In this document: positions 1 through 64,000 of the stretch, piece by piece
How positions within the stretch are numbered: position 1 is the stretch's first letter
Layout: each line of letters opens with the position of its first letter
Assembly: GCF_003574315.2 (NCBI RefSeq)
Contig: NZ_AP025739.1
Coordinates: 4,650,001-4,714,000, forward strand
Length of the DNA stretch: 64,000 nucleotides
Source of the DNA: Capsulimonas corticalis
GTDB taxonomy: Bacteria > Armatimonadota > Armatimonadia > Armatimonadales > Capsulimonadaceae
Direction of reading: 5' to 3'
The notes under the pieces: generated by a model
Databases searched by the model: none
Told to the model about the DNA's origin: nothing
What the model saw: the letters and a program-made list of their open reading frames with translations, nothing else
Made by a program: the position numbers and the translations under genes

Positions 1-209
1 TCAGCGCCATGACCACGGACCGGCCGTACCGAAAAGGGCTGGAGTGGGAAGCGGCTCTGAAAGAGATCCGCGCCAACTCAGGAACGCAATTCGATCCGGC
101 GATGGCCAACGCGTTTTTACGGGCGGCGGCAAAACGGGTTCCACAGGTTCTGCGGCCGACGAACGGAGCGGCTGAGATCCTTCCGGCGGAATCCGCCAAT
201 AAAGCATAA
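1..209 (+). CDS. HD-GYP domain protein, C-terminal fragment
   Basis: The reading frame is open from the window edge (codons begin at base 3) and ends with TAA at 207-209, so only the last ~68 residues are present. The segment SAMTTDRPYRKG, followed by GTQFDP about 20 residues later, is the typical C-terminal signature of HD-GYP phosphodiesterase domains, which hydrolyse cyclic di-GMP or related dinucleotides. The catalytic HD and GYP residues lie upstream of the window. A short Ala/Pro-rich tail follows the domain. Whether a receiver or other sensor domain precedes it cannot be seen. Confidence 0.8.
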   Translation, partial: SAMTTDRPYRKGLEWEAALKEIRANSGTQFDPAMANAFLRAAAKRVPQVLRPTNGAAEILPAESANKA

Positions 210-319
210 CACGAAAGACGATCAAGGGATACGGTCCTCGGCTTACCACAGTTTCTAACGTCGAACGAGCCTTTGCTGTGTCGCTGAATGGGTATGTTTG
301 AGAGGACGTAGAAACATCT

Positions 320-1783
320 ATGAAGGCTCCGTTGTATTTAGGCGCGCTTGCACATTTCGAGAAACAAACGCTTGTCACGATCGCCTCCGGGGTAACGTGC
401 GCGTATTTGGGAGACGAACGCAATCTGCGCGAATTTCTGGTGGCGGACGAAACGGCGAAGACGCTGCAGGAAGCCGGTCACACGGTTTTCACTTTACTGG
501 TCGACGACAGTCTCGATCCCCTGAACTATCGCCAGCTGCGCGTCGCGGTCAACAAAGACCCTCGCCTGATGGCGCGATGCGAGCACTGGTGCGGGACGCC
601 GATCGCGCACCTGCCGGATCCCTTTGAGTGCCACGCGTCGTTTGCCGAGCACTACGAGCATGTCCTGCTCGACCGTCTCCACCGGCTGGATTGCCATCCG
701 ACACTGGTCAGCACGTCCAAACTGTACGAGCGCGGTCTGTACGATCCCTATGTGAAGCTTGTGCTGGAGCGCCGTGAGGAGATCCTGAGCTTTTTGGCGG
801 ATCGCTTCCCGAATTATCATCCGGAAAAGCTGTTCCATCCGATCTGCCCGGATTGCGGCGTCATCGTCGACACGCAGATCGCGCGTGTCAGCGCGACCGA
901 CTATCAGGTGTCGTGCGAGCGCTGCTCCGCGCAGCGCGTCTTGCCGCTTGAGCAGGTCAAGGGGAAACTCAACTGGAAATTAGACTGCGCCGCGCGCTGG
1001 GCTCACTTCCATATCGACGCCGAGCCGTTCAGCAAGGCTTATCTGGAGCCGATCGCCGGCAGCTTCGCCGTCGCCAGCGCGCTCAGCTTGGAGTTCTTCG
1101 GCGGCAAGCCCGTGCTGCCGCTGCACTTCGGCACCGTCCAGCAGGATCGCGACACCAGCTATTTGCTGGCCGAATCCTTCCCCACGAGCGCTCTGCGCAG
1201 CCTCTTCGTCGAAAAGCCTTCGTCGGATCTGCACATCTCGCGTGAGCTGATCCTGACCACGGCGTCGCGCTACGAAGTCATGCCCGGTCTTACCTTACAA
1301 GACTTCACCAAGCAGCTATTGCCGGTCTGGCTCTTGACTCCGGAGACGCTCGACCCGGCGCAGCGCGAGCTGGTTTCGCGCGGGATGGCCTTCAGCCGAA
1401 ATTTTCTTGATGTCGAAGTCAAGCTGCATTTGCCGACTCGCGAACGCATTCAGGGGGAACATCCCTTTGTGCTTTCCGCCGTGCGTCACCTGATCGCCTC
1501 GGTGGTGGAGATGCGCGAAGCGGAAGATCTGTCCATCGACGTGTTTCAGCGCACTCTCAAGAACGTGATTTCCGGTCTGGGGCACGAGAAGAAGGTCGTT
1601 CTGACGGGGCTTCGCGGCATCGTCGGCCAGGATCATGGCCTTCCTGTCTCGAAGTTTCTTTACACGCTGCCCGTCGACTACTTGCGAATGCTACAATATA
1701 TTCTGGATCTGCATTTGGAAAGCGCCGGCGTTCTTCCGATATCCGGAGCCGCTTCGTTCGAAAGCCAGCTTGCCGCGGCTTAA
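320..1783 (+). CDS. class I lysyl-tRNA synthetase (LysRS1)-like protein without HIGH and KMSKS motifs
   Basis: 487 residues, close to the usual LysRS1 length. Residues ~93-165 follow the LysRS1 catalytic core closely (GTPIAHLPDPFECHASFAEH, then a SKLYERG segment). Cysteine pairs at 176/179 and 199/202 occupy the position of the family's zinc insertion, and KLNWKLDCAARWAHF (~216-230) matches the RWxxDWPMRW region. The HIGH-type sequence expected after residue 25 is replaced by YLGDERNLREF, and the KMSKS loop expected near 275-290 is replaced by QQDRDTSYLLAES. Ordinary aminoacylation is therefore doubtful. LysRS1 is mainly archaeal and uncommon in bacteria. The gene lies 28 nt upstream of the porin-like gene. 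A paralogue with a new role is the favoured reading; an active but divergent enzyme is not excluded. Confidence 0.75.
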   Translation: MKAPLYLGALAHFEKQTLVTIASGVTCAYLGDERNLREFLVADETAKTLQEAGHTVFTLLVDDSLDPLNYRQLRVAVNKDPRLMARCEHWCGTPIAHLPDPFECHASFAEHYEHVLLDRLHRLDCHPTLVSTSKLYERGLYDPYVKLVLERREEILSFLADRFPNYHPEKLFHPICPDCGVIVDTQIARVSATDYQVSCERCSAQRVLPLEQVKGKLNWKLDCAARWAHFHIDAEPFSKAYLEPIAGSFAVASALSLEFFGGKPVLPLHFGTVQQDRDTSYLLAESFPTSALRSLFVEKPSSDLHISRELILTTASRYEVMPGLTLQDFTKQLLPVWLLTPETLDPAQRELVSRGMAFSRNFLDVEVKLHLPTRERIQGEHPFVLSAVRHLIASVVEMREAEDLSIDVFQRTLKNVISGLGHEKKVVLTGLRGIVGQDHGLPVSKFLYTLPVDYLRMLQYILDLHLESAGVLPISGAASFESQLAAA

Positions 1784-1811
1784 TTTCATCACAAGGCGTC
1801 ATCCAGAAAAC

Positions 1812-2798
1812 ATGTCGTATACTCGTTCCGCAATCTTGGCCGGGCTCCTTGCCGCAATCGGCCCATGCGTTCACGCGCAGACCAGCTCCACGACCCCGGG
1901 AGCAACCGCTCCCGAAGCTCCCGCCGGCGCCGCGGCGCCGGCGGCTCCCGCCGTCCCGCCGCAGGCGGATGCGCCCAAGTCGCCGCCGCTGAAGATCGGG
2001 ATCGACGCCTATCTGGGTCTCTCTGACCAGCAGGGGAATCGGACGCTCTACGACGGCGCCTGGATCGGTTTCGGCTCCGCTTACCCCTCGGTGGTTTATG
2101 GCCGCTGGGATCCCAGCGACTCGGAGACCGTGAAAGCCTCGATCTCCATCGGCAAGCTCTACCGGGCCCAGAACCGAATTATCGATCAGCCGGTGGAGGC
2201 GTACTATCAGAAGCGCCTGGGGCGCAGCTCGATCACGGTCGGAAAGTATTATGTGCCCTTCGGCGTGCAGGAGTGGGAGTACGAAACGCGTCCAGGCGTG
2301 ATGTACCAGTACGATGACGGCGCGAATACAGTCGCCGCGTCCGTGAATTACAATGACAACCGCCGGACAACCAACGGCTATTTGCGTGTCGGCCGCAAAT
2401 TCAGCGAACGTCTCACCTTCGGCCTTTCGGCCGGAACGGGCGCGGGGTTTTCCTTCGGAACCGACCACAACAGCGGATTCGGCGCCGACGCCACGGTTAC
2501 GTTTAACGCCTGGCAGCTTGTCAGTGAGTATAACGATTACCGCACGCCGGACAATCTGCACTTCCGGTTCGCGCACGGCAAGCTTTTTTACAACGCCTGG
2601 GGACCATGGAAGCCGTACATCGGCGTTTACAGCTGGAGCGATGAGGCGAAGGAAGAGGGCGACTTCCGCTCAACGGTCGTCGGCGTCGGACGCCAGGTGA
2701 CGCCGTGGGCTTATCTGGATGGAGGATACTCGTCCACATCCGTCGCGCATGTCGCGTGGGTGGAAGCGCACATTACCTGGGAGGCTGGGGTGAAGTAA
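1812..2798 (+). CDS. porin-like outer-membrane beta-barrel protein
   Basis: 328 residues. The start at 1812 gives an N-terminal signal peptide (hydrophobic core SAILAGLLAAIGPCVHAQ) directly after the upstream gene. Residues ~24-60 are Ala/Pro-rich, like a periplasmic linker. The rest consists of alternating amphipathic strands rich in Tyr, Gly and aromatic residues, for example VGKYYVPFGVQEWEYETRPG and a closing WVEAHITWEAGVK. This pattern is typical of an outer-membrane barrel and implies a diderm envelope. There is no recognised substrate signature. The frame stays open upstream of 1812, but that part has no signal peptide. Confidence 0.6.
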   Translation: MSYTRSAILAGLLAAIGPCVHAQTSSTTPGATAPEAPAGAAAPAAPAVPPQADAPKSPPLKIGIDAYLGLSDQQGNRTLYDGAWIGFGSAYPSVVYGRWDPSDSETVKASISIGKLYRAQNRIIDQPVEAYYQKRLGRSSITVGKYYVPFGVQEWEYETRPGVMYQYDDGANTVAASVNYNDNRRTTNGYLRVGRKFSERLTFGLSAGTGAGFSFGTDHNSGFGADATVTFNAWQLVSEYNDYRTPDNLHFRFAHGKLFYNAWGPWKPYIGVYSWSDEAKEEGDFRSTVVGVGRQVTPWAYLDGGYSSTSVAHVAWVEAHITWEAGVK

Positions 2799-2810
2799 GA
2801 CGGCCAGTCC

Positions 2811-2843
2811 GACCTACCCCGGCGCGAAGCGCCAGGGTAGGTC
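2811..2843. repeat. GC-rich hairpin between convergent genes
   Basis: GACCTACCC and GGGTAGGTC form perfect 9-nt arms around a smaller CGCgaaGCG stem. It lies between the convergent porin-like and SseB-like genes and lacks a T-tract. Related CCTACCC/GGGTAGGTCAC sequence recurs near 59080-59120, so it belongs to the dispersed repeat family of this window. Confidence 0.6.
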
Positions 2844-2857
2844 ACTCGGCCGAACGC

Positions 2858-3733
2858 CTACGCAACTACGAGCTGGTTTTGCTCGACTTTGATCGTCGCG
2901 GAGTTTTCCGCGCCCTTGTTGATCACCACGCCGCCGACGCCCGTCTGGGCGATCAGCTGGGCGATCATTCCGCCTGGGAGGGCGATGACGTTGCGCTCGG
3001 CGTCGCTCCAGGCGCCCAGGGCTTCTTCGCCGGTGAAGGCGAGCAGCAGTTCCTGATCGGTCAGCAGCGGAACTTCCTGGACCGTTTCGGGCTGGTTTGG
3101 ATCGCCGAGGCGAAGCACGACGACCGGGGTGTCCTTGTCCGCTTCCGTGGCGACGGGCAGGCGGCAGAAGCCGTTGCCGAATGCGTTGATCAGCGCTTCG
3201 CGCGAGGCGGTGCTGTCGTCGTTCTTGAACTCGGCGATCGCCTGCTCCAGAAGGACGTTGTGGTTCGCGGCCGCCTGCTGATCCTCAATCACCTTTTGCG
3301 CGGACTGCGCCATGAAGACCAGCTCTTCCTGGCTGACTTCCACATGCATCTCTGGACCGTCCACAAAGAGCTTGTGCGGGCTGTTTCCCAGGATGCCGCC
3401 CAGCTGCGCGCCGGTCAGGAACATGCCGTTCTGCACATCCGGCAGGGTGCCGCGAAGCTGGCCCAGGGTGGTAAAGCCGGGAACGCCGCTGACGCCTTCT
3501 TGCGTCTGCGCGACGACGAACGTGATGTCGGCGTTGGGCAGAATGCTTCCATCGGGCGCCGTCGGGGTGGGGGTGACGGTGGGAACGGAAAGGGTGCTGT
3601 CGCGCAGCACGGTCAGAAAGTGCTCCCGCGCCTCCACTTCTTCTTCCGGCGTGAGCGCCATGCGCAGGCCAAGAATCGCCGATTCTAGCTCGACATTGTT
3701 CAGCGGCTCTTCTTGAACATCAGGCTGGTTCAT
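2858..3733 (-). CDS. SseB-family protein
   Basis: 291 residues with no signal peptide or membrane segment. Residues ~205-245 (VPLLTDQELLLAFTGEEALGAW) carry the usual SseB-domain pattern of 'lltd...llaFts.eal..w'. The N-terminal half (NNVELESAILGLRMALT) and the central HVEVSQEELVFMAQS segment look like a second, weaker copy. SseB proteins are linked to enhanced serine sensitivity in E. coli, and the biochemical role is not settled. The gene starts 45 nt downstream of the A-type carrier on the same strand, so it may be the distal gene of the iron-sulfur operon. A Pro/Thr-rich linker lies near residues 50-65. Confidence 0.65.
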   Translation of the reverse strand: MNQPDVQEEPLNNVELESAILGLRMALTPEEEVEAREHFLTVLRDSTLSVPTVTPTPTAPDGSILPNADITFVVAQTQEGVSGVPGFTTLGQLRGTLPDVQNGMFLTGAQLGGILGNSPHKLFVDGPEMHVEVSQEELVFMAQSAQKVIEDQQAAANHNVLLEQAIAEFKNDDSTASREALINAFGNGFCRLPVATEADKDTPVVVLRLGDPNQPETVQEVPLLTDQELLLAFTGEEALGAWSDAERNVIALPGGMIAQLIAQTGVGGVVINKGAENSATIKVEQNQLVVA

Positions 3734-3778
3734 AGTAACGATTTTCCTATTCGTATGGGTGGAGTGGCGTAATGGGAT

Positions 3779-4171
3779 CTACTTCGGCGTAAATGAGCTG
3801 CCGCACCCGCAGGACTTGGCGGAGTTCGGATTTTGGAACTGGAATCCGCCTTCCAAAAGGTTCTTGATGCTGTAATCCAATGTCGTTCCCGCGAGGTATT
3901 GGATGCTCTTGCGGTCCACCACGACCCGGACGCCGTTCTCCAGCACCCAGGTTCGGTCGAACTCGTCGAACTCGGTGTCCGGTTTCAGCACATAGGACAA
4001 TCCCGAGCAGCCGCCGCCGCGCACGCCGATCCGCAAAAACGCGCCGGGGATATTCTTCCGCTCCAGCACCCGCAATACCTGCTTTTGCGCGGATTCCGTC
4101 AATTCCAGGGCCGGTTCGATGATTTGCTCCGGCTCAACCGTCAGCGTCGGCTCCGTCAAAGTGGTCGTCAT
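3779..4171 (-). CDS. iscA: A-type iron-sulfur carrier (HesB/IscA/ErpA family)
   Basis: 130 residues from the ATG at 4171, chosen because GAGAGGT lies just upstream and the longer frame adds only a poorly conserved leader. The core ALELTESAQKQVLRVLER followed by LRIGVRGGGCSGLSYVL is typical. The three conserved cysteines are visible: one in GGGCSGL and two in the C-terminal SCGCGSSF. Such proteins bind and hand on Fe-S clusters in the cytoplasm. About 25 extra residues precede the domain. It belongs to the minus-strand run with the Rrf2 regulator, cysteine desulfurase and zinc-ribbon protein. IscA, SufA and ErpA subtypes cannot be separated from this sequence alone. Confidence 0.88.
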   Translation of the reverse strand: MTTTLTEPTLTVEPEQIIEPALELTESAQKQVLRVLERKNIPGAFLRIGVRGGGCSGLSYVLKPDTEFDEFDRTWVLENGVRVVVDRKSIQYLAGTTLDYSIKNLLEGGFQFQNPNSAKSCGCGSSFTPK

Positions 4172-4219
4172 TGTATTACCTCTCGCCGCAAACGCGGCGT
4201 CAGAACTCATGGGGAATGT

Positions 4220-4528
4220 TCAAAGCTCGTTGGGATTGAGTGGTTCGACCTGGGGCGCTCCCGTGACGCCCTTGGCCCGCCGCTTCAGCCGCCCGAGAAC
4301 GCCGTAACGGCCTTCTTCCTGGATGATCGCCGCGATCCGCGCGCGCTCGGTGGCGTCGGCGGCAAGGCGTGTCTGCGCCGCGCGCTCCTGGTAGTTCGGA
4401 TCGCTGATCTTGGCGCCGCACCAGTTGCAAAGCGCGCTCGTCTGCGTCAGCAGCTTGCGATTACAGGTTGGACAATGGGTGACCGGTCCGGCGGCGGACT
4501 CGGATACTGGCTGTTCTTCAGTCGACAT
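4220..4528 (-). CDS. small zinc-ribbon protein in the iron-sulfur operon
   Basis: 102 residues. Two CxxC knuckles (THCPTCNRK and CNWCGAKI, 11 residues apart) form a probable zinc ribbon at residues ~19-37. A charged helical region (ERAAQTRLAADATERARIAA) and a basic GRLKRRAKG segment follow. It lies between the cysteine desulfurase and the A-type carrier, where IscU or another scaffold is often found. It has no U-type signature, so it should not be called a scaffold. A rubredoxin-like or nucleic-acid-binding role is possible. The function is unknown. Confidence 0.65.
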   Translation of the reverse strand: MSTEEQPVSESAAGPVTHCPTCNRKLLTQTSALCNWCGAKISDPNYQERAAQTRLAADATERARIAAIIQEEGRYGVLGRLKRRAKGVTGAPQVEPLNPNEL

Positions 4529-4567
4529 AGATGAGCCCTCATGGGATGTCCATCGACAAATGCGCGG

Positions 4568-5737
4568 TTATGGCGTGACGGCGGCGACGCCTCGAAGGCG
4601 GGCGACGGCCGGCGCGATCAGCGACGCCACCTGGTCCACTTCGGCCTTGGTGGTAAAGCGCGAAACGCCGAGACGGATCGAGCTGCCGATCACCTGCGCG
4701 GCGTTTGGAAGCGCGAGCAGTACGTGAGACGGCGCGACGGAAGCGGAGGTGCAGGCGGAGCCGGTGGACAGCGCCACGCCGGAGAGGCTCGCCAGCAGCG
4801 CATCGGCGTCCACGCCCCGGATCGCGATGCTCAGGTTATTGGACAGGCGCTGTGTTGGGTGCCCGTTGAGCGAGACATCCGGCACGGTCGCCTGGATCTG
4901 CTCCCACAATCGGTCGCGCATGCCCTGGGTATGCGCGCGGTCCCGCTCCATCTCCTGCGAGCAGACCTGGCACGCTTCGCCGAAGCCGACGATTCCCGGA
5001 ACATTGAGCGTTCCCGAACGCATGCCGTGCTCGTGTCCGCCGCCGTCCATCTGCAAGGCCAGCCGCACGCGCGGTTCTTTGCGGCGAACATACAGCGCGC
5101 CGATTCCCTTGGGGCCGTACATCTTATGCGCCGTCAGCGACATCAGATCGATCTTCTGCGTCTTGACATTGATCGGGATCTTGCCGATCGCCTGCGTGGC
5201 GTCGGTGTGGAAGATCACGCCGCGCTCATGGCAGATCTCCGCGATCTCATCGATATTGTCAAGCGTCCCGATCTCATTGTTCCCATACATCGCCGAAACC
5301 AAAATGGTCCGCTCGGTGATGGAGTCCTTTAGCTGCTGGAGGTCGATCATGCCGTATTGATCGACGGGCAGATAGGTGACCGACTTGCCCTCGCGCTCCA
5401 GATGCTTCGCCGTATCGAGCACGGCCTTGTGCTCGATCGCGGTCGTGATGATATGGTTGCCCTTTTCGGCGTACGCTTCCGCGACGCCTTTGAGAGCGAG
5501 GTTATCAGCTTCGGTGGCTCCGGATGTAAAGATGATCTCGCTCGGATCCGCGCCGATCAGCTCGGCGACTTGCGTCCGCGCCTTATCGACGGCGTCTCCG
5601 GCCGTCCATCCAAAGGTATGACTGTTGGAGGCGGCGTTGCCGTACTGCTCGGAGAAGTACGGAAGCATCGCTCCCAAAACGCGCGGATCCACTCGCGTGG
5701 TCGCGTTGTTGTCCATGTAAATCGGTCGCTTCAACAT
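4568..5737 (-). CDS. iscS: cysteine desulfurase (NifS/IscS)
   Basis: 389 residues, full length for the family. It is a PLP enzyme that moves sulfur from cysteine to its own active-site cysteine for Fe-S assembly or tRNA thiolation. Visible signatures are IYMDNNATTRVDP at the N-terminus, IIFTSGATEADNLALKG, the PLP-binding DATQAIGKIP, the Schiff-base lysine in SLTAHKMYGPKGIGA, and the catalytic cysteine in LSTGSACTSAS. The GSACTS loop and overall length fit the NifS/IscS group rather than SufS. It lies 20 nt downstream of the Rrf2 regulator gene and upstream of the zinc-ribbon and carrier genes, probably in one transcript. Confidence 0.93.
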   Translation of the reverse strand: MLKRPIYMDNNATTRVDPRVLGAMLPYFSEQYGNAASNSHTFGWTAGDAVDKARTQVAELIGADPSEIIFTSGATEADNLALKGVAEAYAEKGNHIITTAIEHKAVLDTAKHLEREGKSVTYLPVDQYGMIDLQQLKDSITERTILVSAMYGNNEIGTLDNIDEIAEICHERGVIFHTDATQAIGKIPINVKTQKIDLMSLTAHKMYGPKGIGALYVRRKEPRVRLALQMDGGGHEHGMRSGTLNVPGIVGFGEACQVCSQEMERDRAHTQGMRDRLWEQIQATVPDVSLNGHPTQRLSNNLSIAIRGVDADALLASLSGVALSTGSACTSASVAPSHVLLALPNAAQVIGSSIRLGVSRFTTKAEVDQVASLIAPAVARLRGVAAVTP

Positions 5738-5757
5738 ATCACTAGTCGCAGTACTTT

Positions 5758-6240
5758 TTAAGAAATGAGGGTAATGCCCGTCGCGAACGATCGGGTCGAG
5801 AAATCTTCAAATTTGGGATCGGGCGCCGGAACGCTGATCTCTTCGATGCTGATCTCCGCAAGGAGGTCCTTCACACGCTGCTCGATCGTGGCGAGCGGGT
5901 CGCGGATGGTGCAGCGGCTGTACTGCTTGCAGCTCGACTCTTCGCCGGCGGTGCAATGCAGCAGCGAGAACGGCCCATCGACAATTGTCACGACCTCGGC
6001 GACGCTGATCTCGCGCGCCGGGCGCAGCAATTTGTATCCGCCGGTCGGTCCAGGATGCGAGGCGACCATCCCGTGTTTGGCGAGGATCTGAAGGATTTTC
6101 GCCAGCAGCTCCACGGGAATCTCATACTGCTCGGCGATCTCCTTGGTATTCATCAAACGGTTGGGATCGTCCGCCGAAGCGGCCGCAAGATGAGAAAGCG
6201 CCAGCAGCGCATAATCGGCCCGTTTCGTCATGCTTAACAC
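5758..6240 (-). CDS. Rrf2-family regulator, IscR-like
   Basis: 160 residues from GTG 6240, which gives the usual 'xLSxTKRADYALLAL' N-terminus; ATG 6231 is the alternative. A winged helix fills residues ~1-80 (MNTKEIAEQYEIPVELLAKI, then PGPTGGYKLLRP). The three-cysteine cluster-binding region follows as HCTAGEESSC and KQYSRC (C-X7-C-X5-C, versus C-X5-C-X5-C in E. coli IscR). The protein probably senses Fe-S status and controls its own operon. A strong promoter and a palindrome overlapping its -10 box lie just upstream and suggest autoregulation. Confidence 0.88.
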   Translation of the reverse strand: MLSMTKRADYALLALSHLAAASADDPNRLMNTKEIAEQYEIPVELLAKILQILAKHGMVASHPGPTGGYKLLRPAREISVAEVVTIVDGPFSLLHCTAGEESSCKQYSRCTIRDPLATIEQRVKDLLAEISIEEISVPAPDPKFEDFSTRSFATGITLIS

Positions 6241-6276
6241 GGTTTTGGGTTGCCCCTTTCTCCGACCAAAAAAGTC

Positions 6277-6297
6277 GTATATCAACAAAAAGTATAC
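6277..6297. promoter_or_regulatory. candidate Rrf2 operator
   Basis: The inverted repeat GTATA-N11-TATAC spans 21 nt and covers the whole -10 box and probable transcription start of the Rrf2 gene. It is AT-rich in a GC-rich genome. Autorepression by the Rrf2 protein is inferred from position only. Confidence 0.45.
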
Positions 6298-6320
6298 CGA
6301 ACATCGGTGTCGGCTGTCAA
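6291..6320 (-). promoter_or_regulatory. sigma70-type promoter of the iron-sulfur operon
   Basis: On the minus strand TTGACA (6320-6315) is separated by 18 nt from TATACT (6296-6291). Transcription should start near 6284, leaving a leader of about 45 nt before GTG 6240. Confidence 0.75.
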
Positions 6321-6358
6321 GATGAAACGCGGGATGGGGGCGGGAAGTTCCGGAGATG

Positions 6359-6576
6359 GCCCTCACCCTCGTTCCCTCTCCCGGAGGAGAGGGATGTCCA
6401 AAGGTCAGCGCCCGATCATGGCTTCGCTTGAAAGTCCCGATCCCCAGGGCGTTGCCCTGGGCTCAAATTATGACGCCCCGTTGGGGCTAAAGACTATTGT
6501 GTCGACCACGTGAACCACGTTTGGGTCCGATCCCTGGACATCCCTCTCCTCCGGGAGAGGGAACGAGGGTGAGGGC
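6359..6576. repeat. MITE-like element with perfect 42-nt inverted repeats
   Basis: Arms at 6359-6400 and 6535-6576 are perfect reverse complements and flank a 134-bp core. Each arm is itself partly palindromic (CTCTCCCGGAGGAGAG). The core holds two more hairpins (CCAGGGCGTTGCCCTGG and GCCCCGTTGGGGC) and no gene. The right arm ends on the base before the hisS stop codon. It may act as a transcript 3'-end structure for hisS. It fills the rest of the gap between hisS and the Rrf2 promoter. Confidence 0.8.
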
Positions 6577-7845
6577 TTATTTCTTGCCCAGCACACGCGC
6601 TTCCGGCGTCGGCGTCTCCGGCGACCACTGCGCGAAGTGCGAAAAGCCTTCGTCGGTAAGGCGATCGAGTTGTTTGCTCAGCTTCTTCTCCAAGTTAAGA
6701 ATCGACACTTGCTCGAAGCCGTTTTGCTTGAACTCACGCATAGCGCCAAACGCCGATGCATAGTCGGCACTGTCAGGAACCAGCAGGGCGAGGCGCTGCG
6801 ATTTCGTGTCCTCACCTTCCTTCTGCTCCGTCAAGATTTCGATGACGCGCTCGAAGCCGATGGAGAGCCCGCAGGCCGGCGCGGGACGTCCCAGCGCGGC
6901 GCCGATCATATTGTCGTAACGGCCGCCGCCCGCAATGGATGAGCCGTACGAGCCATATGCGATTTCAAATATCGGCCCCGTGTAATAGCCCATGCCGCGA
7001 ACAAGCGTCGCGTCGTATTGAACGCGCACGCCCGCAGGAACAGATCCTCGCACCGAATCGATGATGTGCGCCAGACCATCCAGGATAGCGGGATCGATGG
7101 CGCTTTCGATTACCCCACGTATGTCGTTAATGTTAAGCTCCGGATTGGAGAAAAGCTTCGCCAAGCGATCCACACCCTCCGCCAAAAACTCCGCTGATCG
7201 AAGCTCTTGAATCACGCCATCCGCGCCGATCTTGTCAAGCTTATCCAAAAGGATGCAGAACGTTCCAAATCGATCTTCGGGAAACCCCAGCGACTCAGAC
7301 AGCGCCGCCAGGATGCGCCGATCATTGATACGAACGGTCACTTCACCAAGGCCAATGGCTTGCAGCGCCTGCGTGCCGGCGACAAGCAGCTCAATCTCCG
7401 CAATGTGGGAAGCCGCCCCGATGACATCGATATCGCACTGCACAAACTGCCGAAACCGCCCCTTCTTCGGCCGCTCCGCGCGCCAGACCGGTCCGATCTG
7501 TATTGACTTGAACACGCGCGGCAGCGCCGCGTGATTGTTTGCGTAATATCGACTCAGCGGCACCGTCAAATCGAAACGAAGCCCCAGATCGCAAAGCTGA
7601 TTCGGGTCCAAGGCCGCCTCCGACAGCTTCTCCCCGCGCTTCAGCACGCGATAGATCAGCTTCTCGTTCTCGCCGCCTTTATCGCCGACCAAATTCTCAA
7701 TCAGCTCCAGCGCTGGCGTCTCGATCTGGCGAAAGCCGAAAGATTCGTAAACATCCGTAATCTGCTGGATCACTGTTTTCCGCAGGCGAGCTTCCGCCGG
7801 CAAAATATCCCGCATACCGCGCGGCGGCAGCGCATTTTCGTTCAT
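6577..7845 (-). CDS. hisS: histidyl-tRNA synthetase
   Basis: 422 residues, full length for bacterial HisRS, which charges tRNA-His in the cytoplasm. The class II motifs are in order: PPRGMRDILPAEA and FRQIETPALELIE (motif 1 region), FDLTVPLSRYYA, then GPVWRAERPKKGRFRQFVQC (motif 2), the HisRS-specific VRGMGYYTGPIFEI, the GGGRYDNMIGALGRP-type segment, and GLSIGFERVIEIL (motif 3). A C-terminal anticodon-binding domain follows (LALLVPDSADYASAFGAMRE). It ends directly against a 42-nt inverted-repeat arm. It is the last gene of the hrcA-hypothetical-hisS run. Confidence 0.96.
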   Translation of the reverse strand: MNENALPPRGMRDILPAEARLRKTVIQQITDVYESFGFRQIETPALELIENLVGDKGGENEKLIYRVLKRGEKLSEAALDPNQLCDLGLRFDLTVPLSRYYANNHAALPRVFKSIQIGPVWRAERPKKGRFRQFVQCDIDVIGAASHIAEIELLVAGTQALQAIGLGEVTVRINDRRILAALSESLGFPEDRFGTFCILLDKLDKIGADGVIQELRSAEFLAEGVDRLAKLFSNPELNINDIRGVIESAIDPAILDGLAHIIDSVRGSVPAGVRVQYDATLVRGMGYYTGPIFEIAYGSYGSSIAGGGRYDNMIGAALGRPAPACGLSIGFERVIEILTEQKEGEDTKSQRLALLVPDSADYASAFGAMREFKQNGFEQVSILNLEKKLSKQLDRLTDEGFSHFAQWSPETPTPEARVLGKK

Positions 7846-7875
7846 AAATAGAAACCCCGAAAAAATTAAACAGCT

Positions 7876-8631
7876 TTAGGCCGGCTTGGACTCTTGCTTT
7901 GCCGGATCGATGATCGTGCTTGCCCACTTCTCTGGCTCTGCGGCGAGGCACCCATCCACATGGAAGTAATCGTTGACATCGTGGCCGCATTCCACGAGGC
8001 GTATGACGTCGAATCGTTCTCGACAGTAGTAAATGCGGCGAGCCTCTGTGTCGATGAAGGTCAGGGCAGGGAGATCGGAAGAAAGATGCCGGTCAATCTC
8101 GCACGCGAGCCAACGATCGCTGGACGACCACGTTAGATCGTTGATATGTCGAACGACTCCGTCTGAAAATGGAAATGTCCAATAAGACGATGTGCATGTG
8201 ACAGTATTGTAAATCCAGAGGCTTTCTTCAAAAGCAGCGGCGAACTGATTGCCGCGATGCGACCAACGCTTTGTCGGAATCGCGTCGGGGACAACTAAGG
8301 CGGGGGCGTCAAGCACGACTCCAAGGCGAAGGAGATATGTCAAACGGATGCTCGAAATATTCATCCATTCGGAGGTTGTGTCGAAATCGATCACTTCATT
8401 ATACTTTTGCGTCCAATCCTCTCCACTTCTCATAATGTGTAAAATTTGGTAGGGATCAGCCGAAGGATCATTCTCTTTTACTACCAATAGGAGATGGGCG
8501 TCCGCTTGTATCCACGCCGCCGCCACGACGTTGTTCTGTTCGTAAACGGCCCCGTACTCCAGTTTTGTAATGACGAGGTTTTCCTCTGACAGAGCAGCGA
8601 AATAACTGCTTGTCCCTGGGGTCTCGGCCAT
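7876..8631 (-). CDS. hypothetical protein between hrcA and hisS
   Basis: 251 residues, starting from ATG 8631 with AGGAG 9 nt upstream. No signal peptide or membrane segment is seen. The sequence is rich in Trp, Tyr and beta-strand-like stretches (WSHRGNQFAAAFEESLWIYN, then LTWSSSDRWLACEIDRHL, then LTFIDTEARRIYYC). This resembles blades of a WD40/TolB-like propeller, though too short for a full seven-bladed one. No family was recognised. Its codon use is less GC-biased than that of hrcA and hisS. It lies 27 nt after hrcA and 30 nt before hisS on the same strand. Confidence 0.7.
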   Translation of the reverse strand: MAETPGTSSYFAALSEENLVITKLEYGAVYEQNNVVAAAWIQADAHLLLVVKENDPSADPYQILHIMRSGEDWTQKYNEVIDFDTTSEWMNISSIRLTYLLRLGVVLDAPALVVPDAIPTKRWSHRGNQFAAAFEESLWIYNTVTCTSSYWTFPFSDGVVRHINDLTWSSSDRWLACEIDRHLSSDLPALTFIDTEARRIYYCRERFDVIRLVECGHDVNDYFHVDGCLAAEPEKWASTIIDPAKQESKPA

Positions 8632-8658
8632 CGTATTGTTCTCCTGAAGAGGATTTGG

Positions 8659-9702
8659 TTACAGCGTTTCCAGCCGCGTAAGCGTGTCGCTGAGGGCGCG
8701 GGCGAAGTAGTTGACGGCGGGGATGGCGCGGTCGTAGTCCATGCGGGTGGGGCCGAGGACGCCGATGGCGCCGCGTTCGCGGGTTCCGATGTAGTAGGGG
8801 GCGGAGATAACGCTGCATTCCTGCATCGCGGTGATGTGGTTTTCGCGGCCGATCACGACCGTGACCTGGGAGGTGCGGACGGTTTGGGCAAGCGTTTGGA
8901 AGAGCATTGTGCCCTGCTGGAGGGAATCGAGGACCATTTCGATCTTGGCGACGTCCCGGAACTCGGGCTGGCGCAGGATCTCGGAGGTCCCTTCGAGGTA
9001 GATCTGGTCGTCGTCGGCGGCGGATTGGATCATCTGACGCAGGACTTGCAACAGGCTCTCAAAGAGGGCGCGCACGGACGGGGCGAATTCGGCCGGGGGC
9101 GCGCCGAGGGCCGCGTCGGGGCCGATGACGCTGTCGATGTTCTTGCCGGCCATCCCCGCGTTCAGAGCGTTGTTCACCGAGACGAGGTCGCTGGGGGTGA
9201 AGTCGGCCGATCCGGCGAAGCGGCGGGTTTCGACATGGCCGGTGCTGAGCAGGACGACGGCCAGGAGGCCCTTGTCGCCGGCGGGCGAAATGAAAACCTG
9301 GGAAATCTGTGTATCGGCGGGGCGGGGCGGGGTCGCCATGGATGTGTACGACGTCATCCGCGTCAGCAGGGCGCAGGTTTGGCGCAGCAGTTTGTCCAGC
9401 GCGAGCGATTGCTCCAGCGCGGCGGCCTGACGCGCGGCGCTCTTGGGGACGCTGCGCGCCTCCATCAAGTGGTCGACGTAAAAACGATACCCGCGATCCG
9501 AGGGGATGCGGCCGGCGCTGGTGTGTGGCTGCCGGAGCAGGCCCAGCTCCGCCAATTCCGCAAGCTCATTGCGAATCGTGGCGCTCTTGACTCCCAGCGC
9601 GTGACGCGCCGCGAGGTCTTCGCTGCCAATGGGCCGAACGGTCTCGACATAGTCGCGAACCACGGCGCCGAGTATTCGTTGTTTTCTGTCGTCGAGATAC
9701 AT
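8659..9702 (-). CDS. hrcA: heat-inducible transcription repressor HrcA
   Basis: 347 residues from ATG 9702, which gives the canonical beginning MYLDDRKQRILGAVVRDYVE. The winged helix reads ETVRPIGSEDLAARHALGVK, followed by SATIRNELAELAELGLL and HTSAGRIPSDRGYRFYVDHL, all diagnostic of HrcA. The C-terminal GAF-like part includes GAIGVLGPTRMDYDRAIP. HrcA represses groE and dnaK operons through the CIRCE element, with GroEL as cofactor. No CIRCE sequence and no dnaK, grpE or groE gene is in this window, so its targets lie elsewhere. A consensus promoter ends ten bases before the start codon, so the mRNA is nearly leaderless. Confidence 0.93.
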   Translation of the reverse strand: MYLDDRKQRILGAVVRDYVETVRPIGSEDLAARHALGVKSATIRNELAELAELGLLRQPHTSAGRIPSDRGYRFYVDHLMEARSVPKSAARQAAALEQSLALDKLLRQTCALLTRMTSYTSMATPPRPADTQISQVFISPAGDKGLLAVVLLSTGHVETRRFAGSADFTPSDLVSVNNALNAGMAGKNIDSVIGPDAALGAPPAEFAPSVRALFESLLQVLRQMIQSAADDDQIYLEGTSEILRQPEFRDVAKIEMVLDSLQQGTMLFQTLAQTVRTSQVTVVIGRENHITAMQECSVISAPYYIGTRERGAIGVLGPTRMDYDRAIPAVNYFARALSDTLTRLETL

Positions 9703-9712
9703 TCCCGTAAAA

Positions 9713-9741
9713 ATTATACCGTGACGGCGGCTGGATGTCAA
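9713..9741 (-). promoter_or_regulatory. consensus promoter of hrcA, near-leaderless
   Basis: TTGACA (9741-9736), a 17-nt spacer, then TATAAT (9718-9713) on the minus strand match the sigma70 consensus fully. Transcription is expected near 9706, only about 4 nt before ATG 9702. There is no room for a Shine-Dalgarno site. Confidence 0.8.
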
Positions 9742-9772
9742 TGTCCGCATGGCGCCGAGCGGCTGTTCGCCC

Positions 9773-9802
9773 TTGACAACGGAGACGCCGCGCATGTATG
9801 AT
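9773..9802 (+). promoter_or_regulatory. promoter of scpA, near-leaderless
   Basis: TTGACA (9773-9778), an 18-nt spacer, then TATGAT (9797-9802). Transcription is expected near 9809, within about 2 nt of ATG 9811. It is divergent from the hrcA promoter, with the two -35 boxes 31 nt apart. Confidence 0.75.
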
Positions 9803-9810
9803 AGACAATT

Positions 9811-10695
9811 ATGCCCGTTGCGCCCACCGCCGCTCCCGTCGCCGGAATCCCGCCGCTCTCACTGACGGCGTTCGAGGGCCCTCTCGACCTCCTGCTTCAC
9901 CTGATCCGCGAGCACAAGATCGATATCGCGGACATTCCGATCCTCCAGGTCACGGAACATTATCTGGCGCATCTGCGGGCGATGGAGGCGATGAACCTCA
10001 CCGTCGCCGGCGAGTTTTTGGTGATGGCGGCGACGCTGCTGGAGATCAAGAGCCGCCTGCTGTTGCCCAAGCCCCCGAAGGAAGTCGGAGAGGACGGGGA
10101 AGAGGGCGAGGATCCGCGCGAGGAGCTGGTGCAGCGCCTGCTGGATTATCAGCGGTATAAGGCGTTTGTCGCGACGCTCGCCACATGGGAGGACGACCGC
10201 CGGCAGGTCTTTTTTCGCGGCCAGGCGGCGTACGGGGATCTTTACGAACTGCCCGTGCCCTATGGCGAGTTTTCATCGGGTTCTCTGGTCAAGGCGCTGA
10301 TGCGCCTGTTGACGGAGCTGGGATCGGATTCGACGGACGGCAAGGCCCATGTCGGCCGCGCCAAGGTCACCCTGCGTCTGGCGATGGCGACCCTCTGGCG
10401 AAAGATCCAGCGCGCCGGCGAGGCGGGAATTATCTTTGATGAGTGCTTCGAACGGCCCTTGATCCGCTTCGATGTCATCATGACGTTTTTGGCGCTGCTG
10501 GAGCTGCTGCGGCAGTCGCGCGTCTCCGCCGTTCAGGAAGAGATGCTGGGCGAGATCCGTTTGACGATGGACATTCAAAAGGCGGAAGACGAGACCGGCG
10601 AAGCCGCTCAAAACGACGCCGAGCACACCGAACACGCCGAGCCGCAGGGCGGTGTGGCGCCGACCGCTGAGATGGAAGAAGAGGAGACGGAATAG
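9811..10695 (+). CDS. scpA: segregation and condensation protein A (kleisin)
   Basis: 294 residues. ScpA is the kleisin subunit that bridges SMC heads in the bacterial condensin. The diagnostic start LTAFEGPLDLLLHLIREHKI is followed by DIADIPILQVTEHYLAHL and ATLLEIKSRLLLP. The C-terminal winged helix (IIFDECFERPLIRFDVIMTF, then LALLELLRQSRVSAVQ) is complete. An acidic linker lies near residues 88-105 and an acidic tail after residue 250. It directly precedes scpB: the scpA stop and scpB start codons are adjacent. The start is fixed by the promoter just upstream. Confidence 0.93.
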   Translation: MPVAPTAAPVAGIPPLSLTAFEGPLDLLLHLIREHKIDIADIPILQVTEHYLAHLRAMEAMNLTVAGEFLVMAATLLEIKSRLLLPKPPKEVGEDGEEGEDPREELVQRLLDYQRYKAFVATLATWEDDRRQVFFRGQAAYGDLYELPVPYGEFSSGSLVKALMRLLTELGSDSTDGKAHVGRAKVTLRLAMATLWRKIQRAGEAGIIFDECFERPLIRFDVIMTFLALLELLRQSRVSAVQEEMLGEIRLTMDIQKAEDETGEAAQNDAEHTEHAEPQGGVAPTAEMEEEETE

Positions 10696-11316
10696 TTGGC
10701 CGCGACCGAAGCCCGTCAGGAAGAAACGCGCGTCTTTACGGCGAATGCGCTGCTCGCGCTGCTGGAAGGCTATTTGTTCGTTGCGATCGAGCCGGTGACG
10801 CCGGCGGAAGTGGCGAAAACGCTGGGAATCCACGCCGCGCAGGTCGAGGAGACCTTTGAGGATCTCGTCAATATCTACGCCCGGCGCGAGAAGTCCGGGC
10901 TGCATATTATGCGGATCGCCGGCGGCTATCAGATCGCGACGAAGTCCGAGCTGGCGCAGGATATCGGCAAGCTGCTCGCCGCGCCCGCCGGCAAGGCGCG
11001 CCTTTCAAAGCCGGCTTTGGAGACGCTCGCCATCGTCGCGTATCAGCAGCCCGTGACCGTGGCCGAGATGGAAGCCGTACGCGGCGTCAGCGTGGACGGT
11101 GTGATTAAGACGCTGCTGGATCGCCGGCTGGTGCGCGAGGACGGCCGAAAAGCCGTGCCGGGCCGCCCGATCCTGTACGCCACCACGCCGGAGTTTCTGC
11201 ACTATTTTGGACTGTCGTCCCTGGAAGACTTGCCGCCGCTGGAGGATATCGCCGTCGCCGAAGCCGAGAAGGCCGAAGCCCACGACGCCCTCCAAGCCGT
11301 TGGACTTGAGGAGTAG
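10696..11316 (+). CDS. scpB: segregation and condensation protein B
   Basis: 206 residues, beginning at TTG immediately after the scpA stop. ScpB binds ScpA as a dimer and adjusts SMC-ScpA activity. Two winged-helix units are visible: ALLEGYLFVAIEPVTPAEVA near the N-terminus and the highly conserved LSKPALETLAIVAYQQPVT, followed by EAVRGVSVDGVIKTLLDRRL and GRPILYATTPEFLHYFGL. The short acidic C-terminal tail is common. The TTG start and zero spacing suggest translation is coupled to scpA. A slightly internal start is possible. Confidence 0.93.
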   Translation: MAATEARQEETRVFTANALLALLEGYLFVAIEPVTPAEVAKTLGIHAAQVEETFEDLVNIYARREKSGLHIMRIAGGYQIATKSELAQDIGKLLAAPAGKARLSKPALETLAIVAYQQPVTVAEMEAVRGVSVDGVIKTLLDRRLVREDGRKAVPGRPILYATTPEFLHYFGLSSLEDLPPLEDIAVAEAEKAEAHDALQAVGLEE

Positions 11317-11319
11317 TTC

Positions 11320-12615
11320 GTGATATTCTCTCAATTCGCCCGCCGCGCCGCCGTGGCCCTGGCTTTGACGCCCATCCTCTGCGGCCACGCCGTGGCGGCG
11401 CCGCCCGCGCTGGACGGCCCGACGACGCCGAAGTCGAACAGCAAGTTCTGCGTTCTGGAAGACGCCGTCACCGGCAAGGTGATGTGGGGAAAGAACGAAA
11501 ACGTCCACCGGCCGATGGCGTCGACGACGAAGATGATGACGGCGATTCTGCTGCTGGAGCGCGGCCATCCGAACGATATCGTGACCGCGCCGCCCGGCAT
11601 CGATCAACTGCCCGACAGCAGCCTGCATCTGACGCCCGGCGAGACGATCCCGCTGCACGATTTGATGTACGCGATGCTGCTGCGCTCCGCGAACGACTCC
11701 GCCGTTGCAGGGGCGACCTACCTGAATGGAACCGTGCCGGCGTTTGTCGAACAGATGAATTTGAAGGCGAAGGATATCGGCGCGCTCAACACGCACTTCG
11801 TGACGCCGAACGGCCTGTACGCGCCGGATCACTATTCGACGGCGGCGGACCTGGCGACCATCGCGCGCTACGCCGTCAACAACCTGACGGAGTTTAATAA
11901 GATCGTCCGCACGCCGAAGTACAAAGTGCAGCGATCGATCCACAAGGGCGATTCTTGGGTCGTCAATACGTCCAAGACATTCCTGCGCGACTTTCCGGGC
12001 GCCGACGGAATCAAGACCGGATATGTCCGCGAGGCGGGACATTGCTTTGTCGGATCGGCGACACGCAACGGCTGGCGCTTGATCGCGGTCGCGCTCAAGA
12101 GCAATAGCTGCCGGGAAGATGTCGAATCGCTGCTAAACTACGGGTTCGCGAACTACAAGCGCGTGCCGTTCATTCAGCAAGGTCAATCGGTCGGGCAGAT
12201 CGCCGTGCGGAACGCGACTCAGCCGGTTCCGGTCGTCGCGGCGCGGGATTTGCAGGTCGTGGTGTCGCGGTGGAAGTCCGTTCCGGAGTTCAGCGTCACG
12301 GTGACGCCGCTGCCCGTGCTGCCGCCCGCGCCGATCGACGCCGGGACAAAGCTCGGCGTGTATAGCGTGATCGCGAATGGCAAGGTGCAGGCGACCGGCG
12401 ACGCCGTCGCGGCGCAGGCCGTGCCGATGGCGGCGGGCGCGGCGGTCATGCATGCGACGCACAATTTAGGAACACGCATTGCGCGCGGACTGGGCGTGGG
12501 CCTGGGAACCGTGATGCTGCTGTGTATGGGAGTAATGGTATATGCAAGAACGTCTCCAAAAGGTATTGGCCGGAGCGGGGATCGGATCGAGACGAGCGTG
12601 CGAGGAGTGGATTAA
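11320..12615 (+). CDS. dacF: D-alanyl-D-alanine carboxypeptidase (PBP5/DacF type)
   Basis: 431 residues from GTG 11320, three bases after the scpB stop. A signal peptide is followed by the S11 peptidase domain. The three active-site motifs are present: SxxK as MASTTKMMTA, SxN as LLRSANDSAV, and KTG as GADGIKTGYVREAG. The enzyme trims the terminal D-Ala from peptidoglycan pentapeptides in the periplasm. The PBP5-like C-terminal beta domain follows, then a hydrophobic segment near residues 388-410 ([18 protein letters not shown]) that probably anchors the protein. The last 74 bases overlap the start of rluB. A slightly later start within the signal peptide is possible. Confidence 0.9.
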   Translation: MIFSQFARRAAVALALTPILCGHAVAAPPALDGPTTPKSNSKFCVLEDAVTGKVMWGKNENVHRPMASTTKMMTAILLLERGHPNDIVTAPPGIDQLPDSSLHLTPGETIPLHDLMYAMLLRSANDSAVAGATYLNGTVPAFVEQMNLKAKDIGALNTHFVTPNGLYAPDHYSTAADLATIARYAVNNLTEFNKIVRTPKYKVQRSIHKGDSWVVNTSKTFLRDFPGADGIKTGYVREAGHCFVGSATRNGWRLIAVALKSNSCREDVESLLNYGFANYKRVPFIQQGQSVGQIAVRNATQPVPVVAARDLQVVVSRWKSVPEFSVTVTPLPVLPPAPIDAGTKLGVYSVIANGKVQATGDAVAAQAVPMAAGAAVMHATHNLGTRIARGLGVGLGTVMLLCMGVMVYARTSPKGIGRSGDRIETSVRGVD

Positions 12616-13489
12616 AGAGGGCCGGGTCAAAGTCAACGGCCAGGTCGTCACGGAGCTCGGCGTCAAGGTGGACCCGGCGACGGATCGTATCTTATTTGAC
12701 TCCAAGCTGGTGAAGGAGCCTTCCAAGCGCTACTATATCGTACTCAATAAACCCAAGGATGTCGTCTGCACGCTGCACGATCCGAACGCGGGACGCCTTG
12801 TCACGGACTTGGTGGATCTGCAAAGCAAGCCGATGCTGCGTCCGGTCGGCCGGCTGGATTCGGACAGCGAGGGTCTGATCTTCCTGACCGACGACGGCGA
12901 TTTTCTCTACACTCTGACCCATCCCAAGCACCACGTGCCGAAGACCTACCGGGCCACCGTGCGCGGCGTTCCCAGCCCGGAAGCGCTGAAGAAGCTCGCG
13001 CTCGGCGTTCGCCTGGAAGACGGCGTCACCAAGCCCGCCGAAAACGTACGCGTGCGCAAGCGGTTCTCGGAAGGGGCGGGGAGCGTGGGCGGCTCCGAGG
13101 TGGAATTGACCATCCATGAGGGTAAGAACCGACAGGTGCGCCGCATGCTGGCGGCGGTCGGTCATCCCGTCTCGAAGCTTGTGCGCATCTCCATTGGCGG
13201 CGTGCGGCTGACGGGCCTGCCCTCCGGCGCCTGGCGCCACCTGACCGCAGAAGAAATTGCGTCGTTCGCGCTCAAATCCAGCACGGACACGAAAAAGAAG
13301 GCGCCGTCAAAGACGGCGGCAAAACCCGCGGCGAGCGCCGCAGAGGAGAAACCCGCATCATGGCCGACCGAACAGCCACCTTCGAAACGAGCAAAGGAAC
13401 CATCGTCGTCCAGCTCGCCGAAACCGAAGCTCCAATCACAACTGCGAACTTCATCGATCTTGCCGAAAAAGGCTTCTACAACGGACTGA
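12542..13489 (+). CDS. rluB: 23S rRNA pseudouridine synthase, RluB type
   Basis: 315 residues. An S4 RNA-binding domain ([20 protein letters not shown]) precedes the RsuA/RluB catalytic domain, with the active-site aspartate in [12 protein letters not shown] and the supporting motif [18 protein letters not shown]. The enzyme isomerises a uridine in 23S rRNA; the RluB rather than RluE/RsuA assignment follows from length and the S4 domain. Residues ~245-315 are a low-complexity Lys/Ala/Ser/Pro tail. The gene overlaps dacF by 74 nt at its start, where GGGAG serves as ribosome-binding site, and the cyclophilin gene by 130 nt at its end. Confidence 0.9.
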
Positions 13490-13794
13490 CGTTCCATCGA
13501 TACGTCCCGAACTTTGTTATTCAGGGCGGCGATCCCGACGGCAACGGCACCGGCGGCTCCGGCAAACATATCAAGCTGGAAGTCACCCCGTCGCTCAAGC
13601 ACGACACCGCCGGAACGGTCGCCATGGCCCGGTCCGCGGCTCCGGACAGCGCCTCCAGCCAATTCTACTTCACGCTGGGTTCGACGCCGCATCTGGACAT
13701 GAACTACGCCGTCTTCGGCAAAACCATCAGCGGCGTGGAGAACGTCCTCCAGCTTCGCGAAGGCGACCGCATCGATTCCATCACGATCAGCTAA
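13360..13794 (+). CDS. cyclophilin-type peptidyl-prolyl cis-trans isomerase
   Basis: 144 residues, cytoplasmic (no signal peptide). Family motifs are complete: [39 protein letters not shown], then [18 protein letters not shown] and the closing [14 protein letters not shown]. The catalytic Arg of [14 protein letters not shown] is present. The start ATG 13360 lies inside the low-complexity tail of rluB and 130 nt are read in two frames. The start is credible because [19 protein letters not shown] matches normal cyclophilin N-termini. It is probably the last gene of the scpA-scpB-dacF-rluB run. Confidence 0.9.
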
Positions 13795-13798
13795 GATC

Positions 13799-13848
13799 GG
13801 CCCTCACCCGGCGCTCCGCGCCACCCTCTCCCAATTCTGGGAGAGGGT
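13799..13848. repeat. GC-rich palindromic repeat after the cyclophilin gene
   Basis: It carries GGCCCTCACCC, then a GGCGCtccGCGCC hairpin, then CTCTCCCAATTCTGGGAGAG. Nearly the same unit starts the element at 28956, so this is a single copy of the same family. It lies 4 nt after the stop codon and may form the 3' end of the transcript. Confidence 0.7.
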
Positions 13849-13902
13849 TATATCCCCATTCTTCGCAATTATGCCGATTTGCGGCCTTCATGATAAAATC
13901 CC

Positions 13903-13931
13903 TTTGCAGATCCGTTTTAATATGATATGAT
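13903..13931 (+). promoter_or_regulatory. promoter of the first pseudopilin gene
   Basis: TTTGCA (13903-13908), a 17-nt spacer and TATGAT (13926-13931). The predicted start near 13938 leaves a leader of about 46 nt before ATG 13984. The -35 box is only a partial match. Confidence 0.5.
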
Positions 13932-13983
13932 GGACTCGTCAAATCCTAACGTACTGAGTGTGGTCGAAAGGAACATTATTTTC

Positions 13984-14787
13984 ATGGCGCGATTGCAAAT
14001 ATCCCGTAAAGATCAGACAGGTTTTACTCTCATTGAGCTCCTCGTCGTGATAGCCATCATCGCGATTCTCGCGGCCATTCTCTTCCCCGTCTTCGCCAAA
14101 GCGCGTGAGAAGGCGCGGCAGATCTCCTGCGTTTCTAACGAAAAGCAGTTGGGATTGGGTTTCATGCAGTACAGCCAGGACAACGACGAGCACTATCCCG
14201 TCGGCCTCGGCAACCATCGCGGCGGCGGCTGGGCTGGCGCGGTTTACCCGTATGTCAAGAGCGTTGGCGTCTACAAATGTCCCGATGACCCGACTACCGC
14301 CGACAACTCCGTCACCCCCGCACGCGTCCCCGTCTCCTACGGCTACAATCTGAACATCGCCCAAACGTCCTCCACGGGGCTGGGCGGAGCGGATAGTCAG
14401 GTGAAAGCGCCGTCGCAGACGATCCTCCTGTTCGAGCTGCGCGGCAGCCGCGCCATGGTGACCGACTTGCAGGAGGGAGGCGCCGCGCGGGATCGCAGCT
14501 CGATTTCCGGTGATGGAAACAACCTGCTCTCGTACGATAACGCGGACGCGGAACAAAGCAGCAATTCGGCTGCGACCGGCGGCGCGACTCCCGGCGGCGC
14601 GCAATATGACACAGGCGAAGTGGTCGGATGGAACACCACATTCCAGACACAGCAATGGCTGCCGACCGGGCGCCATACCGATGGCGCAAATTACCTGCTG
14701 GACGACGGACACGCCAAGTTCTTCAAGCCAGGCAATGTTGTCAACGCCCAGGACGATATTCACGCAATTTATTGGGGCCAGAGTTAG
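13984..14787 (+). CDS. DUF1559 pseudopilin-like protein with H-X9-DG motif
   Basis: 267 residues from ATG 13984, which puts the prepilin cleavage site near the N-terminus. The class III/type IV prepilin signature [20 protein letters not shown] is followed by the DUF1559-type [16 protein letters not shown]. The globular part contains DNDEHYP, YKCPDD and the C-terminal [17 protein letters not shown], where His plus nine residues plus DG is the H-X9-DG motif. Such proteins are expanded in Planctomycetota, Verrucomicrobiota and Armatimonadota. Processing by a prepilin peptidase and display at the cell surface are likely; the exact role is unknown. Three more copies lie at 39569, 40803 and 45235. 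Confidence 0.85.
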
Positions 14788-14814
14788 AACACGCGTCACG
14801 GTTAAGGGGGCTCA

Positions 14815-15885
14815 ATGCGGATGCAACGGAAACCGATGGTCGCGGCCTGGGCAGTGAGCGCGCTTTTGCTCCTGCCCCTGGCGCAAGGTCATGCGAAGAC
14901 GATCTCGTTTACAGGCTCGATGAAGACGCAGCTGGACTTCACCCGGACCTATGTAGTAGATGTTGGCGCGCCGCTCAAGACGCTCACTCTCAGCATTCCC
15001 ATCCCGCAGTCCGGATCGATCTTCGGTTATGCGGAGACGACGAACGCGCCAATCATCGAATCGAGCGCGCCGGCGACCAGTGAGAAGGACGTGACCGATC
15101 ATTTCGGCAACTTCACGCATGTCATGGAGTTTGACAACGTCGCACCTGGAACCCTCACGGTCCAGGTGACCGTCAAAGAGCTGACACTTGCCACGGATCT
15201 CGACACAGGGCTTCCGACGGCGCCGTTCCCGGTCGATGTCACGGACGGCGATGCGATCATCTGCCTCAAGCCCACGCAGAATTCACAAAGCGACAGCGAC
15301 GAGATCCGCGCTCTGGCGCAGACGATCACCACGGGGGCCGCGGACGAAGCGGCGGCGGCGCGGGCGATTTCGACCTGGATGGTCAGCAACATCACCTACG
15401 ACGACGCCGCTGACAGAGTGCGCACTCCCGCGCTGACGACGTTGGCGAACCACAAGGCTCGGTGCGACGGCTGGGCAAACCTCTTTATGGCGATTGCCCG
15501 CGCCTCCGGCATCCCCGCCCGTTACGCGGGCGGCTACTGGATCTCGCCGCAGATCTCATACACCGGCGGCGCCCCAACAATCCAGAAAGTCGCCTCCGAC
15601 CACACCCACGCCTGGGTGGAGCTCTGGTTTCCCAATGCCGGCTGGATCCCGTACGAGCCCCAGCAGACCGTTGGATTTGTCGACACGCATCATCTGCGCG
15701 TGTGGCAGCTCCCCGACAGCGCCGCCTCGGCGCAAACCCTGAACTTCACGGCCGACAGCGCGACCCGCCCGCCGGTCGAACTGAAGCTGACTTCGTCTTT
15801 TGACAATCTCACCGACACGATCACGCTGACGCCGGGCGAGACGACGGAAGAAGCCGGTGAGAAAAACCTGTTTCTGCGCAAATGA
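14815..15885 (+). CDS. secreted transglutaminase-like domain protein
   Basis: 356 residues with a signal peptide (AVSALLLLPLAQGHAK). Residues ~30-150 form a beta-rich N-terminal domain. The transglutaminase-like core has the nucleophile in LANHKARCDGWANLFMAIAR, a GIPARYAGGYW segment, and the histidine in ASDHTHAWVELW. The third triad residue is usually Asp in a 'W.p.DP' context; here the sequence is GWIPYEPQQ, so Glu stands in that place. Family members are cysteine proteases or transglutaminases acting on periplasmic or surface proteins. It lies 27 nt downstream of the pseudopilin, so the two may be co-transcribed and functionally linked. A strong terminator follows. Confidence 0.8.
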   Translation: MRMQRKPMVAAWAVSALLLLPLAQGHAKTISFTGSMKTQLDFTRTYVVDVGAPLKTLTLSIPIPQSGSIFGYAETTNAPIIESSAPATSEKDVTDHFGNFTHVMEFDNVAPGTLTVQVTVKELTLATDLDTGLPTAPFPVDVTDGDAIICLKPTQNSQSDSDEIRALAQTITTGAADEAAAARAISTWMVSNITYDDAADRVRTPALTTLANHKARCDGWANLFMAIARASGIPARYAGGYWISPQISYTGGAPTIQKVASDHTHAWVELWFPNAGWIPYEPQQTVGFVDTHHLRVWQLPDSAASAQTLNFTADSATRPPVELKLTSSFDNLTDTITLTPGETTEEAGEKNLFLRK

Positions 15886-15908
15886 TTCTCGCCAAGTGAC
15901 CCAGCGCC

Positions 15909-15957
15909 AAAAAACGCAGCCCGGCAAAGTGTCTTCTTTGTCGCGGCTGCGTTTTTT
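15909..15957 (+). terminator. rho-independent terminator
   Basis: AAAAAACGCAGCC and GGCTGCGTTTTTT pair with a 23-nt loop and a terminal T-run. It follows the transglutaminase-like gene, and the A-run on the other strand makes it usable by the convergent VOC gene as well. Confidence 0.85.
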
Positions 15958-15982
15958 GCTGTGTGTCTATCGCGGCGTCTGC

Positions 15983-16390
15983 TTACACCGGCGCCTGACA
16001 GTTCACCATCCACGGGATGCCGTATTTGTCGAAGAGCATTCCGAAACCGGTGGAGAAGAAGCTCTTTTCGAACGGCATCAGTATGCTTCCATCCTCCGAA
16101 AGCGCGTCGAACACACGCCTGCACTCATCAACGTCGTCCAGGCCGATTGACACCGAGAAACCCGTAGGTTTTCCGAAATGCGATGGCGCATCCGCGCCCA
16201 TCAGAATGTTGCCCTTCACTCGGTAAGTCGTGTGCATGACCCGGTCGAGCTGATCGGCCGGCGTATGCTCGGCCATCGGCGAATCCCGATAGGTCATCAT
16301 CATGAGAATTTCGCCGCCGAGAATCGATTGGTAGAACTCGAACGCCTCTTTGCATCGCCCGTCAAAAGCAAGATACGTGTTGATCTGCAT
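15983..16390 (-). CDS. VOC-superfamily protein, PhnB-like
   Basis: 135 residues from ATG 16390, preceded by GGAGAAG. The start MQINTYLAFDGRCKEAFEFY, with GGEILMMMTY and the end FGMLFDKYGIPWMVNC, is typical of PhnB-like members of the glyoxalase/VOC fold. The E. coli PhnB reaction is not established, and homologues are often only annotated as VOC proteins. The protein is cytoplasmic. The IS element is inserted 105 bp upstream of the start, so the native promoter may be displaced. The gene converges on the transglutaminase-like gene across a shared terminator. Confidence 0.8.
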   Translation of the reverse strand: MQINTYLAFDGRCKEAFEFYQSILGGEILMMMTYRDSPMAEHTPADQLDRVMHTTYRVKGNILMGADAPSHFGKPTGFSVSIGLDDVDECRRVFDALSEDGSILMPFEKSFFSTGFGMLFDKYGIPWMVNCQAPV

Positions 16391-16494
16391 GTTCTTCTCC
16401 CGCGTCTCCGCGTCTCCCGCGCTGGCTTCGCCAATGGTTATTCGCGACTTCAATGAGTCACATTCTTCAATAACATATGTCTGGCGGAGTGTCA

Positions 16495-16522
16495 AGTTTT
16501 TGGCCGAAATAAATCGCCGCTG
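16495..16522. repeat. left target-site duplication of the IS element
   Basis: 28 bases identical to 17948-17975 in direct orientation, beginning AGTTTTTGGCC and ending CGCCGCTG. The long duplication is characteristic of IS1202-type elements. Because the first base could also belong to the terminal repeat, the true length may be 27. Confidence 0.85.
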
Positions 16523-16590
16523 TTGTTACTGTTCCGCGAATATGTCCTCCTTAAGTGTTCTGCGATTATGTCCTCGTCGAACCTTAAGGA

Positions 16591-17892
16591 ATGGAGATAT
16601 TGACGTTGACTGTCTCGGAACAAAGAACCATCGATCTGCTTACTCGACTGGCAGCTCACCAGATCACCGTGGAGCGAACGGCAGAGCTTCTTGGGCTCTC
16701 TTCTCGTCAGGTCCAGCGCAAGCTTAAACGCTTTCTGGCCGAAGGAGTAAGTGCGATCCCACACGGCAATCGCCGCCGAAAGCCGCATAATATCCTCGAT
16801 CCAGACACACGGACACGGGTCCTTGCTCTGACCAGCACCGGCGGACCCTATCATGGGTTCAATGTTTGCCACACGCGCGACTTGCTGGCCGCTAACGATG
16901 ACATCCAAATCGGGCGTTCCACCTTGCACAAGCTTCTTCACCCCAAAGCTCCCCCAGAGGTTAAGGATGCGAAACCTGCGCGTGGTGTGGTGCGTCGCCG
17001 ACGCTTGCGCAAAGCCGCTTCGGGCATGATGGTGCAGATTGATGGCTCCCCCCACGATTGGCTCGAAGGACGCGGGCCTCGCCTGTGCTTGATGGGCGCC
17101 ATCGATGACGCCGACAACCATGTCCTGCATGCCCATTTTCGTCCGAACGAAGATGCTGCTGGTTATCTCTGGATGTTCCGAGCGATTGCCATCGAGTATG
17201 GCCTGCCCGCCAGCTACTACCATGACAAACACACCATCTTGAGATCGCCCAAAAAGGCCACGATCGAGGACGAACTGGCCGGACAGATCCCCATGAGCCA
17301 TGTCCAGAAAGTACTCCATGACCTGGGCGTCGAGAGCATCGCCGCCCATTCCCCGCAAGCCAAGGGTCGGATCGAGCGGCTCTGGAGCACCTTTCAAGAC
17401 CGGCTCGTCAAAGAAATGCGTTTGGCGGGTATCTCGACGATGGAGCAGGCGAATGCATTCTTGCCGGCGTTCATCGCAAAACACAATGCTCAGTTCGGCA
17501 TCGAGGCGGCCGATCCCAACTCGGCGTTCATTGCTCTGGAACCCGGTTTTGATCTGGACTACTATTTCAGCATCCAGGAAACTCGCACCGTCAAGGCGGA
17601 CCACACGCTGAGTTTCGAGGGCAAAGTCTACCAGATTACCGCTGCCTCGCGAAGCCGCTCGCTGGCGGGCCAAAAAGTGAGCGCTCGAGTAAATCCCGAA
17701 GGCCAGCTTCACCTCTACGATGGGAAAAGACGGCTCGATTATCGCCTTGCGTCTGCCGCGCCAGCGAAGGCAAAGCCCGTACAACCCTCACCCGAAGCTC
17801 CGAAATCTCCACTCGAAACTCCGAAATCTCAGCCCTGCGATCCAGCCGCCGCTGTTAGAAAAAGAGCCTGGCTTCATACGGCGTCCCCCTAA
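16591..17892 (+). CDS. IS1202-like transposase
   Basis: 433 residues. An N-terminal helix-turn-helix (RTAELLGLSSRQVQRKLKRF) is followed by a DDE integrase-type core. The probable catalytic residues are Asp in MVQIDGSPHDWLEG, Asp in SYYHDKHT and Glu in AKGRIERLWSTFQ. The C-terminus (VKADHTLSFEGKVYQI) resembles the beta-rich domain of ISNCY/Mu-like transposases, and the last ~40 residues are Pro/Ala-rich. The start ATG 16591 lies just inside the left inverted repeat; an upstream start is less likely. The gene is full length with no frameshift. A long open frame on the opposite strand is only its antisense shadow. Confidence 0.88.
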   Translation: MEILTLTVSEQRTIDLLTRLAAHQITVERTAELLGLSSRQVQRKLKRFLAEGVSAIPHGNRRRKPHNILDPDTRTRVLALTSTGGPYHGFNVCHTRDLLAANDDIQIGRSTLHKLLHPKAPPEVKDAKPARGVVRRRRLRKAASGMMVQIDGSPHDWLEGRGPRLCLMGAIDDADNHVLHAHFRPNEDAAGYLWMFRAIAIEYGLPASYYHDKHTILRSPKKATIEDELAGQIPMSHVQKVLHDLGVESIAAHSPQAKGRIERLWSTFQDRLVKEMRLAGISTMEQANAFLPAFIAKHNAQFGIEAADPNSAFIALEPGFDLDYYFSIQETRTVKADHTLSFEGKVYQITAASRSRSLAGQKVSARVNPEGQLHLYDGKRRLDYRLASAAPAKAKPVQPSPEAPKSPLETPKSQPCDPAAAVRKRAWLHTASP

Positions 17893-17947
17893 CACAAAAT
17901 GGACAAAATCGCAGAACACTTAGCGGACATTATCGCGGAGCAGGAAC

Positions 17948-17975
17948 AGTTTTTGGCCGAAATAAATCGCCGCTG
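17948..17975. repeat. right target-site duplication of the IS element
   Basis: Direct copy of 16495-16522, starting right after the right inverted repeat. Confidence 0.85.
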
Positions 17976-18011
17976 CGCGTAAGTCTTTAAAGCAAATGGG
18001 AGTTCATAAGA

Positions 18012-18116
18012 ATCGCGGATGTAAAATCCACGTCTGGGAAGCCTTCGGCTAATTGTCCGTCCGGCACGGACGGTTAGGGCGAAGCCCTTCCCAGGCGTGG
18101 GTTTTATACCCGCGAT
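18012..18116. repeat. 105-bp imperfect palindrome
   Basis: Both halves can pair almost throughout: TCGCGGATGTAAAATCCACG at the left against the GGGTTTTATACCCGCGA segment at the right, CTGGGAAGCCTTCGGC against GAAGCCCTTCCCAG, and GTCCGT against ACGGAC at the centre. It lies between the IS element and the 3' end of the GH43 gene. There is no coding potential. It could be a non-autonomous repeat, or a transcript-end hairpin for the GH43 gene. The remaining bases of 17976-18143 hold nothing recognised. Confidence 0.6.
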
Positions 18117-18143
18117 CCATTTATTATGAGAAACGGAGAGAAG

Positions 18144-19559
18144 CTACGGCGCCGCGATGTACCATTTCTGATTGGAGCCGCCGTTGTAGGCCCAGAGGTC
18201 GAGCTGTAAGCCTTTCGTGGAGCTGGAGCCGGGAACGTCAATGACGCTCGTGCCGTTGCCGCTGCCGTTCATGGTGGCGAGAACGTAAGAGCCGTCGCTG
18301 GCGCGGTATATCTTGTATTGCTGGCATGTTCCGGCCCAGTAGGCGTATAGATCGAGCGCCGTTCCGTTGGCGTTGGAGCAATTGAGCGCGTCAAGCGCCA
18401 GGCCGCCGTTGGCGCAGGTAATCTCATAGATCCCCCAGCCAAGCTGGTGGAATACCCATTGCTGGCAGTTCAGCCCCGTATAGGTGTTTTGCGCGACCGC
18501 CTGCCCCGAAACCCCCGTGCAGCCCCAGTCATCCCACGCCAATCCGTTGGCCTGGCTGGTGACTTTGTATGTTCCGTTCGCGATCCAATCCGGAGACATA
18601 TAAGGCCACCCGCTGCTCCAGGTGAGATGCGAGACGGCAAGTCTTGGGTACCCGTTGCTGTTTGCGTCCACATAGTGATAGGACGCATACTCCGCGCCGC
18701 CATCGTTCAAGTATCCAAAGTGCCCTGGACCGATACACGGAGAGGAGCTGCCGATAAATACCGTGTTCCCGGTAAATCCGCCCGAGGGGCTGGTCGATCG
18801 GGCGACGCTGACATAATACGTGCTGCTCGTACCGTTACAGCATGACCCACGGTTGTAGAACACATAGTAGTATCCGCCGTGGTACACCATGTACGAGGCT
18901 TCGGCGTCGGAGATATTCACGATGTTGTATTTCGTGGAGTTGAGAAGCTTGCCGGTGGATGCGTTGAGCTGGGCGTCGTAAATTCCGTTGTTCCACGATC
19001 CCCAGGTAATCCAGTAGTTGCCGCTGGCGTCCTTGAACATCGAAGGATCGATGGCGTTATACGCGCTGCTGCTGTTGGAGGACACCACCACGCCCTGATC
19101 GGTCCATGTGCTGAGGTCGCTGCTCGTCGCCACCCCGATCACTGAGACTTTCGATCCAAAGGTGGAGCAGGAGTAGTACAGATAGTATTTTCCGCCCATG
19201 TAAATCAGATCGGGCGCCCAGAAGTAGCCGCTGAAGCCGGAGACATAGCTCTGGATCCAGCTCGGGCCGTTGCCGCTGCCGAAAATCGAAGAGACGGTGG
19301 TCCAGTTGACGAGGTCGGTGGACGTCTTATGCGTGATGCCCTGGCCGTCCCCAAAGACATGATAGGTGCTTCCCACCTTGACGATGGTGGATGGATCGAA
19401 AATACCGTCGTCGCCCTCCATTGCCCACGCGCCTCCGCATGCAAAGGCTGCCGTCATCAATAGCACTAGCACAGTGGCGGCGCGCCGAATCGATTTCCCG
19501 CAGCAGTGGCGGGAGATCCCCTCGATCGCTTCGTTGACGTATCCTGAAATAGCGTTCAT
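18144..19559 (-). CDS. GH43 arabinanase-like enzyme with ricin-type lectin domain
   Basis: 471 residues from ATG 19559, which has AAAGGATG upstream. A late signal peptide (TVLVLLMTAAFACGGAWA, ~residues 29-46) precedes a GH43 five-bladed propeller. The three acidic residues are visible: Asp55 in GIFDPSTIV, Asp171 in AIDPSMFKD and Glu220 in SDAEASYMV. WAPDLIYMGGKYYLYYS is typical of endo-1,5-alpha-L-arabinanases. Residues ~335-471 form a ricin B/CBM13 carbohydrate-binding domain (GLNCQQWVFHQLG; SNQKWYIAAP). The enzyme is secreted and probably attacks plant arabinan. Its own regulated promoter lies upstream with repeat sites. Confidence 0.87.
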   Translation of the reverse strand: MNAISGYVNEAIEGISRHCCGKSIRRAATVLVLLMTAAFACGGAWAMEGDDGIFDPSTIVKVGSTYHVFGDGQGITHKTSTDLVNWTTVSSIFGSGNGPSWIQSYVSGFSGYFWAPDLIYMGGKYYLYYSCSTFGSKVSVIGVATSSDLSTWTDQGVVVSSNSSSAYNAIDPSMFKDASGNYWITWGSWNNGIYDAQLNASTGKLLNSTKYNIVNISDAEASYMVYHGGYYYVFYNRGSCCNGTSSTYYVSVARSTSPSGGFTGNTVFIGSSSPCIGPGHFGYLNDGGAEYASYHYVDANSNGYPRLAVSHLTWSSGWPYMSPDWIANGTYKVTSQANGLAWDDWGCTGVSGQAVAQNTYTGLNCQQWVFHQLGWGIYEITCANGGLALDALNCSNANGTALDLYAYWAGTCQQYKIYRASDGSYVLATMNGSGNGTSVIDVPGSSSTKGLQLDLWAYNGGSNQKWYIAAP

Positions 19560-19620
19560 GTCCCATCCTTTCTCAAATGGCCGGCGATGGCTCCTCTGAC
19601 GGATCAGTTCACAAGGTTTT

Positions 19621-19706
19621 ATTGCAATTGTGACAATAGAATCATTTGTGATTGAGCTCATGGCGGAGAGGAAACTCAATGCGAAAGTTCATATTGCAAT
19701 TGTTTC
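19621..19706. promoter_or_regulatory. paired ATTGCAATTGT sites in the GH43 leader
   Basis: ATTGCAATTGTnnCAA occurs at 19621-19636 (with GA in the gap, one terminal mismatch) and at 19693-19708. The two copies are 72 bp apart, downstream of the predicted GH43 transcription start. The palindromic CAATTG core suits a dimeric regulator and the spacing suits looping. The regulator is unknown. Confidence 0.4.
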
Positions 19707-19743
19707 AAATAAACCGATGTGTCTTCTGCCGCCCACGCAGTCC

Positions 19744-19772
19744 AGTATAACACAAAGCCCAAAGGTCGTCAA
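19744..19772 (-). promoter_or_regulatory. promoter of the GH43 gene
   Basis: On the minus strand TTGACG (19772-19767), a 17-nt spacer and TATACT (19749-19744). The start is expected near 19737. Confidence 0.6.
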
Positions 19773-19785
19773 TATCAATTTATTA

Positions 19786-19820
19786 CCTATATTACCAATT
19801 AATTATATTGGTAATATAGG
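19786..19820. promoter_or_regulatory. perfect 14-nt inverted repeat upstream of the GH43 promoter
   Basis: CCTATATTACCAAT (19786-19799) and ATTGGTAATATAGG (19807-19820) flank a 7-nt spacer. It lies 14 bp upstream of the GH43 -35 box and 49 bp after the padR stop. The lack of a T-tract argues against a simple terminator, so a regulator binding site is favoured. Confidence 0.5.
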
Positions 19821-19868
19821 CGCATTCCGCCATGAGTTGGAGGGTGGGGAGCGACGCGTGATTTGGGA

Positions 19869-20666
19869 TCAGCTGCGTTCGATCTCGCTCGCCGCGCGGT
19901 CGAGCGCGGCGGTGATGGCGGCGAGGGATTCGGGCGAAAGCTCGCCTTTGGACAGACGCACTTGAATGGCGGCGCGCAGGTTGTCCATGGCGCGTCCCAT
20001 TTCCGGCGCCGGAGGACCGCCGAAACGCATGCGCGCGCCCTCGATCCGGGCGCGTATCGCCTGTATCGCTTCGGCGTTGGCTTCGAGCGCGGCGCGGCCC
20101 TCATCGGTGACGCTGTAGAGCTTTTTGGTCGCCTGCGATTCGCTGGCGATCGATCCCGTTTCTTCCAGGAATGTCAGCGTGGGATAGATGACGCCCGGGC
20201 TTGGCGTATAGTGCCCGTTCATCATCTCTTCGATCGCCTTGATAATCTCGTAGCCATGCCGGGGCTGGACGGCGATAAGATCGAGGACGAGCCAGCGAAG
20301 ATCTCCCTGCTCTAAAGGCCGCTCCGGCCGGCCCGGCCCTCGGCCAAAACCGCCAAATCCATGGCGATCCCGTCCATGGCGTCCGCCGCCGCCTCGCCCT
20401 TCCCATCCGCTGCCAAACATGGCCCTCTCTCCTTCGTCGATCGTATCCGCGAAGTCTACCCGATCCTCGCCCGGCGTGTCGCCTGGACGAGACCCATCGC
20501 AGCCATACCGACCGCGTCCATGCGGTCCAAACCCGTGCGGCCCGAAGCCATGGAGGCCGAACCCACGCGGTCCAAAGCCACCGCGCCCGCCATGTCCGTG
20601 CTCCCGTCCGCCATGCATTCCCCGAGAATCCTGGTGTCTGCCCCCGTGATGTTGATGTCCGTACAT
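19869..20666 (-). CDS. PadR-family regulator with His/Gly-rich N-terminus
   Basis: 265 residues from ATG 20666; ATG 20699 is an alternative. The first ~100 residues are low-complexity, rich in His and Gly (MYGHQHHGGRHQ; GPHGFGPHGRGRYG), and could bind metal ions. The PadR winged helix follows at ~105-190: LRWLVLDLIAVQPRHGYEII, then TPSPGVIYPTLTFLEETGSI and KKLYSVTDEGRAAL. A helical dimerisation tail ends the protein. PadR proteins repress target genes until a ligand binds. A promoter with palindromes at its start point suggests autoregulation. The next gene upstream is the MFS transporter, about 150 bp away on the same strand. Confidence 0.85.
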   Translation of the reverse strand: MYGHQHHGGRHQDSRGMHGGREHGHGGRGGFGPRGFGLHGFGPHGFGPHGRGRYGCDGSRPGDTPGEDRVDFADTIDEGERAMFGSGWEGRGGGGRHGRDRHGFGGFGRGPGRPERPLEQGDLRWLVLDLIAVQPRHGYEIIKAIEEMMNGHYTPSPGVIYPTLTFLEETGSIASESQATKKLYSVTDEGRAALEANAEAIQAIRARIEGARMRFGGPPAPEMGRAMDNLRAAIQVRLSKGELSPESLAAITAALDRAASEIERS

Positions 20667-20726
20667 ATTTTCTTCTCTTTCTTCGGAGCTCTGCTCCATT
20701 TGGTCAATTGTATATGGATCTATCTG

Positions 20727-20760
20727 AGATATCTTTTAGACAAATCTTAGATATATCTAA
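20727..20760. promoter_or_regulatory. candidate PadR operator pair
   Basis: AGATATCT (20727-20734) and the perfect 14-nt palindrome TTAGATATATCTAA (20747-20760) lie around and just after the predicted padR transcription start near 20758. Binding by PadR is inferred. Confidence 0.5.
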
Positions 20761-20764
20761 TATG

Positions 20765-20793
20765 ATTATACACGCAGACGAATAAAAAAGCAA
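20765..20793 (-). promoter_or_regulatory. promoter of padR
   Basis: TTGCTT (20793-20788), a 17-nt spacer and TATAAT (20770-20765) on the minus strand. Confidence 0.6.
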
Positions 20794-20814
20794 GATGGAG
20801 AATTTTTTTTTGGC

Positions 20815-22110
20815 TTAGAGGACAGGGAGTTCTTGCGGAGTGAGAATTTGGTCGTCGAACCGGACCCGGATGCGGCCGGCGTCGAAGCGGACGCGCAGGT
20901 TTCGGTGTTTTGTCAGATAGAACAGGCCGACGATCGCGGCGGCAAAGCCCGAGGCGGCGCCGATGCAGAGCGCCCAGCGCGGGCCGAATGCATCCGCGAC
21001 GCGTCCAACAATGGGAGCGCCGATCGGGGTTCCGCCCAGAGCGATGGCGAGGAGGATCGCCATCACGCGGCCGCGCATGACGGGTTCGGTCGCGAGCTGC
21101 ACCGTGCTGATCGCGGTCGTGGTGAAGGTCTGCGCGGATACGCCGATGAGCGCGAGCGTGAGACCGAAGAGCCAGTAGCTAGGCATGACCGCCGCCAGCG
21201 CGAAGCCGAAGCCGAAGACTGCGGCGCCGGCGAGCAGCAGTTCGACCCGGGGCTTCTCTCGCCGGGCGGAGAGAAGCGCGCCGGTTACCGAGCCCACCGC
21301 CATGATCGACGTCAGCAGGCCGTATCGGCTCGCTCCCGCGTGAAACACGGTGACCGACATCGTGGAAATGAAGATCGGAAAGTTGACGCCGAATGTGCCG
21401 ATCAGAAATAGCATCAGAAGGATGGCTTTCAGATCCGGACGCTTCCAGACATAGCGGAAGCCTTCGGCGAGACCGCCGCGTGTTCGCGGCGCTTTATTGC
21501 CCCGATGGAGCTCATGGACGCGCAGAAGACAGAGCGAGACGATCACGGCGGCAAATGACGCGGCGTTGATCAGGAAGACCCACCCGGAGCCTACGTTGGC
21601 GATGAGGACGCCGGCGATGGCGGGGCCGATCATCCGCGCGGCGTTGAACGATGTGGAGTTCAGCGCCACCGCGTTCGACAGATCCGCCTCGCCGACCAGC
21701 TCCGAGACAAACGTCTGGCGCGCGGGCGCATCGAACGCGGTGACGCATCCCAGCAGAAGCGCGAACACATATACGTGCCACAGGTGGACAAGACCGGCGA
21801 CGGTCAGCAGCCCCAGCCCGAGCGCCAGGGTTCCCATCGCCGCCTGGGTGGCGATGAGCAGCTTCCGCCGGTCGAGATGATCGGCGGCGAACCCCGTCAG
21901 CGGCAGCAGGAGGACCTGTGGTCCGAACTGAAGCGCCATCACCACGCCGACGGCGGTGGCGTTGTGGTGCGTCAGCTGGGTGAGGACGACCCAGTCCTGG
22001 GCGGTGCGCTGCATCCATGTTCCCACATTGGACACGATCGCCCCGCCGGCCCACATACGGTAATTGAAGCTCGTCAGCGAGCGAAAGGCGCCGCGCATCG
22101 GGACGCTCAC
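20815..22110 (-). CDS. MFS transporter, EntS-like (MFS_3)
   Basis: 431 residues from GTG 22110. About twelve hydrophobic segments are visible. The N-terminus (FRSLTSFNYRMWAGGAIVSN, then GTWMQRTAQDWVVLTQLT) and the cytoplasmic loop GFAADHLDRRKLLIATQ are typical of the EntS/MFS_3 exporters. APARQTFVSELVG is the equivalent conserved loop after TM4. The substrate cannot be predicted. The start codon overlaps the stop of the isochorismatase-like gene (GTGA, 4 nt), so translation is probably coupled. With the MarR gene upstream this looks like a small inducible efflux or detoxification unit. Confidence 0.85.
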   Translation of the reverse strand: MSVPMRGAFRSLTSFNYRMWAGGAIVSNVGTWMQRTAQDWVVLTQLTHHNATAVGVVMALQFGPQVLLLPLTGFAADHLDRRKLLIATQAAMGTLALGLGLLTVAGLVHLWHVYVFALLLGCVTAFDAPARQTFVSELVGEADLSNAVALNSTSFNAARMIGPAIAGVLIANVGSGWVFLINAASFAAVIVSLCLLRVHELHRGNKAPRTRGGLAEGFRYVWKRPDLKAILLMLFLIGTFGVNFPIFISTMSVTVFHAGASRYGLLTSIMAVGSVTGALLSARREKPRVELLLAGAAVFGFGFALAAVMPSYWLFGLTLALIGVSAQTFTTTAISTVQLATEPVMRGRVMAILLAIALGGTPIGAPIVGRVADAFGPRWALCIGAASGFAAAIVGLFYLTKHRNLRVRFDAGRIRVRFDDQILTPQELPVL

Positions 22111-22670
22111 GCGCGGCTGCTTTCCAGCAGGTCGAGGATTTCCTGAGTCGTTCCCGTTTCGCCCAGCTTCGGAAAGATTCGGGTGACGCTGTTGATATGG
22201 GCGTCCATGTTCATGTCGGTCATGGCGTCCACGGCGAGGGTGACATGGAATCCGAGCTCATAGGCGCAGCGTGCGGTGGATTCGGCGCCGATGCTGGTGG
22301 CGACGCCGGCGACCACAACCTGAGTGACGCCCTGTTTCTTCAAATATTCCTCAAGATCCGTGTTGGTGAATGCTCCCCACGTTCGTTTGGTGACGGTGTG
22401 GTCCGTGGGCTGCTGGTTCAGTTCAGGGATGAGATCCGTCCATCCAGCGGGGAATTCTCCGCGATTGCGAGACTGTTCCGTCCGTCCCGGCGCTCCCGCA
22501 TCCACGTTGACGAGCGCCACCGGCAAACCCTTGCCGCGAAATGCGCTTACCAGCGCGCCGGCGTTTGTGATGACTTCGGCTATCGGGTGTACGGTCGGCA
22601 TGCCGACAACGCCTTTTTGCAGGTCAATGACGATCAGGGCGGTTTGAGGGTCGAGTGCTGTGAGAGGCAT
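22107..22670 (-). CDS. isochorismatase-like hydrolase lacking the usual nucleophile
   Basis: 187 residues from ATG 22670, with GGAAAG upstream. The cysteine-hydrolase fold is clear: TALIVIDLQKGVVGMPTVHP with the catalytic-triad Asp, then TVTKRTWGAFTNTDLEEYLK with the Lys. The nucleophile position, normally 'TdvCVesTAr', reads ATSIGAESTAR, so Gly replaces Cys; the only nearby Cys lies seven residues later in ARCAYELGF. A known subgroup shares the ATSIG sequence, so this is probably a lineage feature rather than damage. The reaction is unknown. It lies between marR and the MFS gene. Confidence 0.8.
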   Translation of the reverse strand: MPLTALDPQTALIVIDLQKGVVGMPTVHPIAEVITNAGALVSAFRGKGLPVALVNVDAGAPGRTEQSRNRGEFPAGWTDLIPELNQQPTDHTVTKRTWGAFTNTDLEEYLKKQGVTQVVVAGVATSIGAESTARCAYELGFHVTLAVDAMTDMNMDAHINSVTRIFPKLGETGTTQEILDLLESSRA

Positions 22671-22702
22671 GATGTTTCTTTCCGTGAGAGGAGTAACGTC
22701 GG

Positions 22703-23134
22703 TCAAGATTCCGCCAGGCGTTTGATGATCTCGCCGGCGTCGAACAGGGTTTTCTGCTCCTCGTCGTCGAGCTGGGCGATGGCGTGCGCCAGCCATGTCC
22801 GCTTCGCGTTCTGGCTGCTGCTGCGCACGGCCGCCCCTTCCGCAGTCAGCGCGATGTTCATTTGGCGTCCGTCAGTCGGGTGCGGCGCGCGCTCGACCAT
22901 CCCTAGCTCTTCCAGCGCCGCGATGGTGGCGCCCATCGACTGCGGTTTCATGCCCTCCGCGCGCGCCAGATCGGCGATTGTGGCCGGCCCGTGCCGGTCC
23001 AGGCGCGCCATCACCATCGCCTGTGTCCAGGAGAGGTCATAGGCGCCTCCCGCCGCGCGCGCGCGGCGCACTAAGAGGCCAATTGCTTGAGCGAAATCGA
23101 TGACAGCGGTATCGAAGGGTGGTTGGGGCGTCAT
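22703..23134 (-). CDS. MarR-family transcriptional regulator
   Basis: 143 residues from ATG 23134, chosen because the promoter -10 box ends six bases before it. The winged helix reads LSWTQAMVMARLDRHGPATI, then ADLARAEGMKPQSMGATIAA and LEELGMVERAPHPTDGRQMN, where the Asp-x-Arg wing motif is clear. MarR proteins are dimeric repressors released by small phenolic or drug-like ligands. Three tandem palindromes cover its -35 box and indicate autoregulation, probably with the downstream isochorismatase-like and MFS genes in one transcript. Confidence 0.88.
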   Translation of the reverse strand: MTPQPPFDTAVIDFAQAIGLLVRRARAAGGAYDLSWTQAMVMARLDRHGPATIADLARAEGMKPQSMGATIAALEELGMVERAPHPTDGRQMNIALTAEGAAVRSSSQNAKRTWLAHAIAQLDDEEQKTLFDAGEIIKRLAES

Positions 23135-23140
23135 GGAGAG

Positions 23141-23170
23141 AGTATACAATATAAAAAGCCAAACTTGCAA
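23141..23170 (-). promoter_or_regulatory. leaderless promoter of marR
   Basis: TTGCAA (23170-23165), an 18-nt spacer and TATACT (23146-23141) on the minus strand. Six bases then separate the -10 box from ATG 23134, so the first base of the start codon is the expected +1. Confidence 0.7.
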
Positions 23171-23197
23171 GTTTATCTTGCAAGTTTATCTTGCAAG
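23164..23197. promoter_or_regulatory. three tandem CTTGCAAG palindromes (MarR operators)
   Basis: CTTGCAAG occurs at 23164-23171, 23177-23184 and 23190-23197 with an exact 13-bp period, each followed by TTT. The first covers the marR -35 box. Bound MarR would block RNA polymerase. The 13-bp period puts successive sites on rotated faces of the helix. Confidence 0.7.
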
Positions 23198-23338
23198 TTT
23201 GGCTTCTGAAATCGAATAGGGAGTGAGAATGCGGCTTTTAAAGCAGGGACAGCAACGCGGCCTTCACCAGCCCGAGGCAGGTGAAATACCACCAGTATGA
23301 TTTTTTGCGGATTGCTCGCATGGGCGATTGAGCCTTTC

Positions 23339-23950
23339 CTACAACCGCGCCTGGCGCGCGTCGGCGATCTGGCCCGCCAGCGTCCGGCACAGTTTTTTCA
23401 TGATATTCCGCGAAAAATCGTCCGGCGCATTCTCCAGACCTTTCTGGGCGTAGGGCAGGGCGTCGGCCGGGCGGTGGGCGTTTGCGGCGAGGAGCATCGC
23501 CATTTGCCGATCGAGCTCGTAGTCCTTGGGGTTTTGGGCGATGCCTTTTTTGAGGACCGCCACGCCTTCGTTGATATGACCGGTGCGCGGCAGGATCGTG
23601 CCGCCCATGATGTAGTACGCCTCGACGAAGTGCGGGTCCAGCGCGATGATCGTTTTGAGCATCGGCAGAAGGCTCTCGTTTTTGGACCAATCGCCGCCGT
23701 CGGCGATGTGCTGGTGGTGGTAATGGTCGACCACCTTCATCCAGAGGAGATTCGCGGCGACGGAGCGGAACTGGCCGGCGGCCATCGCCACGGAGCCGCT
23801 GGTGTCCTTGCCGATCGCCGACTGCAAATAGCCTTCCCGAACCGCTGTCGGCATGGAGGCGGCGTCGAAGGATCCCGCCGCGACCAGCAGCAGGCAGGCG
23901 GTCGCGAGGGCGCGCGCGAGGCGGCGCTTCGGTTTACGCCTTTGACGCAT
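23339..23950 (-). CDS. TPR-like exported protein linked to the ABC operon
   Basis: 203 residues. A basic N-terminus and a hydrophobic stretch (ARALATACLLLVAAGSFDAA) suggest a signal peptide or anchor. After it, ALDPHFVEAYYIMGGTILPR, VLKKGIAQNPKDYELDRQMA and ALPYAQKGLENAPDDFSRNI form two to three tetratricopeptide-like repeats. The start overlaps the preceding small membrane protein by 17 nt, so it belongs to the ABC-2 operon (26040 to 23339). A role as scaffold or partner of that transporter is inferred. No enzymatic motif was seen. Confidence 0.7.
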   Translation of the reverse strand: MRQRRKPKRRLARALATACLLLVAAGSFDAASMPTAVREGYLQSAIGKDTSGSVAMAAGQFRSVAANLLWMKVVDHYHHQHIADGGDWSKNESLLPMLKTIIALDPHFVEAYYIMGGTILPRTGHINEGVAVLKKGIAQNPKDYELDRQMAMLLAANAHRPADALPYAQKGLENAPDDFSRNIMKKLCRTLAGQIADARQARL

Positions 23951-24305
23951 TGACGAACCTCCGCGTTCGCGTCACGCGCTTCCATTGCATGGCGGCCGCG
24001 CCCAGAAACAGCGCTCCCATGCCCGCCAGCTGAATGCGCTCCTCTTGGGAATACTTCGGATCGCCCCAGTGCTCCAGCAGCTCATCCCCATCGCCATCGT
24101 CGGCGGGCTGCATGCTGGGAACGGGATTGTTGACCGTCGCCGCCTCGGGCGCCGGAGCGGCGAGCGCCGCATGGACGGCGGCGGGGTGGGGCAGCGTGTC
24201 GGCGTGCGTGGGCAGCCGGAAGCTGAGCAGGCTGACGCTGCTCAGCGTGAGCACGATGGCGGGGACGACGAGGTACGGAGCAAGGTCAAACTTTCGGGCG
24301 CGCAT
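23934..24305 (-). CDS. small membrane protein of the ABC operon
   Basis: 123 residues from ATG 24305, which overlaps the permease stop as TAATG. The frame continues upstream but there only antisense-like sequence is found. One membrane segment lies near the start (YLVVPAIVLTLSSVSLLSF) and a weaker one near the end (IQLAGMGALFLGAAAMQW). Between them is an Ala/Pro-rich, acidic region (PADDGDGDELLEHWGDPKYS). No family was recognised. Tight coupling with the permease and the TPR protein suggests a component of the same complex. Confidence 0.65.
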   Translation of the reverse strand: MRARKFDLAPYLVVPAIVLTLSSVSLLSFRLPTHADTLPHPAAVHAALAAPAPEAATVNNPVPSMQPADDGDGDELLEHWGDPKYSQEERIQLAGMGALFLGAAAMQWKRVTRTRRFVNASKA

Positions 24306-25084
24306 TACAGTTCCCTCCGGCTGAACGAGATCGACGCCAGGGTGAGCATGGCGGCGGTGTAGCAGAGGCCGTACAGCGCCGTCTGCCAGAGATATAGGTT
24401 CGGGACGGTCAGATGATGGACCAGAGCGTCCTTGAAGTTGAAGCTTTCCAGACTTGGAAGCAGATGATACAGGCCGTTGATCGTCACTTTGTTGAACGCG
24501 CTGGGATGCTTCGACATCAGCGACGTATACAATTGGAACTTGACATTGCCCAGCAGGCAGATGACGACGGAAAGGAACCACGCCAGCGGCCACGAGCATA
24601 CCGTGGAGAGCGTGAGCGAGATGGCGGCGAGGATCGCCGTTTCCAGAAAGAGAAAGGGTACGACGTACAGGACGGCGAAGTCGATGTGTCCGGCGAGGAA
24701 CCACCACTCCACGAAGACGAACGCAATCGCCATGACCGCCATACCGATCGCCACCGTGCCCATGGCGCCGGCGAACTTGCCCAGGACGAACTGTCCTCGG
24801 CTCACAGCCTTCGCCAGAACGGGATAGACCGTCTTCTGCTCCATCTCGCCGGGCAGTCCCGTCACGGTGATCGTGATCGCGATGGCGGCGCTGACGAAGA
24901 ACATGGAGGCCAGCGAAAGGTCGGCCAGCATCTTCGCCTGGACCTTGTTGTCGAAGTGCGCCAGCACCGTCGCGCCGAAGATCATCACGACCGCGACCAT
25001 GAGCAGCACATGGAAGACCTGCTTGCGCGCGCCTTCCAGCATGGTGATGCGGCCGATAATTCCAATATTGCGCAATGCCTGCAT
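24305..25084 (-). CDS. ABC-2 type transporter permease
   Basis: 259 residues with about six membrane segments, for example VFHVLLMVAVVMIFGATVLA, FFVSAAIAITITVTGLPGEM and FLFLETAILAAISLTLS. The EMEQKTVYPVLAKAVSRGQF motif is typical of ABC-2 permeases of the NosY/GldF kind. It lies 14 nt downstream of the ATPase gene and pairs with it. The substrate is unknown. Its stop overlaps the start of the small membrane protein. Confidence 0.85.
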   Translation of the reverse strand: MQALRNIGIIGRITMLEGARKQVFHVLLMVAVVMIFGATVLAHFDNKVQAKMLADLSLASMFFVSAAIAITITVTGLPGEMEQKTVYPVLAKAVSRGQFVLGKFAGAMGTVAIGMAVMAIAFVFVEWWFLAGHIDFAVLYVVPFLFLETAILAAISLTLSTVCSWPLAWFLSVVICLLGNVKFQLYTSLMSKHPSAFNKVTINGLYHLLPSLESFNFKDALVHHLTVPNLYLWQTALYGLCYTAAMLTLASISFSRREL

Positions 25085-25098
25085 AGGGTGGGTGGCTC

Positions 25099-26040
25099 CT
25101 ACTGTCCGGTCGATCCGACCAAGCGTAAAAAGGCGTCTTCCAGCGTCTCATGCCGCTGCGTCACCGAGATGACGCGCGCTTTGTGCTGCTCCAGCAGCCC
25201 CATGACGCGGTACAAAACGGCGGCGGGCGCCACGAGGCGGCTGCGAAGCCCTTCGGCTTGCGGCGCCAGGGATCCGCCGAGCGTCGCGATCTCCTGCGCC
25301 AGGGTTTCGTCGCCGTCCATCGATTCCAGAAGCACCGCGACCTCGTCGTCGCCTTGCGTGATCTCGCTGGGAGCGCCGCAGGCGACAAGCTCGCCCTGAT
25401 GCAGCACCGCGACCCGGTCGCACAGCGATTCCATTTCGGACAGCAGATGCGAGGAGATAAAAAGCGTCTTGCCTTCGTCCTTCAATTCCTGAAGCAGCTC
25501 GCGCAGCTCCTTGCGGCCGATGGGATCGAGGCCCGACGACGGCTCGTCCATGATCAAAAGCTGGGGATCGCCGGCGAGCGCGGTGGCGAGACCGACACGC
25601 TGGACCATGCCTTTGGAGCACTTGGACAGTCTCAAATTGCGGTACTCATAAGCGCCGACGCGGCGCAGCAGCGCTTCCGTATGGTCTTTGCCAGCGCGGC
25701 CGTGCAATCCGGCAAAGCCGGCGTGCGCGGCGACCACTTCCTGGGCCGTCAAAAACTTGGGGAAATACGGCTGCTCCGGCAGGTAACCCACGGCGCGTCG
25801 CGCGTCGGGATCCTCCACCGGGACGCCAAAGAGCGTGGCTGATCCCTGCGTGGGCGGAATGAAGCCGAGGAGCATTTTGATGGTCGTCGTTTTACCGGCG
25901 CCGTTCGGGCCTAAGAAACCGAAGAGGCCGCCTGCGGGAACATCAAGATCGAGATTCTTTACGGCGAGGCGCATTTCTTTACGCCGGGCTGCTGGATATT
26001 CCTTGCGAAAACCGGAGATATGGATCGCTGTGTCGGTCAT
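25099..26040 (-). CDS. ABC transporter ATP-binding protein
   Basis: 313 residues. Walker A is GPNGAGKTTTIKMLLG, the Q-loop is YLPEQPYFPKFLTAQEVV, the signature is LSKCSKGMVQRVGLA, an unusual variant of LSGGQ common in this subfamily, and Walker B is LLIMDEPSSGLDPIG with the H-loop in LFISSHLLSEME. The C-terminal ~80 residues resemble the DUF4162-like regulatory tail of CcmA/NatA ATPases. It is the first gene of a four-gene operon with the ABC-2 permease, small membrane protein and TPR protein. It is divergent from the rhodanese gene. Confidence 0.92.
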   Translation of the reverse strand: MTDTAIHISGFRKEYPAARRKEMRLAVKNLDLDVPAGGLFGFLGPNGAGKTTTIKMLLGFIPPTQGSATLFGVPVEDPDARRAVGYLPEQPYFPKFLTAQEVVAAHAGFAGLHGRAGKDHTEALLRRVGAYEYRNLRLSKCSKGMVQRVGLATALAGDPQLLIMDEPSSGLDPIGRKELRELLQELKDEGKTLFISSHLLSEMESLCDRVAVLHQGELVACGAPSEITQGDDEVAVLLESMDGDETLAQEIATLGGSLAPQAEGLRSRLVAPAAVLYRVMGLLEQHKARVISVTQRHETLEDAFLRLVGSTGQ

Positions 26041-26112
26041 GGCGTTAGGATTCCTATAAAGTGGGAACAGGTTCCGTTATGATTATCGGCTGTTACCGGT
26101 GTGACTTTAGGG

Positions 26113-26118
26113 TAAAAT
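26113..26118 (+). promoter_or_regulatory. -10 box of the rhodanese gene, near-leaderless
   Basis: TAAAAT lies ten bases upstream of ATG 26129; transcription would start within about 4 nt of it. No good -35 box is seen at the right distance, so support is weak. Confidence 0.4.
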
Positions 26119-26128
26119 ACGAATAATT

Positions 26129-26458
26129 ATGGTATTTCAACCTGCGTACAGCCATCTCTCCGCCGCCGAGCTCCAGGCGCGGCTTGAGAAAGGCGATCAA
26201 CCCACACTTGTCGATGTCCGCACCCCCGGCGAATATTTCCAATATCACCTCGCCAATATTCAGCTGATTCCGATCGATGAATTTGCGTCTCGCTGCCAGA
26301 GTGAGCTGAAGGCGGACGATGAAATCGTCTTGATCTGCGAACATGGCGTGCGCAGCGAACGCGCGGCGCAGTATCTGGCGTCGCTGGGCTACGAGAATGT
26401 GGCGACGATGGACGGAGGCATGGCGGCTTACCAGGGAGAGGTAATTCATGGCGAATAG
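26129..26458 (+). CDS. rhodanese-like sulfurtransferase
   Basis: 109 residues, a single rhodanese domain. The conserved beginning LVDVRTPGEYFQYHLANIQL is followed by the active loop LICEHGVRSERAAQYLASLG, where Cys starts the CxxxxR loop, and by the closing MDGGMAAYQGEV. It is cytoplasmic and probably carries sulfane sulfur; partners are unknown. It overlaps the RNase D gene by 11 nt, so the two are translated together. The ATPase gene of the ABC operon is divergent from it. Confidence 0.88.
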   Translation: MVFQPAYSHLSAAELQARLEKGDQPTLVDVRTPGEYFQYHLANIQLIPIDEFASRCQSELKADDEIVLICEHGVRSERAAQYLASLGYENVATMDGGMAAYQGEVIHGE

Positions 26459-27668
26459 CACGGAGCATTTTGAGCGGCCGATGGTGAAGACACAGGAAGA
26501 TCTCCTGGCGTTGGTCGCCGATTTACGCGCGGCGGGACGGTTCGCCCTCGATACGGAGTTTCTGGCCGAACGCACCTACGTGCCGCGCCTGTGCTTGATC
26601 CAGGTGGCGACCGACGATTTTATCGCCCTGATCGATTCCATCGCCGTTCCGTCGCTCGATCCTTTTTGGGAGCTGGTCAACGATCCCGATATCGTGAAAG
26701 TGCTGCATGCGGCCCGGGAAGACCTTCGGCTTTCTTACTACGGTAGTCGGGGATTGCCGCAAAATGTCTTCGATACGCAGGTCGCCGCCGGCCTTATCGG
26801 TCTGCCGCAATATCCCCTGAGCTACGCGCGTCTCGTGGAGGCGCTGGCGGGCGTGCGGCTGGGCAAAACGGAGACGCGCAGCGAGTGGGACCGGCGTCCG
26901 CTGTCGCCCGAACAGCTCAAATACGCGCGCGACGACGTGCGCTATCTGCTGCCGATCGCGGACAAGCTCGGCGCCATGCTCACGAAGATCGGCCGGCGCG
27001 GCTGGCTGGACGAAGAGATGGCGCGTTTCTCCACGGCGATTGCCTACGAACCCGATCCCAACGCCGCCTACCAGCGGATTCGTGGGCCGCGCTCGGGCCT
27101 GACGGCGCGTCCCACCGCTCTGCTGCGTTCGGTCGCGGCGTGGCGCGAGCGGGAAGCCGCCGCGCGGGATATGTCCGCGCGGCTCGTTTTAAAGGATGAG
27201 GTGGTGACGGAGCTTGCGCTGCGCCCGCCGCGCCGTATTACGGACTTCGTGAAAGTGCGCGGCTTCCCCATCGGCGAGGAAACCACGATCGGGCCGGACA
27301 TCCTGGCGGCGCTGGACGCCGCCCGCGCGATCAAGGATGAAGATCTGCCGGAGCCGCTTGCGGGACAGGATGACGAGACGCCGCAGCAGCGTGTGATGAC
27401 CGACCTGACCGCCGCCATGGGAGCCGCGCTCTGCCTCGCGCGCGGCATCGCGCCGGAACTCGCCCTGACACGGGCGTCGGCGTCGCTGCTCGTGCGTGGA
27501 AATCCCGCTGCGACGCTCCTTGCCGGCTGGCGCTACGAAGCGATCGGACGCGAGCTTCAGTCCTTCGTCACGGGCGCGTCGCCCGCGCTGATCAGCGTGA
27601 TCAACGCCGCGCTGGCGGTCAAAATCGAGGTTCCCGCCAAAGACGCATCCGAGGCCGGGAACGAATAG
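26448..27668 (+). CDS. rnd: ribonuclease D
   Basis: 406 residues with the DEDDy exonuclease core: RFALDTEFLAERTYVPRLCL (Asp and Glu), VLHAAREDLRLSYY (Asp) and YARDDVRYLLPIADKL (Tyr and Asp). An HRDC domain follows (RLVLKDEVVTELALRPPRRI), then a longer C-terminal region resembling a second HRDC. RNase D trims tRNA and other RNA 3' ends. The start ATG 26448 has GGGAGAGG upstream and overlaps the rhodanese gene by 11 nt. Confidence 0.92.
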   Translation: MANSTEHFERPMVKTQEDLLALVADLRAAGRFALDTEFLAERTYVPRLCLIQVATDDFIALIDSIAVPSLDPFWELVNDPDIVKVLHAAREDLRLSYYGSRGLPQNVFDTQVAAGLIGLPQYPLSYARLVEALAGVRLGKTETRSEWDRRPLSPEQLKYARDDVRYLLPIADKLGAMLTKIGRRGWLDEEMARFSTAIAYEPDPNAAYQRIRGPRSGLTARPTALLRSVAAWREREAAARDMSARLVLKDEVVTELALRPPRRITDFVKVRGFPIGEETTIGPDILAALDAARAIKDEDLPEPLAGQDDETPQQRVMTDLTAAMGAALCLARGIAPELALTRASASLLVRGNPAATLLAGWRYEAIGRELQSFVTGASPALISVINAALAVKIEVPAKDASEAGNE

Positions 27669-27770
27669 GTAGGAATCGCGTTGATAGGGTATAATACTTT
27701 GTGAAATATAGTGCAAAGTGCGCCATCACGCAGTTTTCGCCGCGTTCGTATTGGAATGGAGCAAGTCATC

Positions 27771-28943
27771 ATGAGTATGAGGCTGTTTGAGACCGCCGGC
27801 CTGACCGGCATCTACGACAAGGCGATGTCGGGGACGCGCCTGAGCGCCGAGGACGGCCTTGCGCTTTACGAGAACCCAAACCTCAACGCCGTAGGCGCGC
27901 TGGCGAATATCGTCCGCGAGCGCATGAACGGCAACCTTACCTATTACGTGCGCAACCAGCACATCAACTATACCAACGTCTGCAACAAAGGCTGCAAGTT
28001 CTGCGCTTTCTACGCGCAGAAGGGCGGCCCGGACCCGTATACGATGAGCATCGACGACGTGAAGAACCGTCTGCGCATGCATCTGGACGTGCCGATCAAG
28101 GAAGTACATATGGTGGCGGGCATCAACCCCAAGCTGCCGTACCAGTACTATCTGGATCTGCTGCGCGCGGTCAAAGAGACCCGCCCCGGCGTCCACATCA
28201 AGGCGTTCACCTGTGTCGAGATCGTCGAGATCCAGCGCCAGGCGAACAAGCCTCTCGCCGAGGTCTTCGCCGACCTGCGCGAAGCGGGCCTGGACAGCCT
28301 TCCCGGCGGCGGCATCGAAATCCTGTCCGACCGCGTCCATATGGAGCTGTTCGACCGTAAGATCGACGGCGCCGAGTGGATGGAGATCTCCAAGGCCGCC
28401 GCCGAAGCCGGTCTGCTCCAGTACGCGACCATGCTGTACGGCCACATCGAAACCATCCCGGAGCGTGTCGAGCACCTCGTCAAAATGCGCGCGCTTCAGG
28501 ACGAAACGAAGCACTTCGTTACCTTCACGCCGCTTTCGTTCCATCCTGAAGGCACGCAGCTTTCGCACCTGCCGCACCCGACCGGCGACGGCGACCTGCG
28601 AAACATCGCGATCTCCCGCCTGATGCTGGACAACTTCCAGCATATCAAGACGTTCTGGATCATGAACACGCCCCAGGTGTCGCAGCTCGCCCAGTGGTAC
28701 GGCGCCGACGATCTGGACGGCACGATCCACGAATACGAGATCACCTACAAAGACGGCGAACAGGGGAACAAGAGCCAGGTGCTGACGCGCCCGCAGCTTG
28801 TCGAATTGATCCGCGAAGCCGGCCGCACCCCCATCGAGCGCGACAGCTTCTACAACGAAGTCGAAGCGACGGACGAGCTGCACGATCCGGTCCGCCAAGC
28901 GCAAAAATCGCACGCGCCCATCCCGCTCGCGGTGATGAATTAG
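27771..28943 (+). CDS. mqnE: aminofutalosine synthase MqnE
   Basis: 390 residues from ATG 27771 (GGAG lies 11 nt upstream; ATG 27756 and 27777 are alternatives). It is a radical SAM enzyme with the CxxxCxxC cluster site in NYTNVCNKGCKFCAFYA. It then has MVAGINPKLPYQYYLDLL, FTCVEIVEIQRQANKPLAE, GLDSLPGGGIEILSDRVH and YGHIETIPERVEHLVKMR. It joins the chorismate-derived enolpyruvyl precursor to SAM-derived adenosine to make aminofutalosine in the futalosine menaquinone route. mqnC lies downstream; mqnA, mqnB and mqnD are not in the window. A TATAAT at 27690-27695 may be its -10 box. Confidence 0.9.
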   Translation: MSMRLFETAGLTGIYDKAMSGTRLSAEDGLALYENPNLNAVGALANIVRERMNGNLTYYVRNQHINYTNVCNKGCKFCAFYAQKGGPDPYTMSIDDVKNRLRMHLDVPIKEVHMVAGINPKLPYQYYLDLLRAVKETRPGVHIKAFTCVEIVEIQRQANKPLAEVFADLREAGLDSLPGGGIEILSDRVHMELFDRKIDGAEWMEISKAAAEAGLLQYATMLYGHIETIPERVEHLVKMRALQDETKHFVTFTPLSFHPEGTQLSHLPHPTGDGDLRNIAISRLMLDNFQHIKTFWIMNTPQVSQLAQWYGADDLDGTIHEYEITYKDGEQGNKSQVLTRPQLVELIREAGRTPIERDSFYNEVEATDELHDPVRQAQKSHAPIPLAVMN

Positions 28944-28955
28944 AAGAGGCCCAGA

Positions 28956-29105
28956 GGCCCTCACCCGGCGCTTCGCGCCACCCTCTCCCAATTCTGGGAG
29001 AGGGTTAAAATAGGATCAAAGATCCAATAAAGATCTGACTCTGAAAGCTCCTCCTCTGACTCCCCTTCTCCCAGAATTGGGAGAAGGGGCTGGGGGATGA
29101 GGGCC
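28956..29105. repeat. inverted-repeat element between mqnE and mqnC
   Basis: It begins with GGCCCTCACCC, a GGCGCttcGCGCC hairpin and CTCTCCCAATTCTGGGAGAG, and ends with CTTCTCCCAGAATTGGGAGA and a GATGAGGGCC end. The arms are imperfect. The left half is almost the same as 13799-13848. It lies 12 nt after the mqnE stop and just before the mqnC ribosome-binding site. Confidence 0.75.
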
Positions 29106-29128
29106 ACATCCTGGAAAGGATATCGAAC

Positions 29129-30244
29129 ATGGCAGTTATTGAACGCGATCTGCGCCGGGCCGACCTGACGCTGCCCGAGTATCCGTCGATCGCCGACATC
29201 GCGGACAAAGTCTACGCCGGCGAGCGGATTACCGATGACGACGCGCTGCGTCTGTTCCACCACAAGAATCTGACGGATCTTGCGGAGCTTGCGGACTTTG
29301 TCCGCAACAAGAAGCATCCCGATACGACGGTAACCTATATCGTTGGGCGCAATATCAACTACACCAACGTCTGCTGGGTGCGATGCAGCTTCTGCAACTT
29401 CTATCGGATCCCCGGCCACGAGGGCGGCTATGTGTTGTCCCGCGAGCAGATCTTCCAGAAGATCCAGGAGATGGTGGATGTCGGCGGCATCGAAATTCTC
29501 ATGCAGGGCGGTCTGAATCCCAAGCTCAAGATCGAGTGGTATGAGGATCTGTTCCGGGCGATCATGGAGAAGTTCCCCACGGTCATCCTGCACGCGCTTT
29601 CGCCGGCCGAGATCATCTATATCAAGAACATCTCGAAGCTGACGATGGAGGAGACGCTCACCCGTCTGAAGGCGGCGGGACTGCACTCCGTGCCCGGCGG
29701 CGGCGCGGAGATCCTGACGGACCGTGTGCGCGACTTCATTTCGCCCTACAAAGACAGCGCCGAGGAATGGCTGGACTGCATGCGCGTCTCGCACAAGGTC
29801 GGCCTGAAATCTTCGGCGACGATGATGTACGGCAGCATCGACACCGAGGAAGATCGCGTGGAGCACCTGCGCAAGCTGCGCGACTTGCAGGACGAAACCG
29901 GCGGCTTCAAAGCGTTCATTGCCTGGAGTTATCAGCCTGATGGAACCGAGCTCGGCGGAACCCGCGCCTCGTCGTTCGACTACATGCGCACCATCGCCAT
30001 CGCGCGCATCTACCTCGATAACTTCGAGAACCTCCAAGCCTCCTGGGTCACCCAGGGCCCAAGGATCGGCCAGCTCTCGCTGCGCTACGGCGTCAACGAC
30101 TTCGGAAGCACGATGATGGAGGAAAACGTCGTCTCCACCGCCGGCTGCGTGTTCACGGTCCCGATCGAGGAGATCGAGCGCTTGATCGAAGACGCGGGGT
30201 ATACGCCCCGGCGGCGCAATACTCGCTATGAGTTTGTGGATTAG
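29129..30244 (+). CDS. mqnC: cyclic dehypoxanthinyl futalosine synthase MqnC
   Basis: 371 residues, full length. GRNINYTNVCWVRCSFCNFY carries the radical SAM CxxxCxxC site, followed by GGIEILMQGGLNPKLKIEWY, GLHSVPGGGAEILTDRVRDF and the MqnC-specific LGGTRASSFDYMRTIAIARI with GSTMMEENVVSTAGC. It cyclises dehypoxanthine futalosine in menaquinone synthesis. AAAGG lies upstream of ATG 29129. It follows mqnE on the same strand, with a repeat element between. The stop codon is 4 nt before a 174-bp inverted repeat and overlaps the converging glycosidase frame. Confidence 0.92.
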   Translation: MAVIERDLRRADLTLPEYPSIADIADKVYAGERITDDDALRLFHHKNLTDLAELADFVRNKKHPDTTVTYIVGRNINYTNVCWVRCSFCNFYRIPGHEGGYVLSREQIFQKIQEMVDVGGIEILMQGGLNPKLKIEWYEDLFRAIMEKFPTVILHALSPAEIIYIKNISKLTMEETLTRLKAAGLHSVPGGGAEILTDRVRDFISPYKDSAEEWLDCMRVSHKVGLKSSATMMYGSIDTEEDRVEHLRKLRDLQDETGGFKAFIAWSYQPDGTELGGTRASSFDYMRTIAIARIYLDNFENLQASWVTQGPRIGQLSLRYGVNDFGSTMMEENVVSTAGCVFTVPIEEIERLIEDAGYTPRRRNTRYEFVD

Positions 30245-32934
30245 GGAGCGCCCCATCCCTTGCAAACCCACCCCGGCGCTTCGCGCCACCCCTCCCGCGA
30301 CGGGAAGGGTTTGCAAGAGACGCTCTTACGGAGGCTGCCTGCGATGTCGATCCGAATCACCCTTCCCGTCGCGGGAGGGGTGGCGCGAAGCGCCGGGGTG
30401 GGTTTGCAAGGGATGGGGCGCCCGACCTCAACCTCTCGCGCCACGCCATCCCACGCCGTCGCAAATCGAAGACTCCCCGCGCCGTCACTGCGCAATCTGC
30501 CGGCGGCCTTCCCGCCAATCTTCCACTCATAAACCGTGTTCGGCATTAAATGCGCCACCACGTACGCAGCTTTGCCTTTCCCCGATCCCAACTCCGTCCA
30601 GCGTCGCGGGGCGTTCGCATCCGTCGGCCAGCTTGCGATCTGAATCGTGACGCGCTGCCCTTTGGCGGGCGTGACGGACAGCGCCCATTCTTTGCTCTGG
30701 CCGGGGAAGTATTCCAGACTGTTATTGGCGGCGTTCACGGCGAATGGAGACGTATCGCGGATCGTACAGTTGTTGGCGGTGATTGCGCTGCCATTCGTGT
30801 TCAAGTCGATGACATACTTCTGGCCGCGTAAGAGGTAGCGGAGCTGTGTGCCGTTGAGCTCGCGGCTGAGATGCGGCTCCAGGTAGAGACGGTTGGGCTT
30901 GGGCTGGACGCCGTAGATGTCTCGGTAGAGGCCGACAATGGTCATGCAGTTGCCGGCGAGGATGTCGTCGCCGGCGCCTTCCTGGGAGCCGCGCAGATAT
31001 CGCTGGCAGGACAGGCCGTCCTTGGCGTAGCGCGCCAGGGTCTGCTGGACGTATTTGAGCGCTAGAGCGGGATCGTAGGCGGCGTAGGCGCGGACACCGA
31101 CTTCTCCCCACGACATGAAGATGTCGCCGTTCTCATAAGTCGGGAATGGGAAGTTGGAGGACGCGGCCTCTTCCGGCAAAAAGCTGGAGAACGTCAGCGG
31201 CCAGAAAAACAGCTTCTCTTTGCGCATCTCGGCTTCGGTCCTGTCGAGGATGGCTTTTCGGCGCGCTGGATCGTCGCAGAGACCATAGGCGATTGCGGAG
31301 AAGTTGACGGGTGTGACCAGGTTATCGCCGTGGGCGGAGCCGTCCTTGTCGCGCCAGTACACATACCATTGATTGGCCGGGTCCCAGAAGCCGCCTTCGC
31401 CGATTGGCTTGTTGAAGGCGGACTTCAGACGCGCCGCGAACGCCCGGTAGGACGACGCCTTTTGCGTGTCTCCCAGGGCGTCCTCGGCATCGGCCCAGTG
31501 GGTCAGCGCGTAGTACATCTCGGCGTTGACCAGGGCGTTTTCGTAGGAGGCCCAGACGATGTCGAGCCAATCACTGCCTTGGTGTTCGCGCTCGGAATCG
31601 GTCCGCATCGCCGCCAGCCCCGTGTTTCCCACTTCCCGCCGTATGAGATAATCCAGCGCCTTTTCACAGGTCGCCTTTTGTCCCGCCAGCCACGGGGTAT
31701 CGCCGGTCAGGTCGTAGAGCTCGGCGGCGTCGATGACATAGTCCGTCTGGGAATCCATCAAGTATCCCCACTGCGCTTCGTAAAAGCCGTATTCGTCGTA
31801 CGTGCCCGGCATGGCGTCTCCGGCATCGTAAGTCCATCGGGATTTGACGCGCCCATCGGCGCCGATTGCGTGGTCACGCTCAAAGTTCAGTGTCGCGGCC
31901 AGGTTGGCGGTATAGTTCGGATCGGCCAGCGCGAGCGCGATTTGCCCGTACCATTGCTCGTGCAGGCAGATGTAGCCGGACAGCCAGCCGTTGCCGCCCG
32001 TCAAATGGGTGTCGATGACGCCGTATCGGCTCACGGTGTTCATCAGTTCACGGATACCGTCGCCATCCACGCCGCGAAATGTCCCGCGGTCGTAAGCATC
32101 TCGGTATGACGGCGCCTGCAAGGTCAATGTTACGCGGACTTCGCCGGGGGAAACCTGGAACGGCGCCCAGAGATCTCCACGGTCGGGCAGGTACCGGCGA
32201 AGTTCGTGGTTCGGTTTGAGTTCTTCTTTGGAGACGCTGAAGTGCATCGACTGCTGTCCGGAGCGCTGGTGGGAAAAGCGGACCGCGCCCTGGTAACCCG
32301 GCGGGAGGGTGGGGGTAATGCGCAGGCAGTCGTTGGCGTCAGGGTTCCAGAATGTCACGGCGCTGGTGTGCGCCCCGTAAGTTGCGTCATTGGACGCGAG
32401 ATACTTGTTCCACACCACGCCGCCGTTTCCCAGGACGCCGCCCTTCCAGGTGTCTATCGCGGCGAAGTTCCACTCGGGGAACCCGGTATCTTGCAGCGTC
32501 GCCGCCGTGGGATAGCGCCGTTGGATCGTCCATTCAATTCCGTCTGGTTTCGTTTTGAAATACCAGGTTTCGCGAACCTGGAAGTCCGGCTTGCCGTAGA
32601 CGATACCGCGGACAGTGAGCGTGTTCTTGCCGGCGGCGACGTTTGGAGACGCGCCGCCGGTCCGGGTGGTATACCATTGTCCGTCGATGCGGACACCGTC
32701 CGCGACGCCGTCCGCGCCGGCCACCTGGCGGCCTCGGACAGTGATCTGATCCAGCATACATTTGCCGTCGTAGCGGAGGCGCAGGGACAGATCTCCCTGA
32801 CCGTCGGTCATCGTCACAACCTTACGATCGGCGTCCTGGCGCACCGCGCCCTGGCCCCCCGCATGGGCTGCGCCTTCGAGAAACGCGAGGGCGGCGCCGA
32901 GAACCGCAATCAATGGCTTTGCTATTTTGCTCAT
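30241..32934 (-). CDS. secreted six-hairpin-type glycoside hydrolase with a repeat-derived C-terminus
   Basis: 897 residues from ATG 32934, which begins the signal peptide KPLIAVLGAALAFLEGAAHA and has AAGG upstream. Residues ~30-290 form a beta-sandwich N-terminal domain. Residues ~300-730 look like an (alpha/alpha)6 barrel (YDAGDAMPGTYDEYGFYEAQ; SDWLDIVWASYENALVNAEM; ENGDIFMSWGEVGVRAYAAY). The ending to ~840 is beta-rich. It is a six-hairpin glycosidase; the family number is not assigned. The last ~60 residues (GRPIPCKPTPALRATPPATG onward) are encoded by the inverted-repeat element at 30248-30421, which suggests the original stop was lost. The frame converges on mqnC and overlaps its end by 4 nt. 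Upstream, open sequence beyond 32934 is not credible. Confidence 0.75.
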   Translation of the reverse strand: MSKIAKPLIAVLGAALAFLEGAAHAGGQGAVRQDADRKVVTMTDGQGDLSLRLRYDGKCMLDQITVRGRQVAGADGVADGVRIDGQWYTTRTGGASPNVAAGKNTLTVRGIVYGKPDFQVRETWYFKTKPDGIEWTIQRRYPTAATLQDTGFPEWNFAAIDTWKGGVLGNGGVVWNKYLASNDATYGAHTSAVTFWNPDANDCLRITPTLPPGYQGAVRFSHQRSGQQSMHFSVSKEELKPNHELRRYLPDRGDLWAPFQVSPGEVRVTLTLQAPSYRDAYDRGTFRGVDGDGIRELMNTVSRYGVIDTHLTGGNGWLSGYICLHEQWYGQIALALADPNYTANLAATLNFERDHAIGADGRVKSRWTYDAGDAMPGTYDEYGFYEAQWGYLMDSQTDYVIDAAELYDLTGDTPWLAGQKATCEKALDYLIRREVGNTGLAAMRTDSEREHQGSDWLDIVWASYENALVNAEMYYALTHWADAEDALGDTQKASSYRAFAARLKSAFNKPIGEGGFWDPANQWYVYWRDKDGSAHGDNLVTPVNFSAIAYGLCDDPARRKAILDRTEAEMRKEKLFFWPLTFSSFLPEEAASSNFPFPTYENGDIFMSWGEVGVRAYAAYDPALALKYVQQTLARYAKDGLSCQRYLRGSQEGAGDDILAGNCMTIVGLYRDIYGVQPKPNRLYLEPHLSRELNGTQLRYLLRGQKYVIDLNTNGSAITANNCTIRDTSPFAVNAANNSLEYFPGQSKEWALSVTPAKGQRVTIQIASWPTDANAPRRWTELGSGKGKAAYVVAHLMPNTVYEWKIGGKAAGRLRSDGAGSLRFATAWDGVAREVEVGRPIPCKPTPALRATPPATGRVIRIDIAGSLRKSVSCKPFPSREGWREAPGWVCKGWGAP
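30248..30421. repeat. element with perfect 63-nt inverted repeats
   Basis: Arms at 30248-30310 and 30359-30421 are perfect reverse complements around a 48-bp core. Each arm contains a GGCGCttcGCGCC hairpin. It lies 4 nt after the mqnC stop and inside the end of the glycosidase frame on the other strand. Related but degraded copies occur at 58896-59160. Confidence 0.85.
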
Positions 32935-32947
32935 AGGATTGCCTTGT

Positions 32948-32953
32948 ATTATA
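32948..32953 (-). promoter_or_regulatory. -10 box of the glycosidase gene
   Basis: TATAAT on the minus strand lies 13 bases before ATG 32934, giving a predicted leader of ~7 nt. No convincing -35 box is seen. Confidence 0.35.
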
Positions 32954-33018
32954 AGCGCTGACGTGCTGGGATTGATATGGCGGAATTGGCAAAGAACTTG
33001 TCTGTTTTGGCGAAGCGC

Positions 33019-33057
33019 AAAAAAAGAGCCCTCCATTTTTGTGGAGGGCTCTTTTTT
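33019..33057 (-). terminator. bidirectional rho-independent terminator
   Basis: AGAGCCCTCCA pairs with TGGAGGGCTCT, with A- and T-runs on both sides. It follows the fatty acid hydroxylase family gene (minus strand) and separates it from the glycosidase gene. Confidence 0.88.
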
Positions 33058-33077
33058 GCTGTGATTGCGGCTGCGGT

Positions 33078-33734
33078 TTACGACTTCGTATCGGCGGTCG
33101 CGCTGGGCGGCGTCTGCGACTTTTTGCGGCCGGCGAGGATACGCTGGCGTTTGGCGGGTTTGGACCGCCAGCCTTCGGAGGTCACCAGCGTGCCGAAGCA
33201 GAGGTCGGCGAGCGGGATGAAGACGTTCAGGTTGCGCAGCATGTATTTGTGATGCAGCCGGTGGTGCTCTTTGATGAACTTGAACCAGCGGTAGCGCTCC
33301 ACATAGTGTCCCTTGGGAACGTGCATCAGGTAGTGCGTGTATTCGTAGCCGGTGAAGTAGATCACGCAGCCCACGAACAGGCCCAGAGCAATCGGGGTTC
33401 CGCGCATCGCCGGGATGACGAGGCCGATCAGCCACTGGAACAGGATGAAGAACGGAACGTGGAACAGCATCATCAGCGGGAAGGCGTACCAGCGGAGCGC
33501 CACATGCGGCGGCTTACCGGGGCCTTGGGCTTCGAATGTCTTGTCCCATTTATAGATCTGGTGGTGCACTAATGTGTGCCCACGGAATGCGTCATGCAGC
33601 GGAAAGTGTTTCTCGTGCATCAGGTAACGATGGTTGAACCACTCGAAAAAGCTCGAGTAGGTAAAGCCGATAATCCCGGTGATGACGGCTGTACTGGCGA
33701 TTAACAGGGTCACGCGACCTCCCTCAGACGGCAA
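33078..33734 (-). CDS. fatty acid hydroxylase/sterol desaturase family membrane protein
   Basis: 218 residues with about four membrane segments (LLIASTAVITGIIGFTYSSF; FPLMMLFHVPFFILFQWLIG; GLFVGCVIYFTGYEYTHYLM). The di-iron histidine clusters are present: FNHRYLMHEKHF, RGHTLVHHQIY, THYLMHVPKGH and KEHHRLHHKYML. The family hydroxylates or desaturates lipids and carotenoids in the membrane. The exact substrate is not predictable. GTG 33713 is an alternative start. The C-terminal ~30 residues are basic. A second, distinct member lies at 45394-46245. Confidence 0.85.
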   Translation of the reverse strand: MPSEGGRVTLLIASTAVITGIIGFTYSSFFEWFNHRYLMHEKHFPLHDAFRGHTLVHHQIYKWDKTFEAQGPGKPPHVALRWYAFPLMMLFHVPFFILFQWLIGLVIPAMRGTPIALGLFVGCVIYFTGYEYTHYLMHVPKGHYVERYRWFKFIKEHHRLHHKYMLRNLNVFIPLADLCFGTLVTSEGWRSKPAKRQRILAGRKKSQTPPSATADTKS

Positions 33735-33823
33735 ACATCGTCCGGAATCGGCCCGGCGATGGTAAATCTACCGTATTGTACCAAAGCCAGCTCTCGATGT
33801 CAACGGAGAATGGGGCTTCCATG

Positions 33824-33832
33824 TGCTATAAT
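33824..33832 (+). promoter_or_regulatory. extended -10 promoter of typA, near-leaderless
   Basis: TGCTATAAT is an extended -10 box ending nine bases before ATG 33842. Transcription is expected near 33839. There is no good -35 box and no Shine-Dalgarno site. Confidence 0.6.
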
Positions 33833-33841
33833 GAATCCGCT

Positions 33842-35671
33842 ATGTCAAAGCCGAACTCGCAAACACACCTTCGCAACATCGCCATCATCGCACACGTCGA
33901 TCACGGCAAAACCACGCTAGTGGACGGCATGCTCAAGCAGGGAGGCGTCTTCCGCGCCAACCAGCATGTCGCCGAGCGTGTCATGGACAAAATGGATCTG
34001 GAAAAGGAACGTGGCATCACCATCGTCTCCAAGCACAACGCCATTACCTACGGAGATATCAAGATCAATATTGTCGACACGCCCGGACACGCGGACTTTG
34101 GAGGAGAAGTTGAGCGCGTTATGAGCCTTGTCGATGGTGTTCTTCTTCTTGTCGACGCCGTTGAGGGACCGATGCCGCAGACGCGCTTCGTTCTCGCAAA
34201 GGCGCTGCAGGCTGGCCTCAAGGCGGTCGTCGTCGTCAATAAGATCGACCGGCCGCAATCGCGCGTCGATTGGGTCGTCGATCAAACCTTCGACCTGTTC
34301 GGACACCTGGGGGCTACCGAAGACCAGCTGGATTTCCCGGTTGTCTACGCCATCGCGCTCCAGGGAACGTCGACGCTCGACGCCAACGTGCCTGGAGAAG
34401 ATCTCAAGCCGCTCTTTGAAACGATCGTCAACCACCTTTCGCCGCCCGAAGGCGATCCGGAAGCGCCGCTGCAGCTGCGCATCACCACGCTGGACTACGA
34501 CGACTATAAAGGCCGTATCGGTATCGGTAAGGTCAACTCCGGCGTCGTCAAGACCGGCCAGGCGATCACCGTCATCAACCGTGAGGGCGAGCACGTTCCC
34601 GGGAAGATCGCGCAGGTCTTCATCTATCAGGGCCTGAACCGCGTCGAAGTCGAGCAGGCGGAAGCCGGCGAGATCGTCGCGATCTCGGGACTGGCCGATG
34701 TCAATATCGGCGAGACCGTGGCGTCGCGGGAAAATCCCGTCGCGCTGCCGCTCATGAACATCGACGAACCCACGCTCAGCATGACCTTCGGCGTCAACAC
34801 GTCGCCGCTGGCCGGCCGCGAGGGGCAGTTCTCCACATCCCGCAAGCTGCGCGAGCGGCTGATGAAGGAACTGCAAACCAACGTCGCCCTGCGTGTCGAG
34901 GACTCAGAGACCGCCGATCAGTTCACCGTCTCCGGACGCGGCGAGCTTCACCTGGCCGTTCTTATTGAGACGATGCGCCGGGAAGGCTACGAGCTTCAAG
35001 TGTCCCAGCCCGAGGTCATTTTCCATGAGGAAAACGGCCATCGGATGGAGCCGCTGGAAGAGGTCGAGATCGATGTCGCCGAGGAATACAGCGGCGTCGT
35101 GATCGAACAGCTCGGACGCCGCAAAGGCGAGATGCTGGATATGAAGGCGCCCGGTAACGGGACCGTGCATATGCGCTTCAAAGTGCCGACCCGCGGACTT
35201 CTGGGCTTCCGAAATCAACTGATCACGGAAACCCGCGGCACGGGAGTGCTGAACTCGCTCTTCGGCGGATATGTCCCCTATATGGGCGATATGACGGTGG
35301 AGCGAAACGGCAGCCTGCTGGCCAGTGAATCGGGAATCACCACGACCTTCGGCCTGCAAAACGCCGAAGAGCGAGGGATCCTCTTCCTGCCGCATAATGT
35401 CGAAGTCTACGAGGGAATGATCGTCGGCAAGAACGCCCGCGACACCGACCTCGAAGTCAACGTCTGCCGCACCAAGCACCTCACCAGTATGCGCCAGTCG
35501 GTCAAGGAAACGTTCACCCGTCTGAACCCGCATACGGTCATGACGCTGGACCGGGCGATCGAATACATCGGACCGGATGAGCTCGTCGAAGTGACTCCGA
35601 AGAATATCCGGATGCGCAAGCGCGAGCTGAACCCCGATCAGCGACGCAAGAACTCGAAGACACGCGGCTAA
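33842..35671 (+). CDS. typA: GTP-binding protein TypA/BipA
   Basis: 609 residues from ATG 33842, the start that fits both the promoter and the usual N-terminus. It is a translational GTPase. G1 is [17 protein letters not shown], switch and G2 region [14 protein letters not shown]3 [16 protein letters not shown] and G4 [13 protein letters not shown]. Elongation-factor domains II, III and V follow ([37 protein letters not shown]), plus the TypA C-terminal domain ([11 protein letters not shown] end). TypA acts on the ribosome in stress and 50S assembly. The end is marked by a strong terminator. Confidence 0.95.
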
Positions 35672-35690
35672 CGCGTTTCCAAAACGAACG

Positions 35691-35726
35691 GAAAAAGCCG
35701 GTGGGATGACCCACCGGCTTTTTTTG
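35691..35726 (+). terminator. rho-independent terminator of typA
   Basis: AAAAAGCCGGTGGG and CCCACCGGCTTTTTTT pair with a 4-nt loop (ATGA). Confidence 0.92.
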
Positions 35727-35914
35727 CGTCTCTTTAGTGGAATAATTACCAGTTTTTTCCCGCTTTCAAAGGACTTGCCTGCTTGTCGTGTATAATATAA
35801 CAATAAGCTCTATCCTACCAATGCCGCATGGGTGGTGATGGAGTCATTGTCGTACTGCGTCCATACGCCATTCTTCGGTATTGCAAGGAAAACCAATTGA
35901 TAAATTTGAACGAT

Positions 35915-36622
35915 ATGAAAAAGTGGAGCGCTTCCATCGCGGCGGGCGCCTTCACGGTGGCGGCTTTCGGATTCGCGCAGCCGGTTCAGGCGGCGTCCTG
36001 GAACGCCGCGAACGACTTCTCGAAGACGGCCAATCCCAACAGTGTCTGGAGCTACGCCGGATCCAACTCGGGCGTGTTCACTTATGAGAGCACCGAAGGC
36101 TCCGGCCTGGACGCCTGGCATGCCGGCCCCGGATCGCTTCCCTACGTCGCTCATAATGGCGCAACCACCACGAACTATTCCTACGGGACGGTCGCCGTGC
36201 CGGCGAACGGCATCACGATGCATCCCGGCGCGGATGGCGAAAAGAGCGAAGTGATCTTTACCGCTCCCACGGCCGGCCACTACAAAGTCAACGCGTCGTT
36301 CTTCGGCGAGAGCCTTCCCGGCTACCCCGCCACCAGCACGGATGTCCATGTGAACGTCAACGGCTCCACCGCGCTGTTCAACAACTTCGTGAGCGCCTAT
36401 GGCGTCGGACCGAGCTACTCCAACTCGTATCTCCTGCTTAACGCCGGCGACAAGCTGGAGTTCACCGTCGGTTACGGCCCGAACGGTAACTATCTTTACG
36501 ATTCGACCGGTTTCAATGCATCCATCAGCGCCGTTCCCGAACCCTCGGCGTTCGCCGCATTCGGCGTCGGCCTCGCGGTTCTCGGCGCTTGTTTCTATCG
36601 CCGCCGCCAAGTGATCGCATAA
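35915..36622 (+). CDS. PEP-CTERM exported protein
   Basis: 235 residues from ATG 35915, which opens a signal peptide (SIAAGAFTVAAFGFAQPVQA). The body is beta-rich, with GHYKVNASFFGESLPGYPAT, VNVNGSTALFNNFV and LLNAGDKLEFTVGYGPNGNY, like a carbohydrate-binding or cell-surface sandwich domain. The C-terminus has the sorting signal VPEPSAFAAFGVGLAVLGAC followed by YRRRQ, which matches PEP-CTERM proteins handled by exosortase. It is thus expected at the outer surface. The neighbouring terminator is shared with the convergent hypothetical gene. A TATAAT at 35791-35796 may be its -10 box. Confidence 0.85.
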   Translation: MKKWSASIAAGAFTVAAFGFAQPVQAASWNAANDFSKTANPNSVWSYAGSNSGVFTYESTEGSGLDAWHAGPGSLPYVAHNGATTTNYSYGTVAVPANGITMHPGADGEKSEVIFTAPTAGHYKVNASFFGESLPGYPATSTDVHVNVNGSTALFNNFVSAYGVGPSYSNSYLLLNAGDKLEFTVGYGPNGNYLYDSTGFNASISAVPEPSAFAAFGVGLAVLGACFYRRRQVIA

Positions 36623-36640
36623 GATTTTCCCTGCTGGCGC

Positions 36641-36688
36641 AATAAAAAAAGAAGGAGGACGCTTTTGGCGTCCTCCTTCTTTTTTATT
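36641..36688. terminator. bidirectional terminator between convergent genes
   Basis: AAAAAAAGAAGGAGGACGC pairs with GCGTCCTCCTTCTTTTTT around a TTTTG loop. It serves the PEP-CTERM gene and the convergent large hypothetical gene. Confidence 0.9.
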
Positions 36689-36707
36689 GTCGCTGCGCCG
36701 AGGCTGA

Positions 36708-38798
36708 TTAGCGGGGCGTCACATATTCGAAACGCGCTTCGACACGGGCGGCCATGCCTTCGAACCACGCGCCGCTTGGATCGACGAGCGGGAACCACCA
36801 GGCTGTCGGCCGGAGGTTGGTGTGCTCCAGGGAGTCGACGGTGATGTATGCGTCGTGCACGATCCGCATGCGCGCGCGCTGCGCTTCGACCGTGATCTGC
36901 TCCAGCGTGGCGCGCGCCGCGCGCGGCTCTGAGCCGCGCTCCAGCAGGCGGCGCTGATGCTGGAACGAAGCGATCAAACGGCGAGAGGCTCGAATGCGAT
37001 CCTGCCCAATGGCTAACGGCTGGGCAAAGATGCGTTCGCGAACGGCCGTCTCATGCGCAAGCTTGGTCTCAAGCTGCGCGCGCTCGGCGTCGCTCAAGGT
37101 TTCATGGCGCAGGCGGTGAACGAGCGGGAGGCTGTTTCGACGCCAATCGTCGCCCATACGCGCTTCCAATTGCGCGCGCTCTTCCTTCCACATCGCCATC
37201 TCCCGGCGATGTTCCTCCACTCGCTGGCGCAGCACTTCACTGCGCTGGGCGTACTCCGAGAGCGTCGCGAGCGCCTGCTCGTAATCTTGCCGGCGCGCGC
37301 TCCAATCCCCAAATTCTTTCGCTTCCAAGTAGGTCAGTAGATCGCGCATCTTATTCAGCGACTTGATCTCGCGCAGTGTCGACTTCTGATCGGCGACGAC
37401 ATCCCGCCAGCGGGTTCCGAACTCAGCCGCGCTTACGGTCTGTGCGCCATAAGCCGCCGCCAGGTGGGACGGAAGCCGCAGCCGGGCTGCGGAATTGCTG
37501 TCCGCGAGGGCGTCCCACGTGCCGTACTCCAGCCGGACGATCGGGTAGAGCGACTGAGTGATATTGGATTTGGCGAGCGCGGTATTGAATGCTTCTGTGC
37601 TGGAGGTGTACCCCGAAGCAGTTTCGTGGAACACGACGAGGTGTTCGGCGGCCAGCATATTGATGAGCGTGATCGCCTTGCCGACCAGGACCGCGCGATC
37701 GCCATAGGCGTTTTCGATGACGCGCGCCAGCGTTTCCAGGTTCTGAACGGGGGTGGGGGACGTCAATACGGCGGGAGTATCGCCAAACTCGATCGTCACC
37801 TTTGAACCGCTGACTCCGATCGTGCCGCGCCCAAGCCCTGGAACGACCAGGTCAAACGGGATTGCGCCCGGTCCGAAGTTCTCCAGACCATAGATGCCCG
37901 AACCGGCCACGCAGCTGTTATAGGCGCGGATGGCGGCGGCGCGAGTCGCGGGCTGCAGGAACAGATCCACAACGGCGAAGCGCGGGCGCTGATAGGTCTC
38001 GGAGTGAAATCGTAAAAGCTGGGTGGTGGTCGTGGCGCTAAAGTGGAGCGGGGGATGCTGTAGGAGCAGCTGGTAAATCTTGGGAAGAAGGTCTCGGTAG
38101 AGATCGGTCAGGCTGGTTGCGCCATCACAGTGGGCGGCGAAGGAGCGCGCCCAATCCTTGATCCGCTCGCAGAGCTCGGAGGCTGCCGCGCGGCTTTGCG
38201 GATCCTCCAGACACGACAAGCTTTCCATAAATGCAAGATCCATTTGGCGCAGGAGCGCCGTCAGGATATCGCAGATGGGAATGTCGTGCGCGATCACATG
38301 ATGCTGTTCCGTGTGTACGAGGCCCGTCCAGCCCCACGCGGCCGTCATGGCGTCATAAAGGTTGGCCTTGCCGCCGGGTTCGTGGCGCGCGAGCCAATCG
38401 AAGGGGACGCCGTGCTTCATATACATATGACGCGTCGGCACGCTTTCGCTGCCGAAAAGCGACGACATCTCCCCCGCCGCGCTCCACAGGTCGCGGGTGC
38501 GTCCGTCATCGTGACGCAGGACGGCGAACTTGTCGTCGGCGGCGATATGCGCGGTGGTTTTGGCGAAGTAGTCGGTGTCGTGGACGCCGCTGATCAGCGC
38601 CGCGCCGGGCAGATGCTGATCGAGGATCGTGCGCCAGACCGCTTTGGCCGGTTCATCCCACAGCGCGGTTTGTCCGAGGGCAAGAAAAGGAACGCCGGGG
38701 TATTGGGAACGAATCGTTTCCAGAAGCGCCGCGACGGACGGGCGCAGCTCAGTTTCGACTTGGACAGTGGGCTTAGTCAGCGGCATTGAAATTTCCAT
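36708..38798 (-). CDS. large hypothetical protein
   Basis: 696 residues, no signal peptide or membrane segment. No family was recognised. The N-terminal ~300 residues are mixed alpha/beta (GVPFLALGQTALWDEPAKAV; ISGVHDTDYFAKTTAH; GWTGLVHTEQHHVIAHDIPI). The middle has LEYGTWDALADSNSAARLRL. Residues ~480-640 are strongly helical and charged (VLRQRVEEHRREMAMWKEER; LRHETLSDAERAQLETKLAH), suggesting a coiled coil. The end (PTAWWFPLVDPSGAWFEGMA) is compact. ATG 38786 is an alternative start. It stands alone, with a terminator shared with the PEP-CTERM gene and an AT-rich gap upstream. Confidence 0.7.
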   Translation of the reverse strand: MEISMPLTKPTVQVETELRPSVAALLETIRSQYPGVPFLALGQTALWDEPAKAVWRTILDQHLPGAALISGVHDTDYFAKTTAHIAADDKFAVLRHDDGRTRDLWSAAGEMSSLFGSESVPTRHMYMKHGVPFDWLARHEPGGKANLYDAMTAAWGWTGLVHTEQHHVIAHDIPICDILTALLRQMDLAFMESLSCLEDPQSRAAASELCERIKDWARSFAAHCDGATSLTDLYRDLLPKIYQLLLQHPPLHFSATTTTQLLRFHSETYQRPRFAVVDLFLQPATRAAAIRAYNSCVAGSGIYGLENFGPGAIPFDLVVPGLGRGTIGVSGSKVTIEFGDTPAVLTSPTPVQNLETLARVIENAYGDRAVLVGKAITLINMLAAEHLVVFHETASGYTSSTEAFNTALAKSNITQSLYPIVRLEYGTWDALADSNSAARLRLPSHLAAAYGAQTVSAAEFGTRWRDVVADQKSTLREIKSLNKMRDLLTYLEAKEFGDWSARRQDYEQALATLSEYAQRSEVLRQRVEEHRREMAMWKEERAQLEARMGDDWRRNSLPLVHRLRHETLSDAERAQLETKLAHETAVRERIFAQPLAIGQDRIRASRRLIASFQHQRRLLERGSEPRAARATLEQITVEAQRARMRIVHDAYITVDSLEHTNLRPTAWWFPLVDPSGAWFEGMAARVEARFEYVTPR

Positions 38799-39568
38799 TG
38801 ATCATTGCGCAAATATGATATCCGCGGAAGCGTTAGGGCAGCGATATTTCAACAGAGAAATCGGGTTCGAAGTTCCGGGACCGCCGGAAAATCTCTGAAG
38901 GAGTTTTATCGGCGACGGGCCGCCCCCGTTCCAGGGTGTTCGTCTATCAAAAAAAGAAGCGAGCGCATCGCGAGCAGACCTTTCCGAGGATACCCGGATT
39001 GGCGTCGATTTTATACTTATTGCCCCTAACGGCTTTTAGCGACGGGGGAGAAGGTCGAAATTTCTTTCAAAAATCCTTTTTCTTTCCGCATACGAGATGC
39101 AATCGGCAATTACGACGTTTTTCACCATTGTACCAATCGTCTTGGAAATGATTCGTGGGAACTTAAATCAAAGCAGAAACGCTGTAGTACATAGAATCCT
39201 GGTTTTGTACCAGGGATTTTAGAAGCATACAGAGTAATGTTCAAATTTAATCTGATGATAGTAGCATACCAAACAACTTTCATATAATAAATTTGTACAG
39301 TTGCAAGTGACCACAGAATTCGCTTTGGGTCAACTTTGGTATTTTGTGTTTTAATAGTAACATTTGCTAACAACGCGCGATCTATAAGTTCATATGCCAG
39401 GAATTTATTTTCTTAATATAAATTTAACATGAAAATACTTGACAGGAATTCAAAGGTGTGATAGTATGTGATCGTAAGTCCATTTTCAACCGCGAAGCAG
39501 CGTGTATGCGCTAATTTTTCTCGTTGTTGATCAGCTCTTCTGTTCTGTTGGTAGGAGGTATTTCACCA
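38799..39568. other. 770-bp AT-rich gene-free region
   Basis: No credible gene. From about 39100 to 39500 the composition drops well below the 60% G+C around it. Short frames there have no ribosome-binding site or recognisable product. Its right end holds the promoter and ribosome-binding site (GGAGG) of the first twin pseudopilin, and this part is duplicated upstream of the second. Confidence 0.7.
39440..39468 (+). promoter_or_regulatory. promoter of twin pseudopilin A
   Basis: TTGACA (39440-39445), 17 nt, TAGTAT (39463-39468). The spacer contains GAATTC. The flanks CATGAAAA upstream and GTGATA across the -10 are shared with the promoter at 40676. The leader is about 95 nt. Confidence 0.75.
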
Positions 39569-40393
39569 GTGCGAACCATTCGAAATTTCAAGGGTTTCAC
39601 CCTTATTGAACTGCTCGTCGTTATCGCCATTATCGCGATTCTCGCCGCCATCCTCTTCCCCGTCTTCGCCAAGGCTCGTGAGAAGGCCCGCCAGATCAGC
39701 TGCGCCTCCAACGAGCGCCAGGTCGGCCTCGCCATCCTGCAGTACGTTCAGGACAGCGATGAGAAGTTCCCCGCCGGTAACGGCGACGCCGCCAATAGCA
39801 AGCTGTTCGGCCAGGGATGGGCTGGACCGATCTACCCGTACGCTAAGAGCACTGGTTTGCTGAAGTGTCCGGATGACTCCACTGCGGTCAGTGGTGTGTA
39901 TGTGCCGGTTTCTTATGGCTTCAACACAAACATGTCCGGCGCTGGTAACAGCGGCGCGATCGCTTCGCTTGGCGCACCCTCGAATACCGTTATGCTATTT
40001 GAAGTGACGGGCGATACTGCTCCTGTTACCGATCTCCAGGAAGGCGTGCGCAGCGCAGCCGCTGCACCTGACGCGCTCTCGGCTGCTGGAACTGGTATCG
40101 ACGGCCAGTTGTACTATAACTTCGCGGCCACTACCGGTACGACGGTTCGTTACGAGACGGGATACTTGGGCGGTCTTCCCGGTGTCACGACTGGTAACTT
40201 TGCTACTCAAACGGGTTGGCACACGGACGGCGCCAACTACCTGGCGGGCGACGGTCATGTCAAGTGGCTGCGTGGCAGCAAGGTCTCCCCTGGCATCAAT
40301 GCAGCAACCAGCAATGACGTTCAGGCTCTCAGCACTAACACGGCTGCTGGTACTGCCAACAGCAACTATGCGATGACCTTCAGCGCCATCTAA
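39569..40393 (+). CDS. DUF1559 pseudopilin-like protein, twin A
   Basis: 274 residues from GTG 39569 with GGAGG upstream; the start is set by comparison with the twin, which has ATG in the same place. The prepilin signature [20 protein letters not shown] is at residue ~9 and [16 protein letters not shown] follows. [19 protein letters not shown] and the H-X9-DG motif in [20 protein letters not shown] are present. The N-terminal ~80 residues and the H-X9-DG tail are nearly identical to twin B (40803), while the middle has diverged. It has its own promoter and terminator. Confidence 0.87.
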
Positions 40394-40409
40394 TTCTGCG
40401 CTCCATGTC

Positions 40410-40447
40410 AAAAAGCCGCTATATCTTCGGATGTAGCGGCCTTTTTA
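40410..40447 (+). terminator. rho-independent terminator of twin A
   Basis: AAAAAGCCGCTA pairs imperfectly with TAGCGGCCTTTTT around TATCTTCGGATG. The loop TCTTCGGATG is also present in the twin B terminator. Confidence 0.85.
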
Positions 40448-40802
40448 TTTGACGCTCTCCCTCGTCTTTGCTCTCAATCCCACCTTGTGACGCTTTGCGA
40501 TCTTTGCTAAAATATTTCATACGATAATATTAAAGATCGCAATTCTTCATCCTTTCGTGCCGGCAAAAATATTCTATATAATATCAATATTTGACATTAA
40601 TATTTATTTATGAGTGCAACTGTAAGCCTGGTTGGACGTAAAAATCTCTGTTAAAATAAATTTGCATGAAAACACTTGACAGGAATTCGAAGTCGTGATA
40701 ATATATGTTTGCTCGTCCATTCCGATGCGAAGAAGCGCTCAATCGCTTTCTCTTCAATGCGGATTATTATCACTCACATGAATCGGTAGGAGATCTCTCA
40801 CA
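40448..40802. other. AT-rich intergenic region upstream of twin B
   Basis: No gene. From about 40500 to 40680 it is strongly AT-rich. It ends with the duplicated promoter of twin B and the ribosome-binding site AGGAG before ATG 40803. Confidence 0.7.
40676..40704 (+). promoter_or_regulatory. promoter of twin pseudopilin B
   Basis: TTGACA (40676-40681), 17 nt, TAATAT (40699-40704). The spacer begins GGAATTC as in twin A, and an AT-rich CATGAAAACAC segment precedes the -35 box. Confidence 0.75.
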
Positions 40803-41600
40803 ATGCGCACCATTCGAAATTTCAAGGGCTTCACCCTTATTGAACTGCTCGTCGTTATCGCCATTATCGCGATTCTCGCCGCCATCCTCTTCCCCGTCTT
40901 CGCCAAGGCTCGTGAGAAGGCCCGCCAGACCAGCTGCGCGTCCAACGAGCGCCAGGTCGGCCTCGCCATCCTGCAGTACGTTCAGGACAGCGATGAGAAG
41001 TTTCCCGCCGGCATCGGCGACATTGCCAACAACAAGGCGTTCGGGCAGGGCTGGGCTGGCCCGACCTACGCTTATGCTAAGAGCACGGGACTGTACAAGT
41101 GCCCGGATGATACCGGTACGGTGAATGGTCTGCTCGTTCCGATTTCTTACGCCTATAACTCCAATATGGCGGGCGCCGGCAACACGGGCGCGCTGGCTTC
41201 GCTTGGCGCTCCCGCGAACACCGTTCTTCTGTTCGAAACGAACGTCGCGGTTGCTCAGGTGTCCGATGCTCAGGAAAATAACAACACCGCGAACCTGTCG
41301 CCGGCCGGCAATGGCATCGGTGATGTTGTCACCAACTGGGACGGTTCGGCTTCGGCAACGGTGAAGTACGCGACCGGACTTCTGGGCGGCCTGAATGTTA
41401 CGGACGCGGTTCCCACGACTGGCCGGCACACGGACGGCGCCAACTACCTGGCGGGCGACGGTCATGTCAAGTGGCTGCGTGGCAGCAAGGTCTCCCCTGG
41501 CGTCAATGCGGGAACCAGTGCAGACGCTCAGGCGCTCGGCACGAACACTGCCGCTGGCACAAGCAACAGCAGCTTTGCCATGACCTTCAGCGCCATCTAA
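40803..41600 (+). CDS. DUF1559 pseudopilin-like protein, twin B
   Basis: 265 residues from ATG 40803 with AGGAG upstream. The order of motifs equals twin [56 protein letters not shown] and [20 protein letters not shown]. The two differ mainly in the middle. Promoter, gene and terminator are all duplicated, so this arose as a tandem copy of a whole transcription unit. It probably forms a surface filament or pseudopilus component after prepilin peptidase cleavage. Confidence 0.87.
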
Positions 41601-41616
41601 TTCGCGCTCAATATCG

Positions 41617-41651
41617 AAAAGCCGTCGCGTCTTCGGATGCGGCGGCTTTTT
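41617..41651 (+). terminator. rho-independent terminator of twin B
   Basis: AAAAGCCGTCGC and GCGGCGGCTTTTT pair around GTCTTCGGAT. The same loop core (TCTTCGGATG) occurs in the twin A terminator. It may also serve the convergent lacI-type gene. Confidence 0.85.
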
Positions 41652-41664
41652 GTATGTGGAATAT

Positions 41665-42729
41665 TTAAGCGATCGCGCGGCAGGAGCCTCGGACGATGAG
41701 GGAGACGGGGACTTCGATGTTGATGGGCGGGCGCGGCGCGGCGTCTTCGTCTTTCAGGTCCTGGAGCTCCAGGAGGCGGGTCGCCAGGCGCTGCACGGCG
41801 AGCTGGCCCATGTAGGCGGTGTCGACGCGCAGGGTGGTGAGGGCGGGGTAGCAGAGACTGCTGTGCTTGTCGTCGTCGAAGCCGACGATACTGACGTCGT
41901 CCGGGATTTGCAGGCCGAGATCGCGGCAGATCTGCATCAGTCGATAGGCGTGCGGATCATTCGCCGCCAGGATCGCCGTCGGACGGTCCGGGCGGCTGAG
42001 CATCGCCGTGACCTGGTCGGAGAATTGGGCTTCGGTCGTGGCGCAGATGAGAAGCGAGGGATCCGCCGTGCGTCCGGCTTTGAAGTGGGCGGAAAGGTAT
42101 CCGGTGAGACGGTCCTGGAACGTCGTGGTTTCCGGATCGCTCATCGCGAAGGCCACGCGCGAATGGCCGAGTTCGAACAGGTATTGGGTGGCCGCCGTCG
42201 CCCCGCCGATGCCGTCGGAAAGGATACAGTCGTGCTTGCCCGTAAGGTCCCGGTTGTCCACCAGGACGATCTGCGGGACGTGCTCTAAAAAGGCGTCCAG
42301 GATCTCCGGACTAGCGGAGCCGACGAGCAGCATACCGGAGATGATCTGGTCGCGGATCATGCGCGGCAAGTCGGTGAGCATCTTGCGGCGGTTGGTGGTA
42401 TGCAGCAGCAGATGCATCCCCAGTTTCTCGGTCTCCGCCTGCGCACCGGTCATCATGGGCGCGTAAAAGGCGTCGCCCTGGATCGTGGCGGTGTCGGCGG
42501 GCGCGAAGAACTGAAGGCCGATGGAGACGCCGGTCGCGGCGTCCTCCCGGATCAGCGCCCGCTCGCGCTGCTTCTTGCGGACATGCGGGGGGCGGTAGTT
42601 CAGACGCTTCGCCACCTCAAGCACGCGCTGGCGGGTGTCGGCGCTGAGCATGGGCGAATCGGTGAAGCTGCGGGAAACCGTGGCGGGCGACACGCCCGCC
42701 TCCTGGGCGACTTGTTGTATGGTAGGCAC
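41665..42729 (-). CDS. LacI-family transcriptional regulator
   Basis: 354 residues from GTG 42729. The N-terminal DNA-binding domain PTIQQVAQEAGVSPATVSRS and the hinge QRVLEVAKRLNYRPPHV are typical. The effector domain is a periplasmic-binding fold (FYAPMMTGAQAETEKLGMHL; YLFELGHSRVAFAMSD; AILAANDPHAYRLMQICRDL; DVSIVGFDDDKHSS). The effector is probably a sugar. It lies directly downstream of the clan-A glycoside hydrolase gene on the same strand but has its own consensus leaderless promoter, so it may control the nearby hydrolases. Confidence 0.92.
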   Translation of the reverse strand: MPTIQQVAQEAGVSPATVSRSFTDSPMLSADTRQRVLEVAKRLNYRPPHVRKKQRERALIREDAATGVSIGLQFFAPADTATIQGDAFYAPMMTGAQAETEKLGMHLLLHTTNRRKMLTDLPRMIRDQIISGMLLVGSASPEILDAFLEHVPQIVLVDNRDLTGKHDCILSDGIGGATAATQYLFELGHSRVAFAMSDPETTTFQDRLTGYLSAHFKAGRTADPSLLICATTEAQFSDQVTAMLSRPDRPTAILAANDPHAYRLMQICRDLGLQIPDDVSIVGFDDDKHSSLCYPALTTLRVDTAYMGQLAVQRLATRLLELQDLKDEDAAPRPPINIEVPVSLIVRGSCRAIA

Positions 42730-42735
42730 GTGAGT

Positions 42736-42764
42736 AGTATAGTCCCGATCGAGGTGACTGTCAA
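42736..42764 (-). promoter_or_regulatory. leaderless consensus promoter of the lacI-type gene
   Basis: TTGACA (42764-42759), 17 nt, TATACT (42741-42736) on the minus strand. Six bases separate the -10 box from GTG 42729, so the first base of the start codon is the expected +1. Confidence 0.8.
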
Positions 42765-42783
42765 GATAGTTTTCTGAAATTTT

Positions 42784-44307
42784 TCATGGCGACTGGTTTT
42801 TTTGCCGATCGATCATCGTCGTCAGAAACACAACGCCGCGTGACGGCAGCATGACCGTGCAGCCCTTTCTCAAGTCCACTTTTTTGAGGAGGGAGGCGGC
42901 CTTCGGAAAGCGCCGATCGTCCTCGGGACGGTCCGTCTCGAAATAGCGGTAACAAGTTAGCGTTGGGGATTGCTTGAGATCCGGAACTTTGACGGTCATC
43001 GTTCGGCTTATGGCGTCGTTATTGACCAGCATGACACTCACATCCGTGCGTCCTGATCTTTGGATCGTCGCGGCGACGGCCCGGAACCGGGCGATGGCGG
43101 GACTGGTCGTCTCCACGATGCGCGATCCGCGCGGGAACAGGCGCGACATGAGCGACCAGGTGTAAAACCATGGGCGCGGGCTCTCATCCTCCGGGGGAGT
43201 CATCCGGGATCCTTGCGAATTCCAGAAGCCCCACAGCTTCATCGTCAGCGCGTCCGGCGGGTCGGGTCGGCGGTCCCAGCTGACGAGATGCATGGCGTCA
43301 TCCATATCCCATGCCAGAGCCCCCTGCCAGCCGGCGCGCGCGACCTGCGCGACATAGTCAGCCATCATGACGCCGTATTCATAAGCACGCACACGTGGCT
43401 GCTGATCGCCGTTGACGCGGCCTGTAATCAGCCCCGATTCTCCAAGAAAGCGCGGCTTGGAAAGACCATCCGGGTCGTTTTTCGCGATAACTTCCCGCTT
43501 CTCCGCGAGGAGTTTCTCCATAGAGCCGTCCAGCACCTCGGAATCCAGCGCATACCAGTGCAGATCCCAGGCGCCGAAGGTGTCGGGAGCGTCTTTTGTG
43601 GCGCGATCGATCCAGGTGAACGGCTCCAGCCACTGCGTGTTGCCCGTCGTATCGGGGCCGATGATCCGGACGCTCGCGTTTAAGCCGCGCGCGTCGAACT
43701 CTCGTCGCAGGCTGCGGACAACCGACAGCCAGGTAGCGTAATCTTTATTTCCCGACCAATCGCCATTCGGTTCGTTGATGCAGTTGAAGAAAGTGATCGT
43801 CGAATACCCGCGCTTGTCACGGAGATACGAGACGAAATCCGCCATGACCTGTGGCCAGCGGGGATCGGTCTCTTCGGCCATCAGCTCCTTTTTCGGCGGG
43901 CTCCACTCGCCAAGGATGACGGGAACGCCGCGCGACTGCGCGTAGTCGAGAATGTCGGTCAGATTCTTGAAGTCCGCCTTCTGAGCCGCCGTTCCCTCGG
44001 TCCAGATGTACTTCGGCTTGCCCTGCGCATCGAAGCCCACACAGTAGTCGCCGGTTCCGACCATGACGCGCAGATAGCCGGGGCGACAATAATCCATCCG
44101 CCGGACAATCATGTTCCAGGCGGCTGGGGTGGGGGTGTAATAGAAGCGGTCCCACTGGACGCCGAGACCCATAAACGGCGAAGTCACCGTCTTGCCGAGG
44201 CGGACGGTGACATCAGACGCCGACGCCGCCCAGATGGGACCTGCGGCGAGCGCGAGGGTCCAAGCGAGCGCGGCGATGCTCGGTGGCGAGACGAGAGATT
44301 TTTTCAT
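42784..44307 (-). CDS. secreted clan GH-A glycoside hydrolase
   Basis: 507 residues from ATG 44307, opening a signal peptide (SIAALAWTLALAAGPIWAAS). A TIM-barrel of the GH5/GH39 type follows. The acid/base Glu179 is in FFNCINEPNGDWSGN and the nucleophile Glu290 in PRFLGESGLITG. YSTITFFNCINEP and FGAWDLHWYALDSEVLDG mark strands 4 and 6-7. A beta-sandwich C-terminal domain starts near residue 410 (ARFRAVAATIQRSGRTDVSV). The substrate could be xylan, mannan or a related beta-glycan; the family number is uncertain. The neighbouring LacI-type regulator suggests substrate control. Confidence 0.83.
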   Translation of the reverse strand: MKKSLVSPPSIAALAWTLALAAGPIWAASASDVTVRLGKTVTSPFMGLGVQWDRFYYTPTPAAWNMIVRRMDYCRPGYLRVMVGTGDYCVGFDAQGKPKYIWTEGTAAQKADFKNLTDILDYAQSRGVPVILGEWSPPKKELMAEETDPRWPQVMADFVSYLRDKRGYSTITFFNCINEPNGDWSGNKDYATWLSVVRSLRREFDARGLNASVRIIGPDTTGNTQWLEPFTWIDRATKDAPDTFGAWDLHWYALDSEVLDGSMEKLLAEKREVIAKNDPDGLSKPRFLGESGLITGRVNGDQQPRVRAYEYGVMMADYVAQVARAGWQGALAWDMDDAMHLVSWDRRPDPPDALTMKLWGFWNSQGSRMTPPEDESPRPWFYTWSLMSRLFPRGSRIVETTSPAIARFRAVAATIQRSGRTDVSVMLVNNDAISRTMTVKVPDLKQSPTLTCYRYFETDRPEDDRRFPKAASLLKKVDLRKGCTVMLPSRGVVFLTTMIDRQKNQSP

Positions 44308-44413
44308 ACGCGGATGTTCGATCTTTCCTGCGGGCGTCCATGGAAAATCGCCGCTGCATTGAACGGCGATTCTCGCTCTTAGTGTATTCTTCAAAAGCCA
44401 GTCGGCGTCGGTT

Positions 44414-45235
44414 CTATTGCAGGCTGAATGTTACCGCCCAAAGCTCGCTGCTGTCCACACCGGCGGCGGCGCAGTGCGCGGTGTCAAACGATCCCGTGGT
44501 GCAGGGCGCCTTCTGCGCATCCGTGGGGGCGGCGGCATTCATGCCGCTGGAAACCGCCGCGCCGCGCAGCCACTTAGCGTGTCCGTCCGCCATCAGGAAG
44601 TTCGATCCGTCGGTGTGTATTCCCAGCGGTTTCGGAAAGTGATACAGGTCGTAGCCGGCGTTGCTGGGAAGACGTCCGCCCATATAGCCGGTGACATAGT
44701 TGCCGTAGTCCGTCAGCGCGCCGACGCCGTTCCCAGCGCCGGAATGCCCCTCGTTCGGATCGGAGAGATAGACGTCCTGGCCCTGAATTTCAAAGAGAAA
44801 GACCGACTTCGCCGGCGAAGTCAGAGCGGCGAGGCTGGCCGCGGGCTGACCGTATGTCGGCTCGACGATATTGAGATTTACCCCGTAGGACAGCGGCGGA
44901 GCGACGGAGCCGTCGGGAGCCACATAGTTCGGAGTAGGATCGTTGGGACATTTGAAGACGGCCTGGCTCTTAATGTAAGGGTACATTTGACCTGCCCAGC
45001 CCAGTCCATAGTGTCCGCTGGCGGTATTGTAGATTCCGCAGGGATATTTCTCGTCCGCGTCCTGAGTGTACTGCATCAATCCGATCCCTACTTGCTTCAA
45101 GTTGGAGAGACAGGCGATGCTGCGGGCTTTCTCTCGCGCTTTTGCGAAGACAGGGAAGAGGATTGCGGCTAGTATCGCAATAATAGCGATTACTACGAGC
45201 AGTTCGATCAGTGTAAAGGCACGGGTTTTCGACAT
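44414..45235 (-). CDS. DUF1559 pseudopilin-like protein
   Basis: 273 residues from ATG 45235 with AAGGAG 7 nt upstream. [20 protein letters not shown] is the prepilin signature, followed by [35 protein letters not shown] and [19 protein letters not shown] (H-X9-DG) complete the family pattern. It is more diverged from the twins than they are from each other. It lies 106 bp upstream of the clan GH-A gene on the same strand and may be co-transcribed with it. Confidence 0.85.
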
Positions 45236-45317
45236 AACAAACTCCTTGAGAAACGAGAGACGAATTAAGAATGGAAACGGCCATCATCCTCGGCGTTCTT
45301 GCCTGGGAAGATGGCCT

Positions 45318-45346
45318 ATTCTATCATGCGCCCGAGACGTTGTCAA
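45318..45346 (-). promoter_or_regulatory. promoter of the pseudopilin gene
   Basis: TTGACA (45346-45341), 17 nt, TAGAAT (45323-45318) on the minus strand. The start near 45311 gives a leader of ~76 nt. Confidence 0.75.
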
Positions 45347-45393
45347 GGCTTTTTATCAAACTGTGTAATAAAATTTCTGAAATATTTCGTAGA

Positions 45394-46245
45394 TCAATCA
45401 CTGTCAATTGCGGAATGCGCTGGCTTTTCGGCAGCGGAGGCGTCCTCCGGCATGAGTGGATACATCAGCTGATCGATCAGCGCCGGCGGCATTGTGGCGT
45501 CGATCCCATAAGACTCCGGCCACTCTTTCGGGAGGTTATGGGTCCCGAAGATCCGGTCTAGCCACGGAAGGGTCGAGGAGTAATTGTGGTCGATCAGACC
45601 GGTTTTCGTGTGGTGCCAGTGATGGAATTTCGGCGTGGAGATCAGCCACTCCAGCGGCCCGAAGCTCCATTTAAGATTGGCGTGGATGAAGAAGCCCCAA
45701 ACCGTGCCCACCAGCGTCACCAGCACCGGGAGGCTGCTACCGCCGGTCGCGCTCGTCGGACCGCCCAGGCCCAGCACATAGATCGGCACAAGGGCGCACG
45801 TGCGGCTAAACACCATATCGAGCGGGTGCGCGCGTGTGTTGACCAGAAAATCGAGTTCTTCCGCGCTGTGGTGGACCGAATGGAAGCGCCATAGGAACGG
45901 GATCTGATGGCTCCAGCGATGTCCCCAGTAATACCCAACTTCGCCTGCAACCAGACCCAGCAAGGCGCGCGCCCAGAGGGGAAGGGAGGCCGTCAGGGCA
46001 AACAGTTCTCCAGGGATGATGTGCTGAACCGACCAGCCCAGAATGGCCGCCGGCACGCTCAAGATGGCGGCAGGCAGCAGGCTATTGAGGAAATAGTAAC
46101 AGAGGTCCGCGCCGATTCCCTTGCGCAGCGCTTTATGGCTGTGGACCGCAAAAAAATATTCCAGCGGGACAAAGATCACGACGAGAATCGTCAGCCAGAG
46201 CGAGAGCTTGAGGAGACTGAGCAGAATTGCAACGAGCTGGGCCAT
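45394..46245 (-). CDS. sterol desaturase/fatty acid hydroxylase family protein
   Basis: 283 residues. Several membrane segments are visible (LLKLSLWLTILVVIFVPLEY; LLPAAILSVPAAILGWSV; VLVTLVGTVWGFFIHANL). The di-iron histidine motifs are GHRWSHQIPFLWRFHSVHHS and PKFHHWHHTKTGLIDHN, and a conserved NYSSTLPWLDRIFGTH segment follows. The protein resembles the ERG3-like group and probably modifies a membrane lipid. It is unlike the shorter family member at 33078. The last ~25 residues are Ala/Glu-rich. A 14-bp hairpin lies upstream, between it and the PEP-CTERM gene. Confidence 0.87.
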   Translation of the reverse strand: MAQLVAILLSLLKLSLWLTILVVIFVPLEYFFAVHSHKALRKGIGADLCYYFLNSLLPAAILSVPAAILGWSVQHIIPGELFALTASLPLWARALLGLVAGEVGYYWGHRWSHQIPFLWRFHSVHHSAEELDFLVNTRAHPLDMVFSRTCALVPIYVLGLGGPTSATGGSSLPVLVTLVGTVWGFFIHANLKWSFGPLEWLISTPKFHHWHHTKTGLIDHNYSSTLPWLDRIFGTHNLPKEWPESYGIDATMPPALIDQLMYPLMPEDASAAEKPAHSAIDSD

Positions 46246-46350
46246 ATGTGCTTTCCTGGCCCGTCAAAGAGTGGAGCCGGAAAGCGACTTCGCCGGCGGG
46301 ACGAGCATGAACGGAGTGTACCATCAAAATCGATGGAGTTAATATACTCA

Positions 46351-46388
46351 ACGGCCTGAAGGAGAGAGAATTTCCTCCTTCAGGCCGT
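46351..46388. terminator. 14-bp perfect hairpin after the PEP-CTERM gene
   Basis: ACGGCCTGAAGGAG pairs with CTCCTTCAGGCCGT around a 10-nt loop. A clear T-tract is missing, so intrinsic termination is uncertain. Confidence 0.5.
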
Positions 46389-46422
46389 GGAATGATCGTG
46401 CTAAGCTGGGGTTAACCCCGAC

Positions 46423-47163
46423 TTACGCAGCGGACTTTTTCGCGACGGAGCGGCGGCGGATGATAACGCCAAGTCCGAACACGCCGGCGAACATCGCCGC
46501 GAGGGAGGAGGGCTCAGGCACGGCGGTCAGCGTGACGCCGTCCAGCAGGGCGAATGGGGGAACGCCGTTCGGAGTGCCGGTCGCCAGGAACGAGAGGACC
46601 TCAGAGCCGGACGTTGCGGTGAAGTTGAACGTCTGGTGCTTCCAGCCGGAAAAGTCATGGCTTGGGAGAGCGGTAATGGACGTGGTGTGGCTGTCGCCGC
46701 CCAGGCTGACCGTCCACTTGTCCGTGGTGTCGCCGGTATAGCCGTACTGCTGCGCGGCCGCCCAGTCGAAACCAACCGCATATGTATGGCCTGCTTTCAG
46801 GCCCGTGATATTCTGCGTGATCGCGCCCACGTTATAGGCTCCGTCCGCGCCGACATAGTTCCCGCCGGTAGGACTGGCCGTCAGTCCGTTCGCCGAGCCG
46901 TTGGCCGGTCCCCAGAGCTTCAAATCCAGGTGTCCGTATTGGCCATCTACGCCGGGGCTGTCGGCGTCATCCTTGGTGAAAATGAAGTTGTAGCCGTCCG
47001 TCGTCCAGTAATCGGCTGAGGTGATCCCATGGTTCATCTGGCCAGGGCCGTTTGATGTTGCCTCAAAACCACCGTTCTTGACCAAATTCGTCGCGTTCGC
47101 GCTGCCCGCCAGGCTCGCCGTCAGCCCCAGCACGGCGATCGCCGCCATCATCTTCTTCGTCAT
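46423..47163 (-). CDS. PEP-CTERM exported protein
   Basis: 246 residues from ATG 47163 with AGGAG upstream. The signal peptide is MMAAIAVLGLTASLAGSANA. A DUF642- or carbohydrate-binding-like domain follows, beginning NLVKNGGFEATSNGPGQMNH and including FDWAAAQQYGYTGDTTDKWT and SGWKHQTFNFTATSGSEVLS. The C-terminus has VPEPSSLAAMFAGVFGLGVI and then IRRRS, the PEP-CTERM sorting signal. Surface or extracellular export through exosortase is expected. The function is otherwise unknown. Confidence 0.87.
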   Translation of the reverse strand: MTKKMMAAIAVLGLTASLAGSANATNLVKNGGFEATSNGPGQMNHGITSADYWTTDGYNFIFTKDDADSPGVDGQYGHLDLKLWGPANGSANGLTASPTGGNYVGADGAYNVGAITQNITGLKAGHTYAVGFDWAAAQQYGYTGDTTDKWTVSLGGDSHTTSITALPSHDFSGWKHQTFNFTATSGSEVLSFLATGTPNGVPPFALLDGVTLTAVPEPSSLAAMFAGVFGLGVIIRRRSVAKKSAA

Positions 47164-47553
47164 TTCTATTTCTCCTGAGGAATAAATTACCATTTCGACA
47201 ATTCGGGACTGACATATCGCTTTGCGACAATCATCCTTCTTCGCGGAAACGGTCGTGAGCGTGACACCTCTGTAACTGCCTGTGATAGCCATTCAACCCG
47301 AGAAATAACCAGTACTACGAACGGTGCTTTATGAATGGTCTACGTGCTCGCGACTAAGCTATAAAGACGCTGAATGAGGCCGATCCAGAGACGGATTCGC
47401 CAATTTTTGGGAATCCTTACTACAGTGCTTTAATGGAATAAGAACAATTCATATTGAATTGAGCAGAAAGCATGCAGCCGTATTAATTATACACGACATT
47501 TATGGAATTCGACGGATGAAATTGGGGAAATTGTTTTAATCACAACAAAATGT
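47164..47553. other. 390-bp intergenic region
   Basis: No gene or clear promoter pair was found. The right part (~47390-47520) is AT-rich and has a minus-strand TATAAT near 47483-47488 without a good -35 box. Confidence 0.55.
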
Positions 47554-48180
47554 TCAATCGCTTTGTGGTGAGAGAGGCGAGGGGAGATAAACTTGGCGCC
47601 AGCAGCGGCGCAGCGTTTGCACGCCGCTATACTTTTGGTCCGGAAGCAGCGCCCAGGCTTGCTTGCTGAAGACGAGGATCTCGTCGCCGTCGCCGACGCT
47701 GTCCGATTGTTTGGGGTGCGTGCTGGCGGTCCCGGCGCAAACGACGACAAATGTGGTGTCCAAACTCAGCACGACCGCCTGAGGACTGCACCGGTCGGCG
47801 TCCAGCCAGTCTCCCAGCACTTCCACGCCGGTCAGCGTCTGTCCGATCAGATCCCGCCAGGGCTCCGCGTCCGTGGCGATCAGTTTCGCCAGCGCGTCGC
47901 TGTTGTCGGCGCGCACGGAATGGTCGCTGACCGTCAGATGGTATTCCAAATTGTCGGTGTCGAGAAATATGCTTTTGGAATCCCAGTCGAATTCAATCTC
48001 CGCATCGTCAAAAACGAGATGGATCGCCTGCCGCGCGCCGCGTTTTTGGGGAAGATATTTATTGCCGCCGTCGGACGCGAGGACATATTCATTCACGCCG
48101 CGTAAACGCCGACCGATCACTCGCGTCAGGGGAGCGGCGATCAGTTTGTCGAACAAGTTGTCGTACTCGGAATTTGCCAT
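47554..48180 (-). CDS. hypothetical protein
   Basis: 208 residues, soluble. No family was recognised. The first half has LTRVIGRRLRGVNEYVLASD and HLVFDDAEIEFDWDSKSIFL, and the second half TGVEVLGDWLDADRCSPQAV. The repeated pattern of strands with Asp/Trp-rich turns resembles small immunity-like or SMI1-like folds but without a firm signature. Codon use fits the genome. It stands alone, divergent from the DsbA-family gene. Confidence 0.6.
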   Translation of the reverse strand: MANSEYDNLFDKLIAAPLTRVIGRRLRGVNEYVLASDGGNKYLPQKRGARQAIHLVFDDAEIEFDWDSKSIFLDTDNLEYHLTVSDHSVRADNSDALAKLIATDAEPWRDLIGQTLTGVEVLGDWLDADRCSPQAVVLSLDTTFVVVCAGTASTHPKQSDSVGDGDEILVFSKQAWALLPDQKYSGVQTLRRCWRQVYLPSPLSPQSD

Positions 48181-48324
48181 GGATTTTGGAATCGCTCATT
48201 TCGACGCGGCGCGGAACTTCGCGCGTCAGATCGCCATTGTACCTTCGGATGCGGAGCGGGCGCCGGAACTTTTGACATGGGCCCGGAGAATGCTCCATAT
48301 CACTGTTTTTCCTGGGAGAACTCA

Positions 48325-48963
48325 ATGACCGATAAGCCAGAACTCAAAGTGACGATTGCGCACGATTATCTTTGCCCGTGGTGCTGGATTGGCGTCCTCC
48401 AGGCAAAGCGCCTTAAGGAAGAGTTTCCGCAGATCCGGCAGGAGTGGATCGGGTACGAACTGCTCCCCGAAGCGCTCGGACCGCTGCCGGACTTTACTCC
48501 CAAGCCAAAAGATCCCAACGAGCCTCCGGCTCCGCCCTCGCGCCTGGAGCTGCTGGCGGAGCTCGACGGCATTCCGATCCCGAAGGACCGCACGATCGGC
48601 GTTATCCGCACACATCATCCATTGCAGGGCGCCGAGTATATGAAACACAACGCGCCAAACTTATTTGACGCCTACAATGAAGCCGTGTACCGAGCGTTCT
48701 GGGAGCGCTCGGAAGATATCTCGGATCTTGGCGTTCTTGCCGCGATCGTCGAAGGAATTGGGATCGATCCCAAGGACTTTACGGAAAAGCTCGCCGCCAG
48801 GGCTTATTCGGATAAGATCGTCGAGTTTGACGACGACGCCTATGCGCGCGATGTCACCCACGTGCCCACGTTTATGTTCCGAGGCGAGCGCTGCGCCGAG
48901 GCGCCGTATGCGACGATTCGCGAGATGGCGCTTCGCTATTTGGCGTGGTACAACAAAGGGTAA
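48325..48963 (+). CDS. DsbA/FrnE-family thioredoxin-fold protein
   Basis: 212 residues from ATG 48325 with GGGAG upstream. The N-terminus KVTIAHDYLCPWCWIGVLQA contains the CPWC active site (Cys17, Cys20). A helical insertion follows, with IRTHHPLQGAEYMKHNAPNL and AVYRAFWERSEDISDLGVLA, and the cis-Pro loop is DVTHVPTFMFRG. FrnE-type proteins are cytoplasmic oxidoreductases or isomerases of unclear substrate. No signal peptide is seen. Confidence 0.88.
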   Translation: MTDKPELKVTIAHDYLCPWCWIGVLQAKRLKEEFPQIRQEWIGYELLPEALGPLPDFTPKPKDPNEPPAPPSRLELLAELDGIPIPKDRTIGVIRTHHPLQGAEYMKHNAPNLFDAYNEAVYRAFWERSEDISDLGVLAAIVEGIGIDPKDFTEKLAARAYSDKIVEFDDDAYARDVTHVPTFMFRGERCAEAPYATIREMALRYLAWYNKG

Positions 48964-49136
48964 ACCTTTCACCCTCATCCTCCGTAAAAATTGACTGGCG
49001 ACTCTTTCAAAAACAGAACGCGCTTTGCCTTGGAACGAGGTAAACTCTCATGGTCGAACCAAAACTGTACAATCAGTGGGTTTAATCCGAGTGCGATTTG
49101 TTTTTGAAAAAGTTTTTGTACGGAGGATTGTCTAGA

Positions 49137-51554
49137 ATGAACAAACGATGGCCGAGTATCTCGGCCGTGTTGCTGTTGTCTTCGACGGCGGCGCTCACGC
49201 CGATGAGTGCGTTCGCCGCCGACGCTCTGGCCGACGCGCCCCGCGCGGCGGTGATGCTGCAAACGGATTTTCCGGTTTTTGGAGTTACCGGCCGGGTCTC
49301 CCCGAAGGCGATCGCCGCAAATCTCACCGCCGCCGGCGTCCCTGCCGATCTGCTGGACGCCAAGGCGCTGGCCGATTCCGGGCGACTGAACGCCAAGCGC
49401 TACGCCGTTGTGGTGCTCCCGTACGGAAATAACTTCCCGAAAGCCGCCTTTGCTAACTTGCAGGACTTCCACCACGCCGGCGGCAGCTTCGTGCTGACCG
49501 GTATTCCCTTCACGCATCCCATCCAGCGCGTCAAAGACAAAAAGGGGAATGAGTCCTGGTCCGACATGGGGCACAACCACGACGCCGCGCTGTTTGGTCC
49601 CGATGGGATCGGCGTCGGCGGGTTCACGGAGCCCTCCGAGCAGGACACAAGCCTTGCCGCGAGTGATCCGCTTGGGCTGAAGGTTTTGGGACGCACCTGG
49701 TCGGGTCGAACCCAGATGATGGACCCCAGCACTCTGCCGGCGGAAGATCAGGTGATTCCGATTCTTGTTCAAGGGACGCTGCCCGTCGCCGCCATGATCG
49801 TGCATAACGACGCCGCCTACAAAGGCGCGGTCGATGTCTGGACGACACACCCCGATACGGGCGACTTAGAGGCGTATGATACCGAGCAGATGATTACGCG
49901 CGGCGTTGTCGCGATCCTCGCGCAAAAGAACCTGCTGCCCGCCGATCGCGTGCAAACGGCCTTCGACAGCCTGACGAATATCCCGAAGCCCAAGCAGTAC
50001 GCTAACTTGGAGCTGCCGACGCCTCCGCGCCCTTATGAGACGTTTCAGCCGCGCAGCAATCCGCCCGCCGAGCATCTCTACGTCGCTGATGTGCGCAAGA
50101 TCAAGCCCGAAGAGCGACTGCTGCTCAGCTCCCTTCAGGGAATCGTCAACCGCAAGCAGCCGCGCATCTATCTGCTGTTCCGTGACAGCGACGTATTCTG
50201 GCTCAAGCAGCTGCAAGCCCAGGGAACGACGGGATCTACCCACAAGGTGAAGAACCCTCTTTCGCTCCTGAAAATCTTCAAAGACGATTTCCAGGGCGCC
50301 GTGGTCACCGATCCAAACGTCTATGTCACGCCCCATGTCGCGGTGGACATCGCCGGACTGGAAGATCAAGTGATCGCGACTCCGGAGCTCGCCCAGCGGC
50401 TCAAGCTGGACATCAAAACGGACCTGCGCGGACGCTTCAAAGATGACGCCGACGCTTACAAATATGTCCGCACGGAGCTGCTGCCGCGTCTCAATCCCTA
50501 TCTGTCCATTTCGCTGGACGCGCCGCTGGACTCGGGCGCGATCGATCAGATCATCCAGGCGCGCGGCCTGGCGCTCTGGGTCACCGGACCAAAGGAGCAG
50601 GAGAAGCCCGGCGCGAACGAAAATGCGGAGGTCGCGGAGATCGAGGCGATGTTCGCGCAGCTTCCGCTCAACGCGGTGGTGCGCGGCTACTGGTACAGCG
50701 GCGGCGACAGCAATGGTCTGGACGAAGGCCCGGGCGTCTCCCTGGCGTCACGCTTCGGCAAAGTCACCGTTGTCTCAGATTACGTCTCGAACTTCTCCGT
50801 CTTCAGCGGCGCCCCGGCGAAGACCCGCACGCAAAAGCGCAACCCCGCGCCGGCGTTCGATCCCACTAAGGTCTATGTCGCGGTGACCGTTTCCGACGGC
50901 GATAACCTCTGCACGTGGCAGAATAACTTCCAGGATTACTTCAACGATCCGCTGCACGGCACGTTCCCCATCGGCTGGGGCATGGGGCCGACGCTGCTGG
51001 ACTGCGCTCCGAACATGGTGCAGTGGTACTACGACCACGCGACGCCCAATGACGAGTTCTTCTGCGACGTGAGCGGCGTGGGCTACATCTACCCGCCGGA
51101 CTGGGCGAAGTCCCTCAAGGACCGTGACGGCGCGCTAAGCTCGTTCTTCGGATGGACGGCGAAGTATATGGACATGCTGGACATGAAGACCATCCGGCAT
51201 ATGAACGTCCGCGCGACCGACATCGCCGAGATGGGCCGCGAGCTGCCGAACACCAAATTCTTCGTTCCCGACTACGGCTACGCTGGCGAAAAGGGCTACG
51301 ACGCGATTACCTATCCGCTGCCCACCGGCCAAACCGTCTTCCGGACAATCACCGACGGCAATCCGCGTGAAATGGCCGCCCAAATCAAAAACCGTGTCGG
51401 CGACCGCCGCCCGGCGTTCGTCAACGCCTTCATTGTGAACTGGGGAAATAGTCTCAAGGATATCAAGAAGGGGCTGGACGATCTGGGGCCGGGGTACGTG
51501 GCTGTGACGCCGTCGCAGCTAAATGACTTGTACAATCAGGCGAAGGGGAAGTAG
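49137..51554 (+). CDS. secreted GxGYxYP-domain protein
   Basis: 805 residues from ATG 49137 with CGGAGGA upstream. A signal peptide (SAVLLLSSTAALTPMSAFAA) is followed by ~280 residues of a glutamine-amidotransferase-like fold (VVVLPYGNNFPKAAFANLQD; HHAGGSFVLTGIPF). The second part holds the GxGYxYP domain: an N-terminal piece near ~320-440 (LLLSSLQGIVNRKQPRIYLL) and the core with VAVTVSDGDNLCTWQNNFQD, PIGWGMGP and the name-giving SGVGYIYPPDW near residue 645. The family is linked to polysaccharide processing in other bacteria but is biochemically poorly known. A 14-bp hairpin follows. Confidence 0.82.
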   Translation: MNKRWPSISAVLLLSSTAALTPMSAFAADALADAPRAAVMLQTDFPVFGVTGRVSPKAIAANLTAAGVPADLLDAKALADSGRLNAKRYAVVVLPYGNNFPKAAFANLQDFHHAGGSFVLTGIPFTHPIQRVKDKKGNESWSDMGHNHDAALFGPDGIGVGGFTEPSEQDTSLAASDPLGLKVLGRTWSGRTQMMDPSTLPAEDQVIPILVQGTLPVAAMIVHNDAAYKGAVDVWTTHPDTGDLEAYDTEQMITRGVVAILAQKNLLPADRVQTAFDSLTNIPKPKQYANLELPTPPRPYETFQPRSNPPAEHLYVADVRKIKPEERLLLSSLQGIVNRKQPRIYLLFRDSDVFWLKQLQAQGTTGSTHKVKNPLSLLKIFKDDFQGAVVTDPNVYVTPHVAVDIAGLEDQVIATPELAQRLKLDIKTDLRGRFKDDADAYKYVRTELLPRLNPYLSISLDAPLDSGAIDQIIQARGLALWVTGPKEQEKPGANENAEVAEIEAMFAQLPLNAVVRGYWYSGGDSNGLDEGPGVSLASRFGKVTVVSDYVSNFSVFSGAPAKTRTQKRNPAPAFDPTKVYVAVTVSDGDNLCTWQNNFQDYFNDPLHGTFPIGWGMGPTLLDCAPNMVQWYYDHATPNDEFFCDVSGVGYIYPPDWAKSLKDRDGALSSFFGWTAKYMDMLDMKTIRHMNVRATDIAEMGRELPNTKFFVPDYGYAGEKGYDAITYPLPTGQTVFRTITDGNPREMAAQIKNRVGDRRPAFVNAFIVNWGNSLKDIKKGLDDLGPGYVAVTPSQLNDLYNQAKGK

Positions 51555-51558
51555 AGCC

Positions 51559-51592
51559 AGAGGCGCCGGCGGTTAAAACCGCCGGCGCCTCT
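51559..51592. terminator. perfect 14-bp GC-rich hairpin
   Basis: AGAGGCGCCGGCGG pairs with CCGCCGGCGCCTCT around TTAAAA. It lies between the convergent GxGYxYP gene and coaBC. There is no T-tract. Confidence 0.6.
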
Positions 51593-51597
51593 AATGT

Positions 51598-52812
51598 CTA
51601 CACGCTTTTGAATGTGTCTCCACCCACCGCCTCCCAAATCTTCTCCGCCATCTCCCGTTTGCTCATCTTGGGCAGCGCCACCTGCTGACCGTCTCTCGAA
51701 ATCATCGTCGCGATATTGGTATCGACGTCGAACCCGGCGCCCTCCGCCGTGACGTCGTTGGCGACGATCCAGTCCAAATTCTTCCCCCGTAGCTTCTTCT
51801 CGGCGTTCGCCAGCAGGTTTTCGGATTCGGCGGCGAAGCCGATGAGGATCTGGTCGGCGCGCTTGGAGCGGCCGATCCACGCCAGGATATCTTCGTTCTC
51901 CACCAAAACAATCGTCGGCGCCGACGCGCTTTTTTTGATTTTTTGCGGGGCGACGGTTTCCGGGCGGTAATCGGCCACGGCGGCGGCGGCGATGATGATG
52001 CTGGCGGTTTGGACGTGCGCCGCGACGGCGTTCTTCATCTCGCTCGCGGTTTCCACGGAGATGGTGTCGACGCCGACGGGCTGGGGAAGGGCGGTGGGGC
52101 CGGAGATCAGAGTGACGGCGGCGCCGAGGCGGCGGGCGGCTTCGGCGAGAGCGTAGCCCATTTTGCCGGAGGATCGATTGGTGAGGTAACGGACCGGGTC
52201 GATCGGCTCGCGGGTCGGCCCCGCGGTGATCAGGACGCGCTTTCCGGAAAGCGGCTGGGCGCCGCGCAGCACGGATTGGATCGCGGCTTCGATCGTGACC
52301 ACGTCCGCCATTTTTCCGACGCCTTCGGTGCGGCAGGCGAGCATGCCGGTGACGGGTTCGATGAACTGGTAGCCGTATCGTGACAAAGTTTCGAGATTGG
52401 CCTGGGTCGCCGGATTGTTCCACATTCCCGTATTCATGGCGGGGGCCAGGAGCACCGGGGCGGCGGTCGCCATGACGGCGGCGGTGAGCATGTCGTCGGC
52501 GAGGCCATGGGCGAGGCGGGCCAGGCAGTTCATGGAGGCGGGGACAATCGCGATGAGGTCACAGTTACGGGCGAGCCAGATGTGCGCGATCTCGCCGGGA
52601 AAGGGCTCCTCGAAGACATCAATGGGGCAGGGGTGGCCGGTGAGCGCGGTGAAGGTCGCGGGACCGACGAAGCGCGCGGCTTCGGCGGTCAGGATGGGAT
52701 AAACTTCGACGCCGCTTTTGACGAGCTTGCTCGCCAGGTCCGCCGCCTTATACGCGGCGATCGAGGCGGTGACGCCCAGGACAACACGTTTCGGGCGCGC
52801 GGAATCATTCAT
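51598..52812 (-). CDS. coaBC: bifunctional phosphopantothenoylcysteine decarboxylase/synthetase
   Basis: 404 residues from ATG 52812. The N-terminal CoaC half is an FMN flavoprotein (VVLGVTASIAAYKAADLASK; MNCLARLAHGLADDMLTA; LLAPAMNTGMWNNPATQ; GMLACRTEGVGKM with its cysteine). The C-terminal CoaB half begins ITAGPTREPIDPVRYLTNRS and includes GKMGYALAEAARRLGAAVTL and IIAAAAVADYRPE. Together they make 4'-phosphopantetheine from phosphopantothenate in coenzyme A synthesis. The start overlaps the gmk stop by 8 nt. The synteny remA-gmk-coaBC is common, but rpoZ, often between gmk and coaBC, is missing here. Confidence 0.94.
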   Translation of the reverse strand: MNDSARPKRVVLGVTASIAAYKAADLASKLVKSGVEVYPILTAEAARFVGPATFTALTGHPCPIDVFEEPFPGEIAHIWLARNCDLIAIVPASMNCLARLAHGLADDMLTAAVMATAAPVLLAPAMNTGMWNNPATQANLETLSRYGYQFIEPVTGMLACRTEGVGKMADVVTIEAAIQSVLRGAQPLSGKRVLITAGPTREPIDPVRYLTNRSSGKMGYALAEAARRLGAAVTLISGPTALPQPVGVDTISVETASEMKNAVAAHVQTASIIIAAAAVADYRPETVAPQKIKKSASAPTIVLVENEDILAWIGRSKRADQILIGFAAESENLLANAEKKLRGKNLDWIVANDVTAEGAGFDVDTNIATMISRDGQQVALPKMSKREMAEKIWEAVGGDTFKSV

Positions 52813-53455
52813 CGCTTTGCACCGGGAGACGCGGCTCCCGAGGGCGCTGGATGCGGCAGTGCCGGGCGAGGAGAATGGCGCGGATCGCTTCGACGGCGTC
52901 CGGCACGGCGTCGTTGGTGACGGCGTAGTCGTAGTAGTCGCGCTGGGCCAGTTCACTGTGCGCGTTCAGCAGACGCTTCTTGATGGCGTCCTCGCTTTCG
53001 CTGTTACGGCCGCGCAGGCGGCGCTCCAGCTCTTCAAGCGATGGCGGCTCCAGAAAGATCAGCACGGCGTCGGAAAGCTTTTTCTTGACGGCGAGGCCGC
53101 CCTGAACGTCGATCTTCAGGATGATGTCGGCGCCCTGCTGGCGCTGCTCCTCCACCCATTTGCGCGGCGTGCCGTACCAGCTGTCGTGGACTTCGGCGTA
53201 CTCTAGAAATTCGTCGCGCGACACCATCTCATAGAACTCGGCTGGCGTGACGAAGAAGTAATCCACGCCGTTTTCCTCCATCGAGCGGCCGCCGTCTTTG
53301 GGCCTGGGAGCGCGGGTGGTTACGGTGACGCACTTGCGAACGGGGTGGGAGCCGCCGGGAGTCATCAGCAGGATATCGAGAACAGTGTCTTTGCCGACCG
53401 CCGAGGGGCCGGAAACCACGACGAGGAGGCCCGATGATGAACTTACGACCGTCAT
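52805..53455 (-). CDS. gmk: guanylate kinase
   Basis: 216 residues. The P-loop reads VVVSGPSAVGKDTVLDILL, with Ala and Asp at two places where most family members have Gly (GPSGVGKGT). GMP-binding signatures follow: VTVTTRAPRPKDGGRSMEEN, VDYFFVTPAEFYEMVSRDEF, YGTPRKWVEEQRQQGADIIL and DVQGGLAVKKK. It phosphorylates GMP to GDP. It overlaps coaBC by 8 nt and starts 3 nt after the remA stop, so all three are co-transcribed. The variant loop still keeps GKD, so activity is likely. Confidence 0.92.
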   Translation of the reverse strand: MTVVSSSSGLLVVVSGPSAVGKDTVLDILLMTPGGSHPVRKCVTVTTRAPRPKDGGRSMEENGVDYFFVTPAEFYEMVSRDEFLEYAEVHDSWYGTPRKWVEEQRQQGADIILKIDVQGGLAVKKKLSDAVLIFLEPPSLEELERRLRGRNSESEDAIKKRLLNAHSELAQRDYYDYAVTNDAVPDAVEAIRAILLARHCRIQRPREPRLPVQSDE

Positions 53456-53458
53456 GGA

Positions 53459-53740
53459 TTAATCCTCTTCCGCTTCATCGTCGCTTTCGGGCGCCATTGG
53501 GCTGCCGGCCAGACGTTTCGCCAGCGTTTCCTGGGACAGCGCCGAGGTGGCGAGATTGCCGCCTTCGAGAAAGATCAAGCTTTTTGTCTTACGACCCTGC
53601 GTGGCGTCGATCAGTCGGCCGGCTTTGCGAAATTCTTGTACGAGGCGCCGCATCGGCGCCGAATCGCTGGAAACAAGTGCGATAACTTTGTCGATAATTA
53701 CGTAGTTATAGAAGCCGACATTGAGTGCAACGGGCTGCAT
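53459..53740 (-). CDS. remA: RemA-like DUF370 regulator
   Basis: 93 residues from ATG 53740 with AAGGAG upstream; the frame goes on upstream but the family begins here. The conserved pattern is clear: ALNVGFYNYVIIDKVIALVS, SDSAPMRRLVQEFRKAGRLI and DATQGRKTKSLIFLEGGNLA. RemA is a small DNA-binding protein that activates matrix and osmoprotection genes in Bacillus; in other phyla it is little studied. It is the first gene of remA-gmk-coaBC. A promoter with extended -10 lies about 100 bp upstream. Confidence 0.9.
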   Translation of the reverse strand: MQPVALNVGFYNYVIIDKVIALVSSDSAPMRRLVQEFRKAGRLIDATQGRKTKSLIFLEGGNLATSALSQETLAKRLAGSPMAPESDDEAEED

Positions 53741-53842
53741 GCGTAGCTCCTTAACGAAGGGACCGGAAAAAGTGATGGAGTTCGCGCCAAACAGGCCGGC
53801 CGCGGTCAACCGTGCAATCGCTGAATGAAAGAACGCTGACAG

Positions 53843-53872
53843 ATTATAGCATGCGCGGAATCGGCAAGTCAA
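53843..53872 (-). promoter_or_regulatory. promoter of remA-gmk-coaBC
   Basis: TTGACT (53872-53867), 18 nt, TATAAT (53848-53843), with TGC directly before the -10 box (extended -10). The leader is about 95 nt. Confidence 0.75.
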
Positions 53873-53904
53873 GAGATGGCGCTCGCTCGCTTAGTTGTGG
53901 TTTT

Positions 53905-53920
53905 ACCGTTTATTAACGGT
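53905..53920. promoter_or_regulatory. small palindrome between divergent promoters
   Basis: ACCGTT and AACGGT flank TATT. It lies midway between the remA -35 box (53872) and the fusion-gene -35 box (53943). A binding site controlling both is possible. Confidence 0.3.
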
Positions 53921-53942
53921 TTTATTAATTCGCAAAAACCTC

Positions 53943-53971
53943 TTGTCTTTTACGGGGCGATATGTTATTAT
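53943..53971 (+). promoter_or_regulatory. promoter of the fusion permease gene
   Basis: TTGTCT (53943-53948), 17 nt, TATTAT (53966-53971). The start near 53978 gives a leader of about 75 nt before ATG 54053. Confidence 0.6.
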
Positions 53972-54052
53972 TGGGAAATCCGCTCAGAGGACAGCCCGCC
54001 GACGCCTCCGTCCGCCGCTCGAATATTTTGGAAGCCATAAGGATTTCGGTAC

Positions 54053-57000
54053 ATGATGATCCGTCGCCGCGCAGCACGTAAGGCGCCGCGCCTGCTGACA
54101 TTGTTGGGGTCTCTGTTATTTTTGCTGTCCAGCATCGCGGCTGTCTCCGGTCAGACCGGAAGCGATAAAGTTCAGGTTGATCCTGAGGCGAAGCGCAACT
54201 ATCGCAGTCTATCCGATTCCGTGCAGCCGGCGCGCCTCGCCGCGTCCGTTTCCGATCTGAGCGGCATCCATTACGCCATGCCCGCCGCGCCGGGCGGTCC
54301 CGCGCTTGTCGCGAACTCCCGCGCCGCCGGCACGCCCGGCGCCGATCAAGCTCGCGACTACGTGCTCGCGCAGTTCCGGACGATCCTCGGTGCTGGGAAC
54401 GTGCATCAGGAAGACTTCGCCGTCACGGCGCCGGTGGACAACGGCGCCAGCATCACGGCGGGCGGGCGCAGTTATGGTCTCCGCGCGCTCTGGCCGAATC
54501 TTGTCCGCACCTCCACGCTTCCCAAAGACGGCGTCACCGGGCCGCTGATCTACGCCGCGCGCGGCGATCTGGCCGCGTTTCGCGGGCAGCAGGTCGAAGG
54601 CAGCGTCGTCCTGATGGACTTCAACTGCGGCGCCGCCTGGATGAACGCCGCGCGCCTTGGGGCCAAGGCCATCATCTTTGTGGAGCCGGCGGCGACGATG
54701 CGCGGCGAATCTGAAGCGAAGTTCATCGGCATTCCCGTCTCCATTCCCCGGTTCTGGGTCTCGCACGCCGACGCCGCCGCGCTGCAATCGGCGGCGCTCA
54801 CGACGCCGAATTTCACCGTCACCGTCTACGCGGACAATCCCTGGGAGACGCGCAGCGCCTCAAATATCGTCGGCGTGCTGCCCGGCTCCGATCCCGTTCT
54901 GAGCAAGCAGATCGTCGTCATCGAATCCTATTACGATTCGATGTCGGTAGTGCCGTCGCTGGCGCCCGGCGCCGATACGGCGTGCGGCGTCGCGGCTCAG
55001 ATCGAGCTGGCGCGTCTCTTCAAGGCCAACCCGCCGAAGCGCACCGTCTGGTTTGTGTCCTGCGGAGCGCACTTCCTGGGAATACAAGGCGCGCGCGCTT
55101 ATGTGGACCGGCATTTGGACGAGTGGCGGCAGCCCTCGAACTGGGACCGCGCCAAGCACTGGCTGACGGGCGGTCGGTCGCCAATTCCGGCGAACCGCTC
55201 CGAGGTGCTTCTCTTCAGCGGCCTCGATCTCACCTCCCAGACCAACAGCTTTGCCGGCTTCTACAAAGGCTACTTCTACGACTTCACGGAAGGCGACGTA
55301 CAGAGCGGTTATTCGGACATCGGACGCGCGCTGCGGGAGAACGCGGAGAAGATCGCGCAGGTGCTGGGGCTGAACGCCCAGAGCGCCTATGGCGACGGCA
55401 TCAATCCGATCGGCGGCAAGGGCTGGCGCAACTTCCTGCCGGGCCACTTCGCGTTTGACGCCGAAGCGGCGGCGATGGCGGGCGGCAAGGGCATTACCTT
55501 CGCCACCACCGACGACGCGCGGCAGCACAGCGATACGCCGTTCGACCGCATGGCGGACGTGAACCTCGCGAATCTCACCCAGCAGACCAAGTTCCTTGCC
55601 TGCGAATACTGGCACCTTCTGAACGACACCAACGATCAGGACGCCGTGACGCCCGGAAGCACGCGCGGCCTGATGCCCGTGACTGAGTGGCCGGCGTGGA
55701 CTCGTCAGGGGCTGCGTCTGGGCTTCTGCCAGGTCAAGGGCCGCGTGTTGATCTTCGATCCCAAACAGAACTTCGTTCCGGACACGCCGGTGGCGGACTC
55801 GCTGGCGGTGGCCGCCAACCCGTCGAAGACGATGGTCGGCGTGCGCGGCAACCTGATCCAATCCACGTTTACCCCGCCGGGCGCGTCAAAGCCCGGCTCG
55901 AACTACAACTTCTACGGTCTGCCTCTGGTGACGTCGGCGGGAACGGGGCTCCGGTTCGCTCCGGCGATGACGATGCGCTTCGGCGCCTATCACGTCCATA
56001 CGACGGACGATGCGCAGGGCAGCCGGGGCGATATCGATTTCGCGCCGGACCAGGGTCTGAACGGAACCTCCAACTATCCGATTGAGTTCAATCTGACTTC
56101 GGATAGCAAGGATACGCAGATCATCGTCTTCCCATGCGTCGCGACCACGATTTACGACCTGCTGGACCTTTCCTCGCTGATCTCGCTCTCCGGCGTGCGC
56201 GTCTTCGACGGCGCCACCAACAACGAGCCCCGGCAATACGGCTTCACGCTGGCTGGAACCGAGCCGGGCGTTTCCTACGTGGAAGATGTCGCGGTGCTCT
56301 TTTCCGCGCAGGGCTCGGACACCCGCCTGAAGGTCGTGATGGACTCCGGGCCGGGCGCGGTGCGGTTCCTGCTCATTAACGCGCTGCCGCCGGATCCGAA
56401 GCTTTCGAATGCGGAGAACCAGAAAAGGGCGCAGGGCCTGGGGTACGCCGTGCAGGGCGGCGCGAGCGGAGGCGGGGACAATATCGTCCACAACGGAGCG
56501 ATCACGAACACGGCGCTGCGCGTGGCGCAGGATATGTGGAACCTGGATGAGTATCGGATCAGCCAGCTCGCCAAGTATCGGATCACGAACGATCTGCTCA
56601 GTAATCCAAAGCATACCGGGCTGCACGATCTCGCCAAGGTTTATATGGACCAGGCGCAGGCGGCGTACGCGCAGCGCGACTATGAGATGTTCGACGCTAA
56701 GAGCCGGCAGGCCTGGGCGTTCGAGGCGAAGGTTTACCCGCAGGCGCAGGCGACGGCGAACGATGTCGTTCAAGGCGTCATCTTCTACCTCTTCCTCCTG
56801 ATCCCGTTTGCTTACTTTCTGGAGCGGCTGCTCATCGCCTCGCACGATCTGAAGATGCAGCTGGTCTGGTCGTTCGGCATCTTCGCCCTGATCTTCTTCA
56901 TCTTCTCGAAGATCCATCCGGCGTTCGATATCACGATCAACCCGATTATCGTTCTGATCGCCTTCGTCATGCTGGCGCTCTCGGTGATTGTCTCGCTGCT

Positions 57001-58861
57001 GGTGTGGGGCAAGTTCGAAGAGCAGATCAAGGCGATGCGCCAGACCGTCTCGGGAGTACACAAAGTGGATGTCGGCAAGGGCTCGATCGCCTTCGCCGCT
57101 TTCGCGCTCGGCATCTCCAACATGCGCCGCCGCAAAGAGCGCACGATGCTGACCTGCATTACGCTAATCCTGCTGACCTTCACGGTCCTCTCGTTCACCT
57201 CGGTTGTCAATTACAACCGGCCAAACGATGTCCCCGCGCCCGGCGTCTCCCCGTACAATGGCATCCTCCTGCGCATGCCGGCGTGGGACGCGCTTCAGGA
57301 TCCGGCTTATCGTCTGCTGAACGATGAGTATGGCCGCAAATATCCCGTCGCGCCGCGCGCCTGGTTCTTCGGGACCACGCAGGGCCAGCAGAGCTTCCTG
57401 AATGTATCCCGCGCGCAGTCGCCGGTGGATCTCAAAGGCGTAATCGGCATGGCGCCCGCCGAAGCGCGGGTCTCGCATATTGACACGGCGCTGGCGCTGG
57501 GGCCGGACGGGAAACCGATGGGGCGCTGGTTCGACTCCACAGATTCCTACAGCATCATTTTGCCGAAGCCTATCGCGGACACCCTGGGCGTCACCGCCGC
57601 CGATGTCGGCAAGATCACCGTGAACTTCAGCGGCGTTCCCTATCTGGTCATCGGCGTGATCGATCCCGCCAAGTTCTCCGCGCTGAAAGACCTGGACAAT
57701 GAGACGCTGACGCCGGTGGACTTTCAGGACGCGCACAACCAGTCCAACTCGGCCTCGGCGTCCACGAGCAGCTTCCAGGACTATTCGCATATCGATCCCG
57801 CCACCGTCATCATCGTGCCTTACGCCACGCTGATCAACCTTGGCGGCGATCTGCGTTCGGTCGCGATCAACTTCGGCGACGCCGCGACGGTCAATCAGCA
57901 GCTCGTCAGCCTGATGCCGCGTCTGGACTTGAACCTCTACGCCGGCGAGGACGGACATAACCACCGCTTCTCCATCCGGTCGGCGACGAAGTCCGAGGGG
58001 CTGGCGACGATCATCATCCCGATCCTGATCGCCTCCTTGATCGTTCTGAATACGATGCTCGGCTCCGTCTTCGAGCGCGTCAAGGAGATCAAGACGTTCT
58101 CGGCGATCGGTCTCTCGCCGTCGAATATCGGCATGCTGTTCATCGCCGAAGCGATGGTCTATGCGATCATCGGCGCGGTCTCGGGATACTTGATCGGGCA
58201 GGGACTTTCCAAGGTCATCAGCACGTTTAATATCCTGCCGGGGCTTTCACTGAACTTCTCGTCGACGTCGGCGGAGATCGCCATCGGCGTCGTCATCGCG
58301 GTCGTCATGCTCTCCACGATCTTCCCGGCCCGCAAGGCGTCGCAGGTCGCGACGCCCTCGACGGACCGCACCTGGAAGCTGCCCGATCCCGACGGCGATG
58401 TCTGGAAGATCGCGCTGCCCTTCGCGGTCACCGGCGATCAGGCGCGCGGCATCAACGGCTTCCTGTCCGAGTGGTTCAAAGAGTACGAGCAGCAGTCCGT
58501 CGGCGACTTCCTGACACACGGCATCAGCACAACCACATATGACAGCGAATACGGTCTGGCGTACCGCCTGAGCTGCCGGATCTGGCTGGCGCCGTTCGAC
58601 CTGGGCGTCTCGCAGGATATCTCGCTCGACACCATCCCCACGGACCTGGAAGATATCTTCGACGTGCGGCTGACGATTACCCGGCAGTCCGGCGAAGTGG
58701 CGAACTGGATGCGCGTCAATCGCCGCTTCGTCAACGTCGTGCGCCGCCAATTCCTGATCTGGCGCACGCTGTCCGAAGTGCAGCGCCAGCGATATTTGAA
58801 CCCGGAAGTGGAGCTCGTGCGAACGCCTTCCGAGAGCGCGGCCGTGGCGCCGGCGATTTGA
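54053..58861 (+). CDS. M28-peptidase-like/FtsX-permease fusion protein
   Basis: 1602 residues. A signal or anchor segment (LLTLLGSLLFLLSSIAAVSG) is followed by a PA-like insertion (~150-270) and an M28-like domain (~275-510). The M28 metal sites are altered: HxD is IESYYDSMS, the GADD segment is GADTACGVAA, and the EE motif is CGAHFLGIQGA; the last histidine is kept in RQHSDTPFDRM. A large soluble region follows to ~900. Membrane segments lie near 905-930, 940-957, 965-990, 1028-1050, 1319-1340, 1360-1382 and 1406-1425. The last four, with a periplasmic loop between the first two of them (~1055-1315), match an FtsX/MacB permease (NTMLGSVFERVKEIKTFSAI). Residues 1430-1602 form an unrecognised C-terminal domain. 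No ATPase is fused; one is at 63541. Confidence 0.82.
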   Translation: MMIRRRAARKAPRLLTLLGSLLFLLSSIAAVSGQTGSDKVQVDPEAKRNYRSLSDSVQPARLAASVSDLSGIHYAMPAAPGGPALVANSRAAGTPGADQARDYVLAQFRTILGAGNVHQEDFAVTAPVDNGASITAGGRSYGLRALWPNLVRTSTLPKDGVTGPLIYAARGDLAAFRGQQVEGSVVLMDFNCGAAWMNAARLGAKAIIFVEPAATMRGESEAKFIGIPVSIPRFWVSHADAAALQSAALTTPNFTVTVYADNPWETRSASNIVGVLPGSDPVLSKQIVVIESYYDSMSVVPSLAPGADTACGVAAQIELARLFKANPPKRTVWFVSCGAHFLGIQGARAYVDRHLDEWRQPSNWDRAKHWLTGGRSPIPANRSEVLLFSGLDLTSQTNSFAGFYKGYFYDFTEGDVQSGYSDIGRALRENAEKIAQVLGLNAQSAYGDGINPIGGKGWRNFLPGHFAFDAEAAAMAGGKGITFATTDDARQHSDTPFDRMADVNLANLTQQTKFLACEYWHLLNDTNDQDAVTPGSTRGLMPVTEWPAWTRQGLRLGFCQVKGRVLIFDPKQNFVPDTPVADSLAVAANPSKTMVGVRGNLIQSTFTPPGASKPGSNYNFYGLPLVTSAGTGLRFAPAMTMRFGAYHVHTTDDAQGSRGDIDFAPDQGLNGTSNYPIEFNLTSDSKDTQIIVFPCVATTIYDLLDLSSLISLSGVRVFDGATNNEPRQYGFTLAGTEPGVSYVEDVAVLFSAQGSDTRLKVVMDSGPGAVRFLLINALPPDPKLSNAENQKRAQGLGYAVQGGASGGGDNIVHNGAITNTALRVAQDMWNLDEYRISQLAKYRITNDLLSNPKHTGLHDLAKVYMDQAQAAYAQRDYEMFDAKSRQAWAFEAKVYPQAQATANDVVQGVIFYLFLLIPFAYFLERLLIASHDLKMQLVWSFGIFALIFFIFSKIHPAFDITINPIIVLIAFVMLALSVIVSLLVWGKFEEQIKAMRQTVSGVHKVDVGKGSIAFAAFALGISNMRRRKERTMLTCITLILLTFTVLSFTSVVNYNRPNDVPAPGVSPYNGILLRMPAWDALQDPAYRLLNDEYGRKYPVAPRAWFFGTTQGQQSFLNVSRAQSPVDLKGVIGMAPAEARVSHIDTALALGPDGKPMGRWFDSTDSYSIILPKPIADTLGVTAADVGKITVNFSGVPYLVIGVIDPAKFSALKDLDNETLTPVDFQDAHNQSNSASASTSSFQDYSHIDPATVIIVPYATLINLGGDLRSVAINFGDAATVNQQLVSLMPRLDLNLYAGEDGHNHRFSIRSATKSEGLATIIIPILIASLIVLNTMLGSVFERVKEIKTFSAIGLSPSNIGMLFIAEAMVYAIIGAVSGYLIGQGLSKVISTFNILPGLSLNFSSTSAEIAIGVVIAVVMLSTIFPARKASQVATPSTDRTWKLPDPDGDVWKIALPFAVTGDQARGINGFLSEWFKEYEQQSVGDFLTHGISTTTYDSEYGLAYRLSCRIWLAPFDLGVSQDISLDTIPTDLEDIFDVRLTITRQSGEVANWMRVNRRFVNVVRRQFLIWRTLSEVQRQRYLNPEVELVRTPSESAAVAPAI

Positions 58862-58895
58862 GTGACTTACCCATGGCTTCCGCGTGCTCCCTAGC

Positions 58896-59160
58896 AAACC
58901 CACCCCCGGCCTTCGGCCGATTCCTCCCTCGGGCGGCAAGGGTTGGTAGGATAGCCTCTAACGCAAACTGCCTGCGATAACACACTCTGAAATAACCCTT
59001 CCCGTCGGCGGGAGGGGTGGCCCGCAGGGCCGGGGTGGGTTTGCCCGGGAGGGGTCGCGCGTAGCGCGGGGGGAGGTAGGACCAGAGGGCAGCGCGAAGG
59101 CCGTGGGTAGGTCACCCGGGAGGGGTGGCCCGCAGGGCCGGGGTGGGTTTGCGCGGGGGT
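58896..59160. repeat. block of degraded inverted repeats
   Basis: It begins with AAACCCACCCCCGGCCTTCG and has at least three copies of GGCCCGCAGGGCC-type and GGGGTGGGTTTG units in inverted and direct orientation, related to the element at 30248. The gap 58862-59256 holds no gene apart from this block and the ribosome-binding site of the next gene. Confidence 0.75.
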
Positions 59161-59256
59161 GGGCGACCTCTGCTGGGATCGGCCCTCAGAGCTCGGGGCG
59201 TCCTCAAAAGATTTTACAATAGCCGCGAGTGAGACGAGAAGGAGAAACCACGAACC

Positions 59257-61317
59257 GTGGCGTTTTCAAGACAGGCGAATAAAGGCGGACGGGCGGCGGC
59301 GCGGGATGAGATGTCCGATGCGCGGGCGCGCGTCGAAGACGCCGCGGAGTCCGAAGGCGGCGGCGGGGCGCCGCAGTTCGAGGAGGGGTTCACCGGCAAG
59401 GTGATGATCGGCACGCTGTTCGTGTGCCTATTCATGCTGCCGGGCGCGATCTATCTCGGGCTGGTGGCGGGGCAAAGCCTGGGCGCGGCGGCGCAGTGGG
59501 TGACGATCGTGCTCTTTTCGGAGGTGGCGCGGCGATCGTTTATGCCGCTGAAGCGGCAGGAGATCTATTGCCTCTTCTATATGGCGGGCGCGCTGACGGT
59601 GACCGGATTTACGGTGCTGCCGGGCGTTTCGGGCGGGCCATTTGGCGGCTTGATCGGAATGCAGTTCCTGATGCAGTCGCCGGCGATGCACGCCGTCGCG
59701 GAAAAGCTGCCGCACTGGATTGCGCCCCATTTGGGATCGACGGCGTATACGAACCGCAGCCTGCTCGACAAAGACTGGTACCTGCCGCTGCTCTGGTCTC
59801 CCGTCCCGATTTTGATATTCACGCAGATCCTGGACCGTATGAAGTGGATGGGCCTGGGCTATCTGCTGTTCCGCGTCACGTCCGATATCGAGCGCCTGCC
59901 GTTCCCCATGGCCTCCGTCGCCGCCTCCGGCGCGACCGCGCTCGCCGAGGCGTCCACCAAGGAAGAGTCCTGGCGCTGGCGCGTCTTCTCCGCCGGCACC
60001 GTCATCGGACTGATCTTCGGGTTCTTCTATCTGGCGATCCCGATCTTCACGGGCGTCGTGTTCTCGAAACCGATCCAGCTGCTGCCGATCCCGTTCTTTG
60101 ACTTTACGAACAACGTCGAACGGATCCTGCCGACCTCGCTGGTCGGTTACAATCCGGACCTTGGGGCGCTGCTGATCGGCTTTGTGCTTCCATACTCCGT
60201 CGTGAAGGGAAGCGTCATCGGCTCCGTCCTGTCGCAGATCGTCGCCAACCCGATCCTGCACCACTACGGGATGTTCCCGAACTGGGTGAGCGGCTCGCCG
60301 GCCATCCAGACCAAGATCTCGGTGGATGTCGACTTCTGGATGTCGTTCGGCATCGGGACACAGATCGCCGTCGCGCTGATCGGCATCGGGTCGGTGCTCT
60401 TTATGGTCATCCGGTCGCGCGGTCAGGCGGAGACGGCGCAGCGCGGAAGCCTGGCGAAGGTCCCCAAGGGACGCGGCGACTTCCCGTGGTACGCCGCGCT
60501 GGGCGTCTGGCTGCTGGCGACGCTCGGCTATGTCGTGATGAACCATCAGCTCATTCCGGCGTTTCCCATCTGGATCATCGCCTTCTTCGGTCTGGTGTGG
60601 ACGCCGATCTATTCGTATGTCTCGGCGCGCATGCTGGCGCTGACGGGGCAGTCGATCGACTTCCCGTTTGTCAATCAGCTGGTTGTTCTGGGCACGCACT
60701 ATACTCAGCCGGATATCTGGTTCGCGCCGCTGCCGCTCAACAACTACGGCGCGCAGGCGCAGAAGTTCCGCGAGATCGAACTGACGGGAACGAAGTTCAG
60801 CAGCATTCTCAAATTAGAGATGTTTATGCTGCCGCTAGTGCTGATCTTCAGCCTTGTGTATTGGGGCTTTTTGTGGTACACCAACGACATCCCTTCGGTG
60901 CAGTTCCCATACGCGCAGAAGTTCTGGCCGCAGTATGCGGTGACGCAGGCGATCTGGACGCAGATCAACTCCGTGGGCGGCGCCAAGTGGGCGCTCCATG
61001 TCATCAAGCCCGATTTGATCGGGATCGGCGGCGCGAGCGGCCTGGCCTTGTACGGCTTGACCAAGCTGCTGGGGCAGCCCGTTTCGTTCTTCTACGGATT
61101 TATCGCCGGCATGAGCAATTATCCGCACAATACGATCCCGACATTTGTCGGCGCATGGCTCGGCAAGAAGGTCTTCGCGCGCAGCTTCGGCCAGGAGCGC
61201 TGGCAGCTCTACGCGCCCGTTCTGCTCGCGGGCTTCTCCTGCGGCACGGGACTCATCGGCATGTGCGCCATCGCGCTGGCGCTGATCAGCAAGACGGTCT
61301 CGTATCTGCCTTTCTGA
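59257..61317 (+). CDS. DUF6785/OPT-like polytopic membrane protein
   Basis: 686 residues from GTG 59257, with AAGGAG upstream. A soluble acidic N-terminus of ~45 residues precedes about 14 membrane segments (MIGTLFVCLFMLPGAIYLGL; IFGFFYLAIPIFTGVVFSKP; LLIGFVLPYSVVKGSVIGSV; FYGFIAGMSNYPHNTIPTFV; LLAGFSCGTGLIGMCAIALA). Its shape recalls oligopeptide transporter (OPT)-like membrane proteins and the DUF6785/DUF6784 group seen in Planctomycetota-type genomes. It has no ATPase motif and no obvious catalytic residues. It opens the run of genes up to the LolD-type ATPase; the gap to the fusion gene is 395 bp. Confidence 0.7.
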   Translation: MAFSRQANKGGRAAARDEMSDARARVEDAAESEGGGGAPQFEEGFTGKVMIGTLFVCLFMLPGAIYLGLVAGQSLGAAAQWVTIVLFSEVARRSFMPLKRQEIYCLFYMAGALTVTGFTVLPGVSGGPFGGLIGMQFLMQSPAMHAVAEKLPHWIAPHLGSTAYTNRSLLDKDWYLPLLWSPVPILIFTQILDRMKWMGLGYLLFRVTSDIERLPFPMASVAASGATALAEASTKEESWRWRVFSAGTVIGLIFGFFYLAIPIFTGVVFSKPIQLLPIPFFDFTNNVERILPTSLVGYNPDLGALLIGFVLPYSVVKGSVIGSVLSQIVANPILHHYGMFPNWVSGSPAIQTKISVDVDFWMSFGIGTQIAVALIGIGSVLFMVIRSRGQAETAQRGSLAKVPKGRGDFPWYAALGVWLLATLGYVVMNHQLIPAFPIWIIAFFGLVWTPIYSYVSARMLALTGQSIDFPFVNQLVVLGTHYTQPDIWFAPLPLNNYGAQAQKFREIELTGTKFSSILKLEMFMLPLVLIFSLVYWGFLWYTNDIPSVQFPYAQKFWPQYAVTQAIWTQINSVGGAKWALHVIKPDLIGIGGASGLALYGLTKLLGQPVSFFYGFIAGMSNYPHNTIPTFVGAWLGKKVFARSFGQERWQLYAPVLLAGFSCGTGLIGMCAIALALISKTVSYLPF

Positions 61318-61333
61318 CGGCTGGGCAAGAAAA

Positions 61334-62371
61334 GTGCTTCTCGTGAATACGATCTCGGAAACAGACGCCGCCCCGCAAGCCCCGATTCGGACGCCAAAGG
61401 GCTGGAAGCGGGTGGGGTGGCAGGGCGTGACGGCGAATACGCCCGACGCCTGGAATTTGGCGGCGTATGGCGGGGACGCGCGCGTCGGCAATATCCGTAT
61501 CGATAATGGCGAGACGGCGGGGAACGCCGTCATGGGAGTCGAGATCCGCTGGTCCCGGCCCAAGAAAGCCCTATCCGCCGCCGACCTGGAGAAGCGGCTG
61601 GATCAGTATCTGACGAGCGTCGATAAGGGCGCCAAGAAGCAGAAGCTGTCCGCCGACACGAAGAGCAAGCCGCTGGAGGATCGCCGTTTTCCGGTGCGCA
61701 CGGCGCGGTCGTTCCACTGGCGCGTGGACCGCAAGGGCGTGGGCCGTATCTGGCATTGCGCCGAATGCGGACGTCTGATGATCGCACAGGTTGTCGGCGC
61801 GGCGAAGGGCGATTTTCAGCATCTGGCGCATGACGTGCTGGCGTCCCTGGAGTGCCACTCCGCCGACCCCGCCTGGCGTCCGTGGTCGCTGTATGACCTC
61901 CATACGGAGGTTCCGGCGGACTTTACGCTCAAAGGCAAGCCGCAGCTTCTGAATATCTACGTGCAGCTCGCGTTCGAGCGCGCGGGGACGACGGATCTGG
62001 TGACGGTGGAGCAGTGGGGCGTGGCGAGCGTGCAGCTGCGCAACGCCTATCTGGACGAGTGGTTTCAGGAGAAGAACAGCGCCCAGGAGTCGTCGCTTCG
62101 CTATCAATCCGAGGAAACGACGATCCATGGTCACACGGCGCTGGCGATGACCGGCCGCCGATGGGGACTGACGTACTGGGGGGCGCAGGCGATCCCGCAG
62201 CTCACGAGACTTCAGCTGCCCGCGATCCATTACGCCGCGCGAATTTGGGAGTGCCCGGAGACAAATAAGATTTTTCTGATTCAGAGTTATACACGCCGCT
62301 TGGATCCCACGCTGGTGGACCGGATCGTGGAGCGGACCGTTTGCCATCCCGTTCCGGAAGAGGCGTCATGA
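61334..62371 (+). CDS. hypothetical soluble protein in the PqqD/FtsX locus
   Basis: 345 residues from GTG 61334; GTG 61343 is an alternative. No signal peptide or membrane segment is visible. The start has GWKRVGWQGVTANTPDAWNL, then WSRPKKALSAADLEKRLDQY. The HCAECGRLMIAQVVG segment near residue 140 holds a CxxC pair that may bind metal. A second half resembles the first (DLHTEVPADFTLKGKPQLLN; AFERAGTTDLVTVEQWGVA), so it may be a two-domain duplication. No family was recognised. Its stop overlaps the PqqD gene start (ATGA). Confidence 0.65.
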   Translation: MLLVNTISETDAAPQAPIRTPKGWKRVGWQGVTANTPDAWNLAAYGGDARVGNIRIDNGETAGNAVMGVEIRWSRPKKALSAADLEKRLDQYLTSVDKGAKKQKLSADTKSKPLEDRRFPVRTARSFHWRVDRKGVGRIWHCAECGRLMIAQVVGAAKGDFQHLAHDVLASLECHSADPAWRPWSLYDLHTEVPADFTLKGKPQLLNIYVQLAFERAGTTDLVTVEQWGVASVQLRNAYLDEWFQEKNSAQESSLRYQSEETTIHGHTALAMTGRRWGLTYWGAQAIPQLTRLQLPAIHYAARIWECPETNKIFLIQSYTRRLDPTLVDRIVERTVCHPVPEEAS

Positions 62372-62892
62372 AACAGGGACGTTTTTCCGGACTGGCGGAG
62401 TACCTGCCGTTTTTGCGCGAGCGGAAGCCGCCGCTGACACGGGAGGAGATGCTGCGCCTGAGGCCTCTGCGCCGCAGCGTCGTCACCTGGACCACGAAGC
62501 CGCAGGACGCGAGTGGCGACGAGGATGTCTCGGAAACGCCCGATCCACTGGTGGTGCTTTCCGCGCCGCGCACGATGGGGCCGCTAACGCGCTGGGTGAC
62601 GCGCCTGCTGAGCGCGCCGGTGGATCGGCGCGTCGAGCTCGATGAATACGGCTCGGCCATCTGGACCATGTGCGACGGGACCCACACCGTCCGCCAGCTC
62701 GCCGATTTTACCAGCGCCAAGTACAAGCTGAACAAACGCCAGGCCGAGGTCAGCGTCCTGGCCTTTATGAAGATGCTCGCGCAGCGCGATCTCATTGGAT
62801 ATCATACGGAAGGAAAGAGGTCCGCTCATGTCCGACCCAACTCCGGCGGCGCCGCGCAACGGTCACGCTCCGGTTCCCGCCGCCGCCATTAG
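62368..62892 (+). CDS. PqqD-domain protein
   Basis: 174 residues from ATG 62368 with GGAAGAGG upstream, overlapping the previous stop by 4 nt. Residues ~60-145 match the PqqD (RiPP recognition element) fold: RRVELDEYGSAIWTMCDGTH, then TVRQLADFTSAKYKLNKRQA and EVSVLAFMKMLAQRDLIGY. The N-terminal ~60 residues are charged, and the last ~30 are basic and Ser/Arg-rich (AAQRSRSGSRRRH). PqqD domains bind peptide leader sequences for radical SAM enzymes. No radical SAM partner or precursor peptide is seen in the window. The last 65 bases overlap the FtsX gene. Confidence 0.75.
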   Translation: MKQGRFSGLAEYLPFLRERKPPLTREEMLRLRPLRRSVVTWTTKPQDASGDEDVSETPDPLVVLSAPRTMGPLTRWVTRLLSAPVDRRVELDEYGSAIWTMCDGTHTVRQLADFTSAKYKLNKRQAEVSVLAFMKMLAQRDLIGYHTEGKRSAHVRPNSGGAAQRSRSGSRRRH

Positions 62893-63508
62893 CAAGCCGG
62901 TGAATAAAAAACAGATCAACCTGCCCTGGCGCAAGGCCGTTGAAATCGCGATGAACTCGCTGAAGATCCGGTTCTGGCGCTCGCTGATCACGGCCGGCGG
63001 TATCTTTCTTAGCATCGCCTTTCTTTGCTTTTCCCTGGCGACCTTGTGGCTCCAGCAGAAACCGACCGATCCCGATCTGATGGCGGATTACCACCAGGCC
63101 GTCTATCGGCAGATCTGGCTGGTCGTGATGTCGGTGCTCGTCTGCATCACAGGGATCACGAATTCGATGCTGATGTCGGTGGCGGAGCGCTTTCGGGAGA
63201 TCGGCACGATGAAGTGCCTGGGTGCGCTGGACTCGCTGATCGTTCGGCTGTTTTTGATCGAAGCGATGTTCATGGGTGTCGTCTCGTCGTTCGGCGGCTG
63301 GGTGTTGGGAGTGCTGACCGTGGCGCTGGTCCGATGGGCGACGCTCGGATGGGCCGTGGGCGTCGGCGCGGTCACGCCGCTGATTATCGGCAAGCTCTTT
63401 TTCTGGTGTATCGGCTCTGGAGCGTTCCTGACGGTGATCGCCGCGTTGCTCCCGTCCGTCCGCGCCGCGCAGATGCCGCCCGCCGCCGCGCTGCGCAGCG
63501 ATGTCTAA
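62828..63508 (+). CDS. minimal FtsX-type ABC permease
   Basis: 226 residues from ATG 62828 with AAAGAGG upstream. About four membrane segments are seen: SLITAGGIFLSIAFLCFSLA, QIWLVVMSVLVCITGITNSM, FGGWVLGVLTVALVRWATLG and LFFWCIGSGAFLTVIAALLP. The FtsX/MacB signature NSMLMSVAERFREIGTMKCL and the closing PSVRAAQMPPAAALRSDV are clear. The periplasmic part between TM1 and TM2 is only ~25 residues, whereas MacB and LolC/E carry a large domain there. It lies directly before the ATPase gene and is likely its partner, alone or with the giant fusion permease. Confidence 0.85.
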   Translation: MSDPTPAAPRNGHAPVPAAAISKPVNKKQINLPWRKAVEIAMNSLKIRFWRSLITAGGIFLSIAFLCFSLATLWLQQKPTDPDLMADYHQAVYRQIWLVVMSVLVCITGITNSMLMSVAERFREIGTMKCLGALDSLIVRLFLIEAMFMGVVSSFGGWVLGVLTVALVRWATLGWAVGVGAVTPLIIGKLFFWCIGSGAFLTVIAALLPSVRAAQMPPAAALRSDV

Positions 63509-63540
63509 ACTCTTTCTCGTTCACGATATCGGAGAACCGA

Positions 63541-64000
63541 ATGGCCGCAACAGAGTATATCGTCCGCACCAAGGACGTCGTCAAGATTTACAAGCTGGGG
63601 GATGAGGTCCTGCGCGCGCTGAACGGCGTCAGCGTCGATATCAAGCGCGGCGAGTACATCTCGATTATGGGCCCGTCGGGCTCCGGAAAGTCCACGCTGT
63701 TCAACGCCATCGGCGGCCTGGACAAGCCCGACAGCGGCAGCGTCTTCATCAACGATGTCGATATGGCGCAGCTCGACGCCGGCGAACTGGCGTACCTGCG
63801 CTGCCATACGATCGGCTACATCTTCCAGACGTTCAACCTCATCCCCGTCATGACCGCGCTGGAGAACGTGATGCTGCCGACGATCTTCGCCGGTATGCCC
63901 TCCGAAGACGGCACGAAGCGCGCCCTGGAGCTGCTGGACATCGTCGGCCTCGGCCACCGCCGCGATCACAAGCCGACCGAGCTCTCCGGCGGCCAGCAGC
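63541..64000 (+). CDS. LolD/MacB-type ABC ATPase (truncated by the window edge)
   Basis: 153 residues are seen; the frame runs off the edge. ATG 63541 has GGAG 6 nt upstream. YIVRTKDVVKIYKLGDEVLR is the usual start; Walker A is IMGPSGSGKSTLFNAIGGLD, the Q-loop IGYIFQTFNLIPVMTALEN and the signature ELSGGQQ sits at the last bases. The ETFNL-type loop is typical of LolD/MacB/FtsE ATPases that power FtsX permeases without moving the substrate through the membrane. Walker B and the H-loop are outside the window. It follows the minimal FtsX gene by 32 nt. Confidence 0.92.
   Translation, partial: MAATEYIVRTKDVVKIYKLGDEVLRALNGVSVDIKRGEYISIMGPSGSGKSTLFNAIGGLDKPDSGSVFINDVDMAQLDAGELAYLRCHTIGYIFQTFNLIPVMTALENVMLPTIFAGMPSEDGTKRALELLDIVGLGHRRDHKPTELSGGQQ

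Follow-up and report, generated by a model that had tools for sequence, protein, structure and literature searches.

The locus at positions 320 to 1783 of the 64,000-nucleotide stretch of Capsulimonas corticalis DNA analyzed here (the window) raises the question of what a protein built like a class I lysyl-tRNA synthetase (LysRS1) might do once the ATP-related elements of that enzyme have been lost. The initial annotation had read its product as a LysRS1-like protein lacking both class I signature motifs and repurposed for another task. The gene is intact:

320..1783, + strand: LysRS1-like protein P0001, an open frame of 487 amino acids with a dN/dS of 0.066 against its G014 orthologue.

P0001 matches PF01921 (tRNA-synt_1f) over residues 17-274 with 135.9 bits (E 2e-39; cut-off 27), and PF01921 is the sole Pfam family matched at E 0.001 by all six full-length members of the family defined below. 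Its score against the NCBIfam equivalog TIGR00467 (lysS_arch) lies below the cut-off (121.1 bits versus 147.55), and a PDB sequence search returned the class I LysRS structure 1irx as the sole relative with a significant score. The AlphaFold model of P0001 has a mean pLDDT of 72.9, with most of the catalytic half between 70 and 95 and a poorly modelled segment at residues 271-366 (pLDDT <50). The top fold match of this model is again 1irx (Z 26.1); the alignment takes in 356 residues and covers almost the full length, although the rmsd of 15.6 means that domain placement in the model is not reliable; the VIA alignment to 1irx spans model residues 3..463. The C-terminal helical region of LysRS1, including its conserved Gly, is retained. 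The PF01921 match and the fold match to 1irx bear out the resemblance to LysRS1 noted initially and, by sequence, P0001 is a homologue of class I LysRS.

A profile search of 291 Armatimonadota genomes identified seven loci (G000, G014, G003, G021, G019 and G073, with G074 represented by a fragment), and the identity of the full-length members (n=6) to P0001 ranges from 45 to 84%. Profile matches in G042 and G025 were rejected as family members, both being canonical LysRS1. In a phylogeny with canonical LysRS1, the six members form one clade (support 100/100) whose stem branch measures 2.57 changes per column, and the family is monophyletic. The branching within the clade tracks the kinship of the genomes, with the Capsulimonas pair joined by G003 from the same order, then by f3 and then by f15; this pattern is consistent with an old gene passed on vertically and lost many times, and an ancient transfer may be an alternative origin of the distribution. 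For the Capsulimonas pair, which is the closest one (P0001 and its G014 orthologue), the dN/dS of 0.066 is accompanied by a dS of 1.6, and the values indicate that the family is under purifying selection. As judged from these genomes, it descends from LysRS1 as one clade, known to date from scattered Armatimonadota only.

We compared the motifs of the six full members with those of 18 canonical LysRS1 proteins, drawn from the phylum, from plasmids and from 12 genomes sampled outside the phylum. The HIGH-type His and Gly, like the KMSKS-type loop, are found in 18/18 canonical proteins and in 0/6 family members. The canonical HIGH block, ASGxxPSGxxHxGNxRE, pairs without gaps with the family segment ASGVTCAYLGDERNLRE, in which the HxG[NTSAH] motif is replaced by DER[NS] in all six members and is preceded by T-C-A-[YF]-L-G. 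Column by column, the canonical Pro, Ser and Gly become C27, A28 and Y/F29, and the His and Gly of the motif itself become D32 and R34, with the Asn kept in five of the six. The earlier statement that YLGDERN replaces HIGH is thus essentially correct; the columns that strictly correspond to HxGN read DERN in the ungapped block. The absence of a KMSKS-like loop likewise extends to the whole family: the site is about 5-7 residues shorter and variable in 6/6 members (QQDRD, KMERH, KMEKQ, GMERQ or SMPKE). The Asp of the canonical G-K-D-[HL] is Ala or Ser in the family. The ATP-related elements lost are therefore HIGH, KMSKS and the GKDH Asp, while the catalytic core is largely kept, together with a zinc ribbon.

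Two candidates for displaced motifs were considered and rejected. A shifted HIGH, 'HFGT' (P0001 residues 269-272), sits at the strand that precedes the KMSKS site, and G003, G021 and G019 do not preserve it; a shifted KMSKS, 'KMER', is not conserved among the members. No shifted HIGH exists that would leave ATP-binding residues intact at other positions, as the initial annotation had considered.

Conservation in the family is distributed over the following features:

389..451, + strand: former HIGH loop, residues 24-44; 17/21 positions invariant across all six members (hypergeometric p 1e-6).
494..559, + strand: residues 59-80, LL-x-DD-xx-DPLN-x-RQLRVAVNKD; 18/22 invariant (p 3e-7).
845..925, + strand: four-Cys zinc-ribbon-like insert (C176, C179, C199, C202); all Cys invariant in six members.
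959..1063, + strand: residues 214-248, KLNWK-x-DCA-x-RW...EPF-x-K-x-YLEP; 21/35 invariant (p 1e-4).
1130..1171, + strand: site where the KMSKS loop is missing, shorter and unconserved; 4/30 invariant over residues 271-300.

The consensus of the former HIGH loop is G-x-T-C-A-[YF]-L-G-D-E-R-[NS]-L-R-E-x-L-V-A-D-E, with D32-E33-R34-N35 at the HxGN columns and the invariant T26 and C27 in the loop that follows the first strand. Residues 59-80 keep the canonical D63 and D66 and carry a family-specific 4-residue insertion; residues 214-248 keep the canonical K, W, RW and E, and their G-K-D-H segment has become K-[AS]-Y-L-E-P. Canonical LysRS1 residues kept by the family include D63, D66, G92, P94, Y136, K216, W219, W227, E235 and G440, and the new invariant stretches (TCA-x-LGDER-x-LRE, RQLRVAVNKD and K-x-YLEP) lie within or next to the former ATP site. 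Since invariance is concentrated where the motifs vanished and the KMSKS site is unconserved, the ATP site appears to have been replaced rather than eroded. The loss of the motifs and the long stem branch are what a decaying pseudogene would also show, but this reading, to which we assign a negligible probability, is contradicted by open frames in six genomes, a dN/dS of 0.066 and the hyperconserved former HIGH region.

The presence of a second lysyl-tRNA synthetase bears directly on whether the family could still serve translation. The genome containing the window (7.65 Mb, a single contig) has one strong PF01921 gene, and it also encodes a complete class II LysRS (604 bits). A second, weak PF01921 match in this genome was judged by its sequence to be ValRS. 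The initial annotation would have been undermined by the absence of any other lysyl-tRNA synthetase, and the intact class II LysRS found here makes lysine attachment to tRNA-Lys by the LysRS1-like protein dispensable. Class II LysRS scores over the cut-off in five carrier genomes (G000, G073, G074, G021 and G019); G014 has only a fragment in an assembly that is 69% complete, and none scores above the cut-off in G003, with an assembly that is 80% complete. The two genomes of the phylum with canonical LysRS1, G042 (L013) and G025 (L014), have no class II LysRS over the cut-off, and represent a natural contrast to the carriers and a case of replacement within the phylum.

In class I synthetases, the Gly of HIGH packs against the adenine. 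With three ATP-contacting elements gone and an Arg at this Gly position, we infer that the LysRS1-like protein does not charge tRNA-Lys, a task that would fall to the class II LysRS. The overall LysRS1 architecture is retained and other class I enzymes can tolerate altered HIGH motifs; PMC12945691 cites by title one such synthetase whose signature motif is altered. A still-active back-up lysyl-tRNA synthetase with unusual motifs is nevertheless very improbable in view of the joint loss of both motifs and the GKDH Asp, the Arg at the HIGH Gly and the class II LysRS. Both LysRS classes coexist in some organisms, for example Bacillus cereus and Methanosarcina, where class I works with class II (PMC1475646, PMC2916919).

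The second fold match of the P0001 model is BshC (4wbd; Z 17.3, 249 residues, rmsd 3.6), mainly over the shared Rossmann core and not covering the C-terminal part, and it ranks above all synthetases except LysRS1, with GluRS, GlnRS and ArgRS at Z 12-14. Together with the high conservation of the new loop, this match could point to a BshC- or MshC-like ligase that couples an amino acid with a small acceptor molecule through chemistry retaining part of the class I core, perhaps with a nucleotide site newly built from DERN and RQLRVAVNKD. We consider such a ligase rather improbable, however, as P0001 has no sequence match to the BshC or MshC families and the core fold by itself yields Z 12-14 with many synthetases. 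No cyclodipeptide synthase (CDPS) appears among the 50 fold matches listed for the model, an absence that carries no weight against a CDPS-like fold.

The genomic context of the family comprises constant and variable partners. Those mapped in or beside the window are:

1..209, + strand: 3' end of a membrane GAF-GGDEF-HD-GYP gene of about 912 amino acids (genome C1:4647471-4650209).
1812..2798, + strand: porin-like beta-barrel protein gene, 28 bp downstream of the LysRS1-like gene.
L016:4818-6206 (genome C1:4645138-4646526): ALDH-like gene with the catalytic Cys kept.

A membrane GGDEF-HD-GYP gene lies directly upstream of the LysRS1-like gene, on the same strand, in 7/7 loci. The initial annotation had proposed to check the conservation of the porin-like neighbour, and porin homologues are found downstream in G014, G003 and G021 and, in G019, on the opposite side of the cluster (the G003 copy matches Porin_4 weakly, below the cut-off), but the most constant partner is the GGDEF-HD-GYP gene. 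Its GGDEF, HD and GYP motifs are intact in five of the sensors adjoining the family, G003 being the exception. In G003, the sensor preceding the LysRS1-like gene is truncated, its membrane half being joined to the very end of HD-GYP (L017:4604-5383), and a full-length sensor adjoins the methyltransferase on another contig (L068:1341-4172); the truncation may be a genuine deletion or an assembly error. The genome containing the window also encodes a sensor paralogue (L070:4542-7220; C1:3249541-3252219) that has no LysRS1-like neighbour and adjoins an asparagine-synthetase-like gene.

On the other side of the sensor gene lies the divergently oriented ALDH-like gene, next to which a methyltransferase and an EamA transporter are variably found; the methyltransferase, the DMT (EamA) transporter and the porin are the variable partners. 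Among 291 genomes, 6/7 carriers have the ALDH subfamily, as does G075, where the contig breaks off within the sensor gene (Fisher p 6e-11), and the G074 contig ends before the ALDH position. The N-methyltransferase, of the NNMT/PNMT/TEMT family, occurs in 5 carriers and in no other of the 291 genomes (Fisher p 1e-9), being missing in G073 and not found in G074. Since these p values ignore the kinship of the genomes, they establish linkage and not independent gains. Among solved structures, the methyltransferase is closest to PNMT, NNMT and INMT, which all N-methylate small amines; its match to GntF of guanitoxin biosynthesis passes the cut-off, and it is the sole protein of the module so matched, so that no product can be inferred. 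The LysRS1-like gene forms a conserved module with the GGDEF-HD-GYP and ALDH-like genes.

Several minor observations concern the same neighborhood. In the ALDH-like protein, Asp replaces the usual general-base Glu within a DG[DE]GN motif that is conserved in four members. G019 carries a second NNMT-like methyltransferase copy away from the module (G019:C202:174231-174980, L069). No convincing promoter or terminator was found between the sensor gene and the LysRS1-like gene, and no riboswitch or other RNA was found in the upstream genes near the cluster. Two sub-threshold RNA matches at about 6.4 kb both lie outside the module: Acido-Lenti-1 at window positions 6443-6488, upstream of an Rrf2-like gene (31.9 bits versus 37), and whalefall-1 at 6359-6395 on the opposite strand.

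The sensor gene adjoining all seven loci raises the main rival to an enzymatic function, a ligand- or tRNA-sensing role. A regulatory pseudo-synthetase could bind lysine, a ligand resembling it or uncharged tRNA-Lys, and signal to the adjoining c-di-GMP enzyme, much as a HisRS-like domain serves GCN2, and the loss of ATP chemistry with retention of core residues and of the C-terminal helical region would suit such a protein. We regard this role as possible but on balance unlikely: the newly conserved polar residues D32, E33, R34, K239, Y241 and E243 and the ALDH and methyltransferase partners look catalytic or metabolic, and the membrane domain of the sensor is more widespread than the family (26 genomes at E 1e-20) and mostly occurs without a LysRS1-like protein.

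Taken together, the loss of the parts that grip ATP, the new strictly kept residues and the signalling and small-molecule partners argue that the protein probably has a new job. The claim of a repurposed synthetase is thus well supported by motif loss, an intact class II LysRS, a single origin, purifying selection and the new loop, whereas the suggestion of antibiotic or lipid chemistry finds no support. The ALDH, N-methyltransferase and transporter neighbours suggest a role in small-molecule chemistry and, from the retained core residues and the partners in small-amine chemistry, we infer, with less confidence, a function involving lysine or a related amine. We tentatively favor, at somewhat less than an even chance, an ATP-independent enzyme in a small-molecule pathway, acting on lysine, a lysine-like amine or a lysyl group from Lys-tRNA. 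Such an enzyme would handle the free amine without ATP, or would take the lysyl group from Lys-tRNA in a manner resembling that of cyclodipeptide synthases and SbzA with their aminoacyl-tRNAs; the ALDH-like and methyltransferase proteins would perform the other steps of the pathway, and the c-di-GMP protein would sense or control it. Against an enzyme, the partner common to all loci is a signalling gene, which a regulatory role fits equally; the methyltransferase is not universal among the carriers (G073, G074); and residues 271-366 are poorly modelled. The complete scheme, in which a new LysRS1-derived enzyme family would draw lysine from the Lys-tRNA that the class II LysRS supplies, or handle free lysine without ATP, and hand it on to the ALDH-like protein and the N-methyltransferase for the synthesis of a signal or a secreted amine, to be sensed by the adjoining c-di-GMP protein, is speculative and unlikely to hold in all its parts.

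LysU, PoxA and LysX derive from class II LysRS, and a LysRS1-derived family with a side function would contrast with them. These three are the LysRS relatives named in the excerpted text of the 2022 review of synthetase duplicates, which mentions no LysRS1-derived one and lists HisZ, PoxA, GluQRS, MshC and LysX as synthetase-like proteins outside translation (PMC9437257). The family resembles the latter in the co-option of a synthetase scaffold, combining synthetase descent with the loss of catalytic signatures in the presence of a separate canonical LysRS. With LysRS1 (lysK; 1irx) it shares lengthwise homology by fold, the PF01921 domain, the zinc ribbon and the C-terminal helical region, but it lacks HIGH, KMSKS and the GKDH Asp, is found alongside class II LysRS and has new invariant loops. 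AcmF, SbzA and cyclodipeptide synthases are synthetase relatives without ATP chemistry that use aminoacyl-tRNA (PMC12945691). The likeness of the family to CDPSs and SbzA, a class I-like core that would draw on ready-made aminoacyl-tRNA instead of ATP activation, is at most an analogy of function; the family has no CDPS Pfam match and keeps the LysRS1 architecture, and the use of aminoacyl-tRNA through a catalytic Ser is a CDPS feature. A search confined to an open-access library turned up no account of a LysRS1 derivative lacking both motifs, and the linkage of LysRS1-like loci to a GGDEF-HD-GYP gene, an ALDH-like gene and an N-methyltransferase is new here. The family would give a clear before-and-after view of an ATP site replaced by another conserved site, and its link to c-di-GMP and to small-amine chemistry makes its function directly testable, a cultured relative being available.

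Outside the phylum, relatives were detected in 12 of the genomes sampled (a sample, not a census), and all were canonical LysRS1 with HIGH and KMSKS. Two scans of viral contigs yielded no relatives. A separate scan of genome contigs, with poorly conserved peptides of a single protein as queries, was able to recover close kin only. Of five plasmid matches, the four inspected, all but the Pseudorhodobacter match, were HIGH-bearing LysRS1.

Follow-up and report, generated by a model that had tools for sequence, protein, structure and literature searches.

The window analysed here is a 64,000-nt stretch of the Capsulimonas corticalis genome (NZ_AP025739.1, 4,650,001-4,714,000), and all positions below use window numbering. 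Open reading frame analysis and Pfam searches identified six genes, all on the plus strand, which we call GIANT, OPT, SOL, PqqD, FTSX and ATPase. A first-pass annotation had described these six genes on one strand; all of them were recovered, with refined coordinates. GIANT (54053-58861) encodes a 1602-aa fusion of a pseudo-M28 region and an FtsX-type permease, OPT (59257-61317) a polytopic membrane protein, and SOL (61334-62371) a protein with two tandem domains. The PqqD-domain gene lies in a frame that is open from 62341 and most likely spans 62368-62892; its likely ATG start at 62368 follows GGAAGAGG and forms an ATGA overlap with the SOL stop codon. FTSX, in a frame open from 62795, most likely occupies 62828-63508, its start falling inside the PqqD gene. 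The window edge at 64000 cuts the ATPase gene (63541-64293), which we completed from the genome sequence (G000:C1) to 250 aa, ending 293 bp beyond the window. Reading further 3' revealed a terminator-like hairpin followed by a convergent gene, which indicates that the six-gene operon ends at the ATPase.

With the chosen starts, the intergenic spacings from GIANT to ATPase are +395, +16, -4, -65 and +32 nt. The 395-bp gap between GIANT and OPT looks secondary, since the two genes lie just 29-111 bp apart in five relatives belonging to the same family. The gap carries a 30-bp G+C-rich repeat in two exact copies (59010-59147), probably a secondary insertion, and a further occurrence of this repeat lies near 30.3 kb.

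Protein families encoded at the locus

From N- to C-terminus, GIANT comprises a signal/TM segment, PA and pseudo-M28 domains, three extra TMs (residues ~902-983), an FtsX core and a conserved C-terminal domain. Hydropathy gives seven TMs in addition to the N-terminal segment, with TM1 of the FtsX core at ~1034-1052 and TM2-4 at ~1317-1418; the extracytoplasmic domain between TM1 and TM2 measures ~265 residues, a feature typical of the type VII ABC superfamily. The Pfam matches are PF04389 (M28; 42.4 bits, cut-off 21.3), PF02225 (PA; 26.2 bits) and PF02687 (FtsX; 52.2 bits, cut-off 25.5). Profile searches of the PDB matched the N-terminal side to M28 aminopeptidases (3e-25), the transferrin receptor, nicalin and nicastrin, and the C-terminal side to MacB, YtrF, LolF and LolC. 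In a Poribacteria ortholog of GIANT, the MacB_PCD model matched with 29.3 bits.

The window GIANT and nearly all of 116 aligned homologs lack both the metal ligands of M28 enzymes and their catalytic Glu-Glu pair. At the positions that we take, from knowledge of the family, to be the canonical M28 ligands, Tyr replaces the His of the AHYDS-type motif in most homologs, Glu the bridging Asp, His-Phe the Glu-Glu pair and Asp the final His. Judged from this alignment, the GIANT M28 domain is a pseudo-enzyme that has lost its metal ligands family-wide. Glu308, His340 and Asp494 are each conserved among the homologs, which suggests that the pseudo-active site may have been reused for ligand binding. 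The same alignment bears on an alternative in which GIANT acts as a membrane-bound and still active M28 peptidase, degrading external peptides to feed an OPT importer, with FTSX and the ATPase in a regulatory role. Although the M28 fold scores above its Pfam cut-off and the partner has an OPT fold (see below), the lost ligands and Glu-Glu pair speak against an active protease, and we consider this alternative very improbable. Two further ideas about GIANT were also dropped: a LysM-like insert suspected by eye in the Poribacteria protein found no confirmation in Pfam, and an apparent fusion of FTSX into the large Poribacteria GIANT proved to be a match of the FTSX profile solely to GIANT's own FtsX domain, with separate FTSX and ATPase genes elsewhere in the genome.

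No Pfam model matched the window OPT, including PF03169 and PF20581 (DUF6785), and a search of PDB sequences with the OPT profile was empty, so we examined the fold by structure prediction. In a Foldseek search with the AlphaFold model (pLDDT 83.9), structures of barley Yellow Stripe 1 (YS1) were the only matches below E 0.001 (7wst, E 4.8e-11, TM 0.57/0.64). On the strength of this model, the window protein is an OPT-fold protein, in agreement with the initial description of an OPT-like membrane protein. Its initial assignment to DUF6785 had to be abandoned, as PF20581 matched none of the 39 operon-type members; PF03169 matched 2 of 39 OPT orthologs (best 8e-6). Five DUF6785 matches in a wider OPT set are the five OPT2 paralogs included there. 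OPT2 (DUF6785/6784) is a distant paralog that occurs in other versions of the cluster and shows weak profile similarity to the window OPT.

SOL, first annotated as a soluble unknown, is indeed predicted to be soluble, with neither a TM segment nor a signal peptide seen; it is no longer without a fold assignment. No sequence model matched it, and its AlphaFold model (pLDDT 92.5) contains two tandem PsbP/Mog1-like domains. Searched domain by domain with Foldseek, these retrieved TplEi, PsbP, Tsi3, LpqN and EagT6 (E 9.9e-5 to 0.03, probability 0.92-1.00). Two papers describe Eag chaperones as stabilising the transmembrane segments of secreted effectors (PMC7773334, PMC12881460). The PqqD protein carries a true PqqD domain (PF05402, 40.8 bits, cut-off 23.4), and its PDB profile matches are TbiB1 and PqqD; it scored below the cut-off of the NCBIfam PqqD models. 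The operon contains no PQQ or RiPP genes (radical SAM, modification enzyme).

FTSX is a minimal permease of ~226 aa with four TMs (PF02687, 51.5 bits, cut-off 25.5). Its PDB profile matches are MacB, LolF and YtrF, and it is close to MacB and LolF. Alignment shows that FTSX has no extracytoplasmic domain in most lineages; at one locus (L054) the loop contains SLBB domains. The genome from which the window was taken encodes a single FTSX ortholog (290 bits; next match 91 bits). Flanked by PqqD and by an ATPase of its own, this minimal FtsX shows no tie to a further permease outside the window. The ATPase belongs to the LolD/MacB class (LolD model 231.7 bits, MacB model 222.9 bits), and its Walker A (GPSGSGKST), signature (LSGGQQQRVAIARS) and Walker B (IVLADEPTGNLD) motifs read as intact. 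A 612-aa ATPase fusion seen at another locus (L063) was discarded, as its reading crosses a masked stretch of N.

Distribution, gene order and co-inheritance

A scan of 84,980 species-level genomes with the GIANT alignment yielded 512 GIANT relatives, and 80 loci were kept. Their titles come from eight named phyla: Armatimonadota, Sumerlaeota, Verrucomicrobiota (including Kiritimatiellae, Lentisphaerae and Spartobacteria), Hydrogenedentota, Planctomycetota, Omnitrophota, Poribacteria and TA06. The kept loci are mostly from metagenome-assembled genomes, a few of which (Firmicutes UBA5435, Vermiphilus) could be mislabelled. Among 40 loci sampled from many Armatimonadota families, the order GIANT-OPT-SOL-PqqD-FTSX-ATPase recurs. 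A neighbourhood search across Armatimonadota and related phyla had been suggested; the order does recur, and the range proved far wider than Armatimonadota, extending for example to Verrucomicrobiota, Planctomycetota and Poribacteria. Searches of plasmids with GIANT and OPT gave no match.

Several versions of the cluster exist. Verrucomicrobiota and Sumerlaeota carry OPT2-GIANT-OPT-FTSX-ATP-PqqD-ATP, with two permeases and two ATPases; some Armatimonadota have the order FTSX-ATP-GIANT-OPT; and the Poribacteria cluster reads GIANT-OPT-SOL-PqqD-ATP. In Poribacteria an ATPase of this type is encoded twice, in the GIANT operon and again beside FTSX. We counted gene associations over 125 distinct GIANT loci, using the subsets with room on both sides (84 loci) or with at least 7 kb downstream (86 loci). 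OPT or OPT2 adjoins GIANT in 69 of the 84; the full six-gene set is present in 32 of the 86, and FTSX and ATPase are both present in 45 of them. The PqqD-FTSX-ATPase trio is usually kept together in Armatimonadota. GIANT, OPT, FTSX and ATPase are more nearly universal than PqqD and SOL, and SOL appears to be accessory, given that it was not found in the tested genomes of Omnitrophota, TA06 and Sumerlaeota.

Presence and absence of the genes were compared across 151 Armatimonadota genomes, with GIANT in 124 and OPT in 120. Both occur in 120 genomes, GIANT alone in 4 and neither in 27, an agreement of 147/151 (Fisher P = 6e-26, uncorrected for phylogeny). The GIANT-only genomes are G144 and G150, in both of which GIANT reaches the contig end, together with G060 and G094; two genomes with a divergent, Verrucomicrobiota-type cluster (G068 and G097) were counted as positive. 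Neither SOL nor an FTSX ortholog was found in any of the 27 genomes that lack GIANT (0/27 each). These genomes belong to families f4 and f36 and to f2, f7, f14, f18, f31 and f1 (the last an incomplete assembly), and the latter six families also include GIANT-bearing members, a pattern which suggests that the genes have been lost jointly and repeatedly.

The genes are not contiguous in every lineage. In the Fimbriimonadaceae-like family f14, GIANT, OPT and the SOL-PqqD-FTSX-ATPase group form separate loci, and several lineages have orphan GIANT copies without an adjoining OPT. Near the f14 orphans we observed shared hydrolase-like and prepilin-like genes, too few to build on. Fourteen Armatimonadota genomes in which no FTSX was seen downstream of GIANT were searched, and each of them has one FTSX ortholog (203-287 bits; paralogs at most 91 bits). 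In two of these (G009 and G132) FTSX lies just upstream of GIANT, which leaves 12 in which the two are truly apart, and the ortholog is found elsewhere in all 12. In 7/7 Poribacteria, Omnitrophota, TA06 and Vermiphilus-labelled genomes a single FTSX ortholog likewise lies elsewhere, adjoining an ATPase, so that FTSX was located away from GIANT in 19/19 tested genomes overall. Of the 14 Armatimonadota genomes, 13 have SOL. Scattering of these genes would have spoken against a common function; it does occur in some lineages, and since the core set is nevertheless retained in the same genomes, we take it to support one unit.

The recurring gene order, together with the joint presence and absence, excludes chance. 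That the six are ordinary housekeeping neighbours with no joint function is hardly credible: the genes are indeed scattered in some genomes, but order is conserved across phyla, the genes are present together and lost together, and neighbouring reading frames overlap translationally. A subtler alternative is that two independent devices share regulation, with FTSX and the ATPase (plus PqqD) forming a homodimeric ABC engine, and GIANT-OPT acting separately with another ATPase or none. The separate loci of the two modules in several lineages, the second ATPase that adjoins FTSX in Poribacteria and the orphan GIANT paralogs all fit such a division. We nonetheless judge it unlikely, because the modules are co-present and co-absent, because GIANT has an FtsX core and hence requires an ATPase, and because fused operons recur in distant phyla. 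In our assessment, the six genes very probably work as a single functional unit powered by a type VII engine.

Relation to known type VII ABC systems

One close comparison is with LolCDE, likewise an envelope system in which a single ATPase, of the same class as ours, serves two different FtsX-type permeases. The permeases here differ greatly in size (1602 vs ~226 aa); GIANT has a pseudo-M28/PA region and three extra TMs, the small permease FTSX has no extracytoplasmic domain, and OPT and PqqD are partners. We considered whether the system could be a LolCDE relative or a lineage-specific replacement, with GIANT and FTSX acting as LolC and LolE to release lipoproteins or another lipid-anchored substrate, and with OPT and PqqD as auxiliaries. 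The permease cores and the ATPase are of the LolF/LolD class, the window genome contains no LolC/E-like match at E 1e-30 or better, and genomes with GIANT contain LolC/E-like genes somewhat less often (3/12) than those without it (7/11; P = 0.10). Every curated Lol cut-off is missed, however (lolCE 39.4 bits, cut-off 362.45; LolD 231.7 bits, cut-off 307.75), the operon includes no LolA-like gene, and GIANT has been lost repeatedly in healthy lineages, unlike the essential Lol system. Neither GIANT nor LolC/E-like genes occur in several genomes, and several others contain both. LolC/E-like genes thus do not share the joint presence and loss of the cluster genes, nor are they complementary to GIANT, and we rejected Lol replacement as the main reading; a Lol-like role in general seems to us quite unlikely.

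The other characterised systems share parts of this composition. MacAB-TolC has a MacB-like permease core and ATPase, and MacB_PCD matches a Poribacteria GIANT, but the ATPase here is unfused, there are two unequal permeases, and the operon holds no MacA or TolC-type gene; the MacB cut-off of 966 is missed by FTSX (41.7 bits) and ATPase (222.9 bits), and none of the six genes is MacA-like. YbbAP-TesA of E. coli joins a type VII ABC transporter, with a related ATPase, to an extracytoplasmic hydrolase-fold protein (PMC12646458). In that system the hydrolase is separate and active, whereas here the hydrolase-like domain is inactive, forms part of the permease and is accompanied by an OPT-fold partner; YbbP has 10 TMs (PMC12646458), compared with seven plus the N-terminal segment in GIANT and four in FTSX, and the ATPase scores 208.5 bits against the YbbA cut-off of 336. 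FtsEX-EnvC shares the FtsX domain, an FtsE-like ATPase and the transmission of movement without transport, but our operon lacks an EnvC or peptidoglycan hydrolase gene, and the FtsX models (at most 28.5 bits, cut-offs 225-255) and FtsE (197.9 bits, cut-off 264.85) fall short.

Outside the ABC superfamily, the transferrin receptor, nicalin and nicastrin have a PA/M28-type fold without peptidase activity and serve in binding or gating. All three match the GIANT profile and share its inactive fold; they differ in being eukaryotic and in having no ABC permease fusion. The OPT/YSL and DUF6785/6784 proteins share the OPT fold (YS1) with the window OPT and a weak profile similarity through OPT2, but the window OPT is missed by PF03169 and PF20581 and is co-inherited with an ABC system. 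A literature search of open-licence PMC papers found no description of this combination of parts. As the curated cut-offs for LolCDE, MacB, FtsEX and YbbAP are missed as well, we read the locus as a new version of type VII ABC system, apparently present in several phyla without prior description. The interpretation given in the first-pass annotation is supported in part: a conserved ABC system of the envelope, so far without a known description, does combine one ATPase with two FtsX permeases of unequal size, while the heteromeric complex and the peptide- or lipid-handling role proposed there are still hypotheses.

A candidate heteromeric complex

The family membership of its parts gives good support to the view that the system operates as a type VII ABC engine. 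On balance, the reading we favour is a heteromeric mechanotransmission complex of this type (MacB/LolCDE/FtsX class), with GIANT and FTSX as permeases, tied to OPT and to cytosolic adaptors. In MacB and LolCDE the FtsX core contacts the ATPase, and by analogy the FtsX cores of GIANT and FTSX would do the same. It is likely that GIANT and FTSX pair on the ATPase: a heterodimeric permease would fit the gene numbers, two permease genes being accompanied by one ATPase gene in Armatimonadota and by two in the Verrucomicrobiota-type cluster. The two ATPase copies in Poribacteria suggest that the partnering of permease and ATPase may be looser, and the ATPase could alternatively serve two homodimers.

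In the proposed mechanism, an ATPase homodimer would bind the cytoplasmic faces of GIANT and FTSX, and its ATP cycles would move GIANT's large extracytoplasmic region. The role of the non-cutting pseudo-M28/PA domain would be to bind a ligand, peptide-like or amphipathic, and to position it, and OPT would be the partner through or beside which this ligand is moved, or by which it is held. PqqD, joined by SOL in Armatimonadota and Poribacteria, would act as a cytoplasmic adaptor or chaperone that handles the ligand. A more specific and rather speculative extension is that the type VII engine physically energises or gates OPT. This would be a new class of membrane machine, in which ATP drives a transporter that is normally secondary while PqqD and SOL deliver peptide-like cargo, or receive it, on the cytoplasmic side. 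In MacB-class proteins, ATP cycles are converted into movements beyond the membrane rather than transport through the proteins themselves (PMC5985334). Published type VII systems work on extracytoplasmic partners (PMC12646458, PMC5985334), and YbbAP-TesA illustrates how an engine of this kind can cooperate with an extracytoplasmic hydrolase (PMC12646458).

We suggest only tentatively that the substrate is peptide-like, by analogy with the M28, OPT and PqqD domains and from an opp gene set that runs into FTSX-ATPase in two related genomes only. The SLBB domains in the L054 FTSX point towards a carbohydrate rather than a peptide ligand.

We did not find a dead M28 peptidase-FtsX fusion, a mini permease, an OPT-fold membrane protein and a PqqD protein reported together. 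Should these parts form one complex, an OPT-type transporter would here be coupled to a mechanotransmission ABC engine, and many envelope genes now listed as "unknown" in little-studied bacteria would acquire a function.

Surroundings of the cluster in Capsulimonas corticalis

Upstream of GIANT, the gene for the 1602-residue pseudo-M28/FtsX fusion (54053-58861, plus strand), lies a divergent RemA-like (DUF370) gene (53459-53872, minus strand), and farther upstream a putative GxGYxYP glycoside hydrolase is encoded on the plus strand (49098-51554). The gap between GIANT and OPT, which encodes the OPT-fold membrane protein (59257-61317), holds two copies of a 30-bp G+C-rich repeat (59010 and 59118); two further copies, inverted relative to each other, lie around 30.3 kb (30267 and 30373).

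Variation of the cluster across lineages

A short TPR lipoprotein gene directly precedes GIANT in 13 loci (among L122-L161), chiefly from Omnitrophota and TA06. In several loci from Armatimonadota, Sumerlaeota, Verrucomicrobiota and Phycisphaerae (L081, L083, L084, L086, L096, L098 and others), another OPT-like protein, assigned by Pfam to DUF6785/6784 and here called OPT2, is encoded next to GIANT, in some cases with OPT also present. Both ATPases of the Verrucomicrobiota-type clusters (L093-L110) look intact, and they differ consistently after Walker B, the first reading DEPTANLD and the second DEPTGNLD.

In L054 (12420-13712), L060 and L061, a large insertion separates TM1 from TM2 of the minimal FtsX permease; in L054, Pfam assigns SLBB domains, a known component of polysaccharide export proteins, to this insertion. 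In L225 and L226 (Omnitrophota, TA06), the permease-ATPase pair lies directly 3' of an oppB-oppC-oppD-oppF peptide-import set on the same strand, an arrangement not seen in the other examined genomes of their group.

Many of 23 Armatimonadota genomes (C. corticalis and 22 others) lack LolC/E-like permeases, which tend weakly to be less frequent in this set where GIANT is present (P = 0.10).

Conserved residues in SOL and GIANT

Each half of SOL, the tandem PsbP/Mog1-like soluble protein (61334-62371), contains conserved Cys and His residues (CxxC...H and C...CH) that could bind metal. At the former M28 site of GIANT, conserved Tyr, Glu, His and Asp (residues 293, 308, 340 and 494) stand in place of the lost metallopeptidase-family ligands, and the site has possibly been reused for binding.
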